Of a stretch of DNA of 40,347 nt, positions 1-40,347 are shown piece by piece. Position numbers and translations under genes: made by a program. The stretch is from positions 1 through 40,347 of the forward strand of contig JACAEX010000038.1 of NCBI GenBank assembly GCA_013388635.1. Reading direction: 5' to 3'. Every line of letters starts with the position of its first letter. Within the stretch, counting starts at the first letter, position 1. Under the pieces are notes generated by a model, which worked only from the letters and a program-made list of their open reading frames with translations, searched no databases and was not told the DNA's origin. The DNA comes from Syntrophaceae bacterium. GTDB taxonomy: Bacteria; Desulfobacterota; BSN033; UBA1163.

Positions 1-158
1 CTTTCGAGCTTTTCACGGGCAAGACGACTGGGAGATGTTACTCCCTGCTCCCATTTTGAGACAGTCGATAACGACAATCCCAGCTTCCTTGCTAAATCTT
101 CTTGTGTAAACCCCAATTCAAGCCTGATTACCTTAATATCAACAGGTTCTTTTTTCAT
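1..158 (-). CDS. Xre-family HTH DNA-binding protein (3' part outside window)
   Basis: The first 52 codons of a minus-strand gene run off the left edge. The visible part is almost entirely a Cro/CI-type helix-turn-helix: IRLELGFTQEDLARKLGLS followed by the recognition-helix residues STVSKWEQG. Such proteins are DNA-binding repressors or activators, often antitoxins or element regulators. The start is ATG at 158. No Shine-Dalgarno sequence lies upstream, and a TTGACA box about 25 bases further up puts the likely transcript start at or next to the ATG, so a leaderless mRNA is plausible. The gene is divergent from the three-gene AT-rich operon at 553-2331 and may regulate it; that link is inference. 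The C-terminal part, which would tell an antitoxin from a phage-type regulator, is not visible. Confidence 0.8.
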   Translation of the reverse strand, partial: MKKEPVDIKVIRLELGFTQEDLARKLGLSLSTVSKWEQGVTSPSRLAREKLE

Positions 159-172
159 AGTAAAATTACTAT
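157..172. promoter_or_regulatory. Palindromic operator candidate at the start of the Xre gene
   Basis: The inverted repeat ATAGTAA-AA-TTACTAT overlaps the ATG of the minus-strand HTH gene. Just upstream (about 190-195, minus strand) is a TTGACA -35 box, with an AT-rich TAGTAAT-like -10 inside the palindrome. This is a classic place for autorepression by an Xre-type protein. The repeat is seen; its function is inferred. Confidence 0.45.
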
Positions 173-293
173 CACAGGTTATTCTGTTTGTCAAGATATT
201 TTTGAGAAATCTAAATGGTTAGATACCAATTCTTAGCCCATAAATCCAAATTCGGGCTATTTAAAACGAGTTTCCAAAGTCTGAAATTAATAA

Positions 294-309
294 TTGGCAC
301 AAATATTGC
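294..309 (+). promoter_or_regulatory. Candidate sigma-54 promoter
   Basis: TTGGCAC-N5-TTGC matches the -24/-12 consensus (GG and GC elements with the correct spacing) exactly. It points toward the operon that starts at 553, giving a leader of about 230 bases. No activator gene or enhancer site is visible in the window, so it could be a chance match in AT-rich DNA. Confidence 0.35.
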
Positions 310-410
310 GTTTGATTTAATATTGAGGGGTTATATAATATTTTTATTATCTCAAAATTAACTTGAAATCTTTTCCGTTTAAAAGACGAGCCATAAATAA
401 CGCTACTTCG

Positions 411-439
411 TTGACATTCTATGTGGTTTATGGTAAAAG
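411..439 (+). promoter_or_regulatory. Candidate sigma-70 promoter of the AT-rich operon
   Basis: TTGACA at 411-416, a 17-base spacer and TAAAAG at 434-439, with a predicted start near 446. This leaves a leader of roughly 107 bases before the gene at 553. It is the better-placed of the two promoter candidates in the 159-552 gap. That gap otherwise holds only AT-rich sequence with no convincing gene. Confidence 0.4.
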
Positions 440-552
440 AAGATAAAAATTCAAAGGAAATACGAACTATTACCCTAATAGTCAATAAGAATAGAAGGTT
501 TACCTCATCCATCGCTTTGAAATTTCTATTGAACAATTAAGGTGCTAATCAA

Positions 553-1182
553 ATGGCTGATTTAATTATTTCGAACTTCAATTTAGCTTTTTTTCAGCCA
601 CCAAGGAAACCTTTGCCAGATGAAGTATTCTCAGAGATTTTATCGAGCGTTCTCCCCCATTTTCCGATTGCCGATCAAATATCCAACCCAATTTTGTTCG
701 CAAGGCGGAAAGAGGGTGGTGAAATTAGTATGACCCCTATATTTGTTCAATTCTTAAATTTTGAGACAAAGGATTTTACTTTTGACCTTAAGATAACCAA
801 AGAAATAGCAGATAGTTATTTCGCCAAATATAAGGCAGACAAAATTCATCAAATCGTTATTCGTTTCGCTTCTATCAAAGATGCGAGTTTTCGGGATGAA
901 GAGCGCCAACTTATCAAAGGGGAGCACCTTAAGCTGACTCCAGACAATGCGAAGATTTTGACCCCCTCAGGGGATGTAAAGATGGGAGTCAGATTAGTGT
1001 TTCGGCGGGATGACAAGAGATATGATGTAAGAGTCGAACCTTACTTCAAAAAAATCGAGTGTAATTATATAGATTTCAATGTGGTTCTTCAAAATCTTGC
1101 CATTCCTCCAAACGATGTTTATAGATTGGTTGAACAGGAGTTAGTTTTTTTTACGAAAGAGTTTTCCAAGGTGGTTATATAA
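553..1182 (+). CDS. Hypothetical protein, first gene of AT-rich island operon
   Basis: A 209-residue soluble protein with no signal peptide or membrane segment; I cannot assign a family with confidence. The N-terminus (LIISNFNLAFFQPP) is followed by alternating beta-like segments. A central stretch ends in GVRLVFRRDDKRYDVRVEPYF, and the C-terminal segment IDFNVVLQN precedes a last helix. The general layout recalls the TIGR04255-type proteins that occur sporadically in mobile DNA, but this is only an impression. It is followed 10 bases later by the gene at 1193 and is probably co-transcribed with it. Base composition is clearly more AT-rich than the genes right of 4100, which fits horizontal acquisition. 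Confidence 0.7.
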   Translation: MADLIISNFNLAFFQPPRKPLPDEVFSEILSSVLPHFPIADQISNPILFARRKEGGEISMTPIFVQFLNFETKDFTFDLKITKEIADSYFAKYKADKIHQIVIRFASIKDASFRDEERQLIKGEHLKLTPDNAKILTPSGDVKMGVRLVFRRDDKRYDVRVEPYFKKIECNYIDFNVVLQNLAIPPNDVYRLVEQELVFFTKEFSKVVI

Positions 1183-1192
1183 GGGGGATTAT

Positions 1193-1831
1193 ATGCTCCA
1201 GAACCCAGAGTTAATTTCATGGGGTAGCGGCTTATTGGAGAGTGGCAAAAATGAATCTTATGAGCTACCGAGGGAAGTAACAACATATCGGGAAAAGATC
1301 CATTCACAGGTAAAATTTCGAATTTTAGACAAGCTTTTTGGGTCATTATGGGTATGCGTAGAAAATCCAAGGAATGAGATTGATAACCCCATTCGTTATT
1401 GCACTCAACCCCTTTACACTGCAATTTCAACATTCATGGTTACAAATCTTAGAGAGAATTTTTTAAAGGAACAGAATGTATCTTGGTCCTGGAACATACT
1501 CGTCCGATTACAGGAAAGGTTGAACAGTAGAATCCAGATCGATTTAAATGTTCCTCCAGGCTGGTGGGGCTTGTTGCGTCATGGAGCAATACCAATTGCG
1601 GAATACTGCGTTTTAGCTTATATGGCCGGCAAGATTTCGGCTGAAAAGGCTATTGAGCTTTCAGGTGTGGATCAAGTGGAATTTGCTTCTATGGTTAGAG
1701 AAAAAACTCAGGAAAGGCAACTTCCTATATTTCGTGCGTATCTCAAAGGGGAAGCGGCTGAAGATCAACTACCTTTTTCTGAAGAAGCCTCCAATAGATT
1801 CAAAGATCTAATGGCAAAAGAAGTGGAATAA
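1193..1831 (+). CDS. Hypothetical protein with UPF0175-like C-terminal helices
   Basis: A 212-residue protein; GGGGGA upstream of the ATG is a good ribosome site. The first 130 residues are unrecognised, with aromatic-rich helices. The C-terminal part reads AYMAGKISAEKAIELSGV followed by an acidic helix. That resembles the short helical motif of UPF0175-type and related antitoxins (aliphatic-x2-GKIS-x-x-KA-x-ELxG). It sits between the unknown gene at 553 and the MazF-like gene at 1837, with gaps of 10 and 5 bases, so it is a candidate antitoxin or adaptor for the downstream protein. The family call is tentative; only the C-terminal motif supports it. Confidence 0.65.
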   Translation: MLQNPELISWGSGLLESGKNESYELPREVTTYREKIHSQVKFRILDKLFGSLWVCVENPRNEIDNPIRYCTQPLYTAISTFMVTNLRENFLKEQNVSWSWNILVRLQERLNSRIQIDLNVPPGWWGLLRHGAIPIAEYCVLAYMAGKISAEKAIELSGVDQVEFASMVREKTQERQLPIFRAYLKGEAAEDQLPFSEEASNRFKDLMAKEVE

Positions 1832-1836
1832 GGGTT

Positions 1837-2331
1837 ATGAAACCGTTCCCCGGGGCCATAACAACTCAAGGAGTATACGAAGCTCTCATACCGTTTAAAT
1901 TAAGGTATCCTTACAAAATTGTGAAAGAAAATAATCAAGTAGAAATGAAACCAGAACTGTTTCCTGAGGAGGAAAAAGAAAATTTCATTGATGAGGCAGA
2001 AGAATTTGAAATTGGAACAAGCTACAAGTTAAGGCCGGTGATCATTGTATACGACTCACAGGTGAATAAAGCCTATTTAGCCATAGCTATTAGCAAAAGA
2101 AAAGATGATAATATAGACTATCTTTTAGCGGTTTGCCAAAACGAAATCAAGGAGAGGCATTTCTTGTCTCAGAAAAAATATCCAGGTATGCTCAAATTTG
2201 ATTCCTATGTTTTGATAGATAGGATATACCCGATAGACGATAAAAATATTTATTATTCAAGGGGTCGTCTCGATAATTCTGATTATGATGAAATCCGTGT
2301 AAAACTGAAGAAAGTTCTTGCGCTAAATTAA
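1837..2331 (+). CDS. PemK/MazF-like protein (candidate type II toxin)
   Basis: A 164-residue protein whose core fits the PemK/MazF plan. A KLRPVIIVYD strand follows an acidic N-terminal region of about 60 residues, then comes AYLAIAISKR. Near the C-terminus MLKFDSYVLIDRIYPI leads into a RGRLDNSDYDEIRVKLKKVL tail. MazF/PemK proteins are ribosome-independent mRNA endoribonucleases neutralised by a partner encoded just upstream. Here the upstream neighbour, 5 bases away, is a protein with an antitoxin-like C-terminus. The acidic N-terminal extension is longer than in standard MazF (about 110 residues), so a non-toxin relative is possible. RNase activity is not shown by sequence alone. Confidence 0.6.
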   Translation: MKPFPGAITTQGVYEALIPFKLRYPYKIVKENNQVEMKPELFPEEEKENFIDEAEEFEIGTSYKLRPVIIVYDSQVNKAYLAIAISKRKDDNIDYLLAVCQNEIKERHFLSQKKYPGMLKFDSYVLIDRIYPIDDKNIYYSRGRLDNSDYDEIRVKLKKVLALN

Positions 2332-2480
2332 AACCATGCTGAAGCAGAATGTGATTAGATAAAAGAAGTAATATTTCCCTAGGGGGTTGGGGAGCAATTA
2401 ATACTATCCATATACTATCCAAACAATTTCTTTATTAAAATTTGTTTTGAATTTTGGTGAGTTACAAAGGGGGCCGCTTA

Positions 2481-2503
2481 TTCGATTCCCGCCGCCTCCA
2501 CCA
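2481..2503 (+). other. Displaced 3' end of tmRNA or tRNA-Ala (attachment-site scar)
   Basis: 23 bases reproduce the end of a tRNA-like gene: T-loop TTCGATT, 3' T-stem CCCGC, acceptor strand CGCCTCC, discriminator A and an encoded CCA. The acceptor strand carries T at the position equal to U70 of the G3-U70 pair that marks alanine acceptors, so the source is tmRNA (ssrA) or tRNA-Ala. The 5' T-stem that should precede it (GCGGG) is absent, and no D-arm or anticodon arm is present. This is therefore not a gene but the duplicated core left when an integrase inserts an element at such a gene. The AT-rich DNA to its left would be the element. Confidence 0.7.
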
Positions 2504-2530
2504 ATGATTTCAATAAATTATGTACTAACT

Positions 2531-2554
2531 GGGGTCAGGCTTAAATAATTAAGT
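2531..2554 (+). repeat. Left inverted repeat of the RAYT unit
   Basis: 24 bases starting GGGGTCAGGCTTAAATA, matching the reverse complement of 3551-3574 at 23 of 24 positions. The candidate -35 of the transposase begins 2 bases inside it. Confidence 0.8.
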
Positions 2555-2555
2555 A

Positions 2556-2585
2556 TTGACAAGGCGTCATTAAGAGTGCTATAGG
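2556..2585 (+). promoter_or_regulatory. Candidate promoter of the RAYT gene
   Basis: TTGACA at 2556-2561, an 18-base spacer and TATAGG at 2580-2585. The predicted start falls at about the ATG at 2592, so the message would be nearly leaderless. The promoter is carried inside the repeat-bounded unit. Confidence 0.4.
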
Positions 2586-2591
2586 TCCAGC

Positions 2592-3556
2592 ATGGCGAGA
2601 AAGCCGAGAGTTCACTTCCCAGGTGCTCTATACCATGTGATTGCTCGGGGAAATCAAGGGCAAACCACCTTCCGAGAGGATGAGGATTACCGTCTCTACC
2701 TGAAATTTCTATGTGAATATAAGGAGCATTCTGATTTTGTTCTTCATGCTTATGTTTTGATGCCTACCCACCTCCATCTCCTCATTGAGACCGGTGAGGT
2801 AAGCTTATCCAAACTCATGCACCGGCTCCAATTCAGATATACACGCAATTTCAACCTCAAATACAGAACTTGGGGCATCTTTTTCAGGGGCGTTACAAAG
2901 CCATTCTATGTGACAAAGATATGTATCTCTTGGAGCTTTCAGCCTATATTCATCTAAACCCTGTACGGGCTGGGCTGGTGAAAAATCCTGCTAATTATCC
3001 GTGGAGTAGTTATTCTTCCTACTTGGGAAGAAGCAGGGATTCTATTACTGACACCGACTTTGTGCTCAGTCAGTTTTCGGACAAGAAAAACGCAGCAAGG
3101 AGAAAATACGATCTATATGTCAGGGATCGTCTCGGTCAAGGACATCGAGACGATTTTTATGAAACAAAAGATCAACGTTTCTTGGGGGACGGTGAATATC
3201 TTGAATATGTTGGACGGCATATCAATCAAACTCTTCCGTTCAGTTATGAAATTAGACTTGAAGAGATTGTTTCTCAGGTTGGATCAGCGTTAGGAATTCC
3301 CACCGAGCTTTTATATAGCTCCAGCCGGAGCCATCAGGGAGCCTGGGGCCGAGCTGTATGTGCCTACTTAGGTCATAGGGTTGGAGGCTTTCACATAAAA
3401 GAGATTGCAGAACGTTTTAGTCGTGATCCGGTAGCGGTCACGTATGGTCTTAAGAAAGTGGAACAGAGACTGAGAGAAGATAAGAAAGTAGAGGCCGAAA
3501 TGAGGGCGCTTGAAAACAGCCTTGTTAAAAATGGGAGGCGGAAGATAAAAACTTAG
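2592..3556 (+). pseudogene. REP-associated tyrosine transposase (RAYT, Y1_Tnp), frameshifted
   Basis: RAYTs cut and rejoin single-stranded REP-type sequences through an HUH motif and a catalytic Tyr. The N-terminal part (ALYHVIARGNQG, then PTHLHLL with His60 and His62) is in the frame that opens at 2592. The remainder (GHLFQGRYKAI, then AYIHLNPVRAGLV carrying the expected catalytic Tyr) is in the -1 frame from about 2870. One base appears to be missing near 2871-2873, between the HUH motif and the Tyr, so neither piece alone can be active. No classical slippery heptamer is in place, which argues for decay or a sequencing error rather than programmed frameshifting. The C-terminal region (HIKEIAERFSRDPVAVTYGLKKVE) is the DnaA-domain-IV-like helix-turn-helix found in many RAYTs. 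Confidence 0.85.
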
Positions 3557-3574
3557 TTATTTAAGCCTGACCCC
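3551..3574 (-). repeat. Right inverted repeat of the RAYT unit
   Basis: Inverted copy of 2531-2554 with a single mismatch. It contains the stop codon of the transposase. Confidence 0.8.
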
Positions 3575-3588
3575 GGTACCCTATTGGC

Positions 3589-3699
3589 TTATTGAAACCA
3601 TCCATTCCTTTCAACCCAGTTTTCGATGGCCCTGTCAGAATAGTAGGGCATCAACACGAACCCCACAGCCAAAAAGATCAAACAACCCTCTAAGAACAT
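3589..3699 (-). CDS. Small single-pass membrane protein (36 residues)
   Basis: A 36-codon minus-strand frame starting at ATG 3699, with an excellent GGAGGT ribosome site five bases upstream. The product begins MFLEGCLIFLAVGFVLMPYY, one hydrophobic helix, then a charged tail with RAIENWVERNGW. The hydrophobic-helix-plus-amphipathic-tail shape and the strong ribosome site make it a credible small membrane protein. No function can be given. It ends 15 bases from the RAYT unit and stands alone, with no clear promoter found upstream. Confidence 0.6.
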   Translation of the reverse strand: MFLEGCLIFLAVGFVLMPYYSDRAIENWVERNGWFQ

Positions 3700-4170
3700 T
3701 TGGCACCTCCGTTGTTTGATATACCGGTAGAGGGAAGCAATTTTAGTGCCCATCGGTCAATTTTGGTAGAACCCTCAATAATAACAAAGGCTTTCTAAAA
3801 GAAATGCATCTGGAAGCATCTGTTAAAATTGAAAAACCTCTGTCGGCGGTTCAATTTTGTCATTTGCGGCTTCCCAAAATGTCACAGCGCTTTTTGAGAC
3901 AAATTTGGGCTGCCGATCCGCAAACGAAGGACAAAAATCGTTCTTTTGGTTTCTCGGATCGTCCCGCAAAAATGGGTCAGAATCGATCGCTCTTTATTTG
4001 AATACCGGCCGAAGAAAGATTTTTTGTATCGAACCCAACCTGAGAGATCTAGCATCCCTGCTCTCCTTTTAAAAAGTCGTGAGAGCCGCTGAATTTATGT
4101 TGAAGTTATGGCTCAAGGGGGTCATAATGGATTGAGGGATCATTTCCATACGGAGGGGAGACGAAAAGGG
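3700..4170. other. Long intergenic region, no gene seen
   Basis: Between the small membrane protein and the DUF255 gene I see no convincing gene. The one visible structure is an inverted repeat, AAAATTGAA at 3825-3833 with TTCAATTTT at 3850-3858 (16-base loop), that could form an RNA stem. Short open frames here lack ribosome sites and recognisable motifs. A degenerate gene remnant is possible. Confidence 0.4.
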
Positions 4171-6231
4171 ATGAAGGAAGAACGAGGACATACAAATCGG
4201 CTGGCTCATGAAACGAGCCCTTATCTTTTGCAGCATGCCCACAATCCTGTGGACTGGTATCCATGGGGAGAGGAGGCGCTGGCTCAGGCCAAAAAGGAGG
4301 ACAAGCCCATCCTTCTCAGTATTGGGTATTCCTCCTGCCACTGGTGTCACGTGATGGAAAAGGAGTCCTTTGAAAACGAGGCCATTGCCAGGATCATGAA
4401 CGAACGCTTTATCAACATCAAGGTCGACCGTGAAGAACGGCCCGATCTTGACGAACTCTATATGAATGCGGTTCAGGTGATGACAGGCAGTGGTGGGTGG
4501 CCGATGACCGTCTTTTTGACCCCTGACCTTGTTCCGTTTCATGCCGGGACATACTTTCCGCCAGAGGATCGGGGGGGCATGCCCGGTTTTCCAAAGGTGC
4601 TGACCGTCGTTTCTGACTATTATCGGAATCGTCGAGTCGAGGTGGAGAAGATGGAGGCACAGATGAGGCAGGCCCTCCATCAGATGGTTGAAATTGTCCC
4701 CTCACGCGAAACCTTAGATGAGAAGATCCTGGTAAAGGCCTTTGAGACTTTTGAAAGTCAGTTTGATCCGACCTGTGGGGGATTTGGGAGGGCTCCGAAG
4801 TTTCCAAACAGCATGGCGCTTTCCTTCCTTTTGAGATATTGGAGGAGAACAGGTTCAAAAGAGGCATTGAGGATGGTGGAGATTTCGTTGGAGAAGATGG
4901 CCAACGGTGGGATCTATGACCACTTAGGAGGAGGGTTCCATCGCTACTCCGTGGATGAACGGTGGCTCATCCCCCATTTTGAGAAGATGCTCTATGACAA
5001 TGCCCTTCTCTCCCGAACCTATTTTGAGGCCTATCAAGCCACGCGAAAAGAGAGGTATGGTCGCGTGGCCGAGGAGATTCTCAATTATGTCCTCCGTGAT
5101 ATGAGGAGTCCGGAGGGAGGTTTCTATTCTAACCAGGATGCGGATAGCGAAGGCGAAGAAGGGAAGTTCTATGTATGGACGAGAGATCAGATCAGAGAGA
5201 TTTTGGGCAAAGAGAAAGGGACTCTTTTTTCTGCCTACTATGGGGTGAGCCCTCAAGGGAATGTTGAGGGAGGGAGGAACGTTCTCAGTGTCGCTTCCTC
5301 CTTAGAAAAGGTTTCTGAGTTATATGGGATGTCCGTTTCGGAGCTGGAGAGGGTTCTGGAAGAGAGCCGAGAGAGGCTCTTCGTGGAGAGGGAGAAGAGG
5401 ACCAAACCCGGCCGGGACGAGAAGATTCTCACTTCCTGGAATGGGTTGATGATCTCAAGTTTTGTCGACGGATTTAAAGTCAGCGGAAACGAGGAGTACC
5501 TTGATGTGGCCATAAAGGCAGCACGTTTCATCCTTCAAGAGATGAGGAAAGAAGGCGATTTGATGAGGGCATATCATAAAGGGAGATGTCGATTAAAGGG
5601 TTATTCGGAAGACTATGCCTTCTTCATCCAGTCTCTCATCGATCTCTATGAGGCCACGTTTGAAATGGAATGGCTCAGGGAAGCAGACGGGCTCAATCAA
5701 AGGATGATGGATCAATTCTGGGATGAGAAGGACGGAGGCTTTTTCTTCACGGGAAAGGAGAACGAACCTCTGATCGCTCGATCCAAAAATCCTTATGATC
5801 ATGTTATCCCATCGGCAAATTCGGTGGGCCTCTTCAATCTGATCAGACTTGCCTCTTTGACGGGAGACGGGTCTTTGAAAGAGAAGGCTGAGCAGACGCT
5901 CCACCTCTTTCATAAATTTCTTTCAGAACATCCCTCTGGATTCGCCAACATGTTATCCGGACTCTCCTTCTTTCTGGGCCCGGAAGAGATCGGTATCATC
6001 GGTCCGAAAGATGATGGTAAGACAAAATCGATGCTCAGAGAGATTTACCGGGCCTACCTTCCGAACAAGATCCTGTGCCTCAAGGAACCCGGGAAACCGA
6101 TCGAAGGAGATTGGTTTCCGTTTCTAAGAGAAAAAGGGGATCAGGAAGTTCCAACCGTCTTTGTCTGCAAGGGCTTTACCTGTCTGCCGCCTGTGAGGGA
6201 TGAAGAAGAGTTGAGGAAGATATTGGAATAG
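4171..6231 (+). CDS. Thioredoxin-domain DUF255 protein (YyaL/SSP411 family)
   Basis: A 686-residue protein with the typical length and order of the family. An N-terminal thioredoxin-like domain (about 1-165) carries the signature Cys56-His-Trp-Cys59-His, then [17 protein letters not shown] long helical region resembling six-hairpin glycosidases follows, with [12 protein letters not shown] and [16 protein letters not shown]. The biochemical role in bacteria is not settled; the mammalian homologue is SPATA20. The start is set at ATG 4171, with GGAGGGGAG ten bases upstream, because family members begin close to the [21 protein letters not shown] block. An in-frame upstream start would add 21 unconserved residues. 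The gene stands alone and converges with the lipoprotein gene downstream. Confidence 0.9.
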
Positions 6232-6259
6232 AGAGAGGTGAGATCAATCCCTACGGGCC

Positions 6260-6634
6260 CTAAGGGGTCCGTCTCCATTGGCCGTCTGAGGTCTTGCGGA
6301 ATGTGAACCCAAAGCCTTTGCTGGCTGCGAAAGCGAGGCCCTGGGTTTGGACGTCGGCCAATATGATTCCTTTTGAGTATCCTGCCTTCTCCACCTCTTT
6401 TTTAAAGTATCTCCAGATTTCGTCCACTTCCCTCTCCAAGGCAGGTCTATCGTTGAGGTCCGTGTCGGTGAGATACCTGAGGACAAGCCCGGGCTCACTA
6501 TTAGAGGATCGCGTCAGGGTTACGGAGATGACCCTGACCTGCTTGCCTGACGGTAGCGTTTCCAAGGTGTAATTGGGACTGGAAGTACATGCCATGAGGA
6601 TGGCACAAAGCGATATTGTCTGAATCCATCTCAT
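6260..6634 (-). CDS. Putative lipoprotein of unknown function
   Basis: A 124-residue protein with a type II signal peptide: basic MRWIQ start, hydrophobic stretch, and lipobox Leu13-Met-Ala-Cys16, followed by a polar TSSPNYTLETLP linker. Serine rather than aspartate follows the cysteine neighbourhood, so outer-membrane sorting is plausible. The mature part has a YFKKEVEKAGYSKGIILADVQ segment and an SKGFGFTFRK strand near the end. I recognise no family. It is convergent with the DUF255 gene (28-base gap) and its upstream region is shared with the fur-type gene, which is transcribed the other way. Confidence 0.7.
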   Translation of the reverse strand: MRWIQTISLCAILMACTSSPNYTLETLPSGKQVRVISVTLTRSSNSEPGLVLRYLTDTDLNDRPALEREVDEIWRYFKKEVEKAGYSKGIILADVQTQGLAFAASKGFGFTFRKTSDGQWRRTP

Positions 6635-6874
6635 AAGGGGCCTCCCTGGATTTGTTTATTGCATTTAGCGTACCATACAAAAAATAGTAGGATAAGTCTT
6701 TGAAATTTAATGGCTATTTTTATTGATCGAGGTCCTGGTTTATGGTACGAGCATTGACAGAAGTTGGCATTGAATGGGCAAAATTGTTTTTCACATGGTA
6801 AAGAATTGAACAGATCAAAGCGGGATTAGCATTCTGAAAGGAAAGCAGCATCGCAGGATTGGATCTGCCACCGC
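6635..6874. other. Divergent intergenic region
   Basis: AT-rich spacer between the lipoprotein gene and the fur-type promoter. No open frame, RNA gene or strong hairpin was found. The regulatory sites at 6875-6925 occupy its right end. Confidence 0.4.
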
Positions 6875-6903
6875 TTGACAAGAAAAAGGGAATTGTTTAT
6901 TTT
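6875..6903 (+). promoter_or_regulatory. Sigma-70 promoter of the Fur-family gene
   Basis: TTGACA at 6875-6880, a 17-base spacer and TATTTT at 6898-6903. The predicted transcript start falls inside the palindrome at 6906-6925, so a bound repressor would block initiation. Confidence 0.65.
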
Positions 6904-6905
6904 GT

Positions 6906-6925
6906 TAATGAAAATATTTTCATTA
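6906..6925. promoter_or_regulatory. Perfect palindromic operator, Fur-family type
   Basis: A perfect 20-base palindrome with half-site TAATGAAAAT lies just after the -10 box. Its ATGA/TCAT-type halves resemble Fur/Zur-class boxes, and its place next to a Fur-family gene suggests autoregulation. Which metal is sensed cannot be read from the site. Confidence 0.6.
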
Positions 6926-6940
6926 TTTTTTTAACTCCTT

Positions 6941-7360
6941 ATGAATACAGAATTTCTTAAGAATATTTTTAGAGAGAAGAAGTTCAGACTAAGCCATCCG
7001 AGACTATTGATTTATCAGGAGCTTTCCAGTGCCGAGAAGCCGCTGAGTCCTCAAGAACTTTACCAGAAGCTTCTCAAGAAGAAGAGGAGGATCGGACTGA
7101 CCTCGGTCTACCGGTCTCTCGATCTTTTTGAATCGATGGGCATTGTCTTTAAAGCGGTCAACGGATCGAGCGTCAAATATAAAGCTTGCGAGTCAGAAGA
7201 TCACCATCACCACATCGTCTGTAAACTATGTGGCCGCGTGGCTGAATTAGATTTTTGTGACATCTCCAGTTGGTCAGAGAAGGTGAGGGAATCAACGGGT
7301 TTTGAAGTGACTGATCACCAGTTAAATTTCTATGGATACTGCAAGGCCTGTAAATCCTAA
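6941..7360 (+). CDS. Fur-family metal-responsive transcriptional repressor
   Basis: A 139-residue protein with the standard Fur layout: a winged helix-turn-helix (residues 1-75, with LSPQELYQKLLKKKRRIGLTSVYRSL) and a metal-binding dimerisation domain. It has a DHHHHIVCKLCG segment and a C-terminal CKAC pair, forming the CxxC...CxxC structural zinc site usual in Zur/PerR-like members. The gene follows a palindromic operator and is succeeded, 196 bases on, by an ECF transporter of the cobalt/nickel type. A role in controlling uptake of cobalt, nickel or zinc is therefore likely, though the subtype is not certain. The start has no good Shine-Dalgarno (upstream bases are ACTCCTT). Confidence 0.85.
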   Translation: MNTEFLKNIFREKKFRLSHPRLLIYQELSSAEKPLSPQELYQKLLKKKRRIGLTSVYRSLDLFESMGIVFKAVNGSSVKYKACESEDHHHHIVCKLCGRVAELDFCDISSWSEKVRESTGFEVTDHQLNFYGYCKACKS

Positions 7361-7390
7361 TGTTCCATAATAACCACACACCCAGCATCA

Positions 7391-7500
7391 ATAACCAAGT
7401 AAATTCCAATTTCGAAGAACAAAAAATCGGACTTGTTATTGGAGATTGGAGTTCGTTCCGTGATTGGAATTTGATCATCGGTGATTATTTGGAGAATGAG
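7391..7500. repeat. Imperfect palindromic intergenic element
   Basis: Between the fur-type gene and cbiM lies a sequence with inverted arms, AAATTCCAAT at 7401-7410 and ATTGGAATTT at 7463-7472. Less exact complementarity continues outward (ATAACCAAG against TTATTTGG). It looks like a small non-coding repeat of the REP/MITE kind; no second copy of it was found in the window. A promoter for cbiM was not identified here. Confidence 0.45.
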
Positions 7501-7556
7501 ATTGGGTCATTCCAATTTTGCTTATTCTCTCATTAGAAACATGAGAGGAGGAATCG

Positions 7557-8288
7557 ATGTCTCACATTCATTTTCCGGATGGGGTTTTGCCGATCTGGCT
7601 CTGGGGTTCTGGATTTATCGTTGCCATTCTGGTGGGACTGATTCTCTTTCGATTCGCTAAAAGGGAAGAATGGATTAGACATCTTCCGCTCTTAGGAATG
7701 ATGTCTGCTGCGATGATCCTGGGTGCCTCGGTTGAGATCGTACCCATTGCCTATCATATCAACCTGACCGTCATCTCCGGGATTCTATTGGGTCCTTCTC
7801 TCATCTTCCTGGCCACCTTTGTCGTCAATGTGATCTTAGCTCTTTTCGGACACGGCGGGATCACGGTCATCGGTCTTAACACCCTCACCCTTTCGATTGA
7901 GGGAGTCCTGGGATATTTTCTCTTTCGGATCCTCTGGAGGTTAACGAGGAGGTTGATGCCTGCCATTTTCCTGGCCACCTTCCTCGCCCTTCTCTGTTCC
8001 ACCCTCTCCATGATCGGAGTGGTGAGCTTGGGGGCCTCCCATTACGAAGAGTTGATACACCACGAGGATGAGAAGGGTATTTTCGAATTTAAACTCCTGA
8101 AAGATAAGGTCGGTCACCCCGTTGAGGGTGCCACAAGGGAGAAGGTAAATCTGAAGCGATTCATGGCCATTGTCCTTCCCCTGGGTTTGATCGGGTGGAT
8201 ACTTGAAGGGATGATCACCTCCCTGATCGGCCGATATATTCACAGGATGCGCCCAGATCTATTAAGGTTAGAGAGGGGAACCCAGTGA
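7557..8288 (+). CDS. cbiM: ECF transporter substrate-specific membrane component (CbiM/NikM type)
   Basis: A 243-residue integral membrane protein, membrane part of a group II energy-coupling-factor importer for Co2+ or Ni2+. It begins MSHIHFPDGVLP, the CbiM-type N-terminus in which early His residues bind the metal; here the His are at 3 and 5 rather than at 2. Six or so hydrophobic helices follow, with the conserved GHGGITVIGLN block. A polar stretch at about 160-200 (HHEDEKGIFEF) precedes the last helix and may stand in for the missing CbiN. An AGGAGG site precedes the ATG. The stop overlaps the GTG start of the next gene, so the transporter genes form one operon. The metal is not decided by sequence alone. 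Confidence 0.82.
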   Translation: MSHIHFPDGVLPIWLWGSGFIVAILVGLILFRFAKREEWIRHLPLLGMMSAAMILGASVEIVPIAYHINLTVISGILLGPSLIFLATFVVNVILALFGHGGITVIGLNTLTLSIEGVLGYFLFRILWRLTRRLMPAIFLATFLALLCSTLSMIGVVSLGASHYEELIHHEDEKGIFEFKLLKDKVGHPVEGATREKVNLKRFMAIVLPLGLIGWILEGMITSLIGRYIHRMRPDLLRLERGTQ

Positions 8289-8911
8289 TTCAACTTTCAT
8301 ATCTCGATTATTCAGCGGTGGAGGGCAAAAGCTTTCTCCACGGTCTCTCACCCAAGGTGAAACTTGTCGGGATGGGGCTCGTGCTGCTGGCGATTGTCAC
8401 GGTGAGGAGCCTTCCCGGGCTCCTTTTGCTCTACGTCATCCTCCTCGGCCTTTTTCTTATTTCCCGGATTTCAGGCAGGATATTCCCTCTCACGCTTTAT
8501 CCTCTGATTTTTGCCATGCTTTTCATCTTTGTTTCGGGGTTTCAAATAGGCTTTATCCTCCGCATCTTTCTGAAGGTCCTCTGCGGATCAACCGGAGTCG
8601 TTCTGCTCTTGGCCACGACACCTTATCCTTCGATCTTCCGAATCTTAGGGAAGGTTCTGCCTTCCTTCTTCGTAACCGCGCTCTTTTTGACTTACCGATC
8701 TGTCTTCATCCTCCTCGATGTCGTTGAAGAGACACAGCATGCCCTCCACCTCCGGGGAGGGCTCCAGTGGAGACACCCCTGGAGGAGTTTGGTCAACATT
8801 TCAAATGCCTTTGGCCATCTGATCATCAAAGGGATTGATGCGAGCGAAAAGATGTACGAATCCATGGTGCTCCGTGGGTTTAAGGACAGAATCCATTACA
8901 GAGGTGAATAG
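8285..8911 (+). CDS. cbiQ: ECF transporter transmembrane coupling protein (CbiQ/EcfT)
   Basis: A 208-residue membrane protein coupling the ATPase to the substrate-binding membrane subunit. Hydrophobic segments fill residues 30-120. The cytoplasmic region carries the two EcfT coupling motifs, ALHLRGG and MVLRGFK, with Arg-Gly pairs that contact the ATPase. At 208 residues it is somewhat shorter than typical CbiQ (about 225-265). It starts with GTG in a four-base overlap with cbiM and is followed 3 bases later by the ATPase gene. Confidence 0.85.
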   Translation: MIQLSYLDYSAVEGKSFLHGLSPKVKLVGMGLVLLAIVTVRSLPGLLLLYVILLGLFLISRISGRIFPLTLYPLIFAMLFIFVSGFQIGFILRIFLKVLCGSTGVVLLLATTPYPSIFRILGKVLPSFFVTALFLTYRSVFILLDVVEETQHALHLRGGLQWRHPWRSLVNISNAFGHLIIKGIDASEKMYESMVLRGFKDRIHYRGE

Positions 8912-8914
8912 AAA

Positions 8915-9808
8915 ATGGAGCAGGTCGACAAGAGTCGGAACGACTGTCGTACCGACACCCGACCACGGGGAGAGAGGATCGTTGAGGTCGATTGCATTAC
9001 CCATGTCTATCCGGACATGACCAAGGTGCAGATTTGCGGTCTGGACTTTATTGTGAATCGAGGGGAGAGGGTATCGATCTTGGGATCGAACGGCTGCGGA
9101 AAGACCACTCTGCTCAAGCATCTTCTGGGCGTGCTCGTGCCGAAGGATGGGAGCGTAAGGGTTTTTGGGGTGGACCCGAGCAAGGAGTATTCTAAGATCA
9201 GACAGAGGATCGGTGTGGTGATGCAGGATGTGGATGAACAGATCCTCGGGCCAACCGTCTATGACGACATCCTTTTTGCTCCCCTGAATTATGGTGTGGA
9301 GAGGGGCAGGGCCGAGGCCGCTGCAAAGGATGTGATCGAGGCATTGAACATCGGGGCCATCCAGAAAAAGATCGTCCATTACCTTTCGGGTGGCGAAAAG
9401 AAGAAGGTCGCCTTAGCAGGGGCTCTGGTCATGGAGCCTGATCTGTTGATCCTCGACGAACCCTTTACCGGTTTGGATCCGGTGTCGAGGAGAGAACTGG
9501 TGCGGATCCTGAATCAGCTGAATAGAGAAAAGGGGATGACGCTGATCATGACCCTTCATGAGGTCGATCTGGTGTCGGAGATGACAGATGTTCTCTACCT
9601 CATGCATGGACACGGAGATCTGAGCGAAAGAGGAAGCCCGGAAGAGATCTTTGGGAGGTTTAAAGATTTAGAGTCGTTCAATTTAGAGGAGCCCACTCTG
9701 ACCAAGCTCTTCAAAGGGTTGAGAAAGGAGGGGCTCGATTTTGGCACCCCTCTTCGTTTGGACGAAGCCATCCGATTGATTAAGAAAGGATGGGAGAAGA
9801 AGGAATGA
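8915..9808 (+). CDS. cbiO: ECF transporter ATP-binding protein (CbiO/EcfA)
   Basis: A 297-residue ABC ATPase. Walker A is GSNGCGKTT (57-65), the Q-loop region reads VMQDVDEQILGPTVYDDI, the signature is YLSGGEKKKVALAGAL and Walker B is LLILDEPFTGLDP, all intact. It powers the CbiM-CbiQ importer as a homodimer. An N-terminal stretch of about 22 residues (MEQVDKSRNDCRTDTRPRG) is not part of the fold and is encoded partly by a 23-base palindrome (8934-8956). The annotated ATG has an AGAGGTG site upstream, so the extension is probably translated. The C-terminal 60 residues are the usual EcfA tail. The dihydrouridine synthase gene starts one base after the stop. Confidence 0.88.
   Translation: MEQVDKSRNDCRTDTRPRGERIVEVDCITHVYPDMTKVQICGLDFIVNRGERVSILGSNGCGKTTLLKHLLGVLVPKDGSVRVFGVDPSKEYSKIRQRIGVVMQDVDEQILGPTVYDDILFAPLNYGVERGRAEAAAKDVIEALNIGAIQKKIVHYLSGGEKKKVALAGALVMEPDLLILDEPFTGLDPVSRRELVRILNQLNREKGMTLIMTLHEVDLVSEMTDVLYLMHGHGDLSERGSPEEIFGRFKDLESFNLEEPTLTKLFKGLRKEGLDFGTPLRLDEAIRLIKKGWEKKE
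8934..8956. repeat. Palindrome inside the 5' end of cbiO
   Basis: GTCGGAACGAC and GTCGTACCGAC flank a single T and pair at 10 of 11 positions. It lies within codons 7-14 of the ATPase gene. It could be an inserted short repeat or an RNA hairpin near the translation start. Confidence 0.5.
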
Positions 9809-9809
9809 G

Positions 9810-10838
9810 ATGAAGCTCGGCAATCTCCAATTTGACCACCCTCTCATTTTGGCACCGATGTCAGGGATTACGGATTATGTCCTCCGCCGATTGGCGAGGG
9901 AGATGGGATGCGGCCTGGCCTTTACGGAGATGCTGAGCGCAGAGGGGTTGCTACGCAAAGGCGAGTCCCTGTTGAGACTGGAGAAGGAAGATCACCCGAC
10001 CTCTGTCCAACTCTTCAGTTCAAGCCCAGACGTTTTAGCCGAGGCCGCTGAGATGGCTGAGGCCATGGGAGCAGATGCGATCGACATCAATATGGGATGC
10101 CCGGCCCGGCAGGTGGTGGAGACGGGAGCTGGAGTCGGCCTGATGCGATCGCCTGATAAGGTTGAAAGGATGCTCGTCGAGGTAAGAAGGAGACTGAGAA
10201 TTCCCCTCACGATCAAGATTCGTTCTGGATGGGATCGGGAGCACCTCAATGCCGTTGAGATCTCTAAGATCGCAGAGGGGTGCGGAGTAGATGTGATCAC
10301 CCTCCACCCCAGGACAAAGGTTCAGGGCTTTGGCGGCCGGGCCGATTGGGGCCTGATCCGGGAAGTAAGAAGGACGGTTTTTATCCCCGTTATCGGGAAC
10401 GGAGATGTGACCACGCCTTTTTTGGCAAAGAGGATGATGAAGGAGACCGGCTGTGACGGGGTCATGATTGGGAGAGGGGCTTTGGGAAATCCCTGGATCT
10501 TCAGACCCGAGGGTTCAGCCCTTTCAGGAAAGGGTTACACGCCTTCATTAAGAGAGAGGAAGACTCTGATAGGGTATCACTTTTCGCTTCTCCGGGACTA
10601 TTATGGAGATCGAGGAGCGATGAGGGAGTTCCGCAGGCACCTGGTTTGGTATACCAGGGGGCTCCCTTACAGCGCCTCGTTTCGCTCAAAATTATCAGGG
10701 ATCGAAGAAAGAGAGGCCTTGTTCGAAGCCATCCGTGGGTATTTTAATGAATTGGAGAATATGGAAGGCCATGCCCATTCAGAGGCAATGGCTGTGACAG
10801 GCAGGGTTGAGCCATCTCCATTTTCTTGGTGGGAGTGA
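9810..10838 (+). CDS. dusB: tRNA-dihydrouridine synthase (DusB type)
   Basis: A 342-residue flavoenzyme that reduces uridine in the tRNA D-loop with NADPH. The TIM-barrel features are intact: LAPMSGITDYVLRRL at 14-28, the FMN-binding and catalytic block INMGCPARQV with Cys97, KIRSGW, the LHPRTKVQGFGG loop and the IGNGDV...VMIGRGALGNPW segment. The C-terminal helical tRNA-binding domain follows (REFRRHLVWYTRG). Length and motifs fit DusB. It begins one base after the transporter ATPase and ends four bases before prmA, so it seems part of the same transcript despite an unrelated role. Confidence 0.9.
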   Translation: MKLGNLQFDHPLILAPMSGITDYVLRRLAREMGCGLAFTEMLSAEGLLRKGESLLRLEKEDHPTSVQLFSSSPDVLAEAAEMAEAMGADAIDINMGCPARQVVETGAGVGLMRSPDKVERMLVEVRRRLRIPLTIKIRSGWDREHLNAVEISKIAEGCGVDVITLHPRTKVQGFGGRADWGLIREVRRTVFIPVIGNGDVTTPFLAKRMMKETGCDGVMIGRGALGNPWIFRPEGSALSGKGYTPSLRERKTLIGYHFSLLRDYYGDRGAMREFRRHLVWYTRGLPYSASFRSKLSGIEEREALFEAIRGYFNELENMEGHAHSEAMAVTGRVEPSPFSWWE

Positions 10839-10842
10839 TCGA

Positions 10843-11718
10843 GTGACACGTTGGTTGGCAGTCACAATTTTTGTGCCAGCAGGTTTCGGAGAGGCTGTTT
10901 CAAACTTCCTGATCGAACAGGGGGCAACAGGAATCGAAGAGGTCGGTGGCGATTCGAAAGAGGAGAGGGTAAGGACCTATCTCGAAGAGGATGGAAGAGA
11001 AAGAAGAGTTCTCAGGAATCTGCGTCGGTATCTGAAATCTCTCGAGAAGATTGAGCCCGAGCTGTCCCACAGCAGGGTTGAGACCACCTCCCTCGCGGAT
11101 CAGGATTGGGGGGAGAAGTGGAAGACTTTTTTTAAGCCGGTACAGGTCACATCAAGACTGATCGTAAAACCGCCCTGGTCGCGGATCCGGCTGAGAAAAG
11201 ACCAGATTGCCATTGAGATCAATCCCGCCATGGCCTTTGGGACGGGGACCCATGCTACGACGAAACTCTGTCTGAAGGTCCTGGAAAGATCTCTTCGGAG
11301 AAAGGGCCTTTCGGTTCTCGATGTGGGTACAGGTTCAGGGATCCTCTCGATTGCCGCTGCGAAATTGGGGGCCCGGGAGGTCTGGGGGATCGATATCGAT
11401 CGGTTGGCCGTTGAGAACGCAAGGGAGAATGCGGAGCGGAATGGCGTCTCCGATATCGTGAAGATCAGCAAGGGGAGCATTGGGAGGGTTGAGAAACGGT
11501 TCGATGTGGTCATTGCCAATATCGATCAGAAGAATCTGAGGAGGATGAGGTGGCCTCTGATTCGACATTTAGAGGACCAGGGATTTCTCGTCCTTTCAGG
11601 TATTTTGGAAGGGGAGGCGGTTCCCCTTCGCCAAAGCTACCTCGAAACAAACCATGTTCGGTTCGCTCGAGTGACCCAAGAGGAGGGATGGGCCTGCCTC
11701 ACTTTTCAGAAGAAATGA
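10843..11718 (+). CDS. prmA: Ribosomal protein L11 methyltransferase
   Basis: A 291-residue SAM-dependent enzyme that methylates ribosomal protein L11. An N-terminal ferredoxin-like substrate-binding domain covers roughly the first 100 residues, up to the WGEKWKTFFKP linker. The Rossmann methyltransferase domain has the diagnostic MAFGTGTHATTKLCL block and motif I DVGTGSGILSIAA (about residue 160), then GIDID and VIANI. The start is taken as GTG 10843, with GGGAG seven bases upstream, giving VTRWLAVTIFVP. Earlier in-frame starts lie inside dusB. It sits between dusB and rsmE, an RNA/ribosome modification group. Confidence 0.9.
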   Translation: MTRWLAVTIFVPAGFGEAVSNFLIEQGATGIEEVGGDSKEERVRTYLEEDGRERRVLRNLRRYLKSLEKIEPELSHSRVETTSLADQDWGEKWKTFFKPVQVTSRLIVKPPWSRIRLRKDQIAIEINPAMAFGTGTHATTKLCLKVLERSLRRKGLSVLDVGTGSGILSIAAAKLGAREVWGIDIDRLAVENARENAERNGVSDIVKISKGSIGRVEKRFDVVIANIDQKNLRRMRWPLIRHLEDQGFLVLSGILEGEAVPLRQSYLETNHVRFARVTQEEGWACLTFQKK

Positions 11719-11755
11719 TTTTCGCTCTCCGCTTAGCGTCTCTTAGGAGAAACTC

Positions 11756-12493
11756 ATGCCCAGGTTCTATGTTCCCGAACCTCGAATCGAAAAAGGGATG
11801 TTGAGAATTGAAGGGGGTGAGGCGAGGCACATCCGAAGGGTCCTTCGGCTTAGAGCCGGAGATGAGATCGTGGTCTTCGACGGTTCCGGAAAGGAGTACG
11901 AAGGCAGGATCGTTGAAGAAGGATCCTCGTCGGTCGTGATCGTGATTCGGAATACCCTCTCCTCAATCAGGGAATCTCCACTGGAGACTACGTTGGCGCA
12001 AAGCCTGCTCAAGGGCGAGAAGATGGACTATGTCATCCAGAAGGCTACTGAACTGGGGGTTGGAGAGATCGTCCCTTTCTTCTCTTCGCGCTCTGTTCCC
12101 CTTCTGGAGAAGTCGACGCGTTTGACGCGGCACCGCCGTTGGGAGAGGATTGCTGCCGAAGCCTCCAAACAGTGCGGCAGAGGGATTGTTCCAAAAATCA
12201 GTCCCCTCCAAGACTACCCCGAGGTGTTCGAGAAGATCTCTCCAGAGCCTCTTCGTCTCATCTTCTGGGAGGAGGGTGGGGTTAGATTGAAAGAGGTCTT
12301 GGAAGAAAAGAGGGGAATGAAAAGGGTTTTCTTCGTCGTCGGACCGGAGGGCGGATTCAGTCGAGAGGAGATCGCTTATGCAAAAGAGAGAGGATTCATT
12401 CCTGTGACATTGGGAGGGAGGATATTGAGATCTGAGACAGCCAGTGTCTGTTGTCTGAGTATTCTTCAATACGAATGGGGGGATATTGGATAA
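11756..12493 (+). CDS. rsmE: 16S rRNA m3U1498 methyltransferase
   Basis: A 245-residue SPOUT-class enzyme that methylates N3 of U1498 in 16S rRNA. A PUA-like N-terminal domain begins MPRFYVPEP and includes GGEARHIRRVLRL. The C-terminal trefoil-knot domain has QKATELGVGEIVPFFSSRSV, VVGPEGGFSREEI and LGGRILRSETAS, the SAM-binding knot. Length is normal for RsmE. prmA-rsmE adjacency is common in bacteria. It is the last gene of the long plus-strand run starting at cbiM. I see no T-tract terminator for this strand right after it. Confidence 0.93.
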   Translation: MPRFYVPEPRIEKGMLRIEGGEARHIRRVLRLRAGDEIVVFDGSGKEYEGRIVEEGSSSVVIVIRNTLSSIRESPLETTLAQSLLKGEKMDYVIQKATELGVGEIVPFFSSRSVPLLEKSTRLTRHRRWERIAAEASKQCGRGIVPKISPLQDYPEVFEKISPEPLRLIFWEEGGVRLKEVLEEKRGMKRVFFVVGPEGGFSREEIAYAKERGFIPVTLGGRILRSETASVCCLSILQYEWGDIG

Positions 12494-12538
12494 CTGGAAC
12501 TGCAATTGGGACACTGGATAATGTCTGAATCGCAGATC

Positions 12539-12571
12539 AAAAAAAGGGCCACTCCCCATCTGGAATGGCCC
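12539..12571 (-). terminator. Rho-independent terminator of the Cys-rich small gene
   Basis: Arms 12546-12555 and 12562-12571 form a nine-pair stem with one mismatch and a six-base loop. On the minus strand the stem is followed by seven T residues (complement of A 12539-12545). Confidence 0.65.
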
Positions 12572-12616
12572 CGGGACCTGCCTCTTTGGGCAGGCAAGAA
12601 AGGAGGGGTATGAAGA

Positions 12617-12650
12617 CCTGTCTGTCCTAACAGTAGTTAGGACGGACAGG
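12617..12650. repeat. Strong 15-bp hairpin
   Basis: Arms 12617-12631 and 12636-12650 around an AGTA loop pair along their full length with one G-U. There is no T-tract on either strand. It lies between the small gene's stop and its T-tract terminator, so it may stabilise the 3' end of that short mRNA. A smaller CCTGCC/GGCAGG hairpin is at 12577-12594. Confidence 0.5.
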
Positions 12651-12658
12651 GAGGTGGT

Positions 12659-12796
12659 TTACGCGGCTTTCTTCTCTAAGTTGCTAACGAACTCTTTATA
12701 AGCTTTACATTCGTGAACCTGTTTACACTTTCTCTTACAGACTTCGATGTGAATCTTAGGACTTCCTTTTCTCTTGTCACAGATAAGGTAGCTCAT
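12659..12796 (-). CDS. Small Cys-rich basic protein (45 residues)
   Basis: The minus-strand frame from ATG 12796 encodes MSYLICDKRKGSPKIHIEVC and a basic tail with KRKCKQVHECKAYKEF. Four cysteines (6, 20, 24, 30) could bind a zinc ion or an iron-sulphur cluster, and there is a surplus of Lys/Arg. The gene is bracketed by a consensus promoter and a rho-independent terminator, which strongly supports a real, probably well-expressed monocistronic gene. Ribosome-site candidates are AGGGG about nine bases upstream and GAGGAG abutting the ATG. Function is unknown; nucleic-acid binding is a guess from charge and cysteines only. Confidence 0.72.
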   Translation of the reverse strand: MSYLICDKRKGSPKIHIEVCKRKCKQVHECKAYKEFVSNLEKKAA

Positions 12797-12842
12797 CTCC
12801 TCAGTCCCCTTTCAGACAGGTTCCATATATTGAACAGAAATA

Positions 12843-12872
12843 ATTATAAGACACAATATGTAGCAATGTCAA
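12843..12872 (-). promoter_or_regulatory. Consensus sigma-70 promoter of the Cys-rich small gene
   Basis: Minus strand: TTGACA (12872-12867), an 18-base spacer and TATAAT (12848-12843), both boxes perfect. The leader is about 40 bases. Confidence 0.75.
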
Positions 12873-13055
12873 GAAAAAAATCAAATTTTTTGTAAAAAAA
12901 ATGTACTTAAATTTCAAGAAGTTAAGATTTTTAAGGAAGGTAAATTAGTAGTTTTCTCTATGCTTTTAATGGAATTTAAAGAAAAAATAGTGGTAGAACT
13001 GCTAAAGGCTGCATGGGATAGAGGGTTCAAACCCCGAAGAAAGATCTATGATCTT

Positions 13056-13499
13056 TTAAGAACTGGGAGAGGCCAGAGGAACCCTTTCTTCAATGGCGAT
13101 GCCCAGACGTTCCACTCCAGAATTTTTTGCAACATCGAGAACCTGAACCACATGGTCAAAGACTACACTCCTGTCCGCCCGGACGATCACTGGCCTCATT
13201 TTGTCGAAGGCGATAAGGGATTGGAGCTCGGACTTCAAGTCCTTTAAGTTCTTCTGTTTGTTATTGAGGAAGACCTCGTTTCGACTGTTGATGGTGACAA
13301 GGATGGGGGCTTTCTGGTCGACCGGTGCCTTGACATCGGCCTTCGGAAGTTTGACGATGATCCTTGCTTCTCTGGCAGGGTTGAAGGTGTAAACTAAACT
13401 GAAGGCTGTGAAGAAGAAGATGAAGATATTGAGAATGATGTCCGTCAGGGCGATCGATTCCAGGGTTGCCGCTGAATCTCGATGGGGTCTGATCTTCAT
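13056..13499 (-). CDS. exbD: ExbD/TolR family proton-channel subunit
   Basis: A 147-residue inner-membrane protein. After a short cytoplasmic start (MKIRPHRDSAATLESIALTD) comes a single membrane helix, ILNIFIFFFTAFSLVYTF, with the essential Asp20 at its entry. The periplasmic domain contains ILVTINSRNEVFLNN and VIVRADRSVVFDHVVQVLDVA, typical of ExbD/TolR. With the ExbB-type partner it forms a proton-driven motor that energises TonB or Tol-Pal. Its ATG overlaps the stop of the ExbB-type gene by four bases (ATGA), with AGGAGG upstream. Sequence alone does not separate ExbD from TolR; the nearby btuB favours an ExbD-like role. Confidence 0.85.
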   Translation of the reverse strand: MKIRPHRDSAATLESIALTDIILNIFIFFFTAFSLVYTFNPAREARIIVKLPKADVKAPVDQKAPILVTINSRNEVFLNNKQKNLKDLKSELQSLIAFDKMRPVIVRADRSVVFDHVVQVLDVAKNSGVERLGIAIEERVPLASPSS

Positions 13500-14122
13500 C
13501 GACTTCCTCCTTCTCTGACCCTTGCCAGAATATCGGCCAGTTCATTCCCGTAGTAGGTCATTTCCTGGGCATGGCTCTTGATCTTGTTGACGATGAGATG
13601 GTAGAAGATATAAGCCGGAATGGCCACGGAAAGGCCTGCGGCCGTGGTGATCATCGCTTGATAAATCCCTGCTGCCAGGGCACTGACCGTAATATTGCTT
13701 CCCAGTTGCTCCCAGGCCATGAAGGCTCGAATGAGACCGACGATCGTTCCAAGAAATCCAAGCATCGGCTCCACCCCGATGATGATCAACAGGGCACCTA
13801 AGTATCGCTCAAGATATTGAATCTGCTCTTCGCCCTCCCTTTCCATGATCGATTCGATCTCCTTTCGGCCGAGGGTCCGGTTGAGAATCCCCAGTTTAAA
13901 GACGTCGGCAATAGGGTGTCTCACCCTTTCGCATCGCTCCAGCGCCTTCTGAAATTGTCCTCTTTCTAAGGAAAGGAAGACCTCCTGGGAGAACTGACCG
14001 ATGTCGAGCCGGATTCTCCAGAGGGTCCAGAATCGCTCGAGAATGATCGCAAGGGCGATGATCGATCCGAGGATGATGGGGACCATGATCGGCCCACCTT
14101 TGATGATGAGGGAGACAAACAT
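13496..14122 (-). CDS. exbB: ExbB/TolQ/MotA family proton-channel subunit
   Basis: A 208-residue protein with three membrane segments: one near the N-terminus (IMVPIILGSIIALAIILERF) and two after a cytoplasmic loop (YLGALLIIIGVEPMLGFLGT and ITTAAGLSVAIPAYIFYHLI). The segment GFLGTIVGLIRAF and the TTAAGLSVAIPA block are the family's channel-lining signature. The start is chosen at ATG 14122, six bases after GGAGG; a GTG five codons earlier would overlap the ribosome site itself. The gene begins 18 bases after a rho-independent terminator behind tRNA-Phe, leaving no room for its own promoter between them. It is translationally coupled to exbD. Confidence 0.88.
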   Translation of the reverse strand: MFVSLIIKGGPIMVPIILGSIIALAIILERFWTLWRIRLDIGQFSQEVFLSLERGQFQKALERCERVRHPIADVFKLGILNRTLGRKEIESIMEREGEEQIQYLERYLGALLIIIGVEPMLGFLGTIVGLIRAFMAWEQLGSNITVSALAAGIYQAMITTAAGLSVAIPAYIFYHLIVNKIKSHAQEMTYYGNELADILARVREGGSR

Positions 14123-14140
14123 TTCATACCTCCTCACCTG

Positions 14141-14167
14141 AAAAAATAGGGCAACCGAGATTGCCCT
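14141..14167 (-). terminator. Terminator between tRNA-Phe and exbB
   Basis: On the minus strand AGGGCAA and TTGCCCT form a seven-base stem with a six-base loop, followed by A and six T residues. It should end the tRNA-Phe transcript and, if leaky, would limit exbB-exbD expression. Confidence 0.75.
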
Positions 14168-14182
14168 TTATGAAAAACAAAG

Positions 14183-14255
<73 letters not shown>

Positions 14256-14274
14256 ATCCGGAATGATTACCAAT

Positions 14275-14303
14275 TTTATATTATAACCCTGCCGCTGTGT
14301 CAA
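14275..14303 (-). promoter_or_regulatory. Promoter of tRNA-Phe
   Basis: Minus strand: TTGACA (14303-14298), a 17-base spacer and TATAAA (14280-14275), about 20 bases before the mature 5' end of the tRNA. Confidence 0.75.
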
Positions 14304-14356
14304 GACTTACTTTTTTGGATCGATTATTGCACCCCGAGAAGAGCTGTTTCCTCGGT

Positions 14357-15028
14357 TCAGATCGTTCTGTATTCCTGGATATCCAGGAACCAGTGCCTCC
14401 AAAAGCCCTCCCTTAAGATGGTCCGGCCCTTCGTTATCTCGATCCTCTTTCTAAAGATCGGGCCGTCAAGCACGAAGGTATGAAACTCCCCGTTCTCGCC
14501 GCACGGGCAGATATGTCTGCGGCTCAGGTCTCTCAGAAAATCCTTGTCCACGGATCTGCCGATGAATTCTTTCCCAAGGAGTTCGGCTTTGCAGCTGACC
14601 ACGATCGCCTTGAATCCGAGGTTGATAAAATCCTCCACCACCTCATCCGGAGGCTTTCCCCACAAGGGTTCAATCGGTTGGATCGCCAATTCCTTGCAGA
14701 CACGTTCCACCCACGTCTTGTGCTCATTTAGGTATACGTCGCCAAAGACCATTCCTTCGATTCCAGAAGGCTTCAACTGAGAGACCCCCTCCTTGAACTC
14801 CCTCTCATATTCTTCCATGTCAGGCCCCACCTCTTTCTGGATGAGGGGGATCCCGATCAGCCGGGCCTGAAGATCGAGAAGCTCGGCTTCGATCCCATGG
14901 AAACAGCATCGCTTATATTCCCTCGAGATAAAATTGAGAAGATATTCTACTCGATGGTTTCTCGTCATCGCCTGATAACAGGCGAGACAGCTATCCTTCC
15001 CTCCGCTCCATGATGAGATCACCTTCAA
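14357..15028 (-). CDS. Dph6/DUF71-family ATP-binding amide synthase (B12-salvage type)
   Basis: A 223-residue PP-loop ATPase of the ATP_bind_4/DUF71 family. The nucleotide loop SGGKDS is at residues 8-13, followed by a YLLNFISREYKRCCFHGIEAELL segment and the family's EPLWG motif (residues about 119-123). GENGEFHTFVLDGPIF marks the C-terminal conserved block. In eukaryotes and archaea the family amidates diphthine. Bacteria lack diphthamide, and comparative genomics has proposed a B12-salvage amidation role for a bacterial subgroup. Its position 59 bases after cobT on the same strand agrees with that proposal. The start is TTG at 15028, with AGAGGA about eight bases upstream. The exact substrate is unknown. 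Confidence 0.85.
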   Translation of the reverse strand: MKVISSWSGGKDSCLACYQAMTRNHRVEYLLNFISREYKRCCFHGIEAELLDLQARLIGIPLIQKEVGPDMEEYEREFKEGVSQLKPSGIEGMVFGDVYLNEHKTWVERVCKELAIQPIEPLWGKPPDEVVEDFINLGFKAIVVSCKAELLGKEFIGRSVDKDFLRDLSRRHICPCGENGEFHTFVLDGPIFRKRIEITKGRTILREGFWRHWFLDIQEYRTI

Positions 15029-15087
15029 CGCTTCGGTCCTCTTTCTTCTATGGTTTCAAAACCTCCGGACGGGTGAAAGAACCATGC

Positions 15088-16146
15088 TTAGCTATTTTTT
15101 TCAGAAACACCGGCTTCAACAAAGGTCGCCATTTCATCGAGGATCTTAAGACTGGCCTCGACCAAGAATATTCCCAGGGCGGCACCCGTTCCTTCGCCCA
15201 GTCTCAGATCTAAGTTCAACAGGGGTTTTAAGCCAAGATGTTCCAATATGGTCTTATGCCCTGGTTCGGCCGATTGATGAGAGGCGATGAGATAGGGTTT
15301 CACCTCAGGGCAGAGGGAGGTTGCAATCAGTGCGGCTGCGCTGGAGATGAAGCCATCGATCACCACGGGGATTCGATGGTTTGCTCCTGCCAATATCAGT
15401 CCGGCAATCCCTCCGATCTCAAAACCACCGACTTTCGACAGCACATCGATCGCATCTTTTGGGTTCGGTCGATTGATCTCGAGGGCCTTTTCGATCACCC
15501 TCACCTTCCGTCTCCATCCCTCCTCACCAAGGCCTGTTCCCCTGCCGGTGACCTGAGCCACCTGAGCGCCCGTGATAACGGCCGTGATCGCACTGGATGA
15601 GGTCGTATTTCCAATTCCCATGTCACCCGTTCCCAATATATCCACGCCTCTTTTCAACTCTTCTTCCACCAGCTCAATACCGGCTTCGATTGAACGGAGA
15701 GCCTCATTCTGGCTCATCGCAGGCCCTTCTAACATATTCCGGGTTCCCATCGCCACTTTCTTATCCCTGAGATCAGGGTGGTGTTCGAGAACAGAAGCAA
15801 CCCCGAGGTCTGCCACGATCACCCTTGCCCCTACCCGACGGGCCAGGACGTTGATCGCTGCGCCTCCGCGAAGGAAGTTCTGGACCATCTGGCCGGTCAC
15901 TTCAGAAGGATAGGCGCTTATCCCCTCCCTGGTCACACCGTGATCTCCGGCCAGTGTGAATATCACTTTGTGGGTGATCCTTGGCCTTGGATTTCTCGTA
16001 ATCCCTGCCACCTGGAAGGAAATGGTTTCGAGTTGACCTAATGAACCTTGCGGCTTGGTCAGGTGATCCTGTCTCGTCTTAGCCGCTGCCATGGCGTTTT
16101 CATCCAGAGGCTTAATGCTGAGGATGGTTCGATTGATCTTCTCCAC
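15088..16146 (-). CDS. cobT: Nicotinate-nucleotide--dimethylbenzimidazole phosphoribosyltransferase
   Basis: A 352-residue enzyme that activates a lower-ligand base to its alpha-ribotide for nucleotide loop assembly. Family blocks are complete: RQDHLTKPQGSLGQLE near the N-terminus, FTLAGDHGVTREGISAYP, DILGTGDMGIGNTTSSSA and GFEIGGIAGLILAGA. The C-terminal LRLGEGTGAALGIF contains the catalytic Glu. Length matches CobT (about 350). It starts with GTG and lies 15 bases after cobS in the B12 operon. Which base it prefers cannot be read from the sequence. Confidence 0.95.
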   Translation of the reverse strand: MEKINRTILSIKPLDENAMAAAKTRQDHLTKPQGSLGQLETISFQVAGITRNPRPRITHKVIFTLAGDHGVTREGISAYPSEVTGQMVQNFLRGGAAINVLARRVGARVIVADLGVASVLEHHPDLRDKKVAMGTRNMLEGPAMSQNEALRSIEAGIELVEEELKRGVDILGTGDMGIGNTTSSSAITAVITGAQVAQVTGRGTGLGEEGWRRKVRVIEKALEINRPNPKDAIDVLSKVGGFEIGGIAGLILAGANHRIPVVIDGFISSAAALIATSLCPEVKPYLIASHQSAEPGHKTILEHLGLKPLLNLDLRLGEGTGAALGIFLVEASLKILDEMATFVEAGVSEKNS

Positions 16147-16161
16147 CTTGTCCTCTCGATC

Positions 16162-16911
16162 TTACAATTGGATCGGTTCAAAAATGACCAGAAGGATGAG
16201 GCATAGCAGCTCCGTTAATTCATTTACAGCTCCGAGAATATCGCCTGTCACCCCTCCCAATTTCTTCAAAAAGAAGAGTCGATATCCAATGCTGAAGAGT
16301 CCGATCCCCAAAAAGAGGACCATGCCCTTGACGCCCATGAGCAAAAAGGCGATTCCAAAGGTCAGAGCTGATGAAATGAGCACCTCTCGCAGAGCGATGT
16401 TTTCAGCGAATGGTTTGCCCAATCCCTCACCGGACCTGGCATAGGGCGATCGATAACAGACCAGGACCATCGAGCTTCGGCCCATGGTGGTCATTAGAAC
16501 GAGTGAGCAAGGGACCGATTCGGCTGATATCTGATCCAGGGCAAGGTACTTGGCACCGATGAGGAGGATGAGACCGATCACCCCGAAGGCGCCGATCCGA
16601 CTATCTCTCATCACCTCAAGGATCCTCTCCTTTGTTCCGGCCGATGCCAATCCATCCAATGTGTCTGCAAACCCATCCAGGTGGAGGCATCTTGTTAAGA
16701 ATGCAAGAAGGCCGATCGTGAGCCAGAGGACCATAGGTCTTGGAAGAAGGAACGAAAAGAGATAATACGCAAGGGTCAAGAGAAGACCGATCAGGAAGCC
16801 CACGAAAGGGAAGAAAGCCATTGATCGGGCGAGATCTTTACCCAGGGGAGAAACGTCTGCACCCGCAGGCAAAATAGTAAGAAAAGAAAGAGCCCGCAGA
16901 AAATCTTTCAC
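16162..16911 (-). CDS. cobS: Adenosylcobinamide-GDP ribazoletransferase (cobalamin-5'-phosphate synthase)
   Basis: A 249-residue polytopic membrane protein that joins adenosylcobinamide-GDP to alpha-ribazole (phosphate). The family signature CLHLDGFADTLDGLASAGT, with its metal-binding aspartates, is at about residues 75-93, after the FLRALSFLTILPAG start. Several hydrophobic helices follow. The GTG start overlaps the cobU stop by four bases (GTGA), so cobU and cobS are translationally coupled. Confidence 0.93.
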   Translation of the reverse strand: MKDFLRALSFLTILPAGADVSPLGKDLARSMAFFPFVGFLIGLLLTLAYYLFSFLLPRPMVLWLTIGLLAFLTRCLHLDGFADTLDGLASAGTKERILEVMRDSRIGAFGVIGLILLIGAKYLALDQISAESVPCSLVLMTTMGRSSMVLVCYRSPYARSGEGLGKPFAENIALREVLISSALTFGIAFLLMGVKGMVLFLGIGLFSIGYRLFFLKKLGGVTGDILGAVNELTELLCLILLVIFEPIQL

Positions 16912-17438
16912 TCAGCACCTTTCAAGAATAGCGGAATCCCCGAAACCATATGGATCACGGTATCCGCCCCTTCGGCAATCCTCTGATTCGCCATTCCAGA
17001 TAGGTCTCTGAAGCGGCGCGCCAAGGGATCGGCCGGAACAATTCCCATTCCCACCTCATTCGATACCAGGAGAAGGGAGGCCTGGCACTGACGGATTGCA
17101 TCGATCAATCTGTTTACCTCATCCATGATCTCTGCATCACTCTTCTTCCTCATCAGAAGATTGGAGAGCCAGAGGGTGACGCAGTCCAACAGGATGATCT
17201 CAACTCGGGATCCATGCTCCCTTATCCTGTCAGTGATCGAAATCGGTTCCTCCACCACCTGCCATTCAGGCCCTCTCATCCTCCTGTGATTTTCGATCCG
17301 CTGGGCCATCTCCTCATCGAGGGGTTCGCAGGTGGCGAGATAGAGTCTTCTCAAAAAATTTCGGTTGGCATAATCCAGAGCATAACGGCTCTTACCGCTC
17401 CGGCACCCACCGGTGATAAAAACTATCCTTTTTTCCAC
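16908..17438 (-). CDS. cobU: Adenosylcobinamide kinase / guanylyltransferase
   Basis: A 176-residue bifunctional enzyme that phosphorylates adenosylcobinamide and transfers GMP to it. The P-loop GGCRSGKS is at 10-17, followed by YLATCEPLDEEMAQRIENHR containing the guanylylated His. The conserved C-terminal region is VSNEVGMGIVPADPLARRFRDL. It starts with GTG after GGAGG, and that start lies inside the last codons of cbiR. In a salvage setting it accepts cobinamide released from scavenged cobamides. Confidence 0.95.
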   Translation of the reverse strand: MEKRIVFITGGCRSGKSRYALDYANRNFLRRLYLATCEPLDEEMAQRIENHRRMRGPEWQVVEEPISITDRIREHGSRVEIILLDCVTLWLSNLLMRKKSDAEIMDEVNRLIDAIRQCQASLLLVSNEVGMGIVPADPLARRFRDLSGMANQRIAEGADTVIHMVSGIPLFLKGAE

Positions 17439-18217
17439 GCTTCCTCCAGGGTGAGAAGAGACCTCTTCAGGTCGTCAATCGAGAAGACCTCTATCGAGAC
17501 AATGCCCTGATAATTGCGAAGATGGGAGAGGATGAGGGCCAAGGTCTCTTCTGGCAGGTGGTCTATCCCCTGATGATCGATACCGTTTTGAAACCCATGG
17601 AGATGAACCATCGAGGTCTCAGGGAGATATTTTTTGAAATAGAGCCGCAAGTCCTGTCCGTGGGTGAGGATATGACCGATATCGAGGCAGATCGAGAAAT
17701 CGAATCTCTTCACGATGTCCTCCACCCATTCAAAAGGGTAACCCAGGGTTTCGACAGAGATTCGTTTCGACTCGATTCCACACCTGGATAGCACCTGGAG
17801 GCTCTCGACGATCCGCTCCCGCCACCCTTTGAGATCGGTTTCTGCACCCGGGTCCAGGTGAAGGATGTAGACAGAGGGATTCAAACAGAGGGTCTGTTGA
17901 ATAAGTCTCCTGATCACATCCATGCCTTCTGCCCTCTTCTTTCCACCCCTGTCTCCAAGGAAGATATCCATGGGAAGGTGGACATCATAGCTCAAGTTAT
18001 TTCGAGAAGAGAGCTCCTGCAAGGCCTGAACCTGCTCATCGCCCGTCAGATCTGCCCCGGCTTCGGTTTCAAAGAGCACCAGTTCGATTTCGTCCAGGAA
18101 ATGGGCAAGAGATACCACGTTGGGAAGGATATGGTCGGGATAGATATAGGAGGTCGTCGCCAGTTTAAAGGGAAACATTTTCTTGTAGGACTTTGTTAGC
18201 AAGAGGTGAGCTTTCAA
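17423..18217 (-). CDS. cbiR: Probable cobamide-remodeling phosphodiesterase CbiR (TIM barrel)
   Basis: A 264-residue protein of the xylose-isomerase-like (AP endonuclease 2) TIM-barrel superfamily. Barrel features include IELVLFETE, the SYDVHLPMDIF strand, YILHLDPG, ISVETLGYPF, CLDIGHILTHG with metal ligands, and MVHLHGF. CbiR enzymes hydrolyse the phosphodiester of cobamides so the lower ligand can be exchanged. The assignment rests on this fold plus its place between btuB and cobU. The TTG at 18217 has AGGAGG nine bases upstream, and that site overlaps the btuB stop. An alternative ATG at 18178 (MFPFKLATTSY) has no ribosome site but is where the conserved fold begins. A general sugar-phosphate isomerase is the alternative reading. 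Confidence 0.8.
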   Translation of the reverse strand: MKAHLLLTKSYKKMFPFKLATTSYIYPDHILPNVVSLAHFLDEIELVLFETEAGADLTGDEQVQALQELSSRNNLSYDVHLPMDIFLGDRGGKKRAEGMDVIRRLIQQTLCLNPSVYILHLDPGAETDLKGWRERIVESLQVLSRCGIESKRISVETLGYPFEWVEDIVKRFDFSICLDIGHILTHGQDLRLYFKKYLPETSMVHLHGFQNGIDHQGIDHLPEETLALILSHLRNYQGIVSIEVFSIDDLKRSLLTLEEAWKKG

Positions 18218-18231
18218 ATATTTTTAACCTC

Positions 18232-20142
18232 CTAAAAACTGAATTTTAACCCGCCGAAGAGGGAGAGACCAGGGGTTCCATACCCGCTCACCTCTTCATA
18301 ATCCTTATCAAAGAGATTATCAATACGCCCAAAGGCCTGGAGGTTTCTGGTGATCTGGTAAGAGGCTGCGAGATTGACCAGGGTGTAACCGCCTAACTTT
18401 CCGCGCACTGGGTAAGGTTTCCAGTCATCCCTTTTCCCCACATACATGACGCCGAGGTTTACATTCCCTTCTTTGAGAAAACGATAATTGAGATCGAGGT
18501 TGAGCCTGTTTTTTGCCCTTCTGAGAAGGTCGCGGCCGGTCCGTTTATCCTCTGTATCGGTGTGGGTATAGTTGACTCCTAATGTGAGATCATCGATGGG
18601 CCTCAGGGATGCAAACGCCTCCACCCCTTCGGTTTCAGCTCTGCCTATATTGATATATTTTGATGTGGCGGGGTCGTAGTCGATGAGATCTTCAAAATGG
18701 CTGCGGAAGAAGGTGGTGCCGAGGATCACTGTCTTTTCAAAAAGTTCCTGTTCGACTCCAAAATCCCACCCTTCGCTCTTCTCCGGTTTTAGATTCTTAT
18801 CACCATATGATGGAGCAAACAGTTGGTACAGGCTGGGTGCCTTAAAGCCGGTTCCGAACGTTCCCTTTATCTTCGTCTCGGTCTCTTTTATCAAGTAGGC
18901 AGGGGCGATCCGATAGGTGGTCTCGGTCCCGAAGCGGCTGTGGTCGTCGATGCGGATCCCAACTGTTCCGAAGAGTCGATCCCACAGGTTGACCTGATCC
19001 TGGATATAGTATCCCCTGATATCCGCAGTCTTTTTTGGAAAGGGGCTTGAGTAAGGGCCGAAGGCGCTTTCGGAATAGTAGCGCGACTTCCCTTCCTCCT
19101 TTTCATACTCGAATCCCGTGACCAAACGATTCGTCTTGTGAAGTTGAAGGGTGTGCTGCCAGTCGACCTTCAGAAACTGGCCGTCATAGCTCCCTCTTTC
19201 AAAGTCGAAGGGATGTTCGGGGTCTTTTCTATTCACCGTATCCCTGTCATGCTGATTCACGGCAAATCCCAGCTTTTGATCCCAAATCTGGTCAAAAAGG
19301 GATAGCCCGGCCTGCGTTTTAAAAAAGAACTGCTTCGATCGCTGAACATAATTGGGATCGTCACCTCCGGCACCTCCCGAATTGTCGAGATCGGCTTTCG
19401 CATCGGTATAGCGAAGGATAAAATCGATATTGAGATTCTCCTTTGGCGTGAATCCGAGCCTTGTGGAAAGGGAGGTATTTTCATAGCCATCCCTTTCATA
19501 ATTTCCATCCTTTTTGTTTGCAGCGGAGATTCCCTCTGTATCGAAGCGGGAGATCGCAAGGGAGTAATTGACCAACTTGTCTCCACCTCTTACTCCTGCC
19601 GACTCCCTGAAGGTGGCAAATGACCCTGCTTCGGTCGATAGAAAAGCCTTTGGTTTTCCTTCCCCTTTTTTAGTGATGATGTTGATCACGCCGCCCATCG
19701 CATCAGAGCCATAGAGGGTGCTCTGGGGGCCACGGATGACCTCAATCCGTTCGATATTGTCCACTGTCAGATGGGCAAAATCGAAAGAACGGCCGGGGGA
19801 GATCGGATCGTTCACTTCCACGCCATCGATCATCACAAGGGTATGCTCCGATTTGGAACCTCTGATGAAGATGTCGGTTAAATGGCCAGGGCCTCCTGAC
19901 TGGCGAACATCCACCCCCGGGACATCCCTGAGGAGTTCCAGAACAGTCGACCTCTTCTTTCTCTCAACATCATCGGATGAAATGACGGTGGTGGAACTCG
20001 CCACCTGCTCGATGGGGGTTTCGACCCTTGTGGCAGTGACGACCACCTCTTCAAGCGTTACTTCCTTTTCTTGAGCCAAGAGGCAGAACGGAAAGAGAAC
20101 GACGAGGCTTAAAACGGAAAAGGCGGAAATGAAATGTTTCAT
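18232..20142 (-). CDS. btuB: TonB-dependent outer-membrane receptor, BtuB type
   Basis: A 636-residue outer-membrane receptor. A signal peptide (about 1-24, ending LLAQ) precedes the TonB box EEVVVTATR (31-39). The plug domain contains TVLELLRDVPGVDVRQSGG, IRGSKSEHTLVMIDGVEVND and IERIEVIRGPQSTLYGSDAMGGVINIITKK. The 22-strand barrel follows and ends in an aromatic residue (KFSF), as needed for assembly. Length matches BtuB (about 610). The cobalamin riboswitch directly upstream fixes the substrate as a cobamide or corrinoid. It is the first gene of the remodeling operon. Confidence 0.93.
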   Translation of the reverse strand: MKHFISAFSVLSLVVLFPFCLLAQEKEVTLEEVVVTATRVETPIEQVASSTTVISSDDVERKKRSTVLELLRDVPGVDVRQSGGPGHLTDIFIRGSKSEHTLVMIDGVEVNDPISPGRSFDFAHLTVDNIERIEVIRGPQSTLYGSDAMGGVINIITKKGEGKPKAFLSTEAGSFATFRESAGVRGGDKLVNYSLAISRFDTEGISAANKKDGNYERDGYENTSLSTRLGFTPKENLNIDFILRYTDAKADLDNSGGAGGDDPNYVQRSKQFFFKTQAGLSLFDQIWDQKLGFAVNQHDRDTVNRKDPEHPFDFERGSYDGQFLKVDWQHTLQLHKTNRLVTGFEYEKEEGKSRYYSESAFGPYSSPFPKKTADIRGYYIQDQVNLWDRLFGTVGIRIDDHSRFGTETTYRIAPAYLIKETETKIKGTFGTGFKAPSLYQLFAPSYGDKNLKPEKSEGWDFGVEQELFEKTVILGTTFFRSHFEDLIDYDPATSKYINIGRAETEGVEAFASLRPIDDLTLGVNYTHTDTEDKRTGRDLLRRAKNRLNLDLNYRFLKEGNVNLGVMYVGKRDDWKPYPVRGKLGGYTLVNLAASYQITRNLQAFGRIDNLFDKDYEEVSGYGTPGLSLFGGLKFSF

Positions 20143-20201
20143 AAAGCACCTCCCCGACCCAGCAAGTGGGTCTTAAGATTTTTGGCCGAGGAGAAGGGTC
20201 C

Positions 20202-20242
20202 AAAAAAAATCCCCGGCCTTCGCATGGAAGACCGGGGATTTT
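20202..20242 (-). terminator. Riboswitch-controlled intrinsic terminator
   Basis: On the minus strand AAAATCCCCGG-T-CTTC pairs with GAAG-G-CCGGGGATTTT around a five-base loop, and the T-rich tail continues to 20202. It lies between the riboswitch aptamer and btuB, so B12 binding would end transcription before btuB. Confidence 0.85.
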
Positions 20243-20292
20243 ACCCGCAGGTACCCTTCACAGTCTTATCCTCGAAGACCTTTGAGTGAAGA

Positions 20293-20458
20293 ATATCCAG
20301 GCAGGTTTTCTGACTCTCGGATCTTCCTACTCCTTGCGCCTTCCCAGTCGTGACGACCAGTGGCTTTTTGCAAGTTTCGTCTCCGATCACAGCGGCGGGT
20401 CCGTCCCCGACTTTCTCCATCTCAATGGAGATCACGGGGTTCCCTACACCTGGATATC
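20293..20458 (-). ncRNA. Cobalamin riboswitch
   Basis: The minus-strand leader has a nine-base P1 helix, ATATCCAGG (20458-20450) with CCTGGATAT (20301-20293). Inside are GGGAACCCCGTG, the GACCCGCCGCTGTGAT core, AAAAGCCACTGG and the B12-box-like end GAGAGTCAGAAAACCTGCC. These match the known aptamer order. The downstream terminator indicates transcriptional control of btuB and the remodeling genes. Confidence 0.9.
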
Positions 20459-20477
20459 GCCGACTGATTTGCCACCC

Positions 20478-20506
20478 ATTTAACCCATCTTCGAATCGAT
20501 TGTCAA
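20478..20506 (-). promoter_or_regulatory. Promoter of the btuB operon
   Basis: Minus strand: TTGACA (20506-20501), a 17-base spacer and TTAAAT (20483-20478). The start would fall near 20470, just before the riboswitch P1 helix. Confidence 0.65.
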
Positions 20507-20578
20507 GTTCTTTTTCATCGACCAACTGATGTCTCAGTCCTCCGTGTAAACCCACTGGAATGGGGCAGGGAGCATTAC

Positions 20579-22015
20579 TTGACTTTTCCTTTTCGCCTTG
20601 AGAATATTTTTGGGGGGGTGATCCCTATCAGGATCCTTTTGATACAGCCCGGTTACAGGAGAAACGCGATCGGGTTTGATCGAATGATCTTCTGCGAACC
20701 CCTGGGTCTTGAGATGGTGGCTGGCGCCTTAAAGGGCCATCAGGTTCGCATCTTGGATATGAGATTGGAACCCGAGCTTGACCGGGTTGTCCTATCGTTC
20801 AATCCTGACCTCTGCGGAATCAGCTGCTGCTATACGATCGATGTCCCTTCTTCCCTTCTTATCGCCAGGAGACTCAAACAGAACGGGTCTAAGCCTTTTG
20901 TCGTGGTTGGGGGTCATCACGCCACGATGATGCCAGAAGACTTCTTCAGAGAAGAGATCGATGCCGTTGTCGTGGGCGAGGGCGAGGAGACGATGAGGGA
21001 TTTGGCGGATCGGTTGGAAAGGGGAGGTGACCTTTGGAAGGTCCCAGGGCTCTTTATCAGGGATGGGAAGACATTCTCTTGCACAGGGGTAAGGGAACTG
21101 GTGGAGGATCTGGACAGCCTTCCCTTTCCTGATCATGGAGCGCTTCAGGGATACCGTCGAAACTATCACATGGGTTTTCAAAAGCCCCTGGCCTTAGCGG
21201 AGACCACAAGGGGTTGTTCTCACCGCTGTCACTTTTGCAGCGTCTGGATCTTCTATCAAGGCCGATGCCGAATGAAAAGTCCGGAACGCGTCCTTTCAGA
21301 ATTGATGTCGATCCGGGAGAGAAATATCCTCTTCACCGATGACAACTTTCTCATCAGTGCCTCAAGGGCGGAGGAGATTGCCGGGCTCCTGAAGAAGATG
21401 GGTATCCAGAAACGGTTCACCTTCCAGGCGAGGAGCGACACCATTGTTCAGCATCCGGACCTGCTCGCACGATGGAAGGAGGTCGGTTTGAGCGGCGTCT
21501 TCATCGGTTTCGAAAAGATAGAGGATGAGGCCTTGGCTTCGCTTGAGAAGAGGAACAGCGTCAAGAATAACGAGCAGGCCTTAGAGATCCTGCGTATCTT
21601 GGGGATCGAGGTCTGGGCCTCCTTCATCGTCGACCCGGATTATGAGGAGGAGGATTTTGAACGCCTGAGGCAGTACATCATCGATCACCGGATCAAGACC
21701 CCCACCTTCTCTGTTCTCACTCCCTTACCGGGCACCCGGCTGTTTGAGGAGGAGGGGAAGAATCTGACGACAAGGGATTACCGTCTTTTCGATATCGCCC
21801 ACGCCATCCTTCCCACGAGATTGCCACTTTCGGAATTCTACCGGCAATATGCAAGTCTCTGGGACACTCCCTATTCCAAGTATAGCCTGATCTGGGAGGG
21901 ATTCCGGGCTCTTCTCAAGGGCCACTTCACCCTGCCCGAGTTGATGAGAATGCTTCGATCTGCTCAGAAGCTTTCCGACCCCTCCTTCTATCTCAGTTCG
22001 GCCATGGAGAGCTAA
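20579..22015 (+). CDS. B12-binding-domain radical SAM protein, HpnR-like
   Basis: A 478-residue class B-type radical SAM protein. The N-terminal Rossmann domain (about 17-150) begins IRILLIQPGY and continues FCEPLGLEMVAGALKGHQVR. The radical SAM core carries Cys213-x3-Cys217-x2-Cys220, followed by SVWIFYQGRCRMKSPE and FTDDNFLI. The C-terminal block TTRDYRLFDIAHAILPTRLP, the SVLTPLPGTRLF segment and the EPLGLE motif resemble HpnR, the hopanoid C-3 methylase; the exact substrate is unproven. The start is TTG 20579 with GGGAG six bases upstream; GTG 20618 is an alternative with no spacing to a ribosome site. It is divergent from the B12 operon and probably uses a cobamide cofactor. Confidence 0.8.
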   Translation: MTFPFRLENIFGGVIPIRILLIQPGYRRNAIGFDRMIFCEPLGLEMVAGALKGHQVRILDMRLEPELDRVVLSFNPDLCGISCCYTIDVPSSLLIARRLKQNGSKPFVVVGGHHATMMPEDFFREEIDAVVVGEGEETMRDLADRLERGGDLWKVPGLFIRDGKTFSCTGVRELVEDLDSLPFPDHGALQGYRRNYHMGFQKPLALAETTRGCSHRCHFCSVWIFYQGRCRMKSPERVLSELMSIRERNILFTDDNFLISASRAEEIAGLLKKMGIQKRFTFQARSDTIVQHPDLLARWKEVGLSGVFIGFEKIEDEALASLEKRNSVKNNEQALEILRILGIEVWASFIVDPDYEEEDFERLRQYIIDHRIKTPTFSVLTPLPGTRLFEEEGKNLTTRDYRLFDIAHAILPTRLPLSEFYRQYASLWDTPYSKYSLIWEGFRALLKGHFTLPELMRMLRSAQKLSDPSFYLSSAMES

Positions 22016-22026
22016 GTTCGACCGAT

Positions 22027-22953
22027 TCACAGGGAGAGAAATCGATGGACTTCCTCTATCGTTGGAATCCCCTTTCTTCCGCCGAGGTCGTGGCATTTGA
22101 GGGCTGCCACAGCGTTGGCAAACTTCAAAATTTCTACCACCTCCCAGTTCTGGAGGAGGCCATAGATAAATCCCGCGTGAAAGACATCGCCGGCACCGGT
22201 CGTATCGACTGCCTTTACCTTAAATCCTTTCACATAGAGGATCTCGCCGTTGATGAAAGCCATGGCACCTTCATCTCCCAAAGTGGAACAAAGAAACCCG
22301 GAGGTATGCTTCTGAAGTTCAAGGATGGCCTTTTCTCGATCTGAAATCCCGGTGAAAAGGGAAGGAAAGCGTGACGAGGTGATCATGAAGTCGATCTCCT
22401 GGATCAATTCAGAGGTGAGGGGTTCAACCCGATCGATGTCGAGGACCGTGGGAATTCCTTCCTCCCTTGCCCACCTCGCACACCGGATGGCTGCCTGGAT
22501 GTCGTGGCCATCCAAGTGGAGAACTCTTCCTGAACAGACCTCCTCCTTCCGGAGTTCACCCTCGCGATACATCAACCGTTCGTCCCGGTCCCAGAGGATG
22601 GTTCGTTCCCCTGAAGGACCATCTACGATAATCAGGGCGAACTGAGTTGTGGCATCGGGTTCGATAGTCAGGGAAGAGACGTCCACCCCCTCTTGACGAA
22701 TGGAGTTGAGGGAGAATTGGCCCAAGTCGTCTCCGCCGATTTTCCCGATATATTTTGTTTTGACCCCCCATCGACTCAAGGCCACCATGGCTGTGGCCAC
22801 CTGTCCTCCCCCCTGTTTTGAAAATCGAACGATTTTCATCTTTGAATTCGGAGTGGGGAATTCGGGGACGAGGGCAAGAAAATCGACAGAGTTAAGACCC
22901 ATGCCCACCACATCAAACGGTTTGTTCTTTGGAAAAGGGGGATTGAATCGCAC
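22027..22953 (-). CDS. PfkB-family carbohydrate kinase
   Basis: A 308-residue ribokinase-fold kinase. The N-terminal substrate region includes VVGMGLNSVDFLALVPEFP and the di-glycine block GGGQVATAMVALSRWG. The C-terminal signature is DTTGAGDVFHAGFIYGLL with the catalytic Asp, and NAVAALKCHDLGGRKGIP follows. Such kinases phosphorylate ribose, fructose, adenosine or related sugars; nothing here fixes the substrate. It starts with GTG after AAGG and ends 11 bases from the radical SAM gene, which converges on it. Confidence 0.88.
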   Translation of the reverse strand: MRFNPPFPKNKPFDVVGMGLNSVDFLALVPEFPTPNSKMKIVRFSKQGGGQVATAMVALSRWGVKTKYIGKIGGDDLGQFSLNSIRQEGVDVSSLTIEPDATTQFALIIVDGPSGERTILWDRDERLMYREGELRKEEVCSGRVLHLDGHDIQAAIRCARWAREEGIPTVLDIDRVEPLTSELIQEIDFMITSSRFPSLFTGISDREKAILELQKHTSGFLCSTLGDEGAMAFINGEILYVKGFKVKAVDTTGAGDVFHAGFIYGLLQNWEVVEILKFANAVAALKCHDLGGRKGIPTIEEVHRFLSL

Positions 22954-23005
22954 CTTACCTTCTTAAAAACTTTTGGAAGATTTTTCAAGCCTGAAGTGGA
23001 TGGGG

Positions 23006-23034
23006 TTGACTAAAGGGGGAGGTCATAGTATAAA
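23006..23034 (+). promoter_or_regulatory. Promoter of glmU-glmS
   Basis: TTGACT at 23006-23011, a 17-base spacer and TATAAA at 23029-23034, about 22 bases before the glmU ribosome-site region. Confidence 0.7.
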
Positions 23035-23063
23035 AAAGATAAGTTCTGAAGAAGGAAAAGAGA

Positions 23064-24473
23064 TTGGAGAACATTGCAACCATAATCCTTGCCGCAGGGA
23101 AGGGGACCCGGATGAAGTCGGACCTGGTGAAGGTGCTGCATCCACTTTTAGGGGTTCCTATGCTCTCCTATCCAATCGACCTTTCCCTGAATGAGATCAG
23201 GGCTGAAAAGACGATCGTGGTCATCGGCCACCAGGCCGATCGAATTAAAGAGAGATTCGAGGATCCCCGGATTCAGTTTGCCATTCAGGAGGAACAGCTG
23301 GGCACAGGCCACGCGGTTTTAAAGGCCCTTCCATTTTTAGGGAAATTTAACGGCACGGTGTTGATCCTCTGCGGAGACGTCCCCCTGGTGAAGCCGAGAA
23401 CAGTCCGCTCCTTTATCGATGATTTTTGGAGAGAGGAGACGGTCCTCTCCGTCTTGACAGCCGTCGTAGAGGATCCTGATGGGTATGGCCGAATCCTTCG
23501 AGACCAGGGGGGCTGGCTTAAAGGGATTGTGGAGGAGAAGGACGCCTCAGCCAAGGAGAAGGAGATCAAGGAGGTCAACACAGGGATCTTCTGCGTGAAG
23601 GCCTCTTTCTTGAGCGAAGGCATAAGAGAGATCGGACAGGAGAACGCCCAGGCGGAATATTATCTGACCGATTTAGTTGAGATTGCGAGGCGAAAGGGTC
23701 TGGGGTGTTCGGCTCATACGGTTTCCGACCCTGTGGAGGTGATGGGGATCAATACGAGAATCGATCTTGCAACGGCGAACGAAGTCCTGAGGCAGGAGAA
23801 GCTCAGGGACCTGATGCTCTCGGGTGTGACGGTGATCGATCCCAAAGCGACCTATGTGGATCGAACGGTGGAGGTTGGAAGAGATACCGTCCTCTATCCC
23901 AATTGTATCCTCCAAGGGAAGACGAAGATCGGCCAGCGTTGTGTGATCGAATCCAACTCCAAGATCGCAGACTCTCAAATTGGTGATGAAGTGACCATTC
24001 GATCGAGCTGTGTGATCACGGAGAGCAGAATAGAAAAAGGAGCGATCATCGGTCCGTTTGCCCATCTGAGGCCTTTGAGCGAGGTCAAGGGCAGGGCAAA
24101 GATCGGCAACTTTGTTGAGGTGAAGAAATCGGTCATCGGCAGGGGTTCCAAGGCCAACCACCTGGCCTATATCGGGGATTCCTTGGTCGGAGAGGAAGTG
24201 AACATCGGGGCAGGCACGATCACCTGTAACTACGATGGATTTGAGAAACACCAGACCATCATCGGGGATCGGGTCTTCGTCGGCTCGAATGTGGAACTGG
24301 TGGCTCCGGTCAAGGTTGGAAGCGATTCCTCGATCGGTGCAGGCACGACGGTGACGAGAGATGTTCCCGAGGGAGCCCTGGCCATCAGCCGGGTGAAGCA
24401 GAAGAACATCAGAGGCTGGAGCAAGAAGACGGAATTTCGGCGAAGGAAGAGCACAGAGCAGAAGAAGGAATAG
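23064..24473 (+). CDS. glmU: Bifunctional GlmU (UDP-GlcNAc pyrophosphorylase / GlcN-1-P acetyltransferase)
   Basis: A 469-residue enzyme making UDP-N-acetylglucosamine for peptidoglycan and lipopolysaccharide. The N-terminal uridylyltransferase domain has AAGKGTRMKSDLVKVLHP, QLGTGHAV and CGDVPLV. The C-terminal left-handed beta-helix of hexapeptide repeats (about 250-450) includes IGPFAHLRPLSEV, the KANHLAYIGDS segment and INIGAGTITCNYDGFEK-like residues. Length is normal. It starts with TTG, with AAGGA nine bases upstream. glmS follows after 3 bases, so successive pathway enzymes are co-expressed. Confidence 0.95.
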   Translation: MENIATIILAAGKGTRMKSDLVKVLHPLLGVPMLSYPIDLSLNEIRAEKTIVVIGHQADRIKERFEDPRIQFAIQEEQLGTGHAVLKALPFLGKFNGTVLILCGDVPLVKPRTVRSFIDDFWREETVLSVLTAVVEDPDGYGRILRDQGGWLKGIVEEKDASAKEKEIKEVNTGIFCVKASFLSEGIREIGQENAQAEYYLTDLVEIARRKGLGCSAHTVSDPVEVMGINTRIDLATANEVLRQEKLRDLMLSGVTVIDPKATYVDRTVEVGRDTVLYPNCILQGKTKIGQRCVIESNSKIADSQIGDEVTIRSSCVITESRIEKGAIIGPFAHLRPLSEVKGRAKIGNFVEVKKSVIGRGSKANHLAYIGDSLVGEEVNIGAGTITCNYDGFEKHQTIIGDRVFVGSNVELVAPVKVGSDSSIGAGTTVTRDVPEGALAISRVKQKNIRGWSKKTEFRRRKSTEQKKE

Positions 24474-24476
24474 GCC

Positions 24477-26306
24477 ATGTGTGGCATCGTGGGATATGTG
24501 GGCCCCAGGGAAACGGCGAAGGTACTGCTGGGCGGTCTGAAGCGGCTGGAGTACAGGGGCTATGACTCTGCAGGCATCGCCGTCTTTCATAAGGGCAAGA
24601 TCGAGATCCGAAGAAACGAGGGAAAATTGAGGAAGCTGGAGGAGCTCGTTGGAGAGGAGACCTTCGATGGAAAGATCGGGATCGGCCATACCCGATGGGC
24701 GACGCATGGAAGGCCCTCTGATGAGAATGCCCATCCCCACAAGGCTGGAAAGGTAGCCGTGGTCCACAACGGGATCATCGAAAATTACCTTCCCCTCAGG
24801 GAGGTCCTCAAGAAGAGGGGGCATCGCTTCACATCCGAAACAGATACTGAGGTGATCTCGCACCTGATCGATGAATTCATCCAGGAAGGGGCTTCCTTTC
24901 TGGATGGCGTGAGATTGGCCCTGGATAAGATCAGGGGCTCTTATGCGTTGGGGATCCTCTGCGAAGGGGATGAACACTGTTTGATCGCGGCCAAGAAGGA
25001 GAGCCCGCTGGTGATCGGTATTGGTGAAGAGGAGTATTTCATCGCCTCTGATATTCCTGCGATCCTCCCCTATACAAGGGACTTCATCTTTATGGAGGAC
25101 GGGGAGGTGGCTGTCCTCTCCTCTCAAGGGGTGAGGTGCTTCGATGCAAAGGGCGATCAGATTTCAAAGGAGCCGAAGCGGGTGAACTGGACCCCTCTGA
25201 TGGCGGAGAAGGGCGGATACAAGCATTTCATGCTTAAGGAGATCTTCGAACAGCCCAGGGCTGTGATCGACACGATCCGGGGACGTCTTTCAGAGGAGCC
25301 GGGCAGCGGGATTCTTGAGGAGATCCGTATCGGCCGATCGCTCCTGGAGAGGATTCGGCGGATCTGCCTGATCGCATGCGGTACCTCCTATCATGCAGCC
25401 CTGGTGGGAAAGTTCCTCCTCGAAGAATTCTGTCGGATCCCGGTGGAGGTGGACATCGGTTCGGAATTTCGATATCGAAATCCGATCCTCGGAGAGGACA
25501 CCTTGCTCGTGGCGATCTCTCAGTCCGGAGAGACGGCGGACACCTTGGCTGCGTTGAGGGAGGGGAAGAGGCGAGGCGCGATGACCCTTGCCATCTGCAA
25601 TGTGGTCGAGTCGAGTTTGGCGAGGGATTCGGATCATGTGATCTATACCCACGCAGGTCCTGAGATCGGCGTGGCCTCGACCAAGACCTTCGTCACCCAG
25701 CTGGTCATCCTCTTTCTGCTCTCCCTCCGGTTCGGTGGAGAGCTGGGACAGATCACTGCCGAAGAAGGAAGGCGATCGATTGAGGCACTGGTCAAAATTC
25801 CACACCTAATGGAGGAGATGCTCAAGTCCTCAAAGGAGATAGCCGAGATCGCCAGAAAATATCTTTATGCGAAGGACTTTCTCTACCTGGGAAGGGGGAT
25901 CAACTATCCCATCGCATTGGAGGGGGCGCTGAAGTTAAAAGAGATCTCTTATATTCATGCAGAAGGCTATCCTGCCGGCGAGATGAAGCACGGCCCCATT
26001 GCCTTGATCGATCGGGAGATGCCGGTCGTTGTCCTGGCGACGAGAAATGGAGTTTATGAGAAGGTGCTTGCCAATATCGAGGAGGTCAAGGCGAGGGAAG
26101 GAAAGGTGATCGCCCTGGCCTCCCAATCGGATCAGGCCATCGAGAAGAGGGTGGACGACGTGATCTTCATCCCCGATACCCTTCCCTCTCTATCACCGAT
26201 CCTCCTCACCCTACCCCTTCAACTTCTGGCCTACCACATGGCTGATCTGAAAGGTACGGATGTGGATCAGCCGAGGAACCTGGCCAAGAGCGTCACCGTC
26301 GAATAG
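24477..26306 (+). CDS. glmS: Glutamine--fructose-6-phosphate aminotransferase (isomerizing)
   Basis: A 609-residue enzyme, the standard length, that forms glucosamine-6-phosphate from fructose-6-phosphate and glutamine. The N-terminal class II glutaminase domain starts MCGIVGYVG, with Cys2 as nucleophile, then [11 protein letters not shown]. Two SIS sugar-isomerase domains follow, with [14 protein letters not shown] and [13 protein letters not shown]. The C-terminus carries [13 protein letters not shown], which closes the active site. No glmS ribozyme-like leader is visible; the gap to glmU is only three bases. Confidence 0.96.
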
Positions 26307-26382
26307 ATACGTTGTGTGCCCCCCTGTATAAAATGGTAGATATTTGTTAAAATCCCTTAGAGTTCGTTGGTATGTGAAATCC

Positions 26383-26486
26383 AAAGCACGAAATCCGAAA
26401 TACGAAACAAGTGCGAATGACCAAAATCCGAACGTTCCAAACAAAAATCGTTTTTGATTTGGAGATTGTTTCGGATTTACGAAGTT
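26383..26486. repeat. Dispersed palindromic repeat, copy A
   Basis: Between glmS and the helicase gene. The left arm contains GCACGAAATCCGAAA and ACGAAACAA; the right arm TTGTTTCGGATTTACGAAG is its imperfect reverse complement. It belongs with the copies at 32743, 34411 and 35245. It ends four bases before the helicase ATG. Confidence 0.7.
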
Positions 26487-26489
26487 CCT

Positions 26490-28754
26490 ATGTCTTTGCT
26501 CAACGATCTCAATCCTGTTCAGCAGAGGGCTGTCCTGGAGACCGAAGGTCCGCTCCTGGTCTTTGCAGGCGCGGGAAGCGGTAAGACCCGTGTCTTGACC
26601 TATCGGATCGCTTATCTCATTCAGGAGAAAAGGGTGCCAGCCTCGTGTATCTTTGCGGTCACCTTCACCAACAAGGCTGCGGATGAGATGAGAGAGAGGG
26701 TGGAGAGGCTTCTCGGGGCATCGGCCAGGGGGGTATGGATCTCCACCTTCCATTCGGCCTGCGCCCGGATCCTCAGGCAACATATCGACCGCCTGGGCTT
26801 TCAGAGGAATTTCGTCATTTATGATGAGCAGGACCAGGAACGCCATCTCAAGGCGGTGATGAGGGAATTGGATCTGGACCCCAGGATCTTCCACCCGAGG
26901 GCTGTCCAATCGAAGATCGACCAGTTAAAGAATGAGGGCGTCACACCTGAAGAGTATCTCCCCGATCCGTACAACATATTCCAGAAGAGGGTGGCCCTGA
27001 TCTATGAGAGATATCAGGAGGAGCTCCGGCGAAACAATGCCCTCGATTTTGGAGATCTCCTCATCTTGGTCAAGATTCTGTTCAGACGTTTTCCGGAGAT
27101 CTTGAGGCTCTATCAGGAAGGATGTCGCTATGTGATGGTGGACGAATTTCAGGATACCAATCTGATCCAGTATCATCTGATCCAGCAGATGGTCAAGAGG
27201 CATCAGAATATCTGTGTGGTCGGAGATGATGACCAATCGATCTACCGCTGGAGAGGGGCGGAGGTGGGAAATATCCTGAACTTTGAGAACGATTTTCCGA
27301 GGGCCAAAGTGATCACCCTGGAACAGAACTACCGGTCCACCCAGAACATCCTCCGGGCAGCCAACCACATGGTCTGTAGAAATCGTTCGAGAAAGGAGAA
27401 GGTCCTCTGGACGGAGAATCGCAAGGGTGAGCCGATCACGCTCTACGCTGCTGAGGATGAGGCGGATGAGGCGCGTTTCGTGGTCCGGAAGATCATCGAA
27501 CAGTGCCAGCCCTCTTCACGAGGGGCAAAGAGAACGTACCGGGACGTGGCTGTTTTCTATCGGATCAATGCTCAGTCCCGTGCCATCGAAGAGGAGATGA
27601 TCAAAAATCAGATCCCCTACACCATCGTAGGCGGATTGAAGTTCTATGAACGCAAGGAGATCAAGGATGTGCTGGCCTACTTGAAACTGATCGCCAACCC
27701 ATCGGATGGCCTCAGTTTGAAAAGGGTCATCAATGTCCCTCCGAGAGGGATCGGAGAGAAGACGATCGAAAAGATCGAGGCCTTCTCCAGGGAGAGGGCG
27801 ATCCCCCTTTACGAAGGGATGAAGCAAGCGTTGAAAGAGGACTGGCTTTCCCACGGCGTTAGGGAGAAACTGGAGGAGTTTGTCCATCTGGTCGAAGGAT
27901 TGCGAGAGGAGAGGAAAGGCCTTTCAGTCAGCCAGTTGACCCTGACCCTCCTTGCCAAAACAGGCTACCTCGATCGGCTGAAGGGAGAAGGGACAGAGCA
28001 GGCCCTTACCAGGATGGAGAACATTGATGAGCTGATCAATGTGATGACGGAATTTGAGCGGGGAGGGGAGGTCGAAAAGACCGGACCGCAGGAGAGTTCG
28101 GTCGAGGCCTTTCTGGATAAGGTCTCCCTGGTGACCGACATCGACCTTTACGAGGATAAGGGGAACCGCGTCTCGCTCATGACCCTTCATTGTGCAAAGG
28201 GGTTGGAGTTTCCCCTGGTCTTCATCGTCGGCATGGAGGAAGGGCTTCTTCCCCACTACCGGAGGGGTGACGAGATTGAGGATCTGGAGGAGGAGAGGAG
28301 GCTCTGTTATGTGGGGATCACCCGGGCAAAGGAGAGGCTCTTCCTTTCGAGGGCGGAGACGCGTTCCACCTTCGGTGTGGGCCGGGCCAATCTTCCTTCC
28401 CGTTTTCTCGATGAACTCCCTCCGGAGCTGATCCAGTTGGAGGAGAGGCAGGAAGAAACGGAGAGTCTCTTTTCCCAGAGAGGCGAGTGGAGCGACCATT
28501 TTCAGCAGTCGGAGGAGTTCAGATGGAGCTCAGCAGCAGAAGATCCTTTTCCAGGAGATGGAGGGAGGGTCTTAAGCCCTGAGGAGTTCATTTCGCTCAG
28601 GACTGGAATGAGGGTGAGGCATCCCAAATTTGGAGAGGGAAGGGTGCTCTCTGTTGAGGGAATGGACAAGGAGCAGAAGGCGACCATCCTCTTCGGAGCC
28701 GTGGGAAGGAAGCGGCTGAAGGTCTGTTACGCAAATCTTGAAATCCTTGAGTAA
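26490..28754 (+). CDS. pcrA: ATP-dependent DNA helicase, UvrD/PcrA type
   Basis: A 754-residue superfamily 1A 3'-5' helicase for repair and replication restart. From the chosen ATG, LNPVQQRAV forms the Q-motif, and Walker A is GAGSGKT at 27-33. Next come TFTNKAADEMRERV, DEFQDTN, VGDDDQSIYRWRGA, the LMTLHCAKGLEFPLVFIVGMEEG block and VGITRAKERLFLS. The C-terminal GMRVRHPKFGEGRVLSV is the Tudor-like RNA-polymerase-binding domain found in PcrA. An in-frame start at 26454 would add residues encoded by the upstream repeat, so ATG 26490 is preferred. No clear ribosome site is present at it. Confidence 0.93.
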   Translation: MSLLNDLNPVQQRAVLETEGPLLVFAGAGSGKTRVLTYRIAYLIQEKRVPASCIFAVTFTNKAADEMRERVERLLGASARGVWISTFHSACARILRQHIDRLGFQRNFVIYDEQDQERHLKAVMRELDLDPRIFHPRAVQSKIDQLKNEGVTPEEYLPDPYNIFQKRVALIYERYQEELRRNNALDFGDLLILVKILFRRFPEILRLYQEGCRYVMVDEFQDTNLIQYHLIQQMVKRHQNICVVGDDDQSIYRWRGAEVGNILNFENDFPRAKVITLEQNYRSTQNILRAANHMVCRNRSRKEKVLWTENRKGEPITLYAAEDEADEARFVVRKIIEQCQPSSRGAKRTYRDVAVFYRINAQSRAIEEEMIKNQIPYTIVGGLKFYERKEIKDVLAYLKLIANPSDGLSLKRVINVPPRGIGEKTIEKIEAFSRERAIPLYEGMKQALKEDWLSHGVREKLEEFVHLVEGLREERKGLSVSQLTLTLLAKTGYLDRLKGEGTEQALTRMENIDELINVMTEFERGGEVEKTGPQESSVEAFLDKVSLVTDIDLYEDKGNRVSLMTLHCAKGLEFPLVFIVGMEEGLLPHYRRGDEIEDLEEERRLCYVGITRAKERLFLSRAETRSTFGVGRANLPSRFLDELPPELIQLEERQEETESLFSQRGEWSDHFQQSEEFRWSSAAEDPFPGDGGRVLSPEEFISLRTGMRVRHPKFGEGRVLSVEGMDKEQKATILFGAVGRKRLKVCYANLEILE

Positions 28755-28829
28755 AAAGATGGGGAGATAAGGGGATGAGGGGATGAAAGTACCCGATGGC
28801 ATCAGAGAAGAAATAATTAGGAGGACCCC

Positions 28830-29369
28830 ATGAAAACTTATTACATCCTTTCGGCTATCGGGAAGGATCGGCCTGGAATTGTGGCAGACGTTTCAGAGGT
28901 GATCTACGAGTGCGGAGGAAATATCGAGGATTCGAGCATGAGCATTCTCCGGAACCATTTTGCGCTTCTTCTCCTTTTTTCCACGGAGAGGGAGGAGGTC
29001 AATCAGAAGCTCTCCTCCGGGCTGAAGCGCCTTGAATGGGAGAAGCATTTGACCGTCTTCTATTCTCCGATCACCCTGGAACAGGCCCACCCAAAGGGCA
29101 GGGAGCAGTTCGATCTTTTCAAGATCACCACATCCGGTGTGGATCACGCCGGCATCGTCTTCAGGGTCTGTCGGCTTCTTGCCGACCGGAGGATCAACAT
29201 TGTGGACATGAAGACCCATCGCGCCCTTTCTGCGGAGAGCGGAACGCCTTTCTTTGAGATGGATATGGAGGTGGAGGTTCCCCAATCGATTTCAGAGGAG
29301 AGTTTAAGGGAGGACCTCCATGATCTGGCCAACGAGCTGGTGATCGACCTGGTCCTGAAAAAGAAGTAG
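28830..29369 (+). CDS. Tandem ACT-domain protein, GcvR-like
   Basis: A 179-residue protein made of two ACT domains. The first (1-80) has ILSAIGKDRPGIVADVSEVI and GGNIEDSSMSILRNHFALL. The second (about 92-175) has TTSGVDHAGIVFRVCRLLADRRINI. This is the layout of GcvR, which in Escherichia coli antagonises GcvA and so represses glycine cleavage. No GcvA homologue is visible here. The gene stands upstream of gcvH-gcvPA-gcvPB, which supports a glycine-sensing role, but direct regulation is inferred. An AGGAGG site precedes the ATG. Confidence 0.82.
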   Translation: MKTYYILSAIGKDRPGIVADVSEVIYECGGNIEDSSMSILRNHFALLLLFSTEREEVNQKLSSGLKRLEWEKHLTVFYSPITLEQAHPKGREQFDLFKITTSGVDHAGIVFRVCRLLADRRINIVDMKTHRALSAESGTPFFEMDMEVEVPQSISEESLREDLHDLANELVIDLVLKKK

Positions 29370-29396
29370 CCGAGGAAGCCGAAATGGGAGATGAGG

Positions 29397-30944
29397 ATGG
29401 TTGAGACCTTAGCACTGCTCATCGATCAGACAGCCCTCCGGATGGGTGGAAAGGAGGCGATCCTCTTCGTGAGGAGGGGAGGATTGGAGAGCAGGATCAG
29501 CTATCGCTCGCTTCAAAAGGTCTCCGACCGAGTGGCAAACGGTCTAAGAGGGTTGGGTCTCAGAAAGGGAGACCGGGTGATCCTCTTCATCCCAAAGTCT
29601 ATTGAACAGGTGGTGATCCATCTCGCCGTCCAGAAGGTTGGAGCGATCTCGGTCCTCCTCAACCCTAAACTGAAGAGGGATGAGGTGGAATATCTTATAA
29701 AGGACACCGATGCCCGTGCCCTCGTCGTCGGGAAGAGAGAGGAGGCAATGATCCGGTCGATCGATGAGAGACGGATCGTTTTGGCGATTGATACTGACAG
29801 CCCTTTTGCCGAGGGAAAATTATTTCCGGATAGCTCTGATCAGGCGTCTCATCCCGAGGGAGGTCCCGACGACCCGGCGGTTCTGATCTATACCTCCGGC
29901 ACGACAGGAGAGCCGAAAGGGGCCATTCTCACCCAGAAGAACCTGGTTCAGGATGTGAGGAATATCATCCAGATATGGGAGATCAGAGAAGAGGATGTCC
30001 TCTGTCATGCCCTGCCGCTCTTCCATGTCCACGGGCTCTGCTTTGCGCTCCACACGGCTCTCGTCGCAGGAGCGAAGGTCGTCATGTGTGATGAGTTCTC
30101 TTCTGATGCGGTCCTCCATATCTTATCCCAAAAGGAAGGAGAGCTGGCCTGTACGCTCTTTATGGGCGTTCCAACGATGTATCTGAAGATGATCGAGAGA
30201 CTGGAGGGTACAAAGGGTGATTTTAAACATATCCGGCTCTTTGCTTCGGGCTCCGCCCCTCTTCTTCCGAAGGATTTTGAAAGGATTAAGGAAGTTTTCG
30301 GCAGGGAACCAGTGGAGAGGGAAGGGATGTCTGAGACAGGGATGAACTTTTCAAACCCTTACCGTGGATTGAAAAAGCCAGGCTCCATCGGTCTTCCTCT
30401 TCCGTCTGTGAAGGTGAGGATTGTGGATCCTGAGGATTTTCAGGATGTGGCTTTGGGCGAGGTGGGTGAAATCTGGTTAAAGGGGCCGAACGTGGGTCCT
30501 GGTTATTGGAATAAACCCCATGAGACAGAGGCCGCCTTTGCAGACGGATGGTTTCGGACCGGTGACTTAGGAAGGGTGGATGAGGACGGGTACTATTACC
30601 TCACGGACCGGTTGAAACATATCATCATCTCAGGAGGGGAGAATATCTCTCCAAAAGAGATCGAGACCGTGATCAACCATCATCCGAAGGTGGTGGAGTC
30701 GTGCGTGGTAGGCATCCCTGACGAGAGGTGGGGTGAAAAGGTGGTCGCTGCGGTTGTTGTGAAACAGGGAATCGTGCTCACCGAAAAAGAGATCAAGGAC
30801 TACTGTAAGGATCACCTCTTAGACTGGAAATGTCCAAAGGAGATCTTATTCCTGGATGAACTGCCCAGAAACCGGATGGGAAAGGTGATGAAGGAGGAGG
30901 TGGCGAGGCTCTTTCCTGGCCGGGGTCCTCGTCAATCTCCCTGA
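29397..30944 (+). CDS. AMP-forming acyl-CoA synthetase, MatB/ACSF3-like
   Basis: A 515-residue ANL-superfamily ligase forming acyl-CoA from a carboxylic acid, ATP and CoA. The P-loop YTSGTTGEPKGA is at about residue 165, followed by LPLFHVHGLCFALH, the EGMSETGMNFSNPY motif, GWFRTGDLGRVDEDGYYYLTDRLK and the C-terminal LPRNRMGKVMK with the catalytic Lys. The SNPY, GSIGLPLPSVKVRI and HVHGL segments are closest to malonyl-CoA synthetases (MatB/ACSF3), but the substrate is not proven. The usual ERYGMTE reads EREGMSE here. The start at 29397 has GGGAG six bases upstream. It lies between the ACT gene and gcvH. Confidence 0.85.
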   Translation: MVETLALLIDQTALRMGGKEAILFVRRGGLESRISYRSLQKVSDRVANGLRGLGLRKGDRVILFIPKSIEQVVIHLAVQKVGAISVLLNPKLKRDEVEYLIKDTDARALVVGKREEAMIRSIDERRIVLAIDTDSPFAEGKLFPDSSDQASHPEGGPDDPAVLIYTSGTTGEPKGAILTQKNLVQDVRNIIQIWEIREEDVLCHALPLFHVHGLCFALHTALVAGAKVVMCDEFSSDAVLHILSQKEGELACTLFMGVPTMYLKMIERLEGTKGDFKHIRLFASGSAPLLPKDFERIKEVFGREPVEREGMSETGMNFSNPYRGLKKPGSIGLPLPSVKVRIVDPEDFQDVALGEVGEIWLKGPNVGPGYWNKPHETEAAFADGWFRTGDLGRVDEDGYYYLTDRLKHIIISGGENISPKEIETVINHHPKVVESCVVGIPDERWGEKVVAAVVVKQGIVLTEKEIKDYCKDHLLDWKCPKEILFLDELPRNRMGKVMKEEVARLFPGRGPRQSP

Positions 30945-30992
30945 CCGGATTTTTAAATCCTATTTTAGGGCGATGCCCAGGGGAGGGAGAGG

Positions 30993-31376
30993 ATGAATTT
31001 TCCAGAAGATCTGCTTTATACAGAGAGCCATGAGTGGGTAAGGGACGAAGGGAGCCAGGTGGTCATCGGCCTGACCGACTACGCTCAGCGCCAGCTCAAG
31101 GATATCGTTTATGTGGAACTTCCAGAGATCGGATCGGAGTTCAAGAAAGGGGAGAGCATGGGAGTGGTGGAGTCGGTAAAGACCGTTGCTGACGTCTTCT
31201 CGCCGGTCACGGGAAAGGTGATCGAAACGAATGGAGCGCTCAAAGAACATCCGGAGTGGATCAATACCGATCCCTATGGAAAGGGATGGATCACCAGGAT
31301 GGAGGTCCGTGACAAAGAGGAGTTAAAAGGGCTTCTCTCATCCAGGGATTATCAGGGATCCCTTTCAGAGGAATGA
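30993..31376 (+). CDS. gcvH: Glycine cleavage system H protein
   Basis: A 127-residue lipoyl carrier of the glycine cleavage complex, shuttling the aminomethyl group between the P, T and L proteins. The lipoylation site is Lys63 in VVESVKTVADVFSP, preceded by ESHEWVR and ITDYAQ-like residues (LTDYAQRQLKDIVYVELPE). Length matches GcvH. GGGAGG precedes the ATG. gcvPA follows three bases after the stop. Confidence 0.96.
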   Translation: MNFPEDLLYTESHEWVRDEGSQVVIGLTDYAQRQLKDIVYVELPEIGSEFKKGESMGVVESVKTVADVFSPVTGKVIETNGALKEHPEWINTDPYGKGWITRMEVRDKEELKGLLSSRDYQGSLSEE

Positions 31377-31379
31377 CCC

Positions 31380-32729
31380 ATGAAAGACTTCCTCCGTTAC
31401 CTCCCCCATACCGAAGAGGAAGGTTTGCAAATGCTCGAAACGATCGGGGTGAAGAGGATCGAGGACCTCTTTGAGATCGTCCCGAAGGAGCAGAGGCTTT
31501 CCAAACCTTTAGATCTTCCTGGCCCTCTTTCCGAGCCTGACCTCATCCGCCATCTCCAGGGCCTTCGGTCTCCGATCCTCAGCAGTTTTCTCGGTGCGGG
31601 CGCCTATCATCACTTCATCCCTGCGGTCATCTCAGCCATGACCTCCCGTTCTGAATTTTATACGGCTTACACCCCTTATCAGCCAGAGATCAGTCAGGGA
31701 ACGCTTCAGGCGATCTTCGAATACCAGACCTTGATGTGCCAGTTGACCGGCATGGAGGTATCGAACGCATCCATGTATGACGGCGCCTCGGCTCTGGCAG
31801 AGGCTGTTTTAATGGCCCGCCGAATTACGAAACGGAGGAAGGTCCTTCTCTCCGGGGCTGTTCATCCTGAATATCGGAGGGTCGTCCAGACCTATGTTGA
31901 TCCTGATCAAGGGGAGATCGCTCTGGTGCCTTATAACGAGGACGAAGGACGTACGGATGAGAAGGCGCTCCTCGACCTCCTCGATGGAGAGGTCAGTGCG
32001 GTCGTGGTTCAGAGTCCAAACTTTTTTGGCGTGGTGGAGGACCTTCATCCAATTGCCCAAAAGGTTCATGAGAAGGGTGGATTGATGATCGTTGGTTTTA
32101 GCGAGGCCATCGCCTATGGGATTCTGAAGCCACCTGGAGCAGTTGGAGCAGATATCGTCGCAGGCGAGGGTCAGAGCCTGGGCATTCCTCTCTCCTTCGG
32201 AGGTCCCTACCTGGGGATCTTCACCACCCTTGAGAAGTTTGTGCGGATGATGCCGGGCCGGCTGGTCGGAGAGACGCTCGACCTAAATGGCAAGAGGGGG
32301 TTTGTCCTGACCCTGGCTGCACGGGAACAGCATATCCGGAGGGAGCGGGCCACATCCAACATCTGCACGAATGAGGGGCTCTGTGCACTGATGGCCACGA
32401 TCTTTCTCTCCTGTCTGGGGAGAGAGGGCTTGAGGGAAGTGGCGGTGATGAACCTGAGCAAGGCAGCGTATGCGAAAAAGGTCGCTTCTGAGATTTCGGG
32501 CTGCAGGCCTGTCTTCTCCTCTCCCACCTTTAATGAGTTCGTTTTGAGGATGGATCGGGATCCCCGGGAGGTCTTGGACAGATTGAAGGAGAAAGGGATC
32601 CTGGCCGGCCTCTTCTTAGGAAGATTTTATCCTGAGCTTGATCATCATCTCCTCGTGACCGTCACCGAGATGAACACAAAGGAGGAGATCGACCGCTGGG
32701 CCGAAACCCTGGAACGAGCCTTGCGATGA
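31380..32729 (+). CDS. gcvPA: Glycine dehydrogenase (decarboxylating) subunit 1
   Basis: A 449-residue alpha subunit of the two-subunit P protein. It starts RYLPHTEEEGLQMLETIGV and contains FLGAGAYHHFIPAVI and SRSEFYTAYTPYQPEISQG, then YDGASALAEAVLMA. It has the PLP-fold without the cofactor lysine. It works with GcvPB to decarboxylate glycine and load the H protein. Length is usual for the split form found in Bacillus, thermophiles and many anaerobes. AGAGGA precedes the ATG. Confidence 0.95.
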   Translation: MKDFLRYLPHTEEEGLQMLETIGVKRIEDLFEIVPKEQRLSKPLDLPGPLSEPDLIRHLQGLRSPILSSFLGAGAYHHFIPAVISAMTSRSEFYTAYTPYQPEISQGTLQAIFEYQTLMCQLTGMEVSNASMYDGASALAEAVLMARRITKRRKVLLSGAVHPEYRRVVQTYVDPDQGEIALVPYNEDEGRTDEKALLDLLDGEVSAVVVQSPNFFGVVEDLHPIAQKVHEKGGLMIVGFSEAIAYGILKPPGAVGADIVAGEGQSLGIPLSFGGPYLGIFTTLEKFVRMMPGRLVGETLDLNGKRGFVLTLAAREQHIRRERATSNICTNEGLCALMATIFLSCLGREGLREVAVMNLSKAAYAKKVASEISGCRPVFSSPTFNEFVLRMDRDPREVLDRLKEKGILAGLFLGRFYPELDHHLLVTVTEMNTKEEIDRWAETLERALR

Positions 32730-32742
32730 ATCATCAGGAAAT

Positions 32743-32890
32743 TCGAAGCACGAAATTCGAAATCCGAAACAAATTCAAATTACCGAAATTGTATCAATTT
32801 AGTGCTTTGAAAAATCATAAAAAAAGATGGTCGAATAGCTTGTCATTCCTGCCTGCCTGCGGTAGGCAGGAATTTCGGATTTTTCTGATC
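32743..32890. repeat. Dispersed palindromic repeat, copy B, with nested hairpin
   Basis: The gap between gcvPA and gcvPB begins with CGAAGCACGAAATTCGAAAT and CCGAAACAAATTC, matching copies A, C and D, and ends with AATTTCGGATTTTTC in the opposite sense. A perfect 10-base hairpin, ATTCCTGCCT with AGGCAGGAAT (32845-32873), is inserted in it. Confidence 0.65.
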
Positions 32891-32930
32891 AAGATTAACA
32901 TATGTTCACTTAGCCGTTAGAGATAAGGCA

Positions 32931-34412
32931 GTGAGAAACATAAAGGACACCGGATTGATTCAGGAGGAGCCTCTGATCTTTGAACTGGGACGTCAAGGCA
33001 GAAGAGGATATTCTCTGCCTCGATGGGATGTCAAAGAGGCCGAACCGACAGACCTCATCCCTTCGACCCTTCTGCGAGAGGAATGGGAAGGATTTCCTGA
33101 GCTCAGCGAGGTCGATGTGGTTCGCCACTTCACCCGGCTCTCCCAGTGGAACTACGGGGTGGATAGCGGATTCTATCCATTGGGTTCCTGTACGATGAAG
33201 TACAGCCCCAAGGTGAACGAGGAGGTGGCGAGATGGAGCGGATTTGCAGGGGTTCATCCCTATCAACCTGAGGATCTATCTCAGGGGATCCTGAGACTGA
33301 TGTACGAACTGGAGGGCTTCCTTGCTGAGATCACGGGCATGGATCATGTCAGCCTGCAACCTGCGGCGGGCGCTCATGGCGAACTGGCCGGGATGATGAT
33401 GATCAGGGCATACCTTCAAGCCCGCGGAGAGAGACGGAAAAAGGTCCTGGTTCCAGACACCGCCCATGGGACGAACTGCTCCACCTCTTCGATCGCCTCC
33501 TACCAGATGGTCGAGATCAAATCGAACGAGAAAGGTGTGGTCGGTCCGGAGGCGGTCGCTTCTGAGATGGATGAAGAGGTGGCGGCCATTATGGTCACCA
33601 ATCCTAATACCCTGGGTCTTTTCGAAGAACATCTCAAGGAGATTGCTGAGATCGTCCACCGAAAAGGTGGTTTTGTCTACTGCGATGGAGCCAACCTCAA
33701 TGCCTTAATGGGGATCGTGAAGTTGGGCGATTTGGGCGTGGATGTGGTTCATCTCAATCTCCATAAGACCTTTTCCACTCCCCATGGCGGAGGTGGGCCT
33801 GGGGCAGGCCCTGTGGCCGTGAAGAAAGGGCTCGCCCCTTATCTCCCGATCCCTGTGGTTGAGAAGGTGGGAGAGACTTACAGACTCAACGAGGATCGGC
33901 CGCAGAGCATTGGAAAGATGAAGGCCTTTTACGGGAACTTCGGGGTCCTGCTCAAGGCCTATGCCTATATCCTCTCCATGGGGTCGGAGGGGCTCAGAAG
34001 GGTGAGTGAGATGGCAGTGCTCAATGCGAACTATTTGATGAAGAGATTGAAAGGGCATTACTTTCTTCCTTATGATCGTCCCTGTATGCACGAATGTGTC
34101 TTCACCGATCGGTTTCAGGAGAGATTTGACGTCAGCACCCTCGATATTGCAAAGAGATTGATCGATTATGGGTTTCATCCCCCTACGATCTATTTTCCTC
34201 TGGTGGTCAAGGGGGCGATGATGATGGAGCCCACTGAAACGGAGAGCAAGCAGGGGCTTGACCGGTTCATCGAGACGATGATTGAGATCGCCAGGGAGGC
34301 TGAAGAGAATCCGGAACTGCTCCGTCAGGCGCCCCAGAAGGTGAAGGTGAGGAGGCTTGACGAGGTGCTCGCAGCAAGAAAACCTAAACTAAAATGGACC
34401 GGGGAGAAATAA
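32931..34412 (+). CDS. gcvPB: Glycine dehydrogenase (decarboxylating) subunit 2
   Basis: A 493-residue beta subunit with the PLP site. LIFELGRQGRRGYSLP opens the conserved part, then FYPLGSCTMKYSPKVNE, LQPAAGAHGELAGMMMIRAY and NPNTLGLFEEH. HLNLHKTFSTPHGGGGPGAG holds the PLP-binding Lys. The start is GTG 32931. A weak AAGGCA site is the only ribosome signal, and the gene is separated from gcvPA by about 200 bases of repeat, so it may be less tightly coupled than usual. The stop codon abuts repeat copy C. Confidence 0.95.
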   Translation: MRNIKDTGLIQEEPLIFELGRQGRRGYSLPRWDVKEAEPTDLIPSTLLREEWEGFPELSEVDVVRHFTRLSQWNYGVDSGFYPLGSCTMKYSPKVNEEVARWSGFAGVHPYQPEDLSQGILRLMYELEGFLAEITGMDHVSLQPAAGAHGELAGMMMIRAYLQARGERRKKVLVPDTAHGTNCSTSSIASYQMVEIKSNEKGVVGPEAVASEMDEEVAAIMVTNPNTLGLFEEHLKEIAEIVHRKGGFVYCDGANLNALMGIVKLGDLGVDVVHLNLHKTFSTPHGGGGPGAGPVAVKKGLAPYLPIPVVEKVGETYRLNEDRPQSIGKMKAFYGNFGVLLKAYAYILSMGSEGLRRVSEMAVLNANYLMKRLKGHYFLPYDRPCMHECVFTDRFQERFDVSTLDIAKRLIDYGFHPPTIYFPLVVKGAMMMEPTETESKQGLDRFIETMIEIAREAEENPELLRQAPQKVKVRRLDEVLAARKPKLKWTGEK

Positions 34413-34566
34413 ATCCGAAGCTCGAAATCCGAAGCACGAAACAAATTTAAAATTCGAATTTCCAAATTTCTAAAACGATTTTGGTCATTTGAAATTTGGC
34501 CATTCGGATTTGTTTCGGATTGGTCCTTAACGGACGCTTCGCCCGATATTCGGGTTTCGAATTTAA
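34411..34566. repeat. Dispersed palindromic repeat, copy C
   Basis: Fills the gap between gcvPB and lipB. It starts TCCGAAGCTCGAAATCCG with GAAGCACGAAACAAATTT, then CATTCGGATTTGTTTCGG in the reverse sense. A short CCCGA/TCGGG hairpin is near its right end. The first repeat base overlaps the gcvPB stop codon. Confidence 0.65.
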
Positions 34567-34575
34567 AGATTGCCT

Positions 34576-35295
34576 ATGGATCGCAACGGATACATATTAG
34601 ATCTTGGACTGATCGATTACAAGGAGGCCTGGGATCTTCAACATCGTCTCTGGTCGAAAAGGGTCGAGGGGGAACTGCCGGACCTCGTTCTCTTCCTCGA
34701 ACATCCCCATGTGGTCACCCTGGGGAGGCGTGGAAACCGTTCCCATCTGATCGTCTCTAAGGAGATTCTTGAAACGATGGGGATTCCGATCTTCCATGTG
34801 GAGCGGGGAGGGGATATCACCTACCACGGACCGGGGCAGATGGTGGTCTATCCCATTCTTGGTCTGAGGGATTACGGGTATCGTCTCATTCGATACGTGG
34901 ATCAGCTTGAAGAAGTGATCCTTCAGGTTCTGAAAGATTTCGGGATCGAAGGAAGGAGAGACCCTTCCAACCGGGGGGTATGGGTGGGCGATGAAAAGAT
35001 TGCCTCGATCGGTGTGGCGATCAAGCGCTGGGTCTCATTCCATGGGTTTTCGTTAAACTACGAAACCGATCTGAAGTACTTCGACCTGATCCATCCCTGC
35101 GGTCTTGTCGGGCAGAAGATGACCAGCATGGCAAAGGTCCTCGGGACAAAGGTCTCCCGGGAGGAATTGTTAGAGAGGACAGGTTTCCATTTCAGGCAGA
35201 TCTTCAGAAAAGACTGGGAGAAAAAGAATCTAAGAGAAATTCTAAATTCGAAGCACGAAATCCGAAACAAGCACGAATTTTCAAAATCAAAATGA
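34576..35295 (+). CDS. lipB: Lipoyl(octanoyl) transferase
   Basis: A 239-residue enzyme moving octanoyl from acyl carrier protein to lipoyl domains such as GcvH. FLEHPHVVTLGRRGN, ERGGDITYHGPGQMVVYPI and RGVWVGDEKIASIG are intact. The dyad is Lys141 and Cys175 (LIHPCGLVG), 34 residues apart as in Mycobacterium LipB. The true family end is near REEL...FRQIF. The last 17 or so residues (LNSKHEIRNKHEFSKSK) are translation of repeat copy D, so the insertion replaced the native 3' end or stop. The start is ATG 34576; no clear ribosome site is seen, since repeat copy C ends just upstream. Confidence 0.93.
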   Translation: MDRNGYILDLGLIDYKEAWDLQHRLWSKRVEGELPDLVLFLEHPHVVTLGRRGNRSHLIVSKEILETMGIPIFHVERGGDITYHGPGQMVVYPILGLRDYGYRLIRYVDQLEEVILQVLKDFGIEGRRDPSNRGVWVGDEKIASIGVAIKRWVSFHGFSLNYETDLKYFDLIHPCGLVGQKMTSMAKVLGTKVSREELLERTGFHFRQIFRKDWEKKNLREILNSKHEIRNKHEFSKSK

Positions 35296-35378
35296 CCGAA
35301 ACGGAGAAAAACGGGTTTGAGTTTTGAAGTTTGAATTTTGAGTTTGTTTCGAATTTCGACATTCGAATTTTGGATTTT
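35245..35378. repeat. Dispersed palindromic repeat, copy D, overlapping lipB end
   Basis: The left arm ATTCGAAGCACGAAATCCG plus AAACAA and the right arm (reverse complement of about 35345-35370) agree at about 21 of 25 positions, with an AT-rich centre of roughly 75 bases. The lipB stop at 35293-35295 lies inside it. The clear terminal inverted arms are the best evidence that this family is a mobile, MITE- or REP-like element. Confidence 0.7.
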
Positions 35379-35422
35379 TGCGTAAACGTATTTGATTCCG
35401 GCTATTGGGGTGCAGAAATTGT

Positions 35423-36832
35423 ATGGGATCTAATAAAAGGGTGGTTGTTATCGGAGGGGGTCCTGGAGGTTATGTAGCTGCGATCCGGGCCTCTCAGTTG
35501 GGAGCAAAGGTCTTCCTGATCGAAAGGGACAGGATCGGGGGCACCTGCCTCAATCGGGGATGCATCCCCACCAAAGCTCTCCTCCACGATGCAAAACTCC
35601 TTCGCTCACTCAGGGGTTCGCCGGTCTTTCAATCGCTCCTTCGTGAAGGATTCAATCCCCTCGAATTGATGATGGATCGGAAGGAGAAGGTGGTTCAGGA
35701 GATGGTGAAGGGAGTGGAAATGCTCCTCGATTCTCAACGGGTGACCGTCAAAAAAGCTTGTGCCGATCTCGCAGGAGTCAATAAGGTGATCCTCGTGAAC
35801 GGAGAGGAGAGGAAGGAGACGATTGAAGCGGATGCGATCATCTTAGCTCCGGGTTCGAAATCGAAGGCTCTCCCCGGCCTTTCGCCTGACGGAGAGAGGA
35901 TCTTAACCAGTGATGAGGCATTAGAAATCAAAAGAGTCCCCCGGGAGATGGTCGTCGTTGGCGGGGGTTACATCGGTGTGGAGTTTGCAACGCTCTTCAA
36001 CGCCCTCGGATCGAAGGTGACGATCATCGAGATTCTGGAGAACATCCTTTCTGGTCTTGAAGGGGAGATCGTGCGGAATGTGAGGAGGTTTTTGGAAAGG
36101 GATGGGATGAGGATTCTGACGGATTCCCGAATCGAAGACCTTCAATCCGTGGAGGAGGGATTGAGGCTGAGAGTCAGGACCTCGCAGGGGATCCAGGAGG
36201 TCTCAGCAGAGAAGATCCTCCTGTCCGTGGGGAGAGTTCCTAATTTAGAGCTCGATTTTTTGAAAGCAGGGGTCTCGATCTTCCCAGCCGGCATTCGGGT
36301 CAACAGCCGGATGGAGACCACCACGGCCAATATCTATGCTGTCGGCGATGTCGTCGGAGGCCCGCTGCTTGCTTATGTCGCCTCAGAACAGGGAACCGTA
36401 GCCGCTGAGAACATCTTGGGGATTGACCGGCAGATGGAGGAGGGGCCGATCCCGATCTCCATTTTTACTTATCCTGAGGTCGCTTCTGTGGGTCTCACTG
36501 AGAAAGAGGCCAGGGCAAGGGGAGAGATAGAGATCGGTCGCTTCCCGTTCCGCTCCAATCCGGCTGCTTTGATCTCCGGAGAGAGAGATGGTCTTGTTAA
36601 GGTCATCGTTAGCAAAGAGGACGATAACATATTGGGGGTTCACATCATCGGCCATGAAGCGAGCACCCTCATCTCTATCGCCTCAGCAATCATGAAACAA
36701 GGGGTAAAGGCCGGGGAGTTTGTTAGATTTATCCAGGCCCATCCCACATCTCCAGAGGCATTGAAAGAGGCCCTTCTCGATATTAAGGGAATGGCCATTC
36801 ATCTGCCCAGGCCCATTCGAGCAAAGGCATAG
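35423..36832 (+). CDS. lpdA: Dihydrolipoyl dehydrogenase
   Basis: A 469-residue flavoprotein (L protein) that reoxidises dihydrolipoyl groups with NAD+. FAD-binding VVVIGGGPGGYVAAIRA is at the start, the redox disulphide is in GGTCLNRGCIPTKALL, and NAD binding is in MVVVGGGYIGVEFATLFNALG. YAVGDVVGGPLLAYVA and the C-terminal AHPTSPEALKEAL, with the catalytic His-Glu pair, complete it. The start is set at ATG 35423, where the family begins; six more in-frame residues are possible. It likely serves glycine cleavage here, though 2-oxoacid dehydrogenases could share it. Confidence 0.94.
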   Translation: MGSNKRVVVIGGGPGGYVAAIRASQLGAKVFLIERDRIGGTCLNRGCIPTKALLHDAKLLRSLRGSPVFQSLLREGFNPLELMMDRKEKVVQEMVKGVEMLLDSQRVTVKKACADLAGVNKVILVNGEERKETIEADAIILAPGSKSKALPGLSPDGERILTSDEALEIKRVPREMVVVGGGYIGVEFATLFNALGSKVTIIEILENILSGLEGEIVRNVRRFLERDGMRILTDSRIEDLQSVEEGLRLRVRTSQGIQEVSAEKILLSVGRVPNLELDFLKAGVSIFPAGIRVNSRMETTTANIYAVGDVVGGPLLAYVASEQGTVAAENILGIDRQMEEGPIPISIFTYPEVASVGLTEKEARARGEIEIGRFPFRSNPAALISGERDGLVKVIVSKEDDNILGVHIIGHEASTLISIASAIMKQGVKAGEFVRFIQAHPTSPEALKEALLDIKGMAIHLPRPIRAKA

Positions 36833-36875
36833 AACAGAAGACAGAAGACAATGATTGGTAATTGAGAATTGAAGA

Positions 36876-36924
36876 TAACCCCTTCTAACCTCCCCTTAGT
36901 CTAAGGGGAGCCGGGGTGGGGTTA
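36876..36924. repeat. Nested palindromic element between lpdA and lipA
   Basis: Outer arms TAACCCC and GGGGTTA enclose a perfect hairpin, CTCCCCTTA-gtc-TAAGGGGAG (36890-36910). This is the C-run/G-run intergenic repeat type. A related half copy is seen near 37850-37887. Confidence 0.55.
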
Positions 36925-36982
36925 AGTGGAAATTTCAAATACTTTTTGGAAAAGTAAAGAATGACAGGAGGAAAAGAGATTG

Positions 36983-37831
36983 ATGAAACCTCCGTGGTTA
37001 AAAAAGCGTATCCCTCCGGCTCAGGATCTTGAGAAGATCAAATCGATCCTGAGGGAGACGACCCTGCACACGGTCTGTGAAGAGGCACGCTGTCCAAATT
37101 TAGGAGAATGCTTTTCAAAAGGGACCGCCACCATGCTGATCTTAGGAAGGATCTGCACACGGGATTGTGGATTCTGTGCGGTTGAGCATGGAAGGCCTGG
37201 TCCGGTTGATCAGGGAGAACCGCAGAGGATCGCTCATGCGGTTAAGAAGATGAGTTTACGATATGTCGTGATCACCTCCGTTACAAGAGACGATCTTCCT
37301 GACGGCGGGGCCTCCTATTTTGTTAGGACGATTCGAGCCATTCGATCCGTGGCTCGAACCATAAAGATTGAGGTCCTGGTTCCTGATTTTAAAGGAGACC
37401 CCTCGTCTTTAGAAGAGGTTCTGGAAGAGTCTCCGGATGTCCTGAATCATAACGTTGAAACCATTCCCCGGCTCTATCCCAGAGTCCGGCTGCAAGCGGA
37501 CTATGAAAGATCACTCGATCTGTTGAAGAGATCTAAAGAAAGGTATCCGCACATTCTTACCAAATCAGGATTTATGCTGGGGCTGGGGGAGAGAGAAGAA
37601 GAGGTGATCAATTTAATTTGTGATCTGAGAAGAATGGGATGCGATCTCCTGACGATCGGCCAGTATCTTCAACCCAGGGCCGATCGGTTGCCTGTGGCCC
37701 GGTACATCCCTCCTGAGGAGTTTGAGCAGTACAAGAAGATCGGCGAAGAGATGGGGTTCAGGTCGGTTGCCTCCGGTCCTTTTGTCCGCAGTTCCTTCCA
37801 TGCCTCAGAGATGTTTCAAAACCATCTTTGA
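36983..37831 (+). CDS. lipA: Lipoyl synthase
   Basis: A 282-residue radical SAM enzyme inserting two sulphurs into octanoyl groups on lipoyl domains. It has the auxiliary cluster CEEARCPNLGEC, the radical SAM cluster CTRDCGFC, TSVTRDDLPDGGA, NVETIPRLYPRVR and the C-terminal VRSSFHASE containing the Ser ligand. Length matches LipA. AGGAGG is 11 bases upstream of the ATG; an in-frame TTG directly before the ATG is possible. Together with lipB it supplies lipoylated GcvH. Confidence 0.95.
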   Translation: MKPPWLKKRIPPAQDLEKIKSILRETTLHTVCEEARCPNLGECFSKGTATMLILGRICTRDCGFCAVEHGRPGPVDQGEPQRIAHAVKKMSLRYVVITSVTRDDLPDGGASYFVRTIRAIRSVARTIKIEVLVPDFKGDPSSLEEVLEESPDVLNHNVETIPRLYPRVRLQADYERSLDLLKRSKERYPHILTKSGFMLGLGEREEEVINLICDLRRMGCDLLTIGQYLQPRADRLPVARYIPPEEFEQYKKIGEEMGFRSVASGPFVRSSFHASEMFQNHL

Positions 37832-37918
37832 ACCTACTAATCTATCCACTATTCCCCTCTTAAGTTAACGGGGTGAAGGGGGGTTATGGACTCTATTTTC
37901 TGACTAATGTCCTTGGTT

Positions 37919-38014
37919 CGTCATGCCGGACTTGATCCGGCATCCAGAGTTCCTTGAAAAGACTGGATTCCCGCCGGAGTTTACCCCGAACTTGATACGG
38001 GGCGGGAATTGACG
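37919..38014. repeat. Composite palindromic repeat after lipA
   Basis: Bounded by CGTCA and TGACG, it contains two hairpins: ATGCCGG-acttgat-CCGGCAT (37923-37943) and CCCCG-aacttgata-CGGGG (37984-38002). A CATCCAG/CTGGAT pairing lies between them. The CGTCATGCCGGACTTGATCC type is a widespread REP-like intergenic repeat. It sits between the convergent lipA and histidine kinase genes. Confidence 0.65.
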
Positions 38015-38028
38015 CTATGTCTTGTCAA

Positions 38029-40347
38029 TTATGGACTCATCGCTAACTCTCCTGGAACCCCTCGTTTTTTTGGTTGAGGAGAATCCAGTACCTCTCTCAC
38101 CTTTGTGACCAGGGCGTCAGGGGTAAAGGGTTTTTGAATGTAGGCCACCCCTGGATCCAGAACGCCGTGGTGGACGATCGCATTGTCTGTGTAGCCTGAC
38201 ATGAAGAGAACCTTCATTTCCGGTTGAAGAGGCCGCAGGGAGTCTGCGAGCTCCCGACCGCTCATCCCGGGCATTACGACATCGGTTACCATCAAATGGA
38301 CAGGACCGGGAGGTTGTTCATGCATAATCTGCTGAAGGGCTTCCTCACCACTGCCCGCCTCCAATACCTTATAGCCATAACTTTGGAGGGTCGTAGAGGC
38401 AAATTTTTTAACAGCCTCATCGTCTTCCACCAGGAGGATGGTTTCAGATCCCTGAAGTGATTTAATTGAGGCGAGTTTCGGTTCAAGAGCATCCGGCACC
38501 TCGTCGACCCTGGGGAGATAGATCTTAAACGTTGCCCCGCGGCCCGGCTCGCTGTAAACCCATATGGTTCCTCCACTCTGCTGCACAATACCATAAACCG
38601 TCGAAAGTCCAAGACCCGTTCCCTTTCCCTTCTCTTTGGTGGTGAAGAAGGGGTCAAATATCCTTTCCTTGATCTCAGGCGTCATGCCGATCCCAGTATC
38701 GCTCACAGAGAGCATCACGTAATGGCCCGGTGTCACACCCACATGCAAACGGGCATACTCCTCACCTAATACCACATTGCCGGTCTCGATCGTCAGCTTT
38801 CCTCCATTTGGCATGGCGTCCCTGGCATTGACGGCGAGGTTGAAGATCACCTGCTCGATCTGCCCCGGATCGACCCTGACCCTGCCCAGATCTTCGGACA
38901 ACCGGGCAATCAGTTGAATGTCTTCACCGATCAGCCTGCGGAGCATCTTCTCCATATTGAGCACCAAGAAGTTGATGTCCAGGATTTTCGGCTGGAGGAC
39001 CTGCTTGCGGCTGAACGCTAAGAGCTGCCGGGTCAGTGAGGCAGCCTGTTCGGATGCCTTCCTGATCTCTGTAAGATCCTGGAAGAAACGGTTATTCTCA
39101 TCCATACCCCTCAACATCAAATCACAATAACCGTGGATAACCGTCAGAAGGTTATTGAAGTCGTGGGCCACACCGCCTGCCAGCCTGCCAATGGTCTCCA
39201 TCTTCTGTGACTGGCGAAGCTGTTCTTCAAGGGCTTGTTTATCTTTCTGGGCCTGCTCTCGCTCGACGAGGAGCTGGGCGTTGGCAATCGCACCGGCGAT
39301 CTGATTGCCGATGGCCTCGACCAGGTTCTTGTCCGACTCGGTATAGGCCCTGGACTTAAGGGAGTAGATGTGCAGCACTCCGATCACGCGGTCTTTGTAG
39401 ATCAAGGGGGTTGAGAGGAATGATCGAAATCCGGCGTGGAAAAAGGGCAAGAGGGCCGGGAAACGACTTGCCAGATCCTCTATGTCATCTATATGGACGA
39501 GCTGGATAGACTCCCTGCGCATGCCCTCTTCTGTGAACGAACCGGTTAGGGGTACTACGCTTCCACCCTCACGGCCTGGAATATCTTTTCCAACAACGTA
39601 GGCATTTTGAAACGTGTATTTATCATAATCGATAATCGAAATTCCGATCCAATCCGAAGGGATGATCTTCCGGATCTCCTCGCCGAATTGATCGTAAACC
39701 TCTTCGATGTTCAGGGTGGAGCTGATGATCCGGCCGATCCTGGCTACGGTGGCATTCTGATGGGCCAGACGTCTTGCTGCCTCCTCTGCCTGCTTGCGTT
39801 CATCATAGAGCCGGGCATTGGCAATCGCACCGGCGATCTGATCAGCCACCCTTTCAGCAAGTCTCACATCCTTATCGGTGTAGGCATGGGGCTTCATGGA
39901 TCTCAAAAGGAGCCCTCCGATGACCTTTCCTTTTGAGAACAGAGGGACGTTCATGATCGATCGAAATCCGGCTTCAAAGGTGGAGAGAAGCATGGGGAAA
40001 CGGTCCTTATACTCGCTGAAGTCTTCGGTCTGGATGAGAAGGGTTGATCGGGTGCGGACCATCTCGGCATTGCCTGAGCCTTCGAGCGGATATACCTTGC
40101 CGACTTTCCGGTCCGAAAGGCCTTTTCCAGCCATGTAGAGATTGACAACCGTATTCTTTTGGGCATCGATGGTGTTAATCACAATCCGGTCAAAGGGGAT
40201 GAGCTTACGGACTTCTTCGGCAAATTGCTCATAGACTTCCTCGACGTCTAAAGAGGAGCTGATGATCCGGCCAATCTCTGCCATGATGGCATTCTCATGG
40301 GCTAAGTTCTTGGCCTCCTCCTCACTTCTTTGCAAGGCTTCCTCTGC
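38029..40347 (-). CDS. Hybrid sensor histidine kinase with tandem GAF domains (N-terminus outside window)
   Basis: The frame stays open through the right edge, so the start is missing. Visible parts in order are: a short coiled coil, GAF domain 1 ([22 protein letters not shown] onward), a second linker, and GAF domain 2 ([22 protein letters not shown] onward). Then come a coiled coil, the phosphoacceptor region [17 protein letters not shown] and the ATPase lid motifs ([35 protein letters not shown]). A C-terminal receiver domain has [13 protein letters not shown] and phospho-Asp in [11 protein letters not shown]. There is no membrane segment in view, so a cytoplasmic sensor is likely. The signal is unknown. 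The two GAF units are near-duplicates. Confidence 0.92.

Follow-up and report, generated by a model that had tools for sequence, protein, structure and literature searches.

The left end of the 40,347-nucleotide stretch of Syntrophaceae bacterium DNA analyzed here (the window, which is the entire contig C89 of a 106-contig genome) carries three closely spaced genes, the last of which encodes a PemK/MazF-like protein. Do the three genes act together as a toxin-antitoxin module, or is a two-gene pair preceded by an unrelated gene? An earlier note, made from the letters alone, had proposed a toxin-antitoxin or defense module. Our answer is tentative and is held at slightly less than an even chance: the three genes would together form a type II toxin-antitoxin-like module with three parts, and this module would be cargo of an island in the tmRNA gene ssrA, placed at the island's inner end.

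Operon layout and the ssrA island

The three plus-strand genes described in the earlier note, and the Xre-type gene on the opposite strand, were found at exactly the coordinates given in Table 1. ORF1 and ORF2 are separated by 10 bases and ORF2 and ORF3 by 5 bases, and a purine-rich stretch lies upstream of each ATG. All three frames exceed chance; in 500 first-order shuffles of the region, read in six frames, the median length of the longest open run was 93 aa, and none exceeded 191 aa. Each frame also has a coding-type position bias (GC1 > GC3 >= GC2). The AT-richness ascribed to this end of the DNA is real, the G+C content of the operon region being 36 to 39%, versus about 50 to 55% across most of the window. 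The Xre frame matches HTH_3 in Pfam (E 1.4e-12) and probably begins with the ATG at base 158; at its other end it is cut off by the contig edge at base 1. A tie between the Xre gene and the operon is no more than possible. Promoter-like sites in the region were no commoner than in shuffles, and the search for an operator repeat in the divergent intergenic region returned weak inverted repeats only, none statistically distinct.

Table 1. Features at the left end of the window (positions in nucleotides)
Feature	Position	Strand	Description
Xre-type regulator gene, 5' part (HTH_3)	1..158	-	Runs off contig edge
Divergent intergenic region	159..552	.	A+T-rich; presumed promoter/operator
ORF1	553-1182	+	209 aa; proposed third partner; outside all library families
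ORF2	1193-1831	+	212 aa; proposed antitoxin; UPF0175-like HTH at C end
ORF3	1837-2331	+	164 aa; PemK/MazF family; proposed endoribonuclease toxin
ACTATCCATATACTATCCA, paired repeat	2403..2421	+	Also adjoining ssrA on C41
Attachment-site copy	2481..2505	+	Exact 25-bp copy of tmRNA gene 3' end; island boundary

To the right of the operon, the integration scar reported in the earlier note proved to be an exact repeat of the tmRNA 3' end, extending to 25 bases (Table 1). A single full tmRNA gene is present in the genome (C41:32378-32733, 215.9 bits), and the 21-base core of its 3' end occurs at two genome sites only, the intact ssrA and positions 2483 to 2503 of the window. The Rfam tmRNA model touches positions 2469 to 2503 at 13.2 bits, a score far under its cut-off at the right position. 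Downstream of ssrA on C41 are a protein kinase gene and then the C-terminal part of a tyrosine integrase gene, which runs off the contig end; this Phage_integrase fragment is 1.2 kb from ssrA. Inside each of the two junctions is a paired repeat of 19 bases, ACTATCCA-N-ATACTATCCA, found once in the window and once shortly after ssrA on C41. The expectation from shuffles is 0 at either place, and the repeat probably represents integrase arm-type sites. The locus combines a direct repeat of the tmRNA 3' end with an integrase beside the intact tmRNA gene. From the 25-bp repeat, the intact ssrA, the integrase, and the 19-bp paired repeat common to both sites, we conclude that an island lies in ssrA, with its left part on C41 and its right end in the first 2.5 kb of the window. 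The parts on C41 and C89 would belong to one continuous element with an unassembled middle. Consistent with the placement in the earlier note, the operon is on the inner side of the boundary, and we propose that it is the last cargo before it.

Two other genes near these junctions deserve mention. The protein kinase gene at the opposite island end (L093:1127-2095), flanked by ssrA and the integrase, encodes a Cys-containing C-terminal tail. At positions 2592 to 3556 of the window, an IS200-like (Y1_Tnp) transposase domain and a DnaA-C-type domain are encoded in two overlapping frames, resembling one REP-associated-type transposase gene that is frameshifted near 2870 to 2957, possibly through a sequencing error.

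ORF3 and the candidate antitoxin ORF2

ORF3 scores 28.6 bits (E 1.8e-6) against the PemK family PF02452, above the gathering cut-off of 23.1, with residues 64 to 161 aligned to profile positions 20 to 109; it scored 28.7 bits in a genome-wide PF02452 search and matches the PHROG "MazF-like growth inhibitor" (E 8e-6). The PemK/MazF-like identity suggested for the third gene is thereby upheld, and the corresponding fold is supported at the profile level only. In an alignment with an ordinary MazF of the same genome and the MazF of locus L051 (described below), K64, R66, P67, N77, and D128 are invariant, so that the K-x-R-P motif is retained as K64-x-R66-P67. The catalytic residues of MazF/Kid are the Arg of the R-P pair and the Thr of the next strand. 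ORF3 retains what we take to be the catalytic Arg, and by eye the catalytic Thr position appears as Ser86; likewise by eye, the Q-I-R-T of ordinary MazF reads R-I-Y-P.

Residues 31 to 60 of ORF3 include 12 D/E and 2 K/R. This is the segment that had been described as an unusual acidic N-terminal extension; its acidity stands, and its description as an extension probably does not. Because a hydrophobic strand-like stretch (residues 11 to 29) comes before it, we think it probable that the segment is inserted after the first strand and ahead of K-x-R-P. No relatives of ORF3 were detected in 395 genomes of the phylum or in phages, IMG/VR, or plasmids; the collection scans, here as for ORF1 and ORF2, used short exact peptide patterns and so can miss distant relatives. 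A phmmer match to melanotransferrin was at chance level. Elsewhere in the genome, contig C73 (L004, L005) has two AbrB-type/MazF neighborhoods, the second with its MazF split over two frames. RelE/HigBA-like genes lie nearby, and a transposase fragment lies between them.

ORF2 scores 16.6 bits (E 0.0066) against Pfam UPF0175 (PF03683), below the gathering score of 27.9, and is not classed as a member of that family. Aligned by hhalign to UPF0175 sequences from relatives of the host, it scored 29.9, versus 18.6 for the best of 200 ORF2 shuffles. The match joins ORF2 residues 139 to 181 to columns 25 to 63, a UPF0175-type HTH segment, and the UPF0175-like HTH as a whole spans residues about 135 to 181. 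The UPF0175-like C-terminal motif of the earlier note is thus supported by profile alignment while falling below the Pfam cut-off. The ∼130 N-terminal residues are without family assignment. The AF2 model of ORF2 has a mean pLDDT of 42 and reaches the 70s only around the UPF0175-like segment, which appears as short helices.

UPF0175/COG2886 is an HTH antitoxin family whose partners are PIN toxins or, in cyanobacteria, RelE, and the same survey lists AbrB, RHH, and others as partners of MazF, with UPF0175 not among them (PMC2701414). The neighbors at the UPF0175 loci that we fetched are mostly PIN-like genes. Given these partners, the pairing of ORF2 with a PemK-like protein is unusual, as is its ∼130-residue N-terminal half. 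Relatives of ORF2 were absent from 395 genomes of the phylum, phages, IMG/VR, and one GTDB contig scan; a plasmid match and phmmer matches to enoyl-CoA hydratases were at chance level. In genome G005, antitoxin candidates of 213 to 226 aa (L125 to L129) have an apparent tandem pair of UPF0175-type segments, and each is followed by a PIN-like gene. Judged by family and layout, ORF2 and ORF3 are likely to be a toxin-antitoxin pair.

The first gene and TIGR04255-headed operons

ORF1 is as unrecognized as the earlier note had it: there was no Pfam match at E <= 1, SecB-like chaperones included, and no PHROG match, and NCBIfam and PADLOC returned noise only. A single relative, L003, was found, in a deltaproteobacterial metagenome-assembled genome (28% identity across 130 residues, E 4e-6); L003 and L009 are apparently one and the same contig. 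The relative sits at the contig start with a tatA-like gene next to it and no antitoxin or toxin after it. Searches of plasmids, phages, and IMG/VR yielded no ORF1 relatives, and this relative used as a query matched nothing in plasmids or phages. These collections are uninformative on joint occurrence of the three genes, relatives of ORF2 and ORF3 being undetected and the one relative of ORF1 lacking them downstream. An AF2 model of ORF1 computed with its relative has a mean pLDDT of 50.5, and no fold search with this weak model returned a meaningful match (best Z 5.3; best viral E 0.011).

By eye, the succession of secondary-structure elements in the weak ORF1 model resembles the TIGR04255 consensus. 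Profile comparison did not support membership in that family. ORF1 has no NCBIfam match to it at E <= 1 (cut-off 30 bits), and against 40 TIGR04255 proteins hhalign scored ORF1 at 14.6 by itself and at 16.7 when joined with its relative; both values lie in the range of 40 shuffles, which reach 18.6, the second near its upper end. TIGR04255 has no match in the genome of ORF1 itself, and genes of the family occur in 31 of the 395 genomes of the phylum. At 40 TIGR04255 loci (L046 to L085), some of them close relatives and so incompletely independent, a same-strand middle gene follows within 80 bases in 38 and a third gene, by the same limits of strand and distance, in 34; the sample and boundaries were picked after the sequences had been viewed, and these counts are descriptive, not a test. 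Pfam matches of the third genes (n = 32) were to PIN (3), HEPN (3), DUF7689 (3), HicA (2), and PemK (1). The middle proteins gave no informative Pfam match, and none of them matches ORF2; comparison of ORF3 with the non-MazF third genes gave no link either. PDC-M32A, a candidate defense model of PADLOC, is matched by two of the middle proteins in alignment A4 (best E 9.1e-6). We found no solved structure for TIGR04255 and no paper naming it in the literature searched, which mostly excluded subscription papers and preprints.

Three of these loci point to an exchange of parts. The TIGR04255 proteins of L051 and L049 are 85% identical, and their middle proteins share 57% identity over the first 82 residues and 18% beyond. 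At the third position L051 encodes a MazF, and the L049 product looks unrelated. A MazF frame is present in L052 too, where the tail of the middle protein is 86% identical to that of L051. Because nearly identical TIGR04255 genes are thus followed by a swapped toxin and a swapped C-terminal half of the middle protein, these operons are most simply read as having a constant first gene and adaptor half, with the antitoxin tail and toxin exchanged as a cassette. Since the partner is kept and the toxin changes among such sets in related bacteria, ORF1 may be a working part and not a passenger. The analogy between ORF1 and TIGR04255, to which we give the greatest weight of the comparisons made, is one of layout only, because ORF1 has no significant similarity to that family. 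That ORF1 is a far-diverged TIGR04255 counterpart, with both belonging to a widespread tripartite class of constant sensor and adaptor with exchangeable toxin and tail, we regard as doubtful.

A possible tripartite module, its alternatives, and known systems

As to the module proposed in the earlier note, its toxin-antitoxin part is backed by a PemK-like protein preceded by an antitoxin-type HTH. Its three-gene part is argued from close packing and the analogous layout of the TIGR04255 operons, not from co-occurrence of homologs. In the scheme that we infer, which covers toxicity, neutralization, repression, the trigger, and whatever ORF1 may do, ORF3 would be the toxin, a PemK/MazF-type RNA-cutting enzyme, and ORF2, made just before it, would bind and neutralize it and repress the operon through its C-terminal HTH. 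By analogy, ORF1 is plausibly a required third part, with about an even chance of being so. It would hold or stabilize the antitoxin via the long N-terminal half of ORF2 and could make toxin release depend on an event such as phage infection or island loss. Two reports on toxin-antitoxin-chaperone (TAC) systems describe precedents for such a subunit: a third protein can govern the antitoxin (PMC9098466, PMC11618068), and in CmdTAC it can couple the toxin to infection (PMC11618068).

ORF2 and ORF3 could instead be a plain toxin-antitoxin pair, with ORF1 a passenger on the same transcript and the Xre gene belonging to a neighbor. We consider this possible, if rather improbable. The two genes alone fit a type II layout, UPF0175 antitoxins normally occur in two-gene pairs with PIN toxins (PMC2701414), and the one relative of ORF1 lies elsewhere without ORF2 or ORF3. 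However, ORF1 ends just 10 bases before ORF2 in a region that has no promoter-like signal above chance, the three-gene layout has clear parallels in the TIGR04255 operons, and ORF2 greatly exceeds a simple antitoxin in length, with an unexplained N-terminal half.

If the tripartite reading holds, a special case of it would make the operon an anti-phage abortive-infection module, with ORF1 as phage sensor, and not an addiction module that stabilizes the island. Location at an island end by the integration site, the tripartite layout, and the CmdTAC precedent speak for this case; ORF1, ORF2, and ORF3 have no PADLOC match beyond weak noise, and we think it unlikely. Finally, the changes noted above at the Q-I-R-T and Thr positions raise the thought that ORF3 is a PemK-fold protein that has decayed or been domesticated and has no nuclease activity, with some other function for its neighbors. 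The usual first-strand match is also missing, the Pfam match beginning at profile position 20, and with no relatives found, purifying selection cannot be shown. Against this, all three frames are intact with coding-type bias, and K-x-R-P and the Asp are retained, which leaves decay very unlikely.

The tripartite module that we favor can be set beside four known arrangements. As in MazEF/PemIK (PF02452), a PemK-family gene directly follows a candidate antitoxin of DNA-binding type. Here, however, that antitoxin is long with a UPF0175-like C end in place of AbrB, RHH, or Phd, the toxin has an acidic insertion, and the operon adds a first gene. The UPF0175 (COG2886)-PIN pairs likewise place the antitoxin before the toxin, and their antitoxins resemble the HTH segment of ORF2; in contrast, the partner of ORF2 is PemK-like and not PIN or RelE, and ORF2 has ∼130 extra N-terminal residues and fails the Pfam UPF0175 cut-off. 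The TIGR04255 operons have a first gene of similar size (about 240 to 275 aa), no or tiny gaps, a variable middle gene, and a third gene of a toxin family, MazF included (L051, L052), although ORF1 is not TIGR04255 by profile and ORF2 matches no middle protein. They are themselves a candidate class with swappable toxins that is directly testable for defense. TAC systems (Mycobacterium tuberculosis, CmdTAC) also combine a toxin and an antitoxin with a third protein, for which control of the antitoxin is proposed. The operon in the window is not a TAC member, because ORF1 has no SecB-like match and the extra gene comes first and not last; the toxin family differs as well. As a variant of known modules, the operon combines a PemK/MazF-family gene with the gene of an unusual candidate antitoxin and one gene more. 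If ORF1 is required, the few known three-part toxin-antitoxin systems would gain a member with a MazF-type toxin and an antitoxin of a new kind.
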